Below the pieces are notes generated by a model, which saw only the letters and a list, made by a program, of their open reading frames with translations, was not told the DNA's origin and did not search any database. Source: Utricularia gibba (taxonomy: Eukaryota; Streptophyta; Magnoliopsida; Lamiales; Lentibulariaceae). Taken from it: a stretch of DNA of 64,000 nt. Positions 1 to 64,000 of the stretch are shown in pieces. Position 1 is the stretch's first letter. Each line of letters starts with the position of its first letter. The stretch is taken from NCBI GenBank assembly GCA_002189035.1, contig CM007992.1:3100001-3164000 (forward strand), given 5' to 3'. Made by a program: the position numbers and the translations under genes.

Positions 1-2198
1 GCAGACTAAGTATACAGAAACAGAGCGGTGATGAAAAGAGATGCTTACCAGTATCAGGAAATCATTCCACGAATATACAGCTAAACCAAAATTCTCAAAT
101 TCCTCCTTATTTTGAGAACTAACTTCTCCAAAGCAAACAATTGCTGCAGGTTATGTCACATAAATCCGAAGTTTTAGCACATTAGATAAATTATCCGAAT
201 CAGAATCAATGAAAGCACGTACTTTTCAAACACTTTGCGGCACCAGGAAGTGTTTTTAGAAGCTATAAGTACAAGACCAGGTGTCAGCATATGTCACATT
301 ATCATCAAAGCAGATAACAAAATCAGGAATGCACATATACTAAAAAGCATCATGTAAAAATTTGACGATAGCAATTAAATAACCTCTGGTATCTTTTTTC
401 CTTCTACAAAAGCTATTTCAACTTCCGCATGGCATATGATGAATTCTACAGCACCAGCGCCTGATCAAGTAAAAAGTGAAGCTATTTTCAGGTACCACAC
501 AAAATCATCCAGCATGCATCAACACTGCAGACTTGTGACAACGCCTTTTCAGCAGCATGCATCCAGCAACATATAAAATGAAGGATGAGAGGTGAGATCT
601 ATGGTGTTTTCAGTGAATAAATGTTTAGTTTATCTGTGTATATAGCCTCTGGCTACAGCTGTTTCATTATATGACTTTTCAGTCGATCAAAAAAAGAAAA
701 AGGCATGGAGGATGAGAAGAAAACATACCCAATGTGTCGTACAAGGGGACACAATATAGCCCATGTGCATTACATGCCTGAATCAATTATAAAACATGAT
801 GAGTTATGATTGACTATGCATATGGATATGTCTTCAATGGAGGACTGCTAGAGTTTTCTTTGTTAGGAACACATAGCATTTAAGATTACCAAAAGAAACT
901 CATGGATCAGAATACCTCCATGCTGATAACCCACTCTGTGGAATTAGCACCATAGATTCCACACCGTCCTCCCTGAGCATCATCAATAAAATGAGAGAAA
1001 ATAGTGAATGGTCGCAGAACCAGCTATAACAGTGCCCAAATACAAAAGAAGAATTTGATTACATATAGGATCACAGTAAGTAGCGCCATGTATGAAAATA
1101 TTACAAAGATATAAGTATGATCCAAACAGATTTGCATGAAGATTCCAAAAAAGATCCGTCTTATTACACAATTCAAAAAGAGAACCAGAGAAAACGCAAA
1201 GCCAAATTCCTAGAAAAGATCTGAAGGGAAAACCTTTTCAAGGCCACAGCTCCGGATAGAATTGCCGACTTTGAGCACTATATCATACACTTCTCCGTAA
1301 GTCTTCCACACATACTTTCCAGGCTGGTAACGCGATCAACATGCAAGGGAAATTTTATTCAAATAAGTCAATAGAAGCAAGACCTCAGCAAATAAATATT
1401 ATCAAGTACCTTCCCATCTATAACTTCACGGTGACCAAGCATCTTATTGTGGGGATATTTCTCTACAGACAAACTGCAGGAGGAACTCATATAGCAACTT
1501 AAGAAATGCCATGGACTGAGAATATAAACATCTAAATTCAACGCATGCAACAGCATATGACCTTGATCATAAACAGCTCAGACGTCCCTCAAGCTCATAA
1601 AGGTGGCAAATTTGCTTTCTACTAGAAAAGATACTCATAGAAGTACCCCATGCTTTTCGCACTAAACACACTCTACAGCGTGCTAATTTAACTCATACAC
1701 GCCTAAAATATCACAAAAAAAAAAAAAAACAGAATTGAGAACCCAATATGACTATTCCAGCGTGCAGAGCCATTCAGGTCCCCTGACTTTGAAACAACGT
1801 GGGTTACGCTTTGAAAGCAAAAAAGATTTTCTCTTTTTTTTCTTTATTGACAAAAAGCGCCACATATTTGTCAGTGATGGGAACGTCCCCATCCTCCGAA
1901 CCAGCGCACCAAAAGAAAAGAAAAGGAAAACAGGAAAATCGCCCAACGAGAAGATCGCGAGCAACGGAAACTCAATTAGCACCAAACCAGTAAAAAGCAA
2001 GTGCCACAAATTGTACAGCATATTCACAGAAAAATAAGGATCGGACCGGAAAATGTCCCAGCAGCTCTCCAGTCCAGGAGCCGGCGCCGGAAAACCATTC
2101 TTAGCAAAAATGCTTCTGTAAACCGGTCCAATGGACGGCCTACCCTCCGCCGCCGGCTTCGCAGGCTCCACCTCCACAACGAACTTCTCCCCCGCCAT
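1..2198 (-). CDS. LACS4: Long-chain acyl-CoA synthetase, LACS4-type (5' part, runs off left edge)
   Basis: Activates free long-chain fatty acids to acyl-CoA using ATP; the family acts at the ER or cytosolic membrane faces. Eight coding exons are visible on the minus strand: 2047-2198, 1410-1473, 1234-1323, 916-972, 729-777, 384-460, 223-262 and 49-143. All have GT/AG borders and compatible phases and give about 208 residues of an expected ~660. Diagnostic blocks are GRPSIGPVYRSIFAKNGFP near residue 20, SVEKYP-NKMLG near 53, CGIYGANSTEWVISME, and ACNAHGLYCVPLYDTLG. The start at 2198 (MAGEKF) fits the short LACS4-like N-terminus. The ATP-binding and AMP-binding core motifs lie beyond the window, so activity cannot be judged. 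No frameshift is seen. LACS3/4/5 are close relatives, so the exact paralogue is less certain than the subfamily. Confidence 0.93.
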
Positions 2199-3050
2199 CT
2201 CCGATCACACACTAATCCTCCAGCTTCTCCGGTGGAGTGTGATTGGGATCAGATTCAGGAATTCGTGGATTTGACTAAATAAGGAGCAGTTGCAATGACG
2301 CGTAGCGGACGGACGGACCTTTCTATCTGTTGGCCAAAAATAAAATAAAATAAAATAAGGCCTTGACTTTGACATTTTCAATAGTTTACTTTTCGCTTTA
2401 TTTTTCGTTCATTTAGGAATTAGGGTTTAACATTCTCCTGAATCCATCAGTCTTGGAGAATGTTTATATTGAAAAAAATAATATTTAATATTTAAAATTC
2501 ACTATCTTTTTAAAATATATATTAAAAAATTGTTGTACTATTTATATTCTATAACATGGTTTTCGTCTTATAATATAATTGTGTACCATTATTATTATAT
2601 TATATTATATTATATGTTAATATGGAGTATTGGACCATTTGAAAGATTGGATATCAATTCAATTCTCTATTCAATATTAGTAGGATTGACAAAAGTCTAT
2701 GGTGGCTTGGTAAAAAAATAATATTATTTAAATTATTTGAATTTAAATAAATAGTATAAAAATATTTATTTATAATGGTATGTTTGATAGATGATTTGCC
2801 ATTATTTGAATTTATAAAAAATATGCACTTAGTATAATTATTTAGAAATAAAAATTTATATATAAACCATGAAATATTTAGTCTTTTTTTGAAATAACAG
2901 CCAGCTTTATTATTAAATACGAATGAATTTAATTCTAAAAAATTTAGATATTTAGAAGTATTTTTTATTTTTTTAAAAGCTAAAAAGCTCTAATTTCTAA
3001 TTTTTCAAAAATATTTATTATTCAATACATTATATAAAACAAATGTTAAA
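2199..3050. other. AT-rich intergenic region upstream of LACS4
   Basis: This holds the divergent promoter side of the LACS gene and then strongly AT-rich DNA. I see no coding signal, RNA gene or clear repeat beyond short A/T runs. Confidence 0.6.
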
Positions 3051-3415
3051 AACCCGTATTTTTGAAAATCTAACATATCAAAAATACATTTTGATTTCTA
3101 AACCTATATGTATAATAAACATGATCTATGCACACACTTAATTTAAAGCATATATTACAATAAAATTCGATATTTGACAACTACCAACATGATTTCCTGG
3201 CATAATGACAACACATCCATCCTTAAATTTTGGATTCTTTTTGTATTGTATTTGTTTTTTTATATTATTAAATCAGAAAGGTAAAGAAGTACAAGTTGTT
3301 TTATTTATTATTTCTTTGATTAATCTGTATGGCTTCAAAGTCAAATGTAAGAATGCGAGCATACACACATTGGGTATTTTGGATAACTTTTGTTATATTT
3401 TAAAATTATAACTAT

Positions 3416-3495
3416 AAAAATTATTTTTTAAAAAGTAAATAATTATTTATTTTTAACTTTTATTTTTACTTTTTAAAAATAATTTTAAAAAGTAA
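3416..3495. repeat. Short AT-rich inverted repeat
   Basis: Two A/T-rich arms of about 24 bases (around 3416-3440 and 3470-3494), built on TTTTTAAAAAGTAAA-like sequence, face each other. It could fold as a hairpin or be a MITE remnant. Low complexity makes chance similarity possible. Confidence 0.35.
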
Positions 3496-3608
3496 AAATA
3501 TGTTTTAAAAATTTTAGATAACAGTAATTTAGTTTTCAAATGAGTAGAAGAGCGGATGATTCCTTTCCAAAAGACCCATCGAGATGGCGGGAAGAGGATG
3601 CGCCCCCT

Positions 3609-6600
3609 TCATCTGGTTCTGGTAATCCCCTTCTTCTTGCCTTTCACATGCTTCCCCAACCTCCTGATCCTACGGCGAAGAGGGAGCGCAGGTACGCCAA
3701 AGAACTTCTTCTTCTTGCCTTTCACATGCTTCCCCAACCTCCTGATCCTACGGCGAAGAGGGAGCGCAGGTACGCCAAAGAACTTCTTCTTCTTGCCTTT
3801 CACATGCTTCCCCAACCTCCTGATCCTACGGCGAAGAGGGAGCGCAGGTACGCCAAAGAACTTCTTCTTCTTGCCTTTCACATGCTTCCCCCCTCCTGAT
3901 CCTACGGCGAAGAGGGAGCGCAGGTACGCCAAAGAACTTCTTCTTCTTGCCTTTCACATGCTTCCCCAACCTCCTGATCCTACGGCGAAGAGGGAGCGCA
4001 GGTACGCCAAAGAACTTCTTCTTCTTGCCTTTCACATGCTTCCCCAACCTCCTGATCCTACGGCGAAGAGGGAGCGCAGGTACGCCAAAGAACTTCTTCT
4101 TCTTGCCTTTCACATGCTTCCCCAACCTCCTGATCCTACGGCGAAGAGGGAGCGCAGGTACGCCAAAGAACTTCTTCTTCTTGCCTTTCACATGCTTCCC
4201 CAACCTCCTGATCCTACGGCGAAGAGGGAGCGCAGGTACGCCAAAGAACTTCTTCTTCTTGCCTCCTGATCCTACACATGCTTCCCCAACCTCCTGATCC
4301 TACGGCGAAGAGGGAGCGCAGGTACGCCAAAGAACTTCTTCTTCTTGCCTTTCACATGCTTCCCCAACCTCCTGATCCTACGGCGAAGAGGGAGCGCAGG
4401 TACGCCAAAGAACTTCTTCTTCTTGCCTTTCACATGCTTCCCCAACCTCCTGATCCTACGGCGAAGAGGGAGCGCAGGTACGCCAAAGAACTTCTTCTTC
4501 TTGCCTTTCACATGCTTCCCCAACCTCCTGATCCTACGGCGAAGAGGGAGCGCAGGTACGCCAAAGAACTTCTTCTTCTTGCCTTTCACATGCTTCCCCA
4601 ACCTCCTGATCCTACGGCGAAGAGGGAGCGCAGGTACGCCAAAGAACTTCTTCTTCTTGCCTTTCACATGCTTCCCCAACCTCCTGATCCTACGGCGAAG
4701 AGGGAGCGCAGGTACGCCAAAGAACTTCTTCTTCTTGCCTTTCACATGTTTCCCCAATCTCCTGATCCTACGGCGCAGAAGGGGCACCGGAATGATAGGT
4801 ATTCCAAAGAACTTCTTGAAGGCAGGCTTCCTCGCAGCTCAATCGAAAGAGTCGGTTCTGGGTTGTAAGAACAGGTCAGGACACTCAAGGATCAAAATGA
4901 GGATGGAGGGAGGCAACAGTTACCATATCCAAATGCGACTGAGAAGAGGTTGAAGGGAACCCATAAGCAGAAAATCGCCTGCAGGGAGAGCAGAGGATGC
5001 TTCAGTGTGAAAAGTAACCATAGTAAGTGTAAAATTTTATTTTTACTGTATGAATAAAATGTTATGATGGTTATTTTTCAAAACAATCCAAAGTGGGTGA
5101 TTTGAAAAGTAATCATTTTAAATGTAAAATTTAGTTCTTATTTTGTGAGAGATAATGTGAAGAAGATTACTTTTCAAAGTAACCGTAAATAAATTGAGTA
5201 GAACAAATGGGAGTCACCTTTGGTAAACCTATAGTTAGTGGGACGGTAAGAGCAGCAAATACTCTTTGAGATCATCATGACACGATCAGCAGTGGGATTT
5301 CCTTTTAGACCCTCCAGAAGATTCAACTCAAAGAGGCCACCGGCCAAATATGACATCAGTTGAAACCAGAAGATATAAGATCATATTCAGTGGTTTTCCG
5401 AAAACTACTATTATTTTTACACTAATGAATAATTTGGGGAAATCTCATTTTATGGAAACAAAAAAAAAAAACAAAATCTCGTTTTCTTGTGGAAAATATA
5501 ATTTTGTAAATAAACTTCACTTCATATATTTTCTATAATTTTTCTATTCATTTTCAGAAATTAATTAATTAAATTAGAAAACTTTGTAAAGAAAATTTAA
5601 TTAAAAAAACACACATCATCATTTCTGAAAATCAATAAAAATGTTCTTACCAGAAGACGTGGAGTAAAGAGATAAAATGGGTACCTCAACTGCGATCAGA
5701 GATGTCAATGCTGTCAAAACCGGAAAAATGCACAAGCTATCTGGTGTTGTCAAATCGGTGAACCATAAAATGCCACCCTCTTTGAAAGATGGCATCTTTT
5801 CAGCCATAGTTCTTACCTGAGGCGATTCAGCAAAATGGACGGCTCCATTGGTACAAGAAACATTTTCAAAGCAGAAAGTGTCAAAGGAAGGGACATGTGA
5901 TCTTACTGCAAAGAAGAGACTGGAAATAATGAGACCTGACACCAGCATTCCTTTGGAAGGGGCCAAAGGAGATACACCGTGCCTGCAGCATAATTACCAC
6001 AAACCAAAAATACTAAACATTCAAAGTGCATTTGGGATTAAAACAATTATGAAGCAGGCCATGCCAAGTACTCGGCAGCACTTTTTTGATCAGCAAATAG
6101 CAAGAATGAATATGATAGATACTGTTTAAAAAGAGCTTTCTGTTGCGCCTGGCGTTCATCCATGCCAATATCCTGCTAAACAACCAGCTGGTATGAAAAT
6201 CAGGAGTCTGAGCCAACAGCATGAATATTCGAGGCCGTACAGGAATCACAAGCAAAAAATGGCCATATCGCATAAATTATGAGGCAGCCTAAAAAAGGAC
6301 AGCATACACTATACAGCCAATTAAGCCTACTGTCCGCATGGAGAGAAAGAAGTGCAAGAATCCTACCTTGATCTCCCAGTCTTTTTGTAGTTTTTCCAGG
6401 TCTAATCTCATAAGCTGTCAAACAAAAACAGGCAATTACGAGCAGAAAAAAAAAAAAAAAACAGCAAAGAAGTGGTACAGTTCTTCTCCAATTTTCAGCA
6501 TATGAATAGAGTTATCTAGAAGTATGAATTTCAAAATATTCGTTTGAAGCCAGAATCTAGAGAATACATCTAAAAATGATGCCTAGAAACTGGTCTGAAC

Positions 6601-7644
6601 AGGACTTACAATTGATTTTGAAGTGACTTTTAGCATATGTATCGAGATTGGAAGTTGAAGTAGGCGAATAAAGATAGTTGTCAGAGCAACAGCTGCTCAC
6701 CTGAACATACACATACGATTGCTTACACTGCTAATCCATGAGCATTTTTTAAGCTCAGAAACAAAAAAGAAGAAGAATAACAAGGAGTAGATTGAAAACA
6801 TAAATACATCAAAACAACCCCCTAACATGTAGTGCCGTTAACATTATCATGAACTGAAGATACAAGGCTTTTTAAAGGTTGATTCGGACCCCTAATTGGC
6901 CAGCTTCTCAGTTTTTCAAAAAAGCAAGTTTAACCAGCGCTCAACATGTCTTTAAAAATATTAAAATTGCAATTGAATACGGCCCAAAGTGGCCCAGCAG
7001 TGGTCTTTAACAATAATGAAAAATGTAGAGCCTAAACATAAGCTAGTCTAAGAAAAGTTCAAACCAAAGATTGAAGCAAAAAACTTTCTTGAAAAAAACA
7101 GCCCAGAAATCCATATTTAGATTGTATGTTCATGCTGAAAATTGAAAAATGAACCCACCAATTGAGCCCTGCATAAACGTGAACATAATCAATCAAGTAT
7201 TGAACCGCTGCCACAGGAAAATATGAATCAGCTGCAGAAACCGCCACCTCATTCACCAACGGAGCTGCCTGTGCAGCCAACTCCGTACCCTTATATTCCA
7301 AAACATTTGCCACTTCACTCAAAACAGGAAGATCTCCAGAAGCTTCAGAAACACTCCCGCTTGAGAAATTTCTATGAAAAACAAGTCCTGACCCTAATGA
7401 GTAGGGGGATTCCCGTATCTTGAAAGAAGCTTCTAGCTCTGTGAGTGACACCAAAACTATTTATTGATCCAAATGCACTTCTATGAAGATACTGAAACGT
7501 TTCAGGATTCCTGGAAATGGGATGTCTATGCAATTCTTCGTGATCATGGCTTTCCCGGTGAAGATGAGACAAGTATGCGCCAGCCTGATGACCCTGCTGG
7601 TAGAGTAGTTTCGCTCGACAAGTAATGCTTCTTCTATACGCCAT
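3609..7644 (-). pseudogene. OXA1: OXA1-like mitochondrial insertase, copy 1 (frameshifted; last exon expanded)
   Basis: OXA1 inserts proteins into the mitochondrial inner membrane, and its basic C-terminal tail contacts the ribosome. The start is at 7644 (MAYRRS) and all copy-2 exons have counterparts, including the VRTMAEKMPSFKEGG block at 5690-5815 and the AIFC.WVP exon near 4970. Exon 1 has one extra base near 7403-7408, so the frame leaves the presequence and continues in a second frame (7059-7454). Exon 7 has one extra A near 5264-5267. The acceptor before the last exon is GAG (exon start 4837). The last exon lacks the proline-rich linker of copy 2 and runs into the 78-bp array; in frame it ends at a TAG at 4272, with the ancestral stop surviving at 3609. 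It could be transcribed but is unlikely to make normal OXA1. Confidence 0.88.
3629..4818 (-). repeat. 78-bp minisatellite, 15 copies, grown from the OXA1 C-terminal exon
   Basis: Copies anchored on TTCACATG start at 3643, 3721, 3799, 3877, 3953, 4031, 4109, 4187, 4273, 4351, 4429, 4507, 4585, 4663 and 4741. Spacing is 78 bases except 76 after copy 4 and 86 after copy 8. Most copies look identical; the outermost right copy diverges. On the minus strand each unit is 26 codons rich in Lys/Arg (11 of 26), joining the KKFFG.P motif to RRRIRRLGKHVKGK. The single-copy counterpart at 10391-10700 shows both motifs separated by a linker, so the unit arose by joining them, probably at shared AAGAAG bases, and then expanded. 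The 86-base spacer brings a minus-strand stop at 4272, leaving about six units in frame with the upstream exon. Confidence 0.95.
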
Positions 7645-8340
7645 TTACTTTATCCCCTACACATGCACGAATGGAATACGAAGAAAAACGGATTACAAAT
7701 ATTTCAGTGAGGAGATTAGAAATCTCCGATGAGAATAGCAGTCATCCAACATGAAAAGCTTAGAAACTAATCCACCACAAAAAAATGCAAACATCACACA
7801 GGGTATGGACACAAGATTTCCAAGGCTTCTGTGTTCGAGAGATCCAAATTTGCATCCAGGATGCTTATTAACAAAATTCAAAAGACTTTTATCTAAAAAA
7901 GTCACATTTTTTAGCAGTTTAGAGATCAGAATCATATTTTTAATTAGAATACTTAGGATCATCAAATGTTCCAAATCGTAATTCAAGTTCATCCAAAATC
8001 AGCATTAAATGTAAAGAACTGTGATTGGAAAAGCAAGAACCAAATAACCCCAACTTCTCTGTCATATCCACCATCGCCAAACCCTTACCAGCATTCCGAC
8101 AAAGTCACAAAAGTAAATCCCAAAAACCACACGAATGCTCTCAAAAACCCCAATTTCCAAACTACCCAGATAGTTATCTCCAATATTGAATAAAAACATC
8201 GAAAGGGAGTCCCCCTCGTTCTAACCTTCTCCTGGGTGGGATGTTTGTGACTGAAGAATCTTCCCTGAAGCCACCAACGGTTTCCCTTTATAGGATCCAT
8301 TTCCCAAAATCTTATTAAATATTAAGGTCATAGCATGTCA
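7645..8340. other. Upstream flank of OXA1 copy 1
   Basis: This non-coding sequence is shared with 13028-13620 in unit 2 and partly with 9642-10017. It lies between the OXA1 start and the tRNA relic and probably held the OXA1 promoter. No gene is seen. Confidence 0.6.
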
Positions 8341-8345
8341 ACAAA

Positions 8346-8405
8346 GGGGTGTGTCGCGCTCGCTTCGCATGCGAGAGGCATGGGGTTCCGTTCCCTGCAC
8401 CTCCA
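8346..8405 (+). pseudogene. tRNA-Ala(CGC) pseudogene lacking the D-arm
   Basis: It matches the intact tRNA at 13792-13864 through the anticodon arm (loop TTCGCAT) and the acceptor 3' strand. The D-arm is missing, about 13 bases including the A-box. The T-arm also carries changes, reading GGTTCCGTTCC in place of GGTTCGATTCC. It can neither fold as a tRNA nor use a normal internal polymerase III promoter. Confidence 0.85.
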
Positions 8406-8857
8406 CTTTCTGTTGGGCTCTGTAATTCTGTTCTTCTCAAATCTCACGTGCTAGAGAGTAGAGAAGCTATGCTCAACTCAGATCACGTCCTGCTGCACTC
8501 ACTTTTTCTCGTTTAGATCAGCTCTTCTCACTTTGGGATTCACCTCGATGCTTATAAGCTCACCCGTTTTCTCTGACGCATGTCTAGACAGATTGAACCA
8601 GAGTCGCCAACTCAGGTATGGGAATGCCTCCATGAGTTGAATAAAAAGAGAGATGGTATTTTTTCACAGATAGGAGTGGATGATTTTAGGTGCATTGTAT
8701 GCAGAAAAGAGCAATTCTGTGAACATATATACAAGGCCCTTAATCTTATATCAAATGCTATGTGCATATCACATTCACATTCCAAAACGTTTCAGGGAAA
8801 ATACTATGGGGATATAAAACTTTCAGCGGCAGAGAATAGATGTATATAGATCGAGGA

Positions 8858-9580
8858 AACGGAGGTCATCAAGCTTGTGGAGCTGGAGTGCTTTCATTAG
8901 CAGCTTCAGGATATCATGTTCTGGGGCGGTCGAGGAGGCTTTGTAAGTGCTGCACCAGCCTTCCTTTGCCCTGCTGATGATGCTCTTTCCCTCCACCTTC
9001 GTCCATCCTGATGGATAACCAAGCACAAAGAAGAGTTCAAGCAGAATCATTTACAAAAACTCCACTGATGATGAACATCGGGTTTAAAGAGGGAATTCCA
9101 AGGTAGCTTGCAGGTGATTCAGGTACCAATCTACCATGCAAACTAAGGTGGGAACAAGCATCATAAGCACTTATATTGAGAATAGAAGAATCTGGGGATG
9201 GACATTGGATAGGTTGATCATTGTCAAGAGGCTCACTTGGGCGCTTAACAGGCTTAAATTCGGCAGCAACTTCGATTCCACGAGGAGATGCAGATTGTGC
9301 TACGCCCTCGCTACGGTTCGACTGTGAGCCAGAAGGCAACCCTTTTCTTTCAATCTGCAATTCCAAGAGATACAACACCAAAAATAAATAAATCCCTGAA
9401 ACCAGATCAAAAGCTGGAGATAAACCCAGGCAGATTGGTCCTTCATCTAATCAAATCAAATTCACAGCGAGATCACCAACAAGGAATTCCCAATACAACA
9501 CAAAATAACCAGAAATGATCATGGAACCAATAAATATATAAAACAGAATGATGGGGAAGTTGGGTTACGAGCGCGCTCTG
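8858..9580 (-). pseudogene. Small plant-specific protein, copy 1 (disabled)
   Basis: This is the counterpart of the intact gene at 14281-15199. The middle exon (about 9176-9355) is open and keeps SPRGIEVAAEFKPVKRPSEP. Its splice donor has changed from GT to AT at 9173-9174. The last exon lost about 34 bases near 8925 between two G-runs, which shifts the frame and gives an early stop. The first exon is cut away at the duplication junction, leaving only its last few bases before 9580. With three independent lesions it is a pseudogene. Confidence 0.85.
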
Positions 9581-9640
9581 AGTTTGAAGCTTACTGCCGA
9601 CTTGATGGACAGGGGAGTCACTCCATTCAAGAATAGGCAG
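9577..9640. other. Duplication junction with a 53-bp UGT85 patch
   Basis: From about 9579 to 9632 the sequence is nearly identical to 21131-21183, the end of exon 1 of the UGT gene; I see one clear difference (AGGGG versus AAGGG). It starts at a shared CTGAGTT where the small gene's first exon is interrupted. It is followed by sequence from upstream of OXA1. The patch is too short to be a gene fragment with function. Confidence 0.9.
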
Positions 9641-10017
9641 ATTCCCCTACACATGCACTAATGGAACACGCAGAGAAACAGATTACCAAGATTGCTGGTA
9701 GAGTAGTTTCGCTCGACAAGTAATGCTTCTTCTATACGCCATTTACTTCATCCCCTACACATGCACGAATGGAACACGCAGAAAAACAGATTACAAATAT
9801 TTCAGTGAGGAGATTAGAAATCCCCGATGAGAATAGCAGCCATTCAACATGAAAAGCTTAGAAACTAATCCACCACAAAAAAATGCAAAATCATGCAGGG
9901 TATGGCCACAAGATTTCCAAGGCTTCTGTGTGTCGAAAGACCCAAATTTGCAACCAGGATGCTTATTACCAAGAATCAAAAGACTTTCATAAAAAAAAGT
10001 CACATTTTTTACTGCTA
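9641..10017 (-). pseudogene. Third partial copy of the OXA1 5' end and upstream flank
   Basis: 9642-9686 repeats the OXA1 upstream flank. 9690-9750 repeats the start of OXA1 exon 1 (minus-strand MAYRRSITCRAKLLYQQ). 9750-10015 again repeats the upstream flank seen at 7660-7920 and 13035-13290. The nested order shows a complex rearrangement between the two duplication units. No open gene remains. Confidence 0.8.
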
Positions 10018-10390
10018 TTTGTAATAATAAACCTGATCTAATGTACAGACTTAATTTAAAGCATAGATTATAATAAAATTCGACATTCAGCATCTACATA
10101 CATTATTTAGTGACATAATGAGAACACATCGGTCCTTAATTTTGGATTTTTTTGTATTATATTTGTTTCTTTATTGTTATAAAATCAGGAAGGTGAGAGA
10201 GAAGTCCAAGTTCTTTTGTTTATTGTTTCTTTGATTGATCTGTGTGGCTTCAAAGTCAAATGTAAGAATGCGACCGTAATCACATCCTAAAGCAATAACA
10301 CAGGCCTATTCCTTGCTCCTTTTTTTTTTTTATGGAAATCCAAAAAAAGAACACCACCTGCTTGGGATGGCGGGAAGAGGATGTGCCCCC

Positions 10391-13027
10391 TCATCTGGTT
10401 CTGCTAATCCCCTTCTTCTTGCCTTTCACATGCTTCTCCAAGCTCCTGATCCTATGGCTAAGAGGGGAGGACACACCAGGCGTTGTTTCAGTCGCAGTCG
10501 CCGTCGCTTTTCCGACATGGGGTGCCTGAGGTGTCTGTGGAGATGGCGGCAACTGAGGCATCTTGGGGAAGAATGAGAAGGCGGAGCTCTTCATGGCAGA
10601 GGGAGGGGCACTGGTATGATAGGTATGCCAAAGAACTTCTTGAAGGCAGGCTTCTTCACAGCTGAATAGGAAGAGTCGGTTCTTGGTTGTAAGAACGGGG
10701 CAGGACATTTAAGAATCAAAATGAGGTTGGAGGGAAGCAAGCAATAGTTACCATATCCATATGCGAGTGAGAAGAGGTTGGAGGGAACCCAGTAGCAGAA
10801 AATCGCCTGCAGGGAGAGCAGAGGATGCTTGAGTGTGGAAAAATTGGGTAGAACTTCTGGCTACAGCTTAGTAGAGAGAGCAAATGGCAGTCACCTTTGG
10901 GAAGCTTAGCGTTAGTGGGACGGTAAGAGCAGCAAATACTCTTGAGATCATCTTCACCGGACCAGCAGTGGGATTTCCTTCTAGACCCTCTTGAGCGTTC
11001 AACTGAAAGTGGCCACCGGCCAAATATGACATCAGTTATAACCAGCATGCTGGAATTCGTATCTAGCTTGGTTTAGTTAATCAGATTCTTTGTGCAGAAG
11101 TCAGGAAGATACGCAGGAAATAGAGAAAATGGGTACCTCAACTGTGATCAGAAATGTCAATGCTGTCAAAACAGGAAAAATGTACAAGCTATCTGGTGTT
11201 GTCAAATCGGTGAACCATAAAATGCCACCCTCTTTGAAAGATGGCATCTTTTCAGCCATAGTTCTTATCTGTATGCAGCCCAAGAAGGCGATTCAGCAAA
11301 ATGGACGACTCCATTGGTACAAGAAACATTTTCAAAGCAGAACGTGTCAATGGAAGGGAAATGCCATCTTACTGCAAAGAAGAAACTGCAAAAAATGGGA
11401 CCCGACACCAGAATTCCTTTGAAAGGGGCCAAAGGAGTTACACCGTGCCTGCAACATAATTACCACAAACCAAAAATACTAAACATTCAAAGTACATTAG
11501 GAATTAAAAAAATAATGAAGTAGGCCTTGTCAAATACTCGGCAGCAGTTTTTTGATTAGTAAGTAGCAAGAATAAACATGATACATACTGTTTATAAAGA
11601 GCTTTCACTTGTGCCTGGCGTTCATACATGCCAATACCCTGTTAAACAAGAAGCTGGTATGAAAATCAGGAGTCTGAGCCAACAGGATGAATATTCTAGG
11701 TCATACAGGAATCACAAGCAAACAATGGCCATATCACATAAATTATGAGGCAGCCTAAAAAGGACAACATACACTATACAGCCAAATAAGCCTATTGTCC
11801 GCATGGAGAGAAAGAAGTGCAAGAATCCTACCTTGATCTCCCAGTCTTGTTGTAGTTTTTCCAGGTCTGATCTCATAAGCTGTGAAATAGAAACAGGCAA
11901 TTATGAGCAGAAAAAAAAAAAAAACAGCCAAGAAGTGGTGCAGTTCTTCTCCAGTTGTCAGGATATGAATAGAATTGTCTAGAAGTATGGACTTCAAAAT
12001 TTTTGTTTGAAGCCAGAATCTAGAGAATGCATTTGAAAATGATGCTAGAAACTGGTCTGAACATGACTTACAGTTAATTTTGAAGTGACTTTTAGCATAT
12101 GTATCGAGATTGGAAGTTGAAGCAGGCGAATAAAGATAGTTGTCAGAGCAACAGCTGCCCACCTGAACACATATGCGATTGCTTACACTGCTAATCCCTA
12201 AGCATCTTTTAAACACAGAAACAATAGCAAGAAGTAGATTGAAAATACAAGGCTTTTCAGGCGTTGATTCGGACCCCTAATTGGCCAGCGTCTCAGTTTT
12301 TCAAAAAAGCAACTTTAATCAGCGATCAGCATGTCTTTAAAAATATTAAAATTGCAATTGATTACGGCCCAAAGTGGCCCAACAGTGGTCTTAACGATAA
12401 TGAAAAATGAAGAGCCTAAACATAAGCTGGTCTAAGAAAAGTTCAAACCAAAGACTGAAGCAAGAAACTTTCTTGAAAAAAACAGCCCAGAAATCCATAT
12501 TTAGATTGCATGCTCATGCTGAAAATTGAAACATGAACCCACCAATTGAGTCCTGCATAAACGTGAACATAATCAATCAAGTATTGAAGCGCTGCCACAG
12601 GAAAATATGAATCGGCTGCAGAAACCGCCACCTCATTCACCAATGGAGCTGCCTGTGCAGCCAACTCCGTACCCTTATCTTCCAAAACATTCGCCACATC
12701 ATTCAAAACAGAAAGATCTCCAGAAGCTTCAGAAACACTCCCGCTTGAGAAATTTCTATGAAAAAAATGTCCTGACCCTAATGAGTAAGGGATTCCCCTA
12801 TCTTGAAAGAAGCCTCTAGCTCTGTGGGTGACACCAAAACTATTTATTGATCCAAATGCACTTCTATGAAAATACTGAAACGTTTCAGGATTCCTAGAAA
12901 TGGGATGTCTATGCAATTCTTCCTGATCATGGGTTTCCCGGTGAAGATGAGACAAGTAAGCGCCAGCCTGATGACCCTGCTGATAGAGTAGTTTCGCTCG
13001 ACAAGTAATGCTTCTTCTATACGCCAT
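10391..13027 (-). CDS. OXA1: OXA1-like mitochondrial inner-membrane insertase, copy 2 (one-base frameshift in the C-tail)
   Basis: YidC/Oxa1/Alb3 insertase that places proteins in the mitochondrial inner membrane. Exons: 12543-13027, 12072-12162, 11832-11879, 11589-11638, 11373-11448, 11137-11268, 10895-11002, 10752-10806 and a last exon starting at 10661; all borders and phases agree. Exon 1 encodes an Arg/Ser-rich presequence from MAYRRS. Core signatures are RTMAEKMPSFKEGG, LWFTDLTTPDSLYIFPVLTA, LNAQEGLEGNPTAG and AIFCYWVPSNLFSLAYG. As written, the last exon stops at 10591 (371 residues), just after KKFFGIP. The usual basic tail, ending KHVKGKKKGISRTR, follows in another frame to a stop at 10391. 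One extra base in the C-run near 10605 would give about 438 residues, close to the ~430 of Arabidopsis OXA1. It is functional if that is an assembly error, otherwise tail-truncated. Confidence 0.87.
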
Positions 13028-13791
13028 TTACTTTATCCCCTACACATGCACGAGTGGAACACGAAGAAAAACAGATTACAAATATTTCAGTGAGGAGATT
13101 AGAAATCCCCGATGAGAATAGCAGTCATCCAACATGCAAAGCATAGAAACTAATCCACCACAAAAAATGCAAAAATCACGCAGGGTATGGCACAAGATTT
13201 CCAGGGCTCCTGTGTGTCGAAAGACCCAAATTTGCAACCAGGATGCTTATTAACAAAAATCAAAAGACTTTCATCTAAACTGCTCATTTTTTAGCAGTTT
13301 AGTGATCAAAATCATATTTTTAATTAAAATACTTACGAACATGGAATGTTCAAAATCGCAGTTCAAGTTCATCGAAAATCAGCATGAAATCTAAAGAACT
13401 GCCATTGGAAAAGCAAGAACCAAATGACCGCAACTTCTCTGTCATAACCACCATCGCCAAACCCTTACGAGCATTTGGACAAAGTCACAAAAGTAAATCC
13501 CAAGAACCACACGATTGCTCTCAAAAACCCCAATTTCCAAACTACCCAGTTAGTTATCTCCAATATTGAATAAAAGCATCCAACGGGAATCCCCCTCGTT
13601 CTAACCTATCTCACCTTTACTGGGTGCGCGGAAACCACCAAATGTTTCCGTCTATGTGCAAGATCCAAGCGTAAGTTGCCAAAATCAAGTGATAGCTGGG
13701 CAACAACATGCCTTTGGCTTAATTGTATGGAGTTGAGGGTTTAAGGTTTTAATGTTTTATTACAAAATTAGTTAAAATGATATTCATATCA
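13028..13791. other. Upstream flank of OXA1 copy 2
   Basis: Non-coding and homologous to 7645-8340. It separates the minus-strand OXA1 start from the plus-strand tRNA. No ORF or RNA gene is supported. Confidence 0.6.
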
Positions 13792-13864
13792 GGGGGTGTA
13801 GCTCATATGGTAGAGCGCTCGCTTCGCATGCGAGAGGCACGGGGTTCGATTCCCCGCACCTCCA
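13792..13864 (+). tRNA. trnA-CGC: tRNA-Ala (anticodon CGC)
   Basis: It is 73 bases with a full cloverleaf. The acceptor GGGGGTG pairs with CACCTCC (one G-T), the D-arm is GCTC...GAGC, the anticodon stem CTCGC/GCGAG encloses loop TTCGCAT, and the T-arm is CGGGG-TTCGATT-CCCCG, with discriminator A. The internal A-box (TAGCTCATATGG) and B-box (GGTTCGATTCC) are intact. A T-run follows directly (CTTTTTTT at 13865-13872), as expected for polymerase III termination. No intron. It reads GCG alanine codons. Confidence 0.97.
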
Positions 13865-13865
13865 C

Positions 13866-13872
13866 TTTTTTT
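13866..13872 (+). terminator. Polymerase III terminator of tRNA-Ala
   Basis: A run of T residues lies immediately after the tRNA discriminator base, the usual polymerase III stop signal. Confidence 0.7.
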
Positions 13873-14280
13873 GAGCTCTTTTCGTCTCAGGTACTAGAGA
13901 AGCTATGCTCAACTCAGATCAGGTCCTGCTGCACTCACTTTTTCTCTTTTAGATCAGCTCTTCTCACGTTGGGATTCCCCTCGATGCTTCCAAGTTCACC
14001 CCTTTTCTCTGAACAGATTGAACCAGAGTAGCCAACTCAGGTATGGGAATGCCTCCATGAGTTGAATAAAAGAGAGATGGTATTTTTTCACAGATAGGAA
14101 TGGAAGATTTTAGGTGCATTGTATGTAGATGAGCAACTATGTGAACATATCTACAAGGCCCTTAATCTTATATCAAATGCTATGTGCATCACATTCACAT
14201 TCCAAAACGTTTCAGGGATGGAAATATAAAACTTTCAGCGGCAGAGAATAGATTTATATAGATCGAGGAAACGGAGGTCA

Positions 14281-15199
14281 TCAAGCTTGTGGAGCAGGAC
14301 TGCTTTCATTAAGCAGCTTCAGGATATCATGTTCTGGGGCGCTGATGGAGGATACAATCATGCGATTTGGGGGCGGTCGAGGAGGCTTTGTGAGTGCTGC
14401 ACCAGCCTTCCTTTGCCCTGCTGATGATGCTCTTTCCCTCCACCTTCGTCCATCCTGATGGATAACCAAGCACAAAGAAGAGTTCAAGCAGAATCATTTA
14501 CAAAAACACCACTATGATGAACATCGGGTTTAAAGAGCGAATTCCAAGGTAGTTTGCAGGTGATTCAGCTACAAATCTACCATGCAAACTAAGGTGGGAA
14601 CAAGCATCACTACCAAAATCCGATTTTTGTTAACGCCCAAAAAACGAATATCACTACCGCAGATGACTACAAAGGTAGCAAGCATCATAAGCAATGAAAT
14701 TGAAATGATGGGTTAAAGTTCAATGAAGCTTACATTGAGAATAGAAGAATCGGGGAATGGACATTGGATAGGTTGATCATTGTCAAGAGGCTCACTTGGG
14801 CGCTCAACAGGCTTAAATTCGACAGCAACTTCGATTCCACGAGGAGATGCAGATTGTGTTACGCCCTCGCTACGGTTTGACTGTGAGCCAGAAGGCAACC
14901 CTTTTCTTTCATTCTGCAATTCCAAGAGACACAACAGGGAAGTAAATAAATCCCTGAAACCAGATCAAAAGCAGAATATAAACCCAGGCAGATTTCAGCG
15001 AAAGGGCCCTTCATCTAATCAAATCAAACTTACAGCGACATCACCAACAGGGAATTCCCAATACAACACAAAATATCCAGAAATGATCATGGAACCAATA
15101 AATATATAAAACAGAATGATGGGGAAGTTGGGTTACGAGCGCGCTCTGAGTTCTTCGGTGACCGCCGCCGCGCACAGAGAATCTTGAGAAAATACCCAT
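14281..15199 (-). CDS. Small plant-specific protein of unknown function (138 aa)
   Basis: Three exons, 15137-15199, 14734-14913 and 14281-14454, have clean GT/AG borders and are all phase 0. The start at 15199 (MGIFSRFS) is preferred over the in-frame upstream Met at 15247, because related plant proteins, as I recall them, begin this way and continue with HRRTQSAL. The middle exon carries SPRGIEVAVEFKPVERPSEP followed by LDNDQPIQCP. The last exon carries DGRRWRERAS and ends with SAPEHDILKLL. No signal peptide or membrane segment is visible. I recognise a conserved plant family layout but know no function. It sits between the tRNA-Ala and AT-rich DNA. Its duplicate at 8858-9580 is broken. Confidence 0.78.
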
Positions 15200-15250
15200 T
15201 TTCGGTGCCACGAAAAGCGATTCTCGTTGTTCAATCGGAGATTTCACCGC

Positions 15251-15740
15251 AACTCTGTTTTATGGAACAAGAAAAAACTAAGAAACGCATCAGCTGCCTT
15301 GGCTTGCAACCTGGTTTTCCAGATTCGGTGGCTTCAGAAGCTGGCTCGACAATGATCATTTCCTTTTCTTTTCCCTATATTCTTTAAAAATCATTAATAT
15401 CTGTTTTATTGACCCAATCATGGAATACACCAATAGGAATATGAGACTTCATTAAATTTAAATATAACCGTCTTTAAAATAACATTTTATTTTATTGATG
15501 ATTGTGTAGATGTTTATGTGTAGTTGTTATGAAATAGACATAGTGACTTCCAAATGTAACCCCAGTTATAGTTTAATTGAGTAGTTGTTTGATTTTAGAA
15601 GTTTTAATGAGTACTCAAATTAAATCAATGCATCCAATCTTACATACCTTGATAAGAAATTAGATTCCATATTATAACATGTAGCATTCGATTGATTACT
15701 AGCTTTGGACGGATTAATTATATTTATAATTCTTGCACTC
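15251..15740. other. Intergenic, AT-rich
   Basis: Upstream side of the small unknown gene, changing into low-complexity AT-rich DNA. No feature is seen. Confidence 0.5.
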
Positions 15741-15744
15741 ATGA

Positions 15745-18700
15745 CATATCTATTGGAAATATTGAGTTCCCTAAAAATTATTTTTTGATGATATCTAAAT
15801 TTTTTTACGTGCAATTTCCTGAGTAGTGCCAAAATATATTCTTAGTTTCTTTTTTATTCAATTTTCTTACTTTTTTTATTGTGCAAATCGAAATCAATTG
15901 GATTTTTTTTATGCCATACTACATTACTACTATATATACAAAATTGATCAAAATAATAAATTGATCAAAAAATTTAAAAAATAGATATAAATATATTTAC
16001 TTCATTAAATCAATGTTTTAAAATTATGGGTTAATTTTCTTTTTTCTGAATTTTTAAATATATATCTTATATAGATGATTAGTAACAAATATAAGATATT
16101 ATAAATATTTAATATATATATATATATATATTGATTATATATTAATAATTATATTTTTATATATTTATTTATATTGATATTAAAAGAATATTCATTTATA
16201 TTTAGATTATATCAAGGTTTTAAAATTATGGGTTCAACCCATGGTTTGATCTAGTTAGATTAGAACTCATATTTTCATGGGTTGTATCTAATTCAATTCT
16301 TTTAATTTAATTCTTTTTTCTGAATTTTTAAATATATATCTTATGTATATGATTAGTAACAAATATAAGATATTATAAATATTTAATATATATATATATT
16401 GATTATATATTAATAATTATATTTTATATATTTATTTATATTGATATTAAAAGAATATTCATTTATATTTATATTATATATTATTTGAATAATATATTGA
16501 ATGATTAAAATGATTTAATATAATTATATCAATTATTTATGTATATAAATATGTGTCTGTATATATATTTTTTGAATATTATATATATATATCTATATAT
16601 ATTAAATATTATATATATATATATTATTTGAATGATTAAAATGATTTAATATAATTATATCAATTGTTTATGTGTATATATATGTATGTATATATATTAT
16701 ATATACATACATATATATATTTGAATAAGATATTGAATAATTAAAATTATATATATATATATATATAACCTTCTATATTTTGAATATTTTCATACATTAA
16801 AGTATGATTTTATAATTATATTTTAATGAAATTTAATGAATCCGGATCAATTCATTTTAAAAAGGATTCAATCCAAAATCATAACAAAATGATTCAATAG
16901 ATTTAGCCTGTTTTTAAAACATTTCATTAAACTATCAAATTTATATTCTTATACAAAATCCTACTCAAAGAGATTGATGATGATGTTTGACTATGCATCA
17001 CCATGACATCTAACAATGAAAAAATTCAGTTTAACTCTGCTCATAAGATTTCATTTTTTATCTTTGATTTTTGATAGATCTTTGAAACCGAAGAAAGAAG
17101 ACCATAATATACACCATAACTTATCCTTTATCCCCTAATATAATAGTAATCCCAACAATACCATAATGCACATCCTTTCTCCACTCCTCATCCTAGATGA
17201 TGCGCAATACAAAACTCTACCCATCAACTATGAAGGGGTTGTGGGAGTTTTTTAAAGCACTCATCGATCATTTCATTATGATCCCTTTAATTAGATCATG
17301 TTTGTAGAAGAATACATGAGCACATGGTGACAATTGTGGTCTTTGACTATTATCATTTGTACAGTTATCTAATGTTATGGCTTGGCATAGTGAACATTCC
17401 ATCAATCTTTATTGGATGTTATGAAACATGTCTATTGGAAGTAGGGGTTTCGTAAAGATTATTTTCTAATGATATCTAAATCTTTTTACATGTAATTCTC
17501 TGAACAGTGCTAAAATATATTTTTAATTTCTTTTTTATCCACTTTTCTTTATTTTTATTGTGCAAATCAAAACCAAATGGATTTTTTTGTCATATTACAT
17601 TACTATTATATATATAAAGTTGATCGAAATGAAAAATTGATCGAAAAATTTAAAAAATAAATATAAATATATTTACTTCATTAAATGAATGTTTTAAAAT
17701 CATGGATTCAACCCATGGTTCTACTTATTAAATTCAAACACATATTTTCATGGGATATATATAATTCAATTCTTTTATTTTTATTTTTTTAATTTTTAAA
17801 TATATATTTTATATAGATGATTAATACCAAATATAAGATATATTATAAATATTTGATATATATATATATTTATTTATTATATCTTAATAATTATATTTGT
17901 ATATATTTATTTATATTGATCGTAAAAAATACTCATTTATACTTAGATTCTATATTATTTGAATGAGATATTGAATGATTAAAAATGATTTGATATAATT
18001 GTATAAATTGTTTATGTGTATATATATATATATTGAATATTTTCTATATATATATATTATTTGAATGATATATTGAATGATTAAAATGATTTAATATAAT
18101 TGTATCAATTGTTTATGTGTATATATATATATATAATTGAATATTTTCTATATATATATTATTTGAATGATATATTTATTTCATGATTAAAATAATTTAA
18201 TATAATTATATCAATTGTTTATATAGAATGATTAAAATGATTTAAAATAATTATATCAATTTTTTATGTATATATATATTGAATATTTTCCATATATATA
18301 TTATTTGAAAGGGATATTGAATGATTAAAATTATATATATATATATATATATAATTTTCTATATTTTGAATATTTTGATACTTTAAATATGATTTTATAA
18401 TTATATTTAATATTTTGATAAGTATAAATAAAATTTAATGAATCCAGTTTAATAGATTTTAAAAAGGGTTCAACTCAAAATCATAACAAAACGATTCAAT
18501 GGATTTAGCTCGTTTTTAAAACAATTCATTAAATTATCAAGTTTATATTTCTAATCCACATGATTCTTACACAAAATCCTACTCAAAAAAATTGATGATG
18601 ATGCTTAACTATGTGTCATCATGACATCCAACACTGAAAAAATTTGATTTAACTTCAATTACAAGATTTTATTTATTATCTTTGTTTTTTGATAAATTTT

Positions 18701-19050
18701 TTTTTTAAAAAAAAACCATAATATATATCATAATTTAATCTTTATCCTCTAATATAATAGTAATCCTAACAAAGTCATAATGCACATCCTTTCTACTCTC
18801 CTCATCCTGGGTGATGTGCAATACCAAACCATACCCATCAACTATGAAGGAGTTGCGAGAAGTTTTTAAAGCACTCATGGATCGTTTCATTCTAATCTCT
18901 TTGATTAGGTCATGTTTGTAGAAGAATATATGAGACCCTGGTAACAATTGTGGTTATTAACTATTGTCATTTGTGCAATTATCTAGTGTTATGCCTTGCC
19001 ATATTGAATATTCCATCAGTCCCTATTGGGTGTTATAAAATATGTTCCGA
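15745..19050 (+). repeat. 1.65-kb AT-rich tandem duplication (two copies)
   Basis: Copy 1 runs from about 15745 to 17430 and copy 2 from about 17431 to 19050. Matching landmarks are CTATTGGAA at 15751/17431, GATATCTAAAT at 15788/17470, the AATGAATCC stretch at 16835/18437, the Met-poor block near 17190/18797, and GAATATTCCATCA at 17393/19006. Copy 1 has an internal partial repeat (16010-16200 against 16215-16470). Both copies contain long TA microsatellite tracts. No intact ORF was found. Its origin is unknown; a decayed transposon is possible. Confidence 0.8.
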
Positions 19051-19370
19051 TAATATTTATATTATTTTCATAGTTTTGGCTTCTTATTGAAGTTTCATGT
19101 TTTTATGCTTGGATATTTTTCCATTAGCTCATCAAATCAAGGATGTAATAACGCCTCAAATAGCTCTTCACTTAGTATTGTCCTTCTCTCGCTTGTACAA
19201 CATTCTCAATTCCCTCATTGCTACGTAGTCAGTATTGATTTCCAAAAACTTCTGATAAAGTACAAAAATGTTTCCTTATATATCTATATTCAAATCTAAT
19301 AAAAGTTCGATCTTTCTCATATTAGTTAAACGTAAGATTTGACTTTGGTTAGTTCTCCCATTTTGGAGAA

Positions 19371-19610
19371 ATGCATATGTATGCTAATTTTGATATAAGA
19401 TTTTTTTTAAATATTGATTAATAAGATATTTAAATATTTATATGGATTTATTATATTATTATTAATTATAATAATAAATAATTAAATTAATGTATAAAAT
19501 TTTAAATTTAATTAATAATAAAATAATAAATCTATATATAAATATTTAAATATCATATTAATCAATATTTAAAAAAATCTAATATCAAAATTAATATACA
19601 CATACATGAA
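19371..19610. mobile_element. Foldback (long inverted repeat) element, MITE-like
   Basis: The left arm (about 19371-19470, containing AATTTTGATATAAGATTTTT and ATATTTAAATATTTATAT) is matched by the reverse complement of the right arm (about 19515-19608). The loop between them is short. The arms are around 90-100 bases with scattered mismatches. It has no coding capacity. Such structures are typical of foldback MITEs and can give small-RNA-producing hairpins. I could not identify a clear target-site duplication. Confidence 0.65.
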
Positions 19611-19982
19611 TAATATAATTTTAATCTTAATGAAAAAAAGATAATTCTCACAATCATTAATAAAATTATAATTATAGAATTAAATGAGTTTATCGAGTAA
19701 TAATGTTTTATATAAATTTTTATTGTTTATTTTTAATACAAAAATTTATTAAATACATGTACATGCACCCATATATTTATTCCATTACGATGCTATCTCT
19801 TCCCCTTTTCTTACTTCGTATTCTGTGTAATCGAATATTGTAAATTTATGTAAAATAAGAGAATCTGCATCATTGTCTATAATAATTTTTTATAAAATAA
19901 AAAAGAGTAAAAGAAAAATTGTATTTAAAAAGGATTAGAATTTATTTATAAAATATTTATAAAAAAAAGTTATATTATTTAT

Positions 19983-20180
19983 ACTCTTTTATCTTTGATA
20001 TTATTTATAGTAAAAAAAAGTTAGATATTTATACTTAAATTGAATTATCTTATTTTCATATTTAATTATGCAAAATATATATTAATAATTACTCTTTTAT
20101 CTTTGATATTATTTATAGTAAACAAAAGTTAGATATTTATACTTAAATTGAATTATCTTATTTTCATATTTAATTATGCT
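19983..20180 (+). repeat. Local direct repeat (about 105-bp period, two copies)
   Basis: The stretch beginning CTCTTTTATCTTTGATATT at about 19984 occurs again at about 20092 with nearly the same following 85 bases. It is a non-coding tandem duplication in AT-rich DNA. Confidence 0.75.
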
Positions 20181-20400
20181 TTCATGCATAGAAATACCCA
20201 TTAAATTATTTAAATTAAGTATTAGAAATGTAATGAGACATCAAATTATATCTATTGGAATTGCCAAGTTTTATCAATTAATATTTTAAATTTAGTATTA
20301 ATATTTCAATTAATTAAATCATATTTTAATAAATTTACCTATAACTATACTAATGAATGAAATCTCTCTAAAATTACATAAAATTATTATTATATTCACT

Positions 20401-20444
20401 AATACCGAACCCGAACCCGAACCCGAACCCGACCCGAACCCGAA
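20401..20444. repeat. (CCCGAA)n simple repeat
   Basis: Six to seven imperfect CCCGAA units lie about 240 bases upstream of the UGT start. This is a hexanucleotide microsatellite and not the plant telomere unit. Confidence 0.9.
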
Positions 20445-20683
20445 AATGCCTGTGGACAGAACTCATGCACGTAATCCGATCCGGGATGTGGCCGCACAGA
20501 ACTGAATGAGGAAAATGTGAGCATGGGCAGCATGGTTTAAAGATGGTCATCTCTCTCACAATTTCAACAATGGAGGTGGTGGTGATGATGCGTTTGGATT
20601 GTGCTGAGTGATCGAGCTTCACCTCAGCTTCTCTTTCCTTCATCAGAATTGCATCATTTGCCGGCCGGAGTCAGAGGGGAACC

Positions 20684-22251
20684 ATGTGCACTTCCGCATC
20701 CACAGTCCACGCCGTCTTCGTGCCATTCCCCTCCCAGGGCCACATCAACCCACTCCTCAAGTTAGCGAAGCTCCTGCACCACAGAGGCTTTCATATAACC
20801 TTCGTCAACACTGAGTTCAACCACCGGAGGCTGCTCCGCGCCAGAGGCTCCCAGGGGCTACCGGGTTTCTGCTTTGAAACAATTCCCGACGGGCTTCCGC
20901 CGTCGGATCCTGACGCCACTCAGAGCATACCGGCGCTCTGCGATTCCATTAGGAGGAACTCTTTGGTCCCATTGAAGGATCTTCTTGTGAAGCTGAATGA
21001 CTCCGGGGCATTGGGTGTTCCTCCAGTTACCTGCGTGGTAGCTGATGGCGTGGCGGCGTTTGCTATCCAAGCGGCGGAAGAGCTCGGCATTCCTTCTGTA
21101 GGTTTCTGGACTTTCTCCGCTAGTGGATTTCTGAGTTTGAAGCTTACTGCCGACTTGATGGACAAGGGAGTCACTCCATTCAAAGGTGAGGTTGCACCAA
21201 CTTTATCAATGGCGGTGGTGCATCTGATTTTGAATATACGAAATTTGCAGATTCGAGTTACTTGACGGACGGAACCCTCGAGACGCCGGTGGATTGGATT
21301 CCCGGAGTGAAAAACATCAAGCTGAAGCACGTTGCGCGATTCATCCAAACTACAGATCCGAATGATCTGATGCTGGAATACACGAAGGAGCAAGTTGATT
21401 TATCACAAAAAGCTTCGGCTCTGATTCTCTACACATTCGATGATCTGGAAACCGATTTCCTCAGCTCACTCTCACCTTTTTTCCCTCCGATCTACGCAAT
21501 CGGACCTCTCCAGCCGCTAATCAACCAGATCTCCGACAAGAATCTCGAATCGGTGGACGGTAGCTTGTGGAAGCAAGACGACGAGTGCATACACTGGCTG
21601 GACTCGAAGGAACCGAGATCCGTTATCTACGTCAATTTCGGGAGTATCGCAGTGCCTAGCACAACGGAAATTCAGGAAGTAGCAGCGGGGCTGGCCGACA
21701 GCGGGAAGAACTTCGTGTGGATTCTCCGGCGGGACTGGCTGAAAGGGGAGTCGGAGATTCTTCCCGCAACATTTGCCGATGACGTCAAAGGAAGAGGATT
21801 GATTCTGGGATGGTGCAACCAAGAAATGGTGCTGAACCATCCCGCCATCGGAGGGTTCTTCAGCCACTGTGGCTGGAACTCCGTTTTCGAAGGTAAGCGT
21901 GCAAAACACACCATTGATTCCCCATTTTATTTGAATGTCACAATCCCTTAAAAATACCACGGCGCTAACCTAGGTATAGCGGCCGGAGTGCCGTTTCTCT
22001 GTTGGCCGCGGGCGACGGAGCAGCCGATGAACAGCAGGATGGTGTGCGAGGAATGGAGAACGGGGATCCAAATGGGGGAAGAGTTGAAGAGGGACGACAT
22101 CGTCCGGTGCATCAACCAGCTGCTGGATGACGACGAGATGAGCAAAAGGGCAGTTGAGTGGAAGAACAAGGCTGTGCAAGCCACCACTCCTCCCAATGGC
22201 TCCTGCCTCCTCAATCTCCAAAAGCTAATTCATCATATCCGTTCTTGGTAA
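20684..22251 (+). CDS. UGT85A: UDP-glycosyltransferase, UGT85A-like
   Basis: Transfers a sugar, usually glucose from UDP-glucose, to a small-molecule acceptor in the cytosol. Exons: 20684-21185, 21251-21892 and 21974-22251, giving 473 residues. The catalytic His is H20 in PFPSQGH, and the partner Asp is probably D121 in VVADG. The 44-residue PSPG box starts WCNQEMVLNHP, contains HCGWNS, and ends E-Q; the acidic residue plus Gln contact the sugar. The first intron follows GVTPFK. The second intron (81 bases) splits the PSPG box after FEG. The box is otherwise typical, but RATEQ replaces the common FADQ/FAEQ. UGT85A enzymes include 7-deoxyloganetin and cyanohydrin glucosyltransferases, and the acceptor here is unknown. 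A 53-bp piece of exon 1 recurs at 9579-9632. Confidence 0.92.
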
Positions 22252-23764
22252 ACGGCTGCAAGTAAGGAATTTGGCTGATGCTTTCTTCTACGCATGTGAA
22301 AGAAGACTGTGTGATTTCCCATCATCTCTCTACATTTTCTTCTGCTCAAAGGACCCTTTTACACATTGACTTATGTTTCTGCAAATAAACATTGAGACAA
22401 GGCTCTTGCGAGTATTATACAGCTCCCCAGTGTCATTGCAAGATCATTCAAACTTTTCAGATTTATGTAGAAGAGGATGAATGCACAAATTATGTCACTT
22501 TATTCAGTAAATCGGAGTAGTGTGGCTGTGGCAATAAAACGCCATGGCAAGAGCAGAGCCGTGTCCTCATTTCCACGCACAATTGAGGATCGGCATTCCA
22601 CCTCGCGACTTCTCTCTGCCCAGAGATTTCTTCACGAAGCTGATAACTTTTTGATAGTGGATTTTGCAGAAGCCCATTTCATTTAGTTTAGTGGAATCTG
22701 AGAAAAACCCATTGGGATTGCGATTGGATTCCAGGCTTTTGCATACCATTTGGTATGTGCAATGAATTAGAAGATTTACTGCGCTTTGTTTATTTCAACT
22801 GTGATAACCATTACTGATGTTCTGTTTCCTGGATTTGATTCCTTGATTTTAGGTTCAACCAGAACAAAGTAGGCTGGTGAGGAGGAACCACGAGGATAGG
22901 CTGTTTGTTCTGTTCCGTTCTGTCTTCTGTTTAGGCAAGTCACCATCATCTTACATTATCTTTACGGCTAAGGATCCTTGAATTCTCTTCACGGATTGCT
23001 TTCATTGCTCTCGTGTTGTTGCATTCATATCTCCACAGTCCCCATTTTTAACCTCTGTCATTCCCTATGACTAACAATCAGCAACAGTCTTTGAAACTGT
23101 TTTTTTTTTTTTTCAATACGCGGTTTATGGGGTTGCTCTGAGTTGTGAAAATAAATGATATTTCTGGAATGGATGGGCATGGAGGTCTGTGAAAGAGGGT
23201 GGTAAAGGGAAAAAAATGTTTAAAAATTTTTCTTCCCTACTGCAACAGGGATCTCTGAAGATAAATCCAGAGGTCTTTATGATTGAGGTTGTTGGTTGCC
23301 GCTTTGTGGGCATCAAAGTGGACGGATGCAGATCCACAGCCCATTTTCTTGCATTGAAGATACTGATTTTACTCGACACCTAATTCTCTCGCTTCTTAAA
23401 ATCTCTGATTCCAGCGATCCCGAGCCTGTTTCCTCCCTCCACTTTTTTCAATTCTTTAATTTATGACGTTTCCATCTATGAATACTTCGGTTGGAGAGAA
23501 AGTATGCACTTCCCTTCCCCCTCCCACTACCAAGGTTCTGTATTAAAACAGTCCCATCTTTCAAATTGAGAGCATGTGGATGGAGAACTAGAACCTTCAT
23601 TGGGGTGCAAAGGAAAATTTCTGGGTAATGTGAAGCCTAATTTTGAGCCTTATACTTCTCTCCTGTTCTGCTGTTTTCAGGAACATTGAAACATAATGCA
23701 TAACTTCTCTGCTTTTTTGTTGCAGTTGCAGGTGAGGAAGAAGCATTTGTAAGAAAAAAAAAAG
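22252..23764. other. Region between UGT and BRX, probably BRX leader
   Basis: It contains the UGT 3' untranslated region and then moderately GC-rich sequence that may be the promoter and 5' leader of the plus-strand BRX gene, perhaps with a leader intron (a TTTTAG acceptor-like site near 22850 and another at 23721-23730). No ORF of known family is present. Confidence 0.5.
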
Positions 23765-26280
23765 ATGTTAACGTGCATTACTTGCTCCAAGCAAGAAGAT
23801 AGGGACGATGAAGACGCTCCTCGTGGGATTCCTGGAAGTAAAGACGCCGTCCAAAGCGTGACATCGCAGGTTCGAACTTGTCACTACAATCTTTTTTTTC
23901 CCTTCATTCTGGACAACAAAATCTCAACTCACAAAACACATCACTTGAGTTAAAATTTCTTTTAAATGTGACCCAATACTTGTCTTTTGCATCCCATTCC
24001 TCATCATTTTTTGGTTACCATCTCTTTTAGTGGCCTGTTTTTGAACTGATCCACAATGCCATTGCTCTTCTTCTCCAAAGATGGGGCGGGACCCCTCCAA
24101 TCATGGGACCCTGAAAATAAAATAAAATAGTGATCTTTGAATGATTTCTGCCACTTTGTTCTGTGATCTTGATTCACGGTAAGGCTATCTTATCATATCG
24201 TTGATCTGCATCTTGTCTTTAGGTTCACTGTAAGCTCTTCTTTTATTTCACCAACACAACCATGAAATGTAAATTTCAAAAAGGTGTTTGTACGGTAAAG
24301 GAACAAAGTCTGTAGTCGATATCACCAAATCCGTGAGTTGAGTCACACCCACCTCACTCCATAAAGAGCACATCTCTAGTAGCTTCATGTATTGCATGAA
24401 AGCGACGTGAAAAGCATCCCCATTTAAGTGGTATAAATGTCTTTCTTGTGACGCCAGCAAAGAGGAGAGCATAAGAAACCATAGCCTCCCATTTTCAGCG
24501 TTGGATTATGTGCCAGGAATCATAATCTTGGTCCCTACAACTGTGCTTTGGTCCCTTCTCTTTTCCTGATATCATATCTCACTTGTTCTTTATATGGGAA
24601 AATGTTAAGAATTTTTGGTAATTATCTTGATTGGAGTTATCTTCCCAAGATTCTGAGATGTGACAGATGAAGTAGAAACCGGAGATCCTCTAAACGCTGT
24701 TATGAGGCTCCTTTATTTTTGTCTAGCTTTATGGAGTTTGAAAATGGGAGACGATAGTTTTCAAGATACTTCAATAGTAGTGACTACTTTTACTTCCAAT
24801 GGGGCCAAATCTTCAACAAGGGTCTTTGACAGGACATCTCTCCATGTTGTATAATGCCCCAGTTAGATTTACTGATGTGCCTGTTGTTTCGTCAAGTCCT
24901 GGTAGCTTTCTTGCTTAGTAAACTGACTTAAAAGCAGGTACCTCCTGAGGACACCATGCATTAAGCCACTCTGTTGCTTTGAAAGGTGCCTGTGCTATCC
25001 ATGAGAGGTCTCATTAGATGATTTTGACCATTGATTTGAACTATTTACTGTTCTTACTACATTGGTTTTAGTGAATATCCAGTTTTTTTGGTTCGAATCA
25101 TCTCAGACTGATGAGTGTTTGGATTGGTTTGGAGGCAGATATTTAACTTCTTTTGCTAGGAGTAACATCCATGTAGTTTGTTCCATAAGACTAGTTAACA
25201 CGTTGGGGTCATGTCATGTCTTTAACAGATCAAGGGCATAGCTCGGAAGGTCTCAGGAGCGCACAGGGGAAAGCAGGGAGCAGAAGAAGCAAGATCGAAG
25301 GGATGGCAACGTTCCTATTCGCACTTTGATTCAATCACAGATGGCGTCCAACATCTGTATCTGCGATCAGGTAGCTCGGGTTCAACACCATCATGGGATT
25401 CTGATACCATCATTGGTCATCATCATGCTACTCCAAGACTCCCTGCATTCAGCAATGGCAAGCCCCCTCGTCCCCCTGAATCCGCCCCCTCGAGGTATAA
25501 TGATATGCTGCTAGCACATGAATCTGAACCTAGAGAATGGGTGGCTCAGGTGGAGCCTGGAGTGCATATCACCTTCGTGTCGCTTCCCCGTGGCGGGAAT
25601 GATCTCAGAAGAATCCGTTTCAGGTACTCAGCCCCACACCTTTGCTCATTTCAATTGGTTATAGTGATCAAGAACATGGTGTCCTTTGCTCTTACAGCCG
25701 GGAAATGTTCGATAAGTGGCGAGCGCAAAGATGGTGGGGCGAAAACTATGATCGGATCATGGAACTGTACAACGTCCAGAGATTCAATCATCAAGCTCTC
25801 AACACCCCCGGAAGATCCGAGGATGGAGTGAGTGCCCATCGGAAACTGTGTGTTCTCCTTGTAGAACAGGAAGTTGACAACAACACACTTGTTTTTGAAC
25901 GCAGAGGGACTCCAGTTTCTCAAGTTGCAGGATGGAGGGAAGCCCACAAGAATCCAATCCAGGCGCACGAACCACGACGTCTTCCAGAGACGAGGCATCA
26001 GCATCCACAAGCAATTCCGGCGAAGTCGAGACGGAGTGGACGGAGACAGATGAACCCGGGGTCTGTATCACCATCAGGCAACTCATGGACGGCACCAGAG
26101 AGCTCCGCCGTGTTAGGTTCAGGTAACAGCCGAAACCTCCAACCAATGACTGGACCAAAACACTCACCTGTGCCTTTGTTTCCCCTCCCCAGCCGCGACA
26201 TGTTCGGGGAAGCCCGGGCCAAGCTGTGGTGGGAGACAAACAGAGACCGCGTTCTGTCGCAGTATCTTTGCCAACCCTAG
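23765..26280 (+). CDS. BRX: BREVIS RADIX family protein
   Basis: BRX proteins act at the plasma membrane and nucleus in auxin-linked control of protophloem and root growth. Exons: 23765-23869, 25229-25623, 25698-25827, 25905-26122 and 26193-26280, giving 311 residues; the first intron is 1.36 kb. The N-terminus MLTCITCSKQ matches the family's Cys-rich, palmitoylated start. Two BRX domains are clear: residues ~138-192 (EWVAQVEPGVHITF ... SREMFDKWRAQRWWGENYDRI) and ~255-309 (EWTETDEPGVCITI ... ARAKLWWETNRDRV). A VSGAHR motif follows the first splice. It is shorter than Arabidopsis BRX (344) because the segment between the domains is short. It could be BRX itself or a BRX-like paralogue; gene order favours BRX. 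Confidence 0.93.
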
Positions 26281-27487
26281 CCGCCGGAGGCTGGAGCAGA
26301 AGCAGGCAGGATACTGGTCTCCGGGAACACGAAGCGAAGAACAATCATCGGCATTCATTGAACACACATCCGAGAAATATAAGTTAAAGTTAGGGAGTTT
26401 TTGTAATATTTGGTATTTTAAGTCCAAATTTTAAATTTCATGAAGTTTTTGTAAAATATTTTAATTTATATTTCTCATTTTTCGAGAAATAAAACAATAT
26501 TATTATCTGATATGTATATATTTTGAATATTTTTTATTTAATTTTCTATTTTAACCTCGTTTTAATGCTAAATATCATCATCTTTTTTAACAGTAGTCCC
26601 TTTTGGGATATACTTTATTTTTCAAACATTTAATATTTTTCTATGTAAAATATTTAAGAGTGTTTAATATTTTTTTTATCATTTAAATACTCATATAATA
26701 ATAATAATAATAATATATTTAATAAATTGGTTTAATTTTAAAAAAATTTACATAATTTTGTAATAATAAAATGTTATTGATATTGAAAATCACTTTTAAG
26801 ATGAGAGTTCCAAATCACAACATCTCAATTGTTATTGGGATTTTTTATGAATTAATATGATTATATTGAAATAAGATTCAAAACGATATATTATGAGAAA
26901 TATAATTATCATAATTTGGAAGATATCGTATTTCAAACCATGATAATTCACGTTACCTATAACACAATGTTTTAAATATATCACATCTCAAATCGTGATA
27001 ATTCACATTGCTTTTAGTATAATGTTTCGAAACTTGTTTCAAGACGATCACATTGATTTATGAAATGTTTTACAAAGCAACTACCAGCATTTCGAGTTGA
27101 TTATTTTAAAACTCATCTTTTAGATGGTAATTTTATCTTCTTACAATGTTAGGGATGTTTGATGCTGCTTTAAACATAAGATGTGATTTTTAACACTATA
27201 AATATTGAATTGGTAATAACATTAAACAACAAAAGGGTAATTACTGAAATAAACTTACAGCACATGTCGTGGATAATTTCTCACTCACAAATAATTATTG
27301 TTTTAATCAGCTTGCGTATATTCCACCCTCCCCATTTGAAAGAGACGCCATTTCTGTGTAGAACGAAGAAAGAATTCCTGTTCGGTGTTGTGTGGATTTC
27401 CCTTATTCTCGTGTCTTGAGCCATGAATGTTTGCTGTGTATCCCCTGCTTCTGCTGCAGCTCCTTCCCAAAAGCTTGCAACTTGGGC
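26281..27487. other. Intergenic between convergent BRX and PMT
   Basis: It has the two 3' ends with AT-rich DNA between them. 26900-27050 carries near-repeats of the AATTCACATTGC/AATTCACGTTACC type but no convincing element. No gene is seen. Confidence 0.55.
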
Positions 27488-29777
27488 TCAGGGCGATGCC
27501 TGTTTGGAGGAGTACCAGAGCTTCTTCTGGCAAACCAGTATCTTCTCCTGTTTGACTCCGTACTCTGTGTCTTCCTTGCGACAACCCCATCTCATCCCCT
27601 TCAATGTCGATGCGATCGCGTCGATGAAGTAACTGGATTCGCGGATGATTGCGTATCCGTTCGGCCGGAGGATGCGGTCCATCTCTAGAAGAACGTACTT
27701 CATCTCGCACCTGCAGGGGAGAAGGCAAGTATTGCTGCAAGCTCTGTGGTTTAAATGGGAATGCAGTAGTATTAGTGGGTCGTCGTTACCTGTGGCTCTC
27801 CGCCGTGAACAGACCGTCGACGTGGAGAAGGTCATAGGTACGAGGGTAAGTCGAAAATGCCTCACACCTTCGCAGATGGGAAACTGTTAGCATTTCAACC
27901 AGGAAGAAGAAACTGATCGAGATGAGAGTTTTACCAGTCGTGGTATGTCCCGATGAGTCCCCTGTCGAAAACCACCGGAAGCGTGTTCTGGGAGTAGGAC
28001 GAAACGACGTTCATCACCCACAACGGTGAATCGACCAAGGCAGCGGCGAAGCCCCCGTAGAGAGTGTTCATGTCCATGACATTTCTTATCTTGTCTGTGC
28101 CTAATGCAGGGAGCAGCTTCTTGTAGTGCTTCATCCGTGTCTTCCATTTGCTGTCGTCGTGCTTGAAGGTACCACTGCTACCGCCGTGGACATCGGAGAT
28201 TCTCTCGGGAGTAGTGTGCAACCTCTCAGGCCATTTGGGGAGACTCTTGAGCGCCACTTGTTTATACTTCTGGTCGGCACCGACGATGCAGGGCCGGATC
28301 GGAGTGTACCAGGCGGAATCAGGCTCCGTGCCGTCATCACATTTTGGAGGGTACTGATCGGGGGACTGGAGCTGCTTGTAGCAACTGTTGTTGGACGACT
28401 TCTGCCAGACAGCAATATCGTCCTTCTTCTTGTATAGAGTGAAGCACATTGAGGTAAGCAACGCCTGCAACTTCTGGTAATCTGACTTCTGTTCTTGGAT
28501 TGTTGTATTCCATCCCTTCCAGCGATTCTCATAGTTCACCGGCGGCCCTGAGAGCGCCCAGAAACCACCGGGTCGGAGAATACGATGTATTTCCAAGAGA
28601 TAAATCCCACCTGAGACGAAAAGCAATGGAACCTGAGCAAAACGACTTCACCCAAAAAGCTCAAAAAGCTCACGAGCAAGATGGTCACCGAATTCAGTCC
28701 ATGGAATGAGGCATCTGGAGCAGTGTGCCATGTCAAATGAGTTAGAGGGAAAAGGAAGTCTCTGTGTTGAGATGATGCCCAGAATCGCAGGAATCCCACG
28801 CTCCAGAGCAAACTGAACTTGAGCCTCATGGTTATCTCTAGGTGCAAGAGAGAGCGTGAGGATCCCACGATCGAGTAAATCCCCACCCCAACTAGCAACC
28901 TGATCAGAAACAGTGACAGGGATGATCAGCTCTCTTCTTCCCACAACGCAAAACTATCTGAATTCAATGGCGTTCATCATGATCTCACCCCACATCCAGT
29001 ATCGATTGCAGTGCGAACAGTTCCATCCTTCATTTCTGGGATCACTTTTTGCATCAGATCAACATACTCACCGACACCATTGGGAAACATGGTGCCTCCC
29101 CCAGGGAAAAGGAACTTCTCTCCCTCTTTCTTGAGCCAGTGCTGGTTGGACTTCTGCTTGTTGATCCAGTCATATGGTACATTCCTGAGAAATTGACAGA
29201 TCTCAACAAGATCTGCAGATGATGCAGCTGAATGAGAGCTTCAGTGGATGCTGCATTACCTGTACCAGCATTCATCCCTGCTCTTAGGCCATCTGATAGG
29301 CGTCTTGTAGCCATTAGGTGGAGGAACAAGGCATTCCTTTCTCTCGAATGTTGGAGGGCAATGTCGCTCCATAAACGAAAGGCGATGGCTGCTATACTTC
29401 CTCCATCTCTGGAACAACAAAGGGAGTTGCTTTTCAAACACTGAAACTTCAGAAAATGCTAGAAATCTGAGCAGGTAATCAATTACCCTAGGATCAGTGC
29501 AAGGAGTGTAATCCTGGGAATCAGGACTGCACTCTGGAAAAGATACATTCTTGATTTGAAGAGGTTGAGCAGGAATTTTTGCAGCTTCAGGTGGAACTTC
29601 AATGATCCTAACAACCTTTGGAGGTAAATACCTGTCCTTCCCAGAACTAAAGATCCTACCCAGATAAAATGAGATCCCACACAACACGAAAAGCGTCATA
29701 ACCATTGGAAATTTCCTTGGACTATGAGAAACGGCCTTCCATCTTTCTGCTTCATGATGTGGAGATTCCTCTGTGAT
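27488..29777 (-). CDS. PMT20/21: Putative Golgi methyltransferase, PMT20/PMT21 type (start region has a one-base frameshift)
   Basis: Type II Golgi membrane protein of the QUA2/DUF248 family, thought to methylate pectic polysaccharides. Exons on the minus strand: 29487-29777 (5' border is an acceptor), 29260-29408, 28989-29184, 28689-28899, 27935-28610, 27790-27867 and 27488-27710, all phase-consistent. Seen are a membrane anchor ([16 protein letters not shown]), [23 protein letters not shown], the SAM-binding [28 protein letters not shown], and the C-terminal [15 protein letters not shown]. The family-like start MKQKDGRP at 29755 is out of frame with the rest by one base near 29730. The next in-frame Met is at 29705 (583 residues). 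With one base restored the length is 600, equal to my recollection of Arabidopsis PMT21. A 5' non-coding exon probably lies further upstream. Confidence 0.9.
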
Positions 29778-31872
29778 CTGAACATAACACAAACAAGAGA
29801 ACTTAAAAACACAATCACCCTGTGGAGAAAATGAAAAGAGGAGGATAATCACAGTTCAATAAGAGAACAGAAACTGGCTGATCTCCAACCCAGAAAACTA
29901 GAAGATAAGGTAGATCTACAAGCCAATCAAGTCTATTCAACCTGACTTTAAGATCTGCTGTCGCAGCAAGAAAATGCAGCAACTTCCTTAGAGAAAAAAT
30001 GCATTTACTTCAAAGAATGAAGAGCCTCAGAAATCAGGATCATGAAAATTCAATCCTCATAAAAAAATGAGCAGATCTGCTCAGACTGCCCCAAGAAACA
30101 GAGAAGTAAACATTCCCCAAGTGGGAAGGTCTTTACTGAAGTTGGGAACTCACACGCTACCCGAGAAACATAGTAAATACACTGAATTTAAAGCACCGAA
30201 AACCAGATCTGACACACAGAGAACAGATTTAACACATAGGGAGTACGAATACACATCGGACGATTCACGATCAGAACATCCAAAAACAGTAACCTGGTCA
30301 AGAACACACCAAATTTGCAAGCCTTCTTCACTCGCTCTCTCTGCTCATTCAAAGGAGCGAACTTTGAGGCAACCCATAAAATGAATCGAAAATGGAAGAG
30401 AAGAACAGGAACCCAGGCAACAGGAGAAGGACGAAACAAGAAGCTTTAAGCAGCTCACTTGCTTCTCACCATCACAAGGACAAAACACTGCTGCCGCTTC
30501 TACATATAAATCAAGTTACACCCCCAAAGCCAACGCTTCATTTTCTTACCGTTGCTTTACATTCTCCAACGGCGCTAGCTGTCTGTCTCTTCCAACTTCA
30601 ATGATTAATGACTTAATTAATCATTATTTCTTTAATTATTTTTTAAATCCAATTTGCAAAGGCTCAATCCTGCCTGATCTTACACTAAAAAATCCCAGCA
30701 TTATCCAGAAGCAGTTGCTTTGTTAATCCTGGTCTTAATTACTATCATTTTTTAAATATTTTTAGACACATACTATGTATGTAGTGAAACATGTAAAAAT
30801 CTAGTCAAAATATTAATAAAGAAATTTCAATGATTAGTGTCTACTTTCTTAATTTGTCCCATTCTAAAGAGGGAAAATGAAAAACATGTTTCACAATGAG
30901 ATTAATTATTCATAGATTAATTAATATGAATAATAGATTAAATAAAAACTTATCTGAACATTTAATTTATGATACTAAATATCAATTATACCAATTGCCT
31001 TCACCTATCATGATGTTTAGAGTTCAAAAAGAGCAAAACTATCACATGATGAGAAATGAAAGTTGTTGATATTGTATTTTGAGATAAAAATTGTTCACCA
31101 TTATAAAGTTATTAGGATCAAAATCGATTAGTTTTAATAATATGAAAGGTTTAATATATAATTTCATAAATTGTGAAGCAAACTCTTTATTAAAACAAAA
31201 TTGAAGGGGCTGAAATATAATTTTGAAAATTAAAGCTTATAATCTTTATATTGACTTTAATTAGAAATACCAACAAACTTCACCTATTATTTATTAGAAA
31301 ACAACTTTTCATATTCTATTAAAAAATATTTTTAAATGAATTTAAATATAGACTATAAATTATACAATTATGAATTAAATAATCTAAAATTTAAAGGGTT
31401 TTGTTAAATCTAAACCTGCTTTTCTCAACCATATTATTTTAATTAAATCCAAATAAATAAATCATTTATATTTTAAATCTGCGTATTGTCATAGAACTTA
31501 ATGCCACGTGGCAAGAATCCCTTAGCCGCACCACCACCGGCTTGTAAGAAAGGTTTGAAAAAGAAAAAGGAGAGAATTGATTAGGGCACATGGTAGTTGA
31601 GATGAGATCGGGCCGCCATTGAAGCAGGGAAGCTACGGACAAAAGGAACGTCGACGTTAGGGGCACACCACAAGTCTGCACATGGGATGCAGTAAAGATG
31701 CCATGAATTGTTAGCCCTTTAGCCTCTGCCGACACCGACCTTACCTTCATGTGATGACACTTCCTACATGGTTTGGTAATTCCTAGCTAATTCTATACTG
31801 CTTATTGCACTGTTTCATTACCGCTTCTTACCTTGAGAAGGATGCTACATCGCTTGTCTGTAGTGGGTTGCC
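29778..31872. other. PMT upstream region and intergenic
   Basis: It probably holds the PMT leader intron, 5' exon (towards 30400-30600) and promoter. 30600-31480 is AT-rich. 31490-31860 is more GC-rich and contains ACGTGG at 31505-31510, a G-box-like core, but no gene I can support. A 94-codon minus ORF at 31466-31750 matches no family I know. Confidence 0.5.
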
Positions 31873-34800
31873 TTAACCATTGAGGTCCCTCGGATGACCA
31901 GCAATCTCTCCTCCATCATGATGTGGTAAGTTTACTTGATGTGCAGTAGTATCTTGTACATCATTCTGTGGTAAAGTATTCTGCTGAACACCAATATCAT
32001 GTGCATCATTCTGTGGTAAGTTTACTTGATGTGCAGTAGTATCTTGTACATCATTCTGTGGTAAAGTATTCTGCTGAACACCAATATCATGTGCATCATT
32101 CTGTGGTAAGTTTCCTTGATGCGGGATAATATCTGGTGCGCCATTGTGTTGTAAGTTCCCCTGATGAGCATCAATTTCCTGTGCATTATTCTGTGGCAAG
32201 TTTCCATGATGCAGGATAATATCTGGTGCACCAATGTGTTGTAAGTTCCCCTGATGAGCATCAATTTCTTGTGTATCATTTTGTGGTAAGTTTCCATGAT
32301 GCAGGATAATACCTGGTGCACCATTGTGTTGTAAGTTGCCCTGATGAGCATCAATTTCTTGTGCATCATTCTGTGGCTCGTCTCGATGTTGATATTTGAG
32401 GATTACTGTGTGCAAAACAATAAAGAAAACAGCGGTTGCTCCTACAATTGCAAACAACCCCCAAAAGCTCTCGAGACCAAGGCTGCTGCTGGGATAGGGT
32501 GAGCTAGTTTGGCATACACGTGAATCCCCTAACCATTTGTTTGTTATTTGAAACATCAAGTCGCTCTCAGTCACATTCAATACTTTCTTTGAAATGTCAG
32601 AAACCAAAGGAGACCCAGTTGGAAACACCTGCAATCATGTTTTGTATAAGAAAAGGCAAGTAGAATGTGAAGTGGAAGCTTCCTTTAATCAAAGGGGAGG
32701 ACTTACAAAACCAAAGCCATCTGTTTTGTAGATGGGACCTATCATTGTGTATTGAGAACAGTATTCAGATAAAAAGAGGTTTAGATATGGAATCTCATCA
32801 AAGGCTGCTGCAATCTCTCCATTTCCACTTCCATTTGTGAATAAATCATGAAGCTCCTGTGGGCTGCTATATGGTAACATTCTGGATGGATCAAAGTTCA
32901 TGTTCAAAAGAAATCCCTTGATAAATGAGGGCTTTGGATAACCAACATATGCATTGGTCTGAAGAAGTGTCTTCACATCTTGAACCGAAGGTTGTAATTG
33001 TTGAATTGTTAAAAGTGAAGCTAAGCTAGCTGTATAACTTTGTGTCAGAATAAGAACAACAAAAAACCAGATGATCATAAGTATTCTTGCAAAGTTATTT
33101 TTCAGATTCTCCCCTACAAAAAAAAACATTAGAAAAAAATAAGAAAATGTCAAACACTCATTTCTTTAAAAGTGATGTCTATTCTGTATTTCAACTTACT
33201 TTGAGCAAATACCATAGTTGAAAAAGAGTACCACAATATCATTCCTATTTGGTGATGGAGTGTACCCCTAAATTCAGTTCCAGTCTCCTTGTGCTCAAGA
33301 ATCCAAATCACAACAGCAATAATTACAAAAGACCAAAAACTTGTTAGCCAAAGTTTCCATGTCAGTGGCTTCAGAAATACCCATGCTTTGTGATTATTTG
33401 GTACATATGGAACAACCATGGAAATGCCAGATTCTATATAGGGGAGTGAGAAATCAACAAATTGTGATCGATTTGCCATTATTGTGACATCACCAATTAA
33501 TGCATCATAATTCTGTACATTTTCCAAAAATAAATGAGTTTAGGATAACTTCAAATAAAAAATGTACATAAGTTGTGAAAGTACTTACTCCAAGATATAT
33601 TTGATGGACCATGTCATTATATGTACCAGCACTGCTTCGATCTTGTGTTACAAAAGGGATGTAATCATATGGTAAGCCATAGGATAATTCTGCTACCACT
33701 GTTTCAAAAACATCAATACTGAATCCTTGTACTTTTGTTGAATTATCCTCATTCCAAGTAACATAGACAAATTTAGAGACTCGATCTTGTACTGGGACCA
33801 AAATCCGAAGTTTTTTTTCATTTACAGGTAACACCCAACCTTTGGGTGGAGAGGTTCTATCACCAGGCCATATAATAGGTTTAAAGTTATCCTTTGAGTT
33901 GGAGCTTCGGATAGTGGAATTGACTTCTGTGACAATCCCATATTGTTCAATCCAATATCCCACTTCTCTAGCTCTTGAACCAACCACATTAAGCACCTCG
34001 TAAGGTGGAGACTGAAGTTGTTGATTAAACAGTTTAAAGGTTCCTGCTAAGCCTTGAAATGTTGTATTAGATAATGCATGAATAAGATTTAGCCCCATAT
34101 CAGACACCCCAAAGCTTTCAAGATCAGTTGGGATACTTGAAGCATTTGGAATTAAGAAAGTGGCAGTTCCAAAAGATCTGGATGCACTTTCTACTGCCAT
34201 GGCTAGTGCAGTTATTGTATCATATGCCCATAGTCCGAAAATCGTGAGCTCTGAGATTCCATTGTTCAACAAAAGCTGCTTTTTGTAATGCTTTTGAAAT
34301 TGCTTAAGCTTTACTGTTTTTTGCACATGAGGCCTTACTCCTAAGGCTCCTTCCATAGATTTCAAGATACTTGGATTCAAAGAATCAAGTTCATTTGCCA
34401 TTGCATTTGTAATAATCCATGCATAATCCTTGCTCATCATCCCAAGTTCCTTAGCCTTCATGAAAAAGCGAGATCCAAGAGACTTCACCATATGAACAAT
34501 AAAAACTCTCGTATGCATAGACATTAGCTTATAAAGCTCAGCACTAATCTGCTCATCAGTGGCTGATGAGGGAATTGCGCTTCTGTAAGGAATACGCACA
34601 TATTTTTGTTCCAAGGCATCACTTAAAGAAGAAAGAATTCCTTGTCCAAACTCATCATCAGCATAAATCAATGTAACTTCCCTCCATCCAAAAGCTTCAA
34701 CTATTGCACTTATAGCATCTACTTGAGAGGAGTCACTCAGAGTAGTTCTAAAAAAGTATGGACTTTTAATTGATGCGAGCGATGGACTTGTAGCAGTAAA

Positions 34801-35312
34801 TGTGATGATGGGTACATGTGCCTTATCTCCAAGATGTATCACGAAATATGCATCCATTGATGTCAATGGACCAATAATCGCCTCAACTTGAACATTTTTA
34901 AACAAGTCTATAACTGTATCATAAAATCAAACATAGCATCCGCTTAAGTCAAAGGCTTTTCACCTGTTTTTTTCATATGAGTTTCAGAAAAAAGATGATG
35001 AAAACCTGTTGCAGCTGCAGAGATGACACCTTCAGAGTCCCTTGTGATAAGAACTAACCTTGTCTGATATTCTTGGTTGGCAGCATAGAAGTCTGCTAAA
35101 GCTATTCTCATGGAAGTCATGCTCATCTTCCCGACATCTGTATTCATGTCGAGCACAACTCCAACCTTCACCGGAACCACCTTCGATGTACTACCGATGA
35201 AGAAATATAACATGGGAATTAGATACAGGAGATGGTAGGCAGAAGGGCAGGATGCGGATTTCAAGTGCATGAAGAACATCATTCGACCTGAACAACTCTT
35301 TCGATTAAACAT
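31873..35312 (-). CDS. GLR: Glutamate receptor-like channel GLR-A with repeat-expanded cytosolic tail
   Basis: Plant ligand-gated, non-selective (Ca2+-permeable) cation channel, clade-II-like. Exons: 35006-35312, 33589-34913, 33200-33512, 32707-33113 and 31873-32628, giving 1035 residues; typical GLRs are ~900-950. A signal peptide (LLYLIPMLYFFIG) is followed by the amino-terminal domain (VKVGVVLDMNTDVGKM; EAIIGPLTSMDAYFV). S1 ends at GDVTIMANRSQFVDFSLPY. M1 is followed by pore GMILWYSFSTMVFAQ, M3 SYTASLASLLTIQQLQP, S2, and M4 FWGLFAIVGATAVFFIVLH. After M4 the tail is eleven 15-residue repeats up to the stop. The start could also be an internal Met (MMFFMHLKS). All five exons are open. It is the first of three tandem GLRs. 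Confidence 0.93.
31876..32370 (-). repeat. 45-bp (15-residue) coding repeats, 11 copies, in the GLR-A tail
   Basis: Codons 87-251 of the last exon are exactly eleven 15-codon units. Early units alternate NDAQEIDAHQGNLQH-like and NGAPDIILHHGNLPQ-like forms, giving a 90-bp higher-order period. Later units read NDAHDIGVQQNTLPQ and NDVQDTTAHQVNLPQ, and a 90-bp pair there is repeated almost exactly (31930-32020 against 32020-32110). The composition is rich in Asn, Gln, His and Asp. GLR-B and GLR-C lack it. Confidence 0.95.
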
Positions 35313-36407
35313 TTGCTATAGCATGGAGGAAATGCACCTATTAATAGGAGCTCAATGTGCTATACGCATCATACCCTCTAGTTGACTTTTGAGCATTCAA
35401 CACATTTGTTGACAAAGTAAATGATGTAAGATGATATTGACTTGACAAACATGAGATAACAAGTTTCATTGACTAATAAAATAAAAATCTACTTTTGAAA
35501 GGCAACCATCCCACATGATCTTGCACACATAAAAACAATACATTAACATTAGGGATGATCATTTTTCAAAATCATTCTAAAATAAAATTGTATAAAGTTA
35601 TTAAAAAGAAGGAAATTGTGTCTTTATAACTAAATATTTTTTTAATAACAATCATAGATTGTTCAATAAAAAATTATTTTAAAGAAGAAAAAAGAACACC
35701 CATCCAAATTGTGTATGTTATATTTAAATAAATTATTAAATTCATGGATAAGGTTTCCAACTGCACCATGCGTTCATCTTGTGTCTCTCTCCCTTACTAA
35801 TGATTTGTTATTAAATAATCCTTTAATCATTTGATTTTCCTTTATTAGATATGCATTTTGTTATTTTATTAAACTAAAATTGATTTAAATTTGTACTTAG
35901 TTTAGAAACTATGGTTTATCAAAAAGTAAAGGAGAAAAATATCTTTTATATAATATTAGAAATTCATTTCTTATATTATGATATGTTTTTAAAATTGTAT
36001 GATACCGACTTATTTTACTTATCATTCCTATTTTCTAATCTAATTAGTGAATTTGGATGGTAAGACCAATAAAATAGGATATTAAATTAAAAAGGGGTTA
36101 AACAGATCATTTACTTTACTTTTAACAAAAAACAGAATTTTAAAATATGTAATTTAACATCTAAAACATATAACTATAAATGATACATGTAGACCAATGC
36201 CTGATTCTTGGACACAACTTGTCATATCATGCACATTGATGTCCCTATGATGAGCAGCAATCTATTGCATATCATAATGCAATAAGTTACTTATGACTAT
36301 CATTTCCCTTGATGAGCACCTATCCTTTCTGCATGATTCTTTAGTATATTCCACATTTGCTGTGCTGCTTCTACTTCCATGCTTGAATCTTGGATGCTTC
36401 TGTATTA
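35313..36407. other. Intergenic between GLR-A and GLR-B
   Basis: GLR-A promoter side, then from about 35420 sequence homologous to 41224-42230, the 3' flank of the GLR duplication unit. It is AT-rich and non-coding. Confidence 0.7.
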
Positions 36408-36731
36408 AGCATTGCTCTGAAAATTTTTTTAATGCAGTTCTTACTTTTGAAAAAATATAAAGTAGAAATAATTTTTTTTTATAATAAATAGAAATAAAAA
36501 TAATGTATTTTGAAAAAATTGTAGAAACAGAAATATTTTCGAAAAATTTAAGGAAAAAATAGAAATGAGAAGTAGAAGTATTTTCTTATTTCTACTTTTA
36601 ACTCATTTTTTTCTATATCCAAAATTATTTTTATCAAAAATAGAAATAAAAATAGGAATTGTTCTATGTAAAATTATTTTCAGTAAAAATAAAAGTAGAA
36701 ACAGTACTCAAAAATTTTCTAAAACACACCT
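36408..36731. mobile_element. MITE (324 bp) with TTA target-site duplication, PIF/Harbinger-like
   Basis: In the paralogous GLR-C flank CTGTATTA continues directly into ATCTC (around 42217). Here the same sequence is interrupted by 324 bases bounded by TTA at 36405-36407 and 36732-36734. The ends are imperfect inverted repeats (AGCATTGCTCTGAAAATTTT against the reverse complement of AAAATTTTCTAAAACACACC). There is no coding capacity. A TTA duplication is the hallmark of PIF/Harbinger (Tourist-type) elements. Confidence 0.8.
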
Positions 36732-36752
36732 TTAATCTCATGTGCATCATGT

Positions 36753-39700
36753 TCATTGTCGTTCTTGGATATTCATGAAGTTCGCACGTAATCTTCTGAA
36801 TCTTTCCTGTAGCGGTAAGCTTGCATCACGTAGCAAGTCCCGCTGATCATGTAGGAAGTTGATGATGTGCAAAATAACAAATGCAATAGCAGCCGATCCA
36901 ACGATCACGAAAAGTCCCCAAAAGCTATCAATATCAAGGCTGTTATTGGAATAGAATGCAGCATTCAGACATGTATTTGAATCTTTTTCTAGCCATTTAT
37001 CTTCTATCTGAAATATGATGTTACTCTCTGTGACATCCAATATTGCCCTTGAAACATCAGATACCAATGGAGATCCAATGGGAAAGGCCTACAACCATTC
37101 ATCATGCATGTAAGTGGAATCATTCTGAATATATAGAGAACTTTGTTTGGTCATAAGGAAGAACTTACAAAGCCAAAGCCATTTGTTCTGTAAATGGGAC
37201 CAACCAGTGTGTACTTTGAACAATGCTTAGAGAGAAAAGATCTTAGATATGGAACTTCATCGAAAGCTGCTGCAATGCCTCCATTTCCACTTCCTTTCAT
37301 GAGCAAAACATTGAGTTCCTCTAAGTTTTTGTACATCAACAATCTTGATGGCTTGAAGTTCATGCTCAAAAGAAATTCCTCTACAAATGAACCTTTTGGA
37401 TAACCAACATATGAATTGGACTGAAGAAGTGTGAGTACGTCTGTGATTGAAGGTTGTAGTTGTTGAACTGTTAATAGTGAAGCTAAGCTGGCAGTGTAGC
37501 TCTGTGTGAGAATGAGAACAACAAAGAACCAGATGATCATAAGCATCCTAGCAAAGCAGTTTTTTACATTTTCTCCTGAATATAGATAGAAAAGCAAGAA
37601 AATGTTAACTGCTAATCATTTTGAAATTGTATGTATACTCTATATTTTAACTTACTTTGTGCAAACACCATGGTTGAGAAAGAGTACCACAATATTGTTC
37701 CTGCTTGGTGACAAGGACTACCTTGTCTAAAGACATTATCATCCTCTCTATGCTCCAATATCCATATAAATATAGCAATAATTATGAAAAAGCAAAAAGA
37801 TGTTAGCCAAAGTTTCCATTTCAGAGGCTTTACAAACAACCATGCTTTGGGATCATTATTAGGTATATATGGCACCAGCATTGAAACACCAGATTCTGTA
37901 TATGAAAGTGAGAAGTCCACAAACTTTGATCGATTAGCTACGATTGTCACATCTCCAACCAATACATCATATTTCTGTTCATTTTCAAAAAAATAGGAAT
38001 GGTCACATTATATTTCAATATCTTCAAAACAAAAAAAAAAAAACTTTTACGAGCATAATAATACTTACTCCAAGGTATACTTGGTAGACCATGTCGTTAT
38101 AAGTATAATCACTGTTTGGGTTATTTGAGATAAAAGGAATGTATTCATATGGTAAACTATACGGTAATTTTGCTACCACTGTATCAAAAACATCAATACT
38201 GAATCCTTGTACATTTGTTGAGTTATCCGGATTTTGTGTGACAGAGATAAATAATCCATCTTTTGCTGGGACCAGAATCTGGAGTTTCTTTTCATTTACT
38301 GGTAACACCCAACCTTTGGGAGGAGATATATTGTTACCTGGCCATATAATAGACTTGAAGTTACTCTTCAAGATAGAGTTTTTGACTGTTGAATGGATGT
38401 TTTTAACAATTCCATAATCTTCAGTCCAATATCCCACAACTCTAGCTCTTTGGCCAACTAAATTAACTATCTCGTAAGACGAAGATTGAAGTTCTTGATT
38501 AACCAATCTGAAGTTTCCTGCCAAGCCTTCAAATTTTGTATTAGAAAATTCTTGACTAAGCTTCAGCCCAACACTAGATACCCCAAAACTTCCAAGCTCA
38601 GTTGCATTGTTCTTAGTGTTTGGAATTCGGAAGGTAACATTACCAGAAGATCTGAATACACTTTCTACTGCTATGGCTAGTGCAGTTACTGTGTCATATG
38701 CCCATAGTCCAAAAACAGTGAGTTCCGAGGTTCCATTACTCAACAGAAGCTGCTCTTCGTAATGATCTTGAAAATATTCGAGTTTTGTAGTGTTTGGCAC
38801 ATAAGATCTTACTCCTAGCACTCCTGTCATAGATTTCATGATACTTGGACTCAAAGAATCAAGTTCATTTGCCATTGCAGTTGTAATAATCCATGCATAA
38901 TCCTTGCTCGTCATCCCAAGTTCCTTAACCTTCATGAAAAAGCGAGATCCAAGAGACCTCACCATATGAACAATAAAAACTCTCGTATGCATAGACATTA
39001 GCTTGTAAAGCTCAGCACTAATCTGCTCATCAGTGGCTGATGAGGGAATTGCACTTCTATATGGAATACGCACATTTTTCTGTTCCAAGCCATCACTTAA
39101 AGATGAAAGAATTCCTTCTCCAAACTCATTATCAACATATACCAACGTAACTTCCCTCCATCCAAAAGCATGAATTATTTCACTTATAGCACCTACTTGA
39201 GAGGAGTCACTTGAGGTAGTTCTAAAGAAGTAAGGACTTTGAATTGATATAAGCGATGGGCTTGTAGCAGTAAATGTAATGATGGGTACATGTGCCTTTT
39301 CTCCAAGATGTATCACAAAATATGCTTCCATTGATGTCAACGGACCAATAATCGCTTCAACTTGAACATTCTTCAACAAGTCCACAACTGTACAATAAAA
39401 TCAAACACAATTAAATCAGAACTACAAGTGAAATCCCTTTTACATGTTTGTTTTTTCATATGAGTTTACAAAAAGTTGATACAAACCTGTTGCAGCTGCA
39501 GAGATGACTCCTCCAGCATAGTCTCTTGTGTAAAAAACTAACCTTGTCTGATATTCTTGGTTGGCAGCATAGAAGTCTGTTAGAGCTATTTTCATGGAAA
39601 TCATACCCATCTTCCCAACATCTGTATTCATGTCAAGCACCACCCCAACCTTCACCGGAACCACCGTCGACATGCTACCGATGAAGAAATATAACATGGG

Positions 39701-39763
39701 AATTAGACACAAGAGATAGTAGACAAAAGAACAAGATGTAGTTTTCCTATGTGTGATAAACAT
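36753..39763 (-). CDS. GLR: Glutamate receptor-like channel GLR-B
   Basis: Ligand-gated cation channel of the plasma membrane, clade-II-like. Exons: 39487-39763, 38069-39387, 37656-37974, 37169-37575 and 36753-37088, all open, giving 885 residues. The start MFITHRK at 39763 aligns with the GLR-C start; an in-frame Met at 39805 would add 14 residues. A hydrophobic signal (LLCLIPMLYFFIG) is followed by the amino-terminal domain (VKVGVVLDMNTDVGKM, EAIIGPLTSMEAYFV). S1 contains GDVTIVANRSKFVDFS. The pore is GTILWYSFSTMVFAQ, M3 is SYTASLASLLTVQQLQP, and M4 is FWGLFVIVGSAAIAFVILH. The tail is short and basic (LPLQERFRRLRANFMN), unlike GLR-A. It looks fully functional. Confidence 0.94.
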
Positions 39764-42236
39764 TGTTCGACTTGAGCAGAGCACTTGCTGAGTTTTCATG
39801 TGCAAAACCCACCTATTAATAGAAGATCAATGGCCACACCTTGTAGTTGACTTTTGAATATTCAACATATTTGCTCAGACATGATATTGACTTGACAAAC
39901 ATGAGATTAAAAGCACCTTTTATTCATAGGACATCATTTTTCACATATGAAGAGAAATCTTAATATTAAAAATGGTTATTTATCATAAGAAAAAAGTGGG
40001 AGTGACAATTTTTTTAAAATTACCCTAAAATAAAAGACATAAAGTTTTCAAAGAAAAGAAACCTATGATTTTTTAATTAAATAGCCTTTTTTCAATAACA
40101 ACTGTATAAATCATTTTTTAATCTAAAGTAATGAAGAATAACTTAACATAAAATGATTGCTGGGATATTTAATTATACCATATGAGTAACTAATTCAACA
40201 TACTTTTAGATGATGAACATCATAAATTTCATTAAAAATTTTTTATTTGAAAGGTAAAAAAAATACACCTACCTAAATTGTGAATGAGGGCATCGAAACT
40301 ATGTAAATTACAAGCTAGAACGAGCATCCAAATGTTGTACTGTGATTAAAGGTGTAACTACTATAATGAGTTGTGTGTGCTCCTTGAATTTTGAATTGTT
40401 TTTTTTTTCAAAAAAAAAAAATCAAATATGCAATCACTGTAATGTCACATTTGCTATGCTTGGACTCAAATGCTTTATTAAAAGAATTAAAAACACAATA
40501 ATCATAATTTCATATTTGCAGTGCTTGAATTTCAAACACGATGTTAAAAAAAAAAATTGAAAACACAAGTACCATAATATAGTGTTTGCATTGGTTGCAC
40601 CATGAATATTTATTTTTTAAAAAAGAACCAAATGTACAAGTCTCATAATGTTATGTTTGCGATGATTGCATCTCAAATATGAAATATAAGTAAACTCATG
40701 ATATTATCGAGTTTATGTTCAACTTATTGACTTCTGACTCAACATATTATATTTATAGTCTTGATACATTGAATTTGACTAGTGATTCCATAAGTCCAAG
40801 CCCTAACACTCTTTAATTATTTTTTAATATACAAAAATGAACTTGTGTGGTTTACATTAGAAGATGTCAAACTGCTTATGTTTCATTAATCCATTACACA
40901 AAACATTAAACACCCCAATATAAGGAAGAAGGGGATACAATTATCCAAATTAAAATTAATTGACGACTAATTATCCAAAAATGAAATAGTGTAAATTTAT
41001 AATGTGTTATGGGTAGAAATTGGTTGTGATGAGTGATTGATTTCCGATGGCTAAATCGGTTGAATGCTGATTTATTCGAATAGATTTTGTTATTTGATTA
41101 GTGTGAATGCTACAAAGGAGATAAATATTTTTTTTATGTAAAAACTGTCATGACAGAAAATCATGTAGTTCTAGAAATTTAATTAAAAACGAGTTTTACT
41201 AAAAGAAAAAAAGAAGTTTATAATAAATGATGTAAGATGATATTGACTTGACAAACATGAGATAAAAAATTTCATTAACTAATAAAGTAAAATTCTACTT
41301 TTGAAAGACAACTATTCCACATGATCTTTCACACATAAAAACAATACATTAACATTAAGGATTATCATTTTTAAAAATCATTCTAAAATAAAAATTGTAT
41401 AAAGTTATCAAAAGAGAAGTATATTGTATTTTTATAACTAAATATTTTTTTAATAACAATCATAGATTGTTCACTTAAAAAAAATTATTTTAAAGAAGAA
41501 AAAAGAACACCCATCCAAATTGTGTATATTATATTTAAATAAATTATTAAATTCATGGATAAGGTTTCCAACTGCAGTGTGTCGCGATGCATTCATCTTG
41601 TGTCTCTCTCCCTTCGTAATGATTTGTTATTAAATAATCATTTACTCATTTGCTTTTCCTTTATTAGATATGCATTTTGTTATTTTATTAAACTAAAATT
41701 GATTTAAATTTGTACTTAGTTTAGAAACTATCTTTTATCAAAAAGTAAAAGAGAAAAATATCATTTATATAATATTAGAAATTAATTTCTTATATATGTT
41801 TTTAAAATTGTATGATACCGACTTATTTTATTTATCATCCCTATTTTCTAATCTAATTAGCGAATTTGATGGAAAGACCAACAAAATAGGATATTAAAAT
41901 AAAAAAGGATTAAACAGATCATTTATTTTATTTTTAACAAAAAATAGAATTTTAAAATATGTAATATAACATCAAAAACATATAACTACTAATGATCCTT
42001 GTAGTACAATGTCTGATTCTTGGACACAACTTGTCATACCATGCACATTGATGTCCCTATGATGAGTAGCAATCTCTTATGTATCATAATGTAATAAGCT
42101 TTTTATGATCATCAGTTCCCTTGATGAGCACCTGTTCTTTCTGCATAATTCTTTAGTATATTCCACATTTGCAGTGCTGCTTCTACTTCCATGCTTGAAT
42201 TTAGGATGCTTCTGTATTAATCTCCTGTGCATCATG
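39764..42236. other. Intergenic between GLR-B and GLR-C
   Basis: The GLR-B 5' flank (to about 41216, homologous to 45300-46760) is joined to the GLR-C 3' flank (homologous to 35420-36400). It is AT-rich with poly-A/T runs, and I see no gene. Confidence 0.7.
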
Positions 42237-45200
42237 TTAACTGCTTGTTCTGGATTCTACTACTCTGAGATCCACGAAGTTCTTCCATAATCTTTTTAAT
42301 CTTCCCCTTAATGGTAAGTTTGCATTACGTAGCATGCCCCACTGATCATATATGAAGTCGATGATGTACAGAATCAAACATGCAGCAGTGGCCGATCCTA
42401 CGATCTTGAAAAGCGCCGAAAAGTTATCAAAATCAAGACTTTTATTGGGATAGAATGCAGCATTCAGACATGTATTTGAATCTTCTTGCCATTTGTCTTC
42501 TATCTGAAATATGATGTTACTCTCTGTGATATCCAATATTGCCCTTGAAACATCAGATACCAATGGAGATCCAATGGGAAAGGCCTACAATCATCCATCA
42601 TCATGCATGTAAGTGGAATCATAGTGAATATATAGAGAACTTTTTTTGGTCATAAGGAAGAACTTACAAAGCCAAAGCCATTTGTTCTGTAAATGGGACC
42701 AACCAGCGTGTACTTTGAACAATGCTTAGACAGAAAATATTTTAGATATGGAACTTCATCAAAAGCAGCTGCAATGCCTCCATTTCCGCTTCCTTTCATG
42801 AACAAATCATTGAGTTCCTCAAAGTTTTTGTACATCAACAATCTTGATGGCTTAAAGTTCATGCTCAAAAGAAATTCCTCTACAAATGAACCTTTTGGAT
42901 AACCAACATATGAATTGGACTGGAGAAGTGTGCGTATGTCTGTCATTGAAGGTTGTAGTTGTTGAACTGTTAATAGTGAAGCTAAGTTGGCAGTGTAGCT
43001 CTGTGTGAGAATGAAAACAAAAAAGAACCAGATGATCATAAATATCCTAGTAAGGTAGTGTTTTACATTTTCACCTGAACATAGATAGAAAAAGCAAGTA
43101 AGAAAATGTTGAATATTAATCATTTTGAAATTGTATATGCTTTATATTTTAACTTACTTTGTGCAAACACCATGGTTGAGAAAAAGTACCACCATATCCT
43201 TCCTACCCCGTGACGATGACCACGATCTCTAAAGGCATCTACAGCCTCTCTCAAGGCATTTTCAGCCTCCCTACGCTCCAAAATCCATATACATACGGCA
43301 ATAATTATAAAAGAACAAAAGCATGTTAGCCAAAGTTTCCATGTCAGAGGCTTTACAAACAACCATGCTTTGGGATCATTATTAGGTATATATGGCACCA
43401 GCATTGAAACACCAGATTCTGTATATGAAAGTGAGAAGTCCACAAACTTTGATCGATTAGCTACGATTGTCACATCTCCAACCAATGCATCATAATTCTG
43501 TTCATTTTCAAAAAAACAGGAATGATCACATTATATTTAGATATCTTCAAAACAATAAAAGGAACTTTTAAGAGCGTAATAATACTTACTCCAAGGTATA
43601 TTTGGTAGACCAGGTCATCATAAGTATAAATACTACTTTGGTTTTCTGGAACAAAAGGAATGTATTCATATGGTAAACTATACGGTAATTTTGCTACCAC
43701 TGTATCAAAAACATCAATACTGATTCCTTGTATATTTGTCGAGTTATCCGGATTCTGTGTGACAGAGATAAATACGTCATCTTCTACTGGGACCAGAATT
43801 TGAAGTTTTTTTTCATTTACTGGTAACACCCAACCTTTGGAGGAGATATATTGTTACCTGGCCATATAATAGACTTGAAGTTACTCTTCAAGATAGAGTT
43901 TTTGACTGTTGAATGAATTTTTTTAACAATTCCATAATCTTCAGTCCAATATCCCACAACTCTAGCTCTTTGGCCAACTAAATTAACTATCTCGTAAGAT
44001 GAAGATTGAAGTTCTTGATTAACCAATTTGAAGTTTCCTGCCAAGCCATCAAATTTTGTATTAGAAAATTCTTGACTAAGCTTCAGCCCAACACTAGATA
44101 TCCCAAAACTTCCAAGCTCAGTTGCATTGTTCTCAATCTTTGGAATTAGGAAGGTAGCATTGCCTGAAGATCTGAATACACTTTCTACTGCTATGGCTAG
44201 TGCAGTTACAGTGTCATATGCCCATAGTCCAAAAACAGTGAGTTCTGAGGTTCCATTACGCAACAGAAGCTGCTCTTCGTAATGATCTTGAAAATATTCG
44301 AGTTTTGCAGTTTTTGGCACATAAGATCTTACTCCTAGCACTCCTGTCATAGATTTCAAGATACTTGGACTCAAAGAATCAAGTTCATTTGCCATTGCAG
44401 TTGTAATAATCCATGCATAATCCTTGCTCATCATCCCAAGTTCCTTAACCTTCATGAAAAAGCGAGGTCCAAGAGGCTTCACCATATGAACAATAAAAAC
44501 TCTCGTATGCATAGACATTAGCTTGTAAAGCTCAGCACTAATCTGCTCATCAGTTGCTGAAGAGGGAATTGCACTTCTGTAAGGAATACGCACATTTTTC
44601 TGTTCCAAGCCATCACTTAAAGATGAAAGAATTCCTTCTCCAAACTCATTATCAACATATACCAACGTAACCTCCCTCCATCCAAAAGCGTGAATTATTT
44701 CACTTATAGCACCTACTTGAGAGGAGTCACTTGGAGTAGTTCTAAAAAAGTACTGACTTTGAATTGATATAAGCGATGGGCTTGTAGCAGTAAATGTAAT
44801 GATGGGTACATGTGCCTTGTCTCCAAGATGTATCACAAAATATGCTTCCATTGATGTCAACGGACCAATAATCGCTTCAACTTGAACATTCTTCAACAAG
44901 TCCACAACTGTACAATAAAATCAAACACAATGAAATCAGAACATAACAATCGCTACAAGTCAAAGGTTTTTTTTCATATAAGTTTTGAAAAGGATGATAA
45001 AAACCTGTTGCAGCTGCAGAGATGACTCCTCCAGCATAGTCTCTTGTGTAAAAAACTAACCTTGTCTGATATTCTTGGTTGGCAGCATAGAAGTCTGTTA
45101 GAGCTATTTTCATGGAAATCATACCCATCTTCCCAACATCTGTATTCATGTCAAGCACCACCCCAACCTTCACCGGAACCACCGTCGACATGCTACCGAT

Positions 45201-46760
45201 GAAGAAATATAACATGGGAATTAGACATAAGAGACAGTAGACAAAAGAACAGGATGCAGTTTTCCTGCATGTGAAAAACATTGTTCAACTTGAACTGTTT
45301 CTTTGGATAGAACACTTGTTAAAATATATATAAACGCACAAAACCCACCTATTAATAGAAGCTCAATGGGCATTATGCATCACACCTTGTAGTTGAATTT
45401 TGAATATTCAACATGTTTGCTCACAAAGGTAATGATGTAACATGATATTAACTTGACAAACATGAGATTAAAATCACCTTTTGTTCATATGACATTAATT
45501 TTCACACATGAAACAAAACTTAATATTGAAAATGGTTATTTATCACAACAAAAAAGTGGGAGTGAAATTTTTTTTAAAATTACCCTAAAATAAAAGATAT
45601 AAAGTTTTCAAAGAATAGAAACCTATGATTTTTTCAATAACAACTATATAAATCATTTTTTAATCTAGAATAATGAAAAATAATATAATATAAAATGGGT
45701 ACTGGGATTACTTTTAGATGATGAACATCATAAATTCTATTAAAAAATATTTATATTTGAAAGAACAAAAAAATACACCTAGCTAAATTGTGATTAAAGG
45801 TATAACTACTATCATGAAGTGTGTGTTCTACTTCTATTTTGAATTGTTTTTCAAAAAAAAAATCAAATATGCAATCATTGTAGTGTAATGTCACATTTGC
45901 TATGCTTGAACTCAAATGCTTTATTAAAAGAATTAAAAACACAAGCATCATAATCTCATATTTGGAGTGCTTGAATTTCGAACACGATGTTAAAAAAAAA
46001 TTGAAAACACAAGTACCATAATGTAGTGTTTGCATTGGTTGCACCATGAATATTTTTTTAAAAAAAGAACCAAATGTGCAAGTCTCATAATGTTATGTTT
46101 GTGATGATAGTGGAATTTGTCAACTCATGATATTAGTCCAATTTGTGTTCAACTTATTGACTTCTGACTCAACATATTATATTTATAGTAAATAGTCTCG
46201 ATACATTGAATTTGACTAGTGATTCCATAAGTCCAAGCCCTAACCCTCTTTAATTATTTTTTAATAAACACAAATGAACTTGTGTGATTTACATTAGAAG
46301 ATGTCAAACTGCATATGTAAAGAGAAAGAGTGTAACTCATGTTTTTTTTTTCTGGTTGTTGCGATGGGCAGGGAAGCAATCTGAGGGGAAGCGATGATAG
46401 TGGAGGTGTGGCGGAGAGTTCACCAATGGGGAAGAAGGGGATACAATTAGGGTTTTGAATTTGAAGATCAATATTATCCAAATTAAAATCAATTGAGGAC
46501 TAATTATCCAAAAATGAAATAGTGTAAATTTATAATGTGTTATGGGTAGAAATTTGTTGTGTGATGAGTGACTGATTTCTGATGGCTAAATCGGTTGAGT
46601 ACCAATTTATTTGAATGAGTTTTGTATTCTGATTAATGAGAATCTTGCAAAGAAGACAAGAATATTTTTACATGAAAATTGGCATGATGAAAAACCATAA
46701 AGTTGAAGGAATTTAATGGAGAAATGAGTTTCACTAAGAGAAAAATAGATATTTACAACG
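41224..46760. repeat. GLR tandem duplication unit 2 (contains GLR-C)
   Basis: Partner of 35422-41216. Exons match closely, for example exon 2 starts at 39387 and 44907. It lacks the MITE of unit 1 and differs near 46320-46440, where about 100 bases with GC-rich sequence have no match in unit 1. Confidence 0.87.
42237..45281 (-). pseudogene. GLR: Glutamate receptor-like GLR-C (one-base frameshift; otherwise intact)
   Basis: Close paralogue of GLR-B. Exons: 45005-45281, 43590-44907, 43158-43497, 42668-43074 and 42237-42584. Exon 2 is one base shorter than in GLR-B: the G-run of TTTGGGAGG is TTTGGAGG at about 43837-43841. The frame then reads PPKVGCYQ and stops, where GLR-B has PPKGWVLPVNEKK. 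Everything after it is open in the expected frame (ligand-binding S1, pore, M3 SYTANLASLLTVQQLQP, S2, M4). Adding the base gives 896 residues. All splice sites are intact. It is either a very young pseudogene or a sequencing or assembly error in a working gene. As written it would yield only the amino-terminal domain, and the transcript would be exposed to nonsense-mediated decay. Confidence 0.85.
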
Positions 46761-47978
46761 ATTTCTATTTATATAGAAATCATGATCGATTGATTTTGAA
46801 TGTATCGATTATTTTCTGTATTAGATAATATATATATATATATAATCTTATTTGTGGTTCTATTAAAAAATAACAATTGTCTATTTTTAATTATTGAATC
46901 GACTAATTTTCAAACTGTATTAAAACAATTTGCATCTGACGCTACTTTCTTTCTATCTCCTCTTGTAAATAACTCATCAATAGGTAGATTTTGGACTGAT
47001 TTATTGTTCATAGTTTAGTTTGTTGTCTCTGCTCATTTAGTTGATTTGTGCTTTAGTGCTGATTTATGTTCCATTGCTAATCCTCCTGTAAGTTCCTTCC
47101 AATTTGTTTAGGTTGCCAATTTATACTCAATATGAGTTTTTCTAATTTTTCTCCTGAATTTTTGACGTGGAATCCTATATTATCTTTTTCCTTTTTGAAT
47201 AATGCTTATCGGTTTTTAACACCATCATAATACAAATTTGATTTGGGTACCAATTATACCAAATGTTGAAATAATGAAGACTAAGCATGCATGATTTTAA
47301 ATAGTCAAGATGAAATATGCATGATATACAAATTATAGATATTAGAAATATTTAGAATATGAAACTTTAGACATTAATTTTACCTACTATCCTAAAATTT
47401 GGGTACCAAATGTGTTGGATAAGTAAAATTTTATAAATCAATTTTATCAATGAATGATGTGTAATTTAGACCAAATAATGAGAATTATTTTTGATATTAA
47501 ATAAAACAGTTTAAATCTGTAATTTTTTATTTTAGAAGCTGCTATTTGGGCCGCCATGGACTTGCATCCCTTTGTTCTCGGGTTGGATAATCGGTCCATT
47601 GTACGCCGCCTCCGGCGACACTCACCGATGCGTTTCCAGCCGCACCGTGTTGCCACTGCGATCACCTCTTTTCTCTCCATACCGCCGTCTTTTGTCTCAA
47701 TTCCTCATTACGACGCCGTTTCAAGATCAGCGTTTTCGTGCCTTCGGTTTCAGTACTGGGGAAGCAGGTTTGCCGCGGGATTCCTTGTATCGTCAAACTC
47801 GGACCGCATTTCTATCCCAGTATCATTCCTTCAGCCCTAGCGCATGGTTGATTGCGGGCAAATATGATACATTAAGACGAAGAGTCATGGACCCATGGTG
47901 GAGCTTTGGCATCGCACGGGAAACTTTTGAATGATCAAAATCAGCTAGCTCGATAAACGCTCTTAGGGATTCGGTTAC
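45282..47978. other. GLR-C upstream flank, intergenic, and PPR leader
   Basis: To about 46760 this is the duplicated GLR 5' flank. 46760-47520 is AT-rich with a short TA tract near 46829. 47540-47978 is GC-richer and probably the PPR promoter and 5' untranslated leader. Short ORFs there (47556-47934) match no family and lie in several frames. Confidence 0.55.
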
Positions 47979-49589
47979 ATGAGAAGGAATTTTAGGGTGT
48001 GCGGCTTCTTCAGGACGCTGTATGATCATCATCGTCGTCCCAAATGTTTGTCTCATGGTATCATCCGGCGTCTCAGCCTTTATTCCGTTGGTTACAATAC
48101 CGGTGATTGGCCTAATATTGAGAAATGGCCTCAGCTAAGTTACTCTTTTGGTTCAAAAATAGGTTTTTTTTCGAGTTCTTCTCTCCCAATAGACGGAAGC
48201 GGAGATGTTCATGGAGATGAACACTGGGATTTTGAGATTGAGAAAGAGTTGGCACAGAGAAAATCTGGTGACGCGGGATCTTCATCTAATCTCTGCACAG
48301 TTTTGGACATGTTGTCGCTGCCGTGTGCTCAAGATCGGAGCAGGAAACTCGATGAGTGCACGGTGAATGTAACGTCGGAATTAGTTGAGAAAGTGATCTC
48401 CAGGACTCGGAATAACTGGGAAGCCGCTTTCACCTTCTTCATCTGGGCCGGTAAGCGGCTAGGTAACAAGCATTTGCTTCGAGATTATCATTCCATGATA
48501 GCGATTCTGGGGAAGTTCAGGAAATTTGATACTGCTTGGAGTTTGATAAACGATATGAAAGCTTTATCCATGGTCACTCCGCACACACTTATGATCATGA
48601 TAAGGAAATATGCTGCTGTTCATGATGTTGCCCGGGCGGTTAATGCTTTCTATGGGTTCCGGCGTTTTAACTTCGAGATTGGAGTTGTGGAGTTCCATGG
48701 CCTGCTTTCAGCTCTTTGCAGGTACAAGAATGTGAAAGATGCAGAGGATTTGCTTTTCTGCAATGAGTCTGTTTTCCCCTTGAGCACAAAAAGTTTCAAT
48801 ATCATCCTCAACGGATGGTGCAATGTCGTTGGGGATCTTCGTGAGGGAAGGAGAATCTGGGCTGAGATGGAGCGGCGAGGCATCAAACCGGACGTGTTCT
48901 CATATTCAAGCATCATTTCTAGCTACTCAAAAGCTTCTAATCTGAAACCCATCATGAGATTATATGAAAGGATGAAGGATTTGGGGATTGCTCCTGACAG
49001 GAAAGTCTACAATGCAGTGATTCATGCACTTGCTAAGACAAAGCTTTTAAGTAAAGCTCTTGAGCTCATGAAAACTATGGAGGAGAAGGGCTTTCCTCCA
49101 GACAGCGTCACCTACAACTCCCTCATAGTACCCCTTTGTAGACAAAGAAGGTTGGATGAAGCAAAAAGAGCAATGGATGAGATGGTAAAGAGAGGCCTTC
49201 ACCCTACGGTCCGAACCTTCCATGCCTTTTTCCATGCTATCGAATCTGCGGATGAGGTGTTCCAGCTCCTAACAAGAATGTATGAACTGGGATGCGATCC
49301 CAGCCATGAAACATACATAATGCTGATCAGGAAGTTCTGCCGATGGCGCGAACTTGGCGACGTTTTCAAGCTTTGGAACACAATGGCTGAAAACGGGCTT
49401 GACCCTGATCGAAGCTCGTATACTGTGATGATACATGGTCTTTTCTGGAATGGAAGACTAGAAGATGCACACAGATTCTACATGGAGATGAAGGAGAAGG
49501 ATCTCTTACCGGAGCCAGCCACAGATGCCATGATTCAGCGGTGGCTTGATGGCAAGACACATCGGTATAAGCTTCCATATCATGGATGA
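47979..49589 (+). CDS. Pentatricopeptide repeat protein, P-class, At5g15010-like, probably mitochondrial
   Basis: RNA-binding helical-repeat protein acting in organelle RNA processing or stability. It is intronless and 536 residues long, starting MRRNFRVCGFF; the Arg-rich, acid-poor first 35 residues fit a mitochondrial presequence. Order and wording follow the Arabidopsis At5g15010 family as I recall it: NNWEAAFTFFIWAG near residue 145, REYHSMI-like DYHSMIAILGKFRKFDTAW, SFNIILNGWCNVVGDLREG near 270, PDVFSYSSIISSYSK, KVYNAVIHALAKTKL near 340, VTYNSLIVPLC, ETYIMLIRKFCRWRELGDV, SSYTVMIHGLFWNG. About ten PPR units are present and no C-terminal E, DYW or SMR domain. The RNA target is unknown. It is convergent with the transporter gene, 62 bases away. 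Confidence 0.92.
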   Translation: MRRNFRVCGFFRTLYDHHRRPKCLSHGIIRRLSLYSVGYNTGDWPNIEKWPQLSYSFGSKIGFFSSSSLPIDGSGDVHGDEHWDFEIEKELAQRKSGDAGSSSNLCTVLDMLSLPCAQDRSRKLDECTVNVTSELVEKVISRTRNNWEAAFTFFIWAGKRLGNKHLLRDYHSMIAILGKFRKFDTAWSLINDMKALSMVTPHTLMIMIRKYAAVHDVARAVNAFYGFRRFNFEIGVVEFHGLLSALCRYKNVKDAEDLLFCNESVFPLSTKSFNIILNGWCNVVGDLREGRRIWAEMERRGIKPDVFSYSSIISSYSKASNLKPIMRLYERMKDLGIAPDRKVYNAVIHALAKTKLLSKALELMKTMEEKGFPPDSVTYNSLIVPLCRQRRLDEAKRAMDEMVKRGLHPTVRTFHAFFHAIESADEVFQLLTRMYELGCDPSHETYIMLIRKFCRWRELGDVFKLWNTMAENGLDPDRSSYTVMIHGLFWNGRLEDAHRFYMEMKEKDLLPEPATDAMIQRWLDGKTHRYKLPYHG

Positions 49590-49651
49590 ATGAAGCTCAC
49601 TATAAACTTGTGAATTACAATGTAAAACTATTTGTTTTGCAAGCTATATGA

Positions 49652-51088
49652 TTAAGTAGCATGGCGTGTGCCAAAATGAATATCAGGAAGTTCAGAGCTG
49701 ACTGAGAATTTAACCCATCCCTTCTTCCTCATGAGCTCAATGCAGGGGTGCAGGATGAGTCCGATGACCATAGCAGCTAGACTCACGATGAAAACCTTCA
49801 GTGAAGAAAAGGCCAGGACTGCTACGATCAATATTGTGGGAGGGATGCACATCAAGATCGCTCCTGCGGTTCCCACCGGAATCTTGAAGGGTCGATCCAT
49901 GTTGGGAGCGATGATCCGAAGCCTCACGAATGCTATGAACTCCAGAATCATGCCAAAACAATACAGGAAGTTCTCGGCAGCAACTATCTCTTGGAAAGTC
50001 ATCCATGAGAGCAGCAAAACACCTGATGCGGATAGCAGGATTCCGATGATCGGTGTGCCGTAGCGTGATCTTTTTGCTAGAATCTCAGGGAGCATCCCAC
50101 GCTCTGCCATACCCAGAATCTGGAACGAGTCGCTGCTCATTTCTGACATGAACATGCCTAAATTTGCAGCTGCTGCAGCTCCTGTTACCCACCAACTAAG
50201 CCATGCTCCAGCGATGAGCCTCGCTACATCTGAGAAATACCCATCTGTCCAGAGACCCTGGTTCAATGGAATCGCACCAGTTCCAGCTAACAAAGGGAAA
50301 AAGTACCCCAAAACAACAAGGATCAGTGCAAAAAACAGAGCTTTTGGGAGAGCTTTCTTTGGGTTGTCAACTTCCCCTGTAAGAGTACTGACTGAATCCC
50401 AATAGTTGAGGTTCCAGAAGAGTGTGTTCAAATACAAGTTCCAATCCACTTTGCGAATGTTTCCAACAAACCATCTTCTGGGTCTCAGTTTTGGAATCGA
50501 AACCAGACACATCACTGCAAAGGGAAGAAGCGACAAGATTCCGAGAGCCACAGCCACCCATCCCACGATCGTTAATCCCCTGTAGTTCAATAAAGTTAAG
50601 ATCACTGTTAAACCCACAATCGCCACCTCTCGCGGCCAGCCGCCGCCGAGCGCCGGAATCCCTGACTTGAGATAGTCTAAGAAAAGAGCTGGGTAAAGGG
50701 CGTTATCTATGACACCACTTACCCACTTCATCCACCCCTGTTGAAATCCCCAGAAGGGTCCAAGGGCGGATGTGACCCAAACAACATAACCGCCGTTTTC
50801 AGGGAACATTGTGCCCATCTCTGCGGTGATCAGAGCTTCTGGGATGCTCCAAATTATGGGGAAGATGAGGAAGCCGGCGAGAGCGAGAAGCGGGCCAGCG
50901 GCACCGACGGTGTCTTCAATGCCGAACGGCCCTCCCGACACGTCGTAAAAGATTAGGAAGATAAGAGGCAAAAGCGAGAGCTTTTTGCCATGGTGACTCA
51001 CCAGAGGAGTGGATTCACTCAGTTCCTGTCTGGAATGAGCTGAAACTTCACCGTTATGCGACTCCACGTCTCGCTGCATCGAATCCAT
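49652..51088 (-). CDS. PUT: Polyamine uptake transporter (LAT/APC superfamily)
   Basis: Proton-coupled importer of polyamines (and paraquat) of the PUT/RMV1/LAT group. A single exon of 478 residues starts at 51088 ([10 protein letters not shown]). A hydrophilic N-terminus of ~35 residues is followed by about 12 membrane segments. Family blocks: [20 protein letters not shown] near residue 47, [114 protein letters not shown]. Arabidopsis PUT genes are also intronless or nearly so. From gene order it may be the orthologue of PUT1/PUT2 (At1g31820/30). Its 3' end faces the PPR gene. Confidence 0.94.
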
Positions 51089-52684
51089 AGCTTACACGAA
51101 GAATCTGAAACAGCCCGTTAGACAGGAGGAACGAAGCAAGACTCCATGGATATTTTCAAGGAACTAACAAGAAGAACCAGCCGTCAAGAAATCAAATTTG
51201 AGAAACCCGTTCCACCAGTTTAGGATGACTGACGGCATCGTCGACTCATCTTTTTCACTTTTTTTTTTAATTGGCATTCACATTCATGGAACAGAGTCCA
51301 CAATCAAATTAGCGTATATCCATTCTCAGATTTGGAAAAGTTGGACGAATCTGAACACCGCTTTTCAAGCAATCAAAGCACGAAACTTTGACTGCACAGT
51401 ACTTAAATATAAAAACTAGTTTGTAAAAAAAAAAAGAAAAGAAAAATTGTAATTTTGTAAGTCATCCATTATTTAGGAAACAATATAAATCATCGATTAT
51501 TTGGAAAAATATACATCCGTATAATCTATCCAACATACCAAATAAAAAAATTTATATTATAGATAATTAAGTTTCTTATGCAATGTTTTACATATATTCA
51601 AATTACTAATTCATCCTTCAAAACACCCTGAAAAGAGAATCTCCATTTTTATGGTCACAAATTAGTTTACTTTTTTTAATTATTATTTTAGTATCTAATT
51701 ATGTAGGAAAAGAATAGTCAATTTTACCCCTTTCGGTCAAAACAGGTTGAGTAGATAGCCGTTTAGCCGGCCTACTATTTATTCAATTTAAAAAATGATA
51801 TTTAATCGCTTAAAATTTTCTTGAATTTTCGTTTTTGCATCTAATTCGAATTTCAAACATTGTTTATGAAACCAAAATTAACAATTAAATTTATAATTAA
51901 AATATATTGAAAAAATAATAATATTGAATATTATATTTCACCTCAGAACACAATATACTATAAATTCGCACCTTCACGTTTATATCAAATATATCAAAGT
52001 CAGCAATGACTTATCCGTTTTACTTTTCTTTTCTATATTTAGTTTTTGTATTAATTAAAATTCAGTTTATTATTAAATTATAATGATGAAAAAAAGGGAA
52101 TGAAGAGTTGAGAAGTAGCGTCAATCAATTTCATGCCGTCTTTTTGGCCTCGATCCAAATTTCTTGCACCTTTTTTGCGTGATCGGTGTGGCGCTTATGG
52201 GATGAGTATTTTTTTAATATTTATTTACTAAAAAATTCGAATATAAATTATTAATTAATAAGGGCGAGCATATTGATTAGTATTTTACATGGGATTTTTA
52301 TAAATATAAAAATTATGATAATTATCTTATCTTATATTTAATATATATAATATTTTTTTAGAACACGGATTTTTTTTATTTCTGAAACCAATATGAAGAT
52401 TAAATTTACATTTTGATATATTTTTTATAATTAATTATTTAATATAATTTATTATCCTATGGGCCGTCGGGTTGTTATTATGGACGCGTCGGGTCCATCT
52501 CTAGATGGGCTTATATTCGTTGGGCCTATTTCTTTGGATATGTACGAATTATCCGTCTATCTGGCAAAAGCTTCCGTGATACTCGTTGCTGCTTTTCGGC
52601 ATTGGAATCTCCGCCCACCCACACTCCTTTTACTTCATTACTGCTGAAGGAATCCGTCACAAGTCGGAGAGCTGCGGCTGCAGA
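51089..52684. other. Intergenic between divergent PUT and ACBP6
   Basis: Promoter regions of both genes lie at the ends, with AT-rich DNA (51420-52440) between. 52459-52684 is GC-richer and should contain the ACBP leader. No further gene is seen. Confidence 0.55.
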
Positions 52685-53615
52685 ATGGGGTTGAAGGTGT
52701 ACGCAAATGAATAAGCTTCGTAGATTTTTCAATCTTCACTTGGAAATGCCTTGTTGTGGATATGTTTTTGTTGTTTGTATTCGAAGCGATATTTACGTAA
52801 TTTTCGGATCTGTTGCTTGATCTCTCGTGTGATAACTGGTTTTGTGCCTGATCAGTATCGCATTTGAGAGTTTTTGGATGATGCGCGTCGCGTTGAAGTG
52901 CAATCTTAACGTACTTTTTTCCAGAGATCCCAGTTTTACAGATTCAGATGTTAAAATTCTGTTATAGCAATCTATGGCATGAATTGAGGTCAGATCTGTG
53001 CGCGAGTCGATTCTCTGAGTTGGTTAAGAATTTTTAGTTCTTTATCTTTCGGTTTGAAGTCAATCCTAGTTCATTCTTGTTTTGTTCCTTGGATTTCTTC
53101 CACTTAAAACGTTTTTATGACAGTAGTATAATCCATAAACGCTTCTTCCCTTTATGATATTGAATCAAAATGTTTCGTCATTGAAGGAGGAATTTGAGGA
53201 GTATGCTGAAAAAGCGAGGACCCTCCCGACGGCTACTAATGAGGACCTTCTAATCATTTATGGGCTGTTCAAGCAGGCCACAATCGGTGATATCAACACC
53301 AGTAAGTTCTCAATCCTGCAGTTCTTCATCTTCGCTGCCCCGAGTTTTTCTCCTTCGAATGCATGTGCATATCTGGATTTTACCTCAAAAACACACAGGC
53401 CGTCCTGGCATCTTCAACCAGAGAGACAGGGCCAAGTGGGATGCCTGGAAGGCAAATGAAGGTACTATCTACAGTAGCAATACAGTATATTAACTTCAAC
53501 AGCCCAACAATGTCTTTGTTGTTCATCCCTGGCAGGAAAACCCCAGGATGATGCAATGAGTGATTATATCACCAAGGTGAAGCAGCTGCTCGAAGCAGCA
53601 GGCGTTTCGAGCTGA
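52685..53615 (+). CDS. ACBP6: Small cytosolic acyl-CoA-binding protein (ACBP6 type)
   Basis: Binds long-chain acyl-CoA esters (and phosphatidylcholine) in the cytosol and buffers and carries them. Exons: 52685-52696 (only MGLK), 53187-53301, 53399-53461 and 53536-53615, giving 89 residues, the usual length. Family residues are clear: EEFEEYAEKA, NEDLLIIYGLFKQATIGD, RPGIFNQRDRAKWDAW (acyl-CoA-binding Tyr, Lys and Trp present), and DYITKVKQLLE. The tiny 12-base first exon is easy for predictors to miss, and it gives the standard N-terminus. The first intron is 490 bases. No targeting signal is seen. Confidence 0.95.
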
Positions 53616-54177
53616 TTCGCTCCACCCTCCTGGCCATTTGTCCTCTATTTTCATGGTGTGTAATCCCGTTCTCCGGTGACTTAGTTTGGTATTGAACTCT
53701 GTGTTGAAGTATTATTCTAGCGATGGTAATAAAGGCACCGGCAGCTAGCCATGCTTCGAATCCTCGTGCCGGAATTCGCCATTCAGTCATTCATCCCTCT
53801 CATTATCTATTTGGCATACACAAATGGGGGGATGGGAGTGGTCGGCGGTAGGTGGCGGGCGGTGGCCGGAGTCAGGTTGAAAATAGTATATAGTTAGTAT
53901 TATTTTTATCCAATTTTGAAACATCAAAAGCGGTATTTAAGATGATTAATTATGACATTTATATAAATAATAATAGTTATTGACGCAATTTTTTCAGATA
54001 CATCTTTAATTTATTTGGGCTGTAATGAGATGAAATGGGCTTGCAGATTGGGCCCAATAGAATCCAAGTTCCTTGCGTCCACTAGAAAGGGCATTGCCAG
54101 TGTCGTGGCCAGTGTATCCGGATTCCGAGGAGGCCGTTTCTTTTTTTCGCGGAAATTTGAACGACGCCGCCGCCGGA
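53616..54177. other. Intergenic between ACBP6 and RUS1
   Basis: It holds the ACBP6 3' end, then a G-rich stretch (53826-53876, GGTGG-type) and the RUS1 promoter or leader. No separate gene is supported. Confidence 0.5.
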
Positions 54178-56628
54178 ATGGGTTGCTTTGCGCGCGTGCC
54201 CTCCCAGTTCTTCCTCACCACCAATCTTCGAAGTCTCTCTTCTGCTCCGGTGCCGCCTTCGACCGCTCTCTCAAGGTTACTCTACGCCTCCGCGGCAGCG
54301 GCGCGGCGGAATGCTTGAGTCTACGTTACCTTGCGTTGAAACATTCTCGCTCATCGCATCTCGCTCCTATTCGTTGCTCCGGAGTGTTCGTCTGCTGTGA
54401 TGATGGTAGCAGTGATGGTGGTGGGGGAGAAGGTGGAAATGGTGGCGGAGGGGATAACGAGAGCGGTGATTCTTTTCATGAGTCATGGTGGAATTTGTTC
54501 TTCCGATTTCATGATGACTTCATTTGGATTAGAGAGGGAGTTGTTTCTGTAATGCTGATTGCGGCCTCTGCTTCCCTGAGCCACTTCATTCTCTTGTCAT
54601 CTGTGGCGCGTGCAAATGTTGTTGATTCATCAGGAAATAACCATGATGCCCTTTTTGAAGTTCATGGTGGGAGGAAAGTTAAGTTGGTGCCAGATTACTC
54701 AAAGGATGAGTTTGTTCTTCTCGAAGATCTTTGGTTTTGGTGGTCAAAAGGAGGTAAGGATAAATATTTGTTGGATTTTAGGGATGTTTGGATGAAATGT
54801 GGAGATGTTTTGACGAGATTCTTGCTTCCTGAGGGATATCCCGAGAGTGTTACGAGCGATTACCTTGAATATTCCCTTTGGAGAGGGGTTCAGGGATTGC
54901 TTCTCAGATCAGTGGTGTGCTAGCAACTCAGGTAGTATTAGTTTTTAAACCAGTATATCAACTACCTCGTTTTTTGTTATCTAATGCGTATTCTGATGCC
55001 GAATTTGAGTTTCAGGCCTTGCTTTACTCGGTCGGATTGGGTAAGGGGGCGATTCCAACTGCTGCTGCCGTAAATTGGGTGCTCAAGGATGGAATCGGGT
55101 ACCTGAGTAAGATTATGCTTTCAAAGTTTGGGAGACACTTTGATGTGAATCCAAAAGGCTGGAGACTATTTGCTGATCTATTGGAAAATGGTGCTTTTGG
55201 GTTGGAAATTTTAACCCCTGCATTCCCACATCTTTTTGTTCCAATTGGTGCTGTTGCTGGAGCTGGAAGATCTGCATCTATTTTGATTCAGGTGACTAAC
55301 AACTGTGGAGTTCACTGTTCATTTTATAATCACATTTCAGAAGTGAAAATTGTGTTTTCCAGGATTAAGGATTTTGACTTTCACAGGCAGCAACAAGGAG
55401 CTGTTTCTATGCTGGTTTTGCTGCTCGGAGGAATTTTGCAGAGGTTAATATCACCATGGTCACTTAAGTCTCATTTCATTGGCTGCTCGAGGCCCATTAC
55501 ATTCAAAATTTTCTCCTACTTGGTTGCTCCTTATTTCTATACTTGTCCCTCGTGGCAGGTGATTGCTAAGGGGGAGGCACAAGGAATGGTGAGCAAATTC
55601 GCCGGTATTGCGCTTGGCATTGTATTAGCAAACCAAGTTCAATCGTCCACACCACTTGCCCTTGCTTCTTTTGGCATTATAAGTGGGATCCACATGTTCT
55701 GCAACCTCAAATCATATCAGTCCATTCACCTGCGGACGTTGAATCCTTATCGTGCAAGTATTTCTTCTCATCTAGCCTTTAATTCTGCAAGGTGTAGAAG
55801 TCATTAGGATTTCTTTTCAAGTTTTTCTGTCCATTTCACCCCCTTTGAAAACGTGAACTCCTATGCGAAAACAGGCTTAGTCTTCAGTCAGTATCTGCTC
55901 ACTGGCCTCGTCCCTCCAGTGAAAGAGGTGAATGATGAGGAGCCTCTGTTTCCATCTTTCCCTTTCCTTATACTGAAACCCACATCCAAGGTCAGTTTAC
56001 GCTCCGGTTTTCATATTACATTGCGTCATTGTTTTAATGTGAAATCATCGATGGATTCTTGATATACTTGCAGAAACAAGATGGGGTATTGTCAAATGAA
56101 GCCAAGACCGCAGCTTCTCATATTGATCGCCATTTACAACTCGGCTCCAAGCTCTCTGATATCGTAAGCTCTCGAGAGGAAGCAGTCGCATTATTCGATC
56201 TGTACAAGGCCGAGGATTACATCTTGACTGAGAAAGATGAAAAATACTGCGTATGCCAATCTTCATATATCCTCCGCAGCTTATATTGAACTTCTCCTAC
56301 AAAGTGCGTTCTTCTAATGGTTCCAGTGATTCAGGTGGTGCTCAAAGAAAGCTCCTCACCCCAAGGAATGCTCAAGGTGCTCTTCCAAATCTGTTATCTC
56401 CACTGGCTCGAGGAGGTCGCCGGAATCCGAGCAAGCACCTCCCATTCTCTTGACTGCAGACCCGGTGGGAGGCTCCGGATGTCATTGGAATATGCACAGG
56501 AGGAATTCAACCATGCCAGGAGTGACAGCGAAGCTGCAGGATGGATAGTCGATGGCCTCATTGCCCGGCCGCTACCGACCCGGGTTCTGGTCGGCAATGG
56601 AGCTTCATCTCCGGCGGGTGCTAGATGA
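54178..56628 (+). CDS. RUS1: ROOT UVB SENSITIVE 1 (DUF647), two apparent one-base deletions in exon 1
   Basis: RUS1 with RUS2 acts in UV-B tolerance and early seedling growth, linked to vitamin B6 homeostasis; plastid location is reported. Exons: about 54178-54931, 55016-55291, 55387-55443, 55559-55757, 55875-55990, 56074-56250 and 56335-56628. DUF647 landmarks: [111 protein letters not shown]. In exon 1 the frame breaks after RGVQG (CAGGGATTGC, near 54893; one G seems missing). A likely transit peptide from ATG 54178 ([12 protein letters not shown]) is also one base out of frame with the body. An in-frame alternative start is at 54015. With two bases restored the length is ~624; Arabidopsis RUS1 is ~608. 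Confidence 0.88.
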
Positions 56629-57554
56629 TGACTTGGTAGGCAGAAGCTGTTTGGTACGTGGTATGTACATTGAGCCCGAGTTAGTTAAAATCGCACCACC
56701 GTTGCCTAATTTCTTTTATTTTTTGTTTTTTGTAGGGACAAAATATGGAAGCTTTTTGTAGGTTTATATAAACCCACCTCTCTCCTGGATTTATTTTTAT
56801 CCATACGTGGGATCAGGTAAAAATAAACTCGACCTCTGGGATCCTTGTAAATCCTCAAATTTACTTTCCAAATCCACCTGAATTTACCTGCTGAATGTTT
56901 TGTAGATGATTCATTGTTAGATGATGATTTGGACATTTGTTATCATGTGATATTCATTGTTTAAAAGATCATGTTACATTGTTTTGTAAGGAAAATCGGA
57001 TAGAATTATAATTAAATCATGATTCCTGTTCATAACTAATATGGATATTGAGTGTACGCTTATCCTATTATTGGTTTTGATATCATGTCGTGATTTATGT
57101 TTTTTTATACAATATTGTTCGTTTTATGTATTTAATTTTCAAAAGTGTATATGTTTTTTTTAAAAATATCTTAGACAAAATTAGAAATATCATTTTATTT
57201 AAAAATATCTTCTCCTATACTAGGCCTCCATCACCTCAAAATGAAGGGTGTGATCTCGTAGTTCTTGGTTTATGAAGATGCATTGTTAGGTACTCCATTT
57301 TCTTTTCCCATTAAGGTCGAATAATATCATTTTGAATTATCAACTATTCATGGAAACAATGCACGATTTTTTTGATCATAACCATTAGTGACAGCTGGTT
57401 TTGAAGTAAATAAACCCTTCAACATAATTTTTCACTATAAAACCTTAGTTGAGATTGATCTGTGGAGAATGTAGTAAACTTTAGTGTCTGAGTCTACTGA
57501 GTGTGGAGTAAGTTCCTGCAATGAATGAAGTGAAACATGAATCTGATCTGTGGG
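56629..57554. other. Intergenic between convergent RUS1 and the WAT1-related gene
   Basis: 3' flanks of both genes and AT-rich DNA. No ORF, RNA gene or clear repeat is recognised. Confidence 0.55.
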
Positions 57555-59553
57555 TCAATCTACCAACTTGGGCTTAGATGCGGAAGTTGCAGAGAAAATG
57601 CTCCCCAACTGGAATGTGTTCTTATGGGTGGCCGGGTCACGGTGGATCGGCACCTCCGGTGAACGCGGAAGAGCTCCGACGGTGGCCAGTTTTTCTCCAT
57701 GTGACGCCCAAGTCACCAAATAAAGCCCAACTATGATCAACAGTCCTCCAACAATGCTGCATGTGTTGTACGTGGGTGAGAATGGTGAAAACTAGAGAAA
57801 TGGAGAACGGATGATGCTATGGGAAACTGCATACCTTCCCAGGTAAACCGGGCTTCCGAGGAAGATCCTCGACAGGAATGCCGATGCCGCAGGTTGAAGA
57901 GGATTGTACAACGCCACCAGAGAAGGGCCAAGGATCTTGTTTGACCATGTTAGTAGTCCGTAGTTAAGTGCTGATGCTACAATTCCCTGTAGAATCAAAT
58001 CAGAATGGTGGTTTTTCTTTAGATCCGGTGCAGTATGTGGTGGTGCTCGTTCAGAAGTTTTTCATAAAGAAAGGAAATAGGGAAGAGAGGAGACTTACCG
58101 CATACAACACGGCGAAAGATTCGGATTGTGTGAGATTCCAATCAGTTGAGTTGGGTACCATGAAAAATGCAGTTACTATCATGAATGCAACACCAAAAGA
58201 GTAGGAATAGGCCGTCACTGATAAACTTGCAGGATATTTAGCTAAAAGCTGAGCCTGAAACAGATTGCAGAAGAAAATCTTAAAGTTCTGTTAGATCACA
58301 CGACCCAGAACGAAGGTTGTTAGTTAGAAGATAACCTGAATGGCCAAGTAAGCTGCCATGCACATGCAGTTCCCAATCAAGCATAGAACCCCAAGGTGCC
58401 ATGTGTTGAAGCCCCAGTCCATGAAGGCGGATAATAGCCAACCAGAAGGCTCAGGTTGACTCTTGGCACTTATCTCATTGTAGTGTGAAAAATCTGATTC
58501 TGCATATCCAAACACGGGTGGACCACGGCACAAGGCCATCACAATTGCACCAGATACACAAACAAGGGTACCCCCTACCTTTGTTTGGCCTTCCCTTTGT
58601 TGCAAGTTCACAGTTTCGGTGCTGCACAGAGAGGAAAAAAAAAATGACTACAATTGTGGAAGGCGGATGTCCGAATCCGCATGCATGGAGATGACAAAGA
58701 TACGGAGAAAAAAAGTCACAAGTTTGCAAAGTGCAACTAACCCCATCATCACAGCCAATATGAAAGTAAAGACAGGGACAGCAGGTTGTATGGCAGCAGC
58801 ATACGATGGATTTGTATACCCAAGACCAAGCAGGAACAAAAGCTGGTTCCCAAAGATTCTAACACCAAGAAATCAGAAAATGCAAAGCGTTTATAGATCT
58901 TCAATATTAAATCACGATAGGCAAGCCAACATATAAAAAAAAGAAAATGATGGAATAATGCTGCTTACCCTGTCAAACCAAGGAAGAAGAATGATACCAG
59001 AAAGCGCCTATTCAGAGGCAATCTCACCCTTCTGCGGAATAGCAAAATTGACAGCTGATCAGAAACTGACTAAAACAACAGCCATGAACCTCATTTGACC
59101 AAATATCGATTCTCAGAGTCACACAATGAAAATAACACAGAGCCCCTTTCGTTCATCAATAGAGCATCAATTCCACCCTCCCCATTAAGTTTGACATAAG
59201 CATCAATTTTACAGCAAATATGGCCGAAAAGAAAACATCTTTAAAACTAGGGATCCCATAACATCCCTCATCGAGCCCCAGTCAGACTTGGGGATCACCG
59301 ATCACAGAGAGAAATAGACAATAGCATGAAACAAAATTACTTACTTCTCACGAACGTAGGCTAGAGGGGCGAGAATCGTGAGAGCAAGAAGATCCCTGCA
59401 GACGCAGAAAACAAGCTGATTAACTCCAACGTTGAGCGCCATTTTGGTAATGACGTGGTACCCCCCGTTGAAGACCTGCACCGCCGCCATCGCCATATGG
59501 GCTCTCCACGCATCTTCGCCATTCGCCATTGCCGCCGCCCCCAACTTTTTCAT
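57555..59553 (-). CDS. WAT1-related EamA/DMT transporter (At4g19185-like)
   Basis: Drug/metabolite transporter-type membrane protein of the plant WAT1 (UMAMIT) family, which includes a vacuolar auxin exporter and amino-acid exporters; the substrate here is unknown. Exons: 59345-59553, 58969-59031, 58742-58858, 58621 down to 58336, 58254 down to 58099, 57986 down to 57835, and 57756 down to 57555, giving 394 residues with consistent phases. Blocks: [112 protein letters not shown] and [15 protein letters not shown]. About ten membrane segments form two EamA halves. The start could be 59553 (MKKLG) or 59529 (MANGED). No defect is seen. Confidence 0.93.
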
Positions 59554-60022
59554 TTCAACGCCACGCCCCTCTCCTCCCTCCACCCATCGCAGGCAATACA
59601 AAAACACAGTTAAAAATCAGTCGATCTGATTCGTCAACTGCTCCGGATCGCAGAAACCAAATCTTTCCCTTTACAGTGAGGAAATGGATTTCGGAATCGG
59701 ATTAACGAAATGGGACAATGGGCCAGGGGATTGTTTCCTTTGGTGGGAAGATATCAACGTTCAAACCGCACATTAACTGCCAGCCCACCGGTCGAGATTC
59801 AGACTTCGCAGCTAAACTGGCCCAGGCTTTTAGGGTAATAATAAGAGAGAATCCACATTTACTCAGTTCACCCCTTTTCTCCTCCTTGTTCATGGTTTCC
59901 GTCACATAACTGAACTTTTTTGGCATTTCAAAGGCAAATCATCAGGTGATTTTGAAGTTTCAACGGAATGGATGATGATATATGGTTGATGAGAAGAGGT
60001 GAAAGGGCTCAAAGGTTGTGTT
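59554..60022. other. Upstream region of the WAT1-related gene
   Basis: Probable promoter and 5' leader, followed by the 3' flank of the COG6 relic. No gene is seen. Confidence 0.5.
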
Positions 60023-62925
60023 TCAGATTCCCAGAATGGTCCGAATCTGGCTCCCTGGCTCCATTTGTGCCCTGTAAATGACTTCATATGAGTCTGCAAT
60101 GGACTTGACATCCTCTGGGCAAGTGGCAGCCATGACCGCTATTCGACTTCCTTGAGAGCATCATGGACAAGGATCACCTTGAGTGAAATTCCGCATCCTT
60201 TCAGTATTGCTTCCAGTTCTGTCTCAATGAGACCTTGTAGGTGGTTTTCTGTCATGGAGTCGAGCTCGACGACGTGCTCAGATGCAATCTCGTGCCCAAG
60301 TAGTGGTCGTCGAATGGCACCATAAGCAGATGATGTGAAATATCCTTGACGGGGTTTCACGCGTTTGTGAGTGAACCTACAACTTTTAAAACTTCTGAAG
60401 CAGAGGAACGATTTTAACTTGGGCAGATTATGTACCTGTGGAGAAAGCGTGGAATTGCCATAATCAAAAACAGCATCTATGGATGACCTACTGAGCTGAG
60501 CAGTATTTGGGCAAGTTCTGTTCCTCCTAGATACCTGACCTGCTCCCTTTCACTTGTGCGCCTCTGCTGCTTCGGCACATATCTAGTAACACAATCAAGG
60601 TGAGTGCTGGATGCAAAAGATGTCTACTAATCCTTTACAAGATTTTGATGTATGTTACATATGGTATGATGATATGTGATAGCAGATGAATTTCATAGAA
60701 AAAGGTTGAAACAAATGAATCATGTTCTTGATTAAAAGTGCAACAGAAGTAAGGTGCATAAGATTTTAAGAAAGGGAACCTGCATAATAGGATCCAGCAG
60801 AGTGGATATGATTGGTTCAAACGCTGGCTTCCTTGGGGATATGGCAACTATCATATTTTCATAAGCCTCGATAAGTCCAAGGGTCATGGATACTCCCTCC
60901 TTCAATGCTGTAGATGGAGAAAGATCCGCAGCAACTAATGGAGGATATCGTATAAGCTTCTCCCCACGAGTTCTCAGCATATCAAAAAAGGTTTTTCAAG
61001 CAGTATCTTTGAGGCTCAAAGTGTGTTCCACAGAACTGTATCGCTTCCAAGATTAGATATATGTCAGCGACATATGAGATGGCTCAATCAAATCATCAAA
61101 AGGACTGATTAACTCACATTGTGGCTGTAGAACTCCAGAGTATTAGAAAGTTTATATGAGATAATGAAATTAGGTTGTGACAAACTCGTTCCACTCGAAT
61201 TTTTAATGGCCGGCAAACCCCCTAAAGATCCTGCAAGAACAAATATTAACTCAGGATCTTCTTTGCGATCATCATGCTCTGGCATTTAAAAAATCCATTG
61301 GCTATAGCGCCAGTTTCAGTATTAGAATCTGCGTAAAGAATGGCAAGAACCAGTTCTCTTTTTCAGATGCCAATGCCATCAATAGAGTATCGGGGTAAAA
61401 ATTGAACATCTTGTGAGAAAAAAATGAATAGAAAAAAAAAACCTTATGCAGCCATCCCAGCGTCTCAACAACATATCTCAAAGGGTCATGAGCATGAACT
61501 TCAATAGGCCTAGGCAACCCACCAGGACATCCGCCGGGTCAGGGCACCAATAGATCTTCTTAAGAGAGTATTGTGCCTCATATTCGCTACCTGAACATCA
61601 AAGAAAGTACATACAAGAGAATTAAATAATGTGCTCCCAGTAAATTTACTGGTTTGCGAAGCTTATGCTAAACTACCTCTTTAGCGGAGTACTTGAAGAG
61701 AACTGGTCTTGCCATGAGCCATCGGACACCAGTTTTTAAGAGTTCATTGACATTAGGATTATCTATCATGATCACCAAGCCTCGCACACTCATCTTGTAC
61801 CCACCTAGACACATAAGCAGAATGTCAAAAATCATCAAAATTACACTGTATAAAAATCACTTTAGGGTTACCACGAAAACCATTCTATTAATGAAACAGG
61901 AAATTCACCTGCAAAGCCTCTCATATCCATTACAAACCAGCCCGCTGCATAAAGACCTTTTTCTAATGAATTACATGATTTTTTTTATCCCGGTTCTAGC
62001 ATCAGTGATAGTTCAATATTTCCCTAGATTATGTTAGTTGCTAACCATAGAGTATTCGAACAATAAGTGGCTTGCCAGAAAAACATACTGCAAGATAATA
62101 ATGATGAATCTGGTGTTGTGTCCTTGGGATTACATTACAATTAGCATGGATGCCATGAACATGATGAAGCGCCTTGGAAAAGGTTTTCACTCATGTCTTC
62201 CTCCCGCAAAGCATTTATCTAAAAAAAAAAAAGACCACCAGCACGTAAGCATCATATTGAAATGACTGGCAACGAGCTGATGGAAAAGGAAACAGTAAAA
62301 AAATGAAAATTTGAGCGTCATACGCAGCACCTCATGATTAGAAAGCTGATAGTCCAGGAGAAATCATGAAACTATTCCTTGTCTCTCCGTGGTGGTTTCA
62401 AGCCCTTGTTTGAGCCTCTCTGTGGTGCTGCTAATATCACCAGTGGTTGCGTTACATTCACCTAAAACTTTCGCAATCCTGCAATATAAATTTTTGAGGA
62501 TGCAGTGTACTAATCATAATTGTAAGTAGTGCAAGCAAAAACAATAAATAGTTGATCCGATGTAATTAGAACGAATCCACTACATAACATTAGGCAAACC
62601 AAGGGGAAAAAGATGCAGTTAAACAGAAGAGAACAGGGTGCATACATATCACAGCTTGCTACAAGAGCGTTAACCTCTTCCTCAAGGTTATCCAACGCCA
62701 AAAAACCGATAAAAATTCCTAACCGTTACTCCACAACCTAATTTCAATTGCGAACCGCACCAAAATGCTTAGTCAATGCACCTGTAGTGCAGAAGAAGAC
62801 GCATCGGGAATACCTCATTTACGGATTGACCACCTTTCTCGACAGGGATCGCAGATTGCGGCGAGCATCAACGTAGTTCTCCGATTAGAACGTCGAGAGC
62901 GTACTGAGCGACGCTAGCAGAATTA
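60023..62925 (-). pseudogene. COG6: COG6 (conserved oligomeric Golgi complex subunit 6), unprocessed pseudogene
   Basis: COG6 is part of the Golgi tethering complex for retrograde vesicles. About twelve exon-like blocks in the right order remain with intron positions: SLSTLSTF...DARRNLRS (62795-62925), ALDNLEEEVNALVASCD (62650-62703), TTGDISSTTERLKQGLETTT (62361-62480), REEDMSENLF (near 62200), ARPVLFKYSAKE (near 61690), [18 protein letters not shown] (61450-61545), ALASEKE (61360), SYKLSNTLEFYS (61130), RTRGEKLIRYPPLVAADLSP (60870-60985), CAEAAEAHK (60570), RRPLLGHEIASEHV (60250-60320), QIRTILGI with stop at 60023. Nonsense codons lie at 62885-62887 (TAA), 62364-62366 (TGA) and 60550-60552 (TGA). 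Several frameshifts exist (for example a GA insertion near 61358 and others near 61535, 61760 and 62190). The 5' exon is truncated. Confidence 0.92.
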
Positions 62926-63296
62926 GTCCACATTATTAAAAAAAAGAAAATAATATAAATATCTACCTTCATTTTTCAAGAGTGTGTGCAGTGTGCTGCA
63001 TTGACTACTCTCACTTTTTGTTAGAGAAATTTAACACAAATCAGAATTTATCATATATTTAATTCATATATATAAATTACTACATACCTTAGGATAAAAT
63101 TATATATCCTCGTATCTATGTCGCCCTTCTTAATTACGACAATCTTCATCATAAACTCAACATCATTTCCCACTCGTTCAAGTGAATCAGAAAGTTGTTT
63201 GGACCAATCACAAACGTCAATATTAAGAGCTTAACTACATACATACCATTCAAATATTTAAATTTCTATTGTTAACTATCAAACGTTATATATAAA

Positions 63297-63347
<51 letters not shown>

Positions 63348-63380
63348 AATTTGGTATATCATATTTAAATATATTAATGA
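62926..63380. other. Intergenic with TA microsatellite
   Basis: AT-rich DNA upstream of the COG6 relic. 63290-63345 is a nearly pure (TA)n tract of about 50 bases. No gene is seen. Confidence 0.7.
63290..63345. repeat. (TA)n microsatellite
   Basis: Long uninterrupted TA dinucleotide run between ATGAATATA and CTAATTTGG. Similar shorter tracts lie in 16100-18350. Confidence 0.95.
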
Positions 63381-63389
63381 CCTACTATT

Positions 63390-63929
63390 CAAGCTGGGCA
63401 CGGGTCCGACTCGACCCGCCGAGTAAAAAATGAAATGTCTGACTCGGTGGACACGGGTTGACGAGTTGGACAGCTTGACTCGTCCCAGGTCACGAGTTGA
63501 CACTACAATGATATGTTTACGGTGCCTGGAGAATATTGAAATCAGTATCTTCTAGACATTACAATTGCATGTTTGCGATACCTAGAGAATATTGAAGCAA
63601 CTGTCTTCCAAGCGCTACAATTATATGTTTGCGCAGTCTTAAGAACAATGAAGCTAATGTCTTCCAAGCACTATAATTGTATGTTTGCGATGACTGAAGA
63701 ACATTGAAGCCAATGTCTTCCAAATATTGTAATGGTATGTTTGCGATGCCTGAAAATATTGAAACTAGTGTTTTATAGAACTATTTTGGTTGACCCGCCG
63801 GGTCAACTTGTACCCATGCACAATCAACCCGTCCCGTACCCATTTTTGAAAATTACGGGTAACGGGTCGGACCCGTCACGAGTCAACCCACCGGATACAC
63901 GGGTCAACCCATATCTATACCCAGCTCTA
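63390..63929. mobile_element. Non-autonomous DNA transposon (hAT-like) with TIRs and 8-9 bp target-site duplication
   Basis: The element begins CAAGCTGGGCACGGGT and ends ACCCAGCTCTA, so the ends are inverted repeats (AGCTGGG at both termini, with GGGT/ACCC-rich subterminal sequence on each side). CCTACTATT flanks it at 63381-63389 and 63930-63938, an 8-9 base duplication fitting hAT (8) or possibly Mutator-like (9) insertion. It has no transposase ORF. Its core is a five-unit tandem repeat. GGGTCGGACCCG-type subterminal repeats are common in plant hAT MITEs. Confidence 0.85.
63500..63778 (+). repeat. 56-bp tandem repeat, about five copies, inside the transposon
   Basis: Units anchored on ACAATNNTATGTTTNCG start near 63505, 63561, 63617, 63673 and 63729, a regular 56-base period, each carrying GAANATTGAA and GTCTTCCAA-like sequence with several mismatches between units. 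It lies wholly between the GC-rich subterminal regions of the element. Confidence 0.88.
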
Positions 63930-64000
63930 CCTACTATTAAACGACTTGTAACCACTAAAGACCATACCTGGTTGTGGCATTTCATTGAACACCTATAAGA

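Follow-up and report, generated by a model that had tools for sequence, protein, structure and literature searches.

The closest described relatives of the locus reported here are the OXA1/OXA1L proteins of the YidC/Oxa1/Alb3 family (PF02096). The C-terminal domain of yeast Oxa1 binds the ribosome (PMC10572626), and a plant review describes Oxa1, the mitochondrial family, with a C-terminal ribosome-binding region (PMC5855863). In the window, by which we mean the whole 64,000-nucleotide stretch of Utricularia gibba DNA that was analyzed, two copies of a gene, termed A and B, are OXA1 by sequence, and a short unit that is repeated in copy B comes from the basic C-terminal tail of this protein. 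Copy B departs from the known proteins in being broken and in having a tail that is both shortened and repeated.

Minisatellites (VNTRs) in genes and pseudogenes offer the second point of comparison. The array in copy B shares with them a unit of tens of base pairs, a near-identical core, a diverged edge, and indels of the slippage type. It differs in that a non-repeated parent exon survives at a distance of about 6 kb, and the ancestral tail can be seen in a third remnant of the gene. Because of these two survivals, the steps that gave birth to the array can be read: parent exon, edge unit, and remnant make deletion, tandem duplication, and expansion legible one by one. The birth of the array is an ordinary kind of event that happens to be neatly preserved. 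As a protein story the locus probably has no importance, but it serves well as an example of how a repeat is born, and it illustrates that an in-frame repeat inside a pseudogene can mimic coding innovation. Literature searches found no published report of this array. We consider it very probable that the array is an exon-derived minisatellite in an OXA1 pseudogene, most likely without a protein function.

The array and its reading frame

The sequence-only reading had described 15 near-identical 78-bp units at this locus, and it was right in this respect. The repeat finder TRF reports a 78-bp unit in 14.7 copies on the minus strand at 3630-4779 (97% matches, score 2193), and splitting the array at a fixed word yields 15 unit starts, a copy count that describes one assembly. 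These values lie within the usual definition of a minisatellite, in which many units of about 10-100 bp follow one another head to tail. The relevant features are as follows.

3630-4779, minus strand: 78-bp tandem array within exon 9 (the last) of OXA1 copy B; 15 unit starts
4728-4814, minus strand: edge unit of 87 bp (29 codons, from AAGTTCTTTGG to AAGAAG), in which the parent exon is still recognizable
4252-4337, minus strand: 86-bp unit whose 8 additional bp repeat a stretch present elsewhere in the unit; source of a frameshift and a stop
3864-3939, minus strand: 76-bp unit with 2 bases missing
4272-4274, minus strand: TAG closing the basic repeat frame

Twelve of the 15 units are identical, or 12 of 14 when only core units are counted. 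Each of the two remaining core units carries a single indel event, accompanied in one of them by an additional mismatch at the indel. The edge unit, which is the exon-proximal one, is 9 bp longer than a core unit and has diverged from the core.

When the whole ~100-Mb genome was searched with the array, no second copy of it was found; besides the array itself, only both ends of exon 9 of copy A matched, about 6 kb away. An 80-kb sample of the genome contained one array with a period of at least 20 bp and at least three copies (43 bp in 6.1 copies). By this count, arrays as long as the present one look uncommon in the genome, although the sample is small. The near-perfect identity of the units could be taken to mean that the array, or its copy number, is an artefact of assembly. 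However, the array has internal landmarks in its diverged edge unit and its two units with indels, and it is just 1.15 kb long, which makes such an error improbable.

The minus-strand peptide encoded by one unit, KFFGVPALPLRRRIRRLGKHVKGKKK, has 26 residues, of which 11 are Lys or Arg and none Asp or Glu, in agreement with the earlier description of it as a basic peptide. Also as described earlier, the frame of copy B exon 9 is open from position 4837 to the TAG at 4272-4274, a span that takes in the edge unit and six core units. The frame ends there because the 8 additional bp of the 86-bp unit shift the frame. The 76-bp unit shifts it again, and therefore the last units are back in the basic frame. 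An open frame was rejected as proof of coding in this array. The period is a multiple of three, and of the unit's six frames three lack stops, including two plus-strand frames; after shuffling, units typically show one to three open frames as well. An open array frame therefore does not argue for use.

Two OXA1 copies and a third remnant

The array lies in the second of two collinear genes, both on the minus strand, whose exons are listed below.

10391-13027, minus strand: OXA1 copy A, parent-like, with nine exons
13027-12543, 12162-12072, 11879-11832, 11638-11589, 11448-11373, minus strand: copy A exons 1-5
11268-11137, 11002-10895, 10806-10752, 10661-10391, minus strand: copy A exons 6-9
10391-10661, minus strand: copy A last exon; tail unrearranged, frame slipped by one base at the C run 10605-10608
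4924-7644, minus strand: copy B exons 1-8, apparent pseudogene, collinear with copy A
7644-7159, 6700-6610, 6414-6367, 6172-6123, minus strand: copy B exons 1-4
5982-5907, 5816-5685, 5326-5218, 4978-4924, minus strand: copy B exons 5-8
3609-4837, minus strand: copy B exon 9, array-bearing, with a GAG acceptor in place of CAG
6697-6699, minus strand: nonsense codon (TGG to TGA) at the start of copy B exon 2
7404-7408, minus strand: C run with one extra base, a frameshift in copy B exon 1
5265-5267, minus strand: A run with one extra base, a frameshift in copy B exon 7

The assignment of the parent gene to OXA1, which the sequence-only reading had made from the letters, is confirmed by profile and structure-database matches. 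The product of copy A matches PF02096 (60KD_IMP domain) with 82.3 bits over profile positions 1-162 of 163. Among solved proteins its best match is human mitochondrial OXA1L (135 bits, E 3e-38), and YidC proteins reach at most 62 bits. By these matches, copy A is a mitochondrial OXA1 gene, a member of the YidC/Oxa1/Alb3 insertases. Its splice sites are ordinary, and all of its exons are open save for the slip in the last one. This exon, which had been recognized earlier as related to the repeat, reads KKFFGIPIIPVPLPLP* in the gene frame, and the conserved tail resumes in the next frame. A C missing from the run at 10605-10608 would account for the slip. As assembled, the slip would cut the basic tail from copy A; it is a possible assembly error. 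Since the tail is intact in this exon and recurs in a remnant of the gene on contig C413, copy A was either disabled recently or contains such an error.

Protein searches of the whole genome find OXA1 matches only in copies A and B and in this remnant (C413:1213385-1214039); more distant members of the PF02096 family were found on contigs C505 and C451 by profile search. The remnant is eroded, has lost most of the middle exons, and adjoins a tRNA-Ala-like sequence. It keeps part of the unrearranged tail, AFSFFPQIPQLPPSPQTP..., and for this reason the tail of copy A, rather than that of copy B, is taken to be ancestral.

Copies A and B align across the whole gene and beyond, at ~84-93% identity by segment, and their introns differ by 6-19%. 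An intact tRNA-Ala stands beside copy A (13792), and a damaged tRNA-like sequence occupies the matching place beside copy B (~8340). All eight introns of copy B are in register with those of copy A, with introns 6 and 7 enlarged. The enlargements of introns 7 and 6 are due to insertions at 5020-5200 and 5380-5670, respectively, which contain inverted repeats and may be small transposable elements.

The earlier interpretation proposed that the array, if transcribed, would encode a multiplied ribosome-binding tail. It did not report the nonsense codon, the two frameshifts, or the two weakened acceptors of copy B, which leave an extended tail on a working OXA1 with little in its favor. Its placement of the exon start at 4837 stands, but the acceptor there reads ATTGAG in copy B instead of ATTCAG as in copy A; the acceptors of exons 7 and 9 are both GAG in copy B and both CAG in copy A. 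Copy B lacks an intact reading frame, owing to the exon 2 TGA and to one frameshift each in exons 1 and 7, and combines retained introns with disabling lesions, as duplicated pseudogenes do. Even when read past its lesions, its insertase core scores 92 bits against human OXA1L, compared with 135 bits for copy A. It has also lost residues common to copy A and OXA1L, namely the P of SGPIF, the Y of FCYW, and the S of PSNLFS. Between copies A and B, Ka/Ks is 0.87 for exons 2-8, 0.37 for exon 1, and 0.65 for the whole gene (95% bootstrap 0.41-1.16). With the remnant as outgroup, the part of exon 1 that the three share shows eight changes in A and eight in B, so faster decay of copy B is not seen in that part; this result and the exon 1 Ka/Ks weigh against the pseudogene reading.

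For copy B to be a working OXA1 with its ribosome-binding tail multiplied about sevenfold (the edge unit and six core units), one could point to exon 9, which stays in frame from acceptor to TAG across seven basic units, and to the ribosome binding described for the yeast and plant proteins. Moreover, every frameshift alters a homopolymer run by one base, a kind of change that assembled copy A also has once, and the frameshifts could be errors. The nonsense codon and the acceptor changes are not products of homopolymer miscounting, however: the TGA is a base change that leaves run length untouched. Together with the lost residues and an insertase-core Ka/Ks of about 0.9, they point to a broken body of copy B, which makes a working OXA1 with a multiplied tail highly unlikely. 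Less probable still is that transcription of copy B's array exon, by itself or through altered splicing, yields a basic repeat peptide that binds mitochondrial or other ribosomes; the basic composition of the repeat tail is seen, and ribosome binding by it is putative. By sequence, copy B looks like a pseudogene, and the array within it like a minisatellite born from an exon, which the sequence-only reading had offered as its second option.

Birth and age of the array

The array sits in the last exon of copy B, connected to the other OXA1 exons as first proposed, and sequence from both ends of that exon makes up its unit, which joins two motifs that are separate in copy A. Alignment of the copy A exon with the edge unit of copy B indicates that ~140 bp are missing in B between KFFGIPIIPVP and RRIR. 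In copy A, the ends of the missing segment share an imperfect direct repeat (GTGCCCCTCCCTCT--GCCAT and GTGTCCTCCCCTCTTAGCCAT) with a local score of 27, a value reached by 11 of 1000 shuffles. Because of this shared repeat, the deletion was likely repeat-mediated.

Earlier, a single event at shared AAGAAG bases had been held to fuse the two motifs before amplification. The outline of deletion followed by amplification stands, but two junctions had been merged into one. The unit-to-unit join, KGKKK/KFFG, sits in AAG repeats found at both ends of the exon segment; judged from these repeats, it is the junction of a tandem duplication, separate from the deletion junction at KFFG.P/RRIR. Core and edge units are a further 9 bp and several substitutions apart, and the core form is the one that was amplified.

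From these comparisons we infer an order of events. A tandem duplication of ~5 kb would have copied nuclear OXA1 together with the neighboring tRNA-Ala, after which copy B would have lost its function. Its last exon would then have suffered the internal ~140-bp deletion between the KKFFG.P and RRIR...KGKKK motifs. Tandem duplication within the AAG repeats would have turned the shortened exon segment into a repeat, and slippage or unequal exchange may have expanded and homogenized it to about 15 copies.

The expansion is recent, as had been argued from the near-identity of the units. Apart from a single mismatch where the 86-bp unit has its indel, core units carry no substitutions, compared with differences of 6-19% between the introns of copies A and B. 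Because of this disparity, the last round of expansion, or of homogenization by conversion, is placed long after the A/B duplication. If conversion homogenized the units, amplification may have begun earlier. The strong homogeneity of the units might also be expected of a non-coding element under selection, such as a regulatory or recombination-prone repeat, but the genome has no second copy of the array and recent expansion accounts for its uniformity, which leaves this suggestion with scarcely any probability.

Two other tandem arrays were noted in the window. One, at 31914-32376, also has an open frame, with a period of 45/90 bp, ~5-10 copies, and HQGNLPQND-like units, and it falls in a 253-aa minus-strand open reading frame (31873-32634). 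By eye, the adjoining open reading frame (32689-33153) resembles a portion of a glutamate-receptor-like channel. The other array, at 63500-63763, consists of 4.7 copies of a 56-bp unit.
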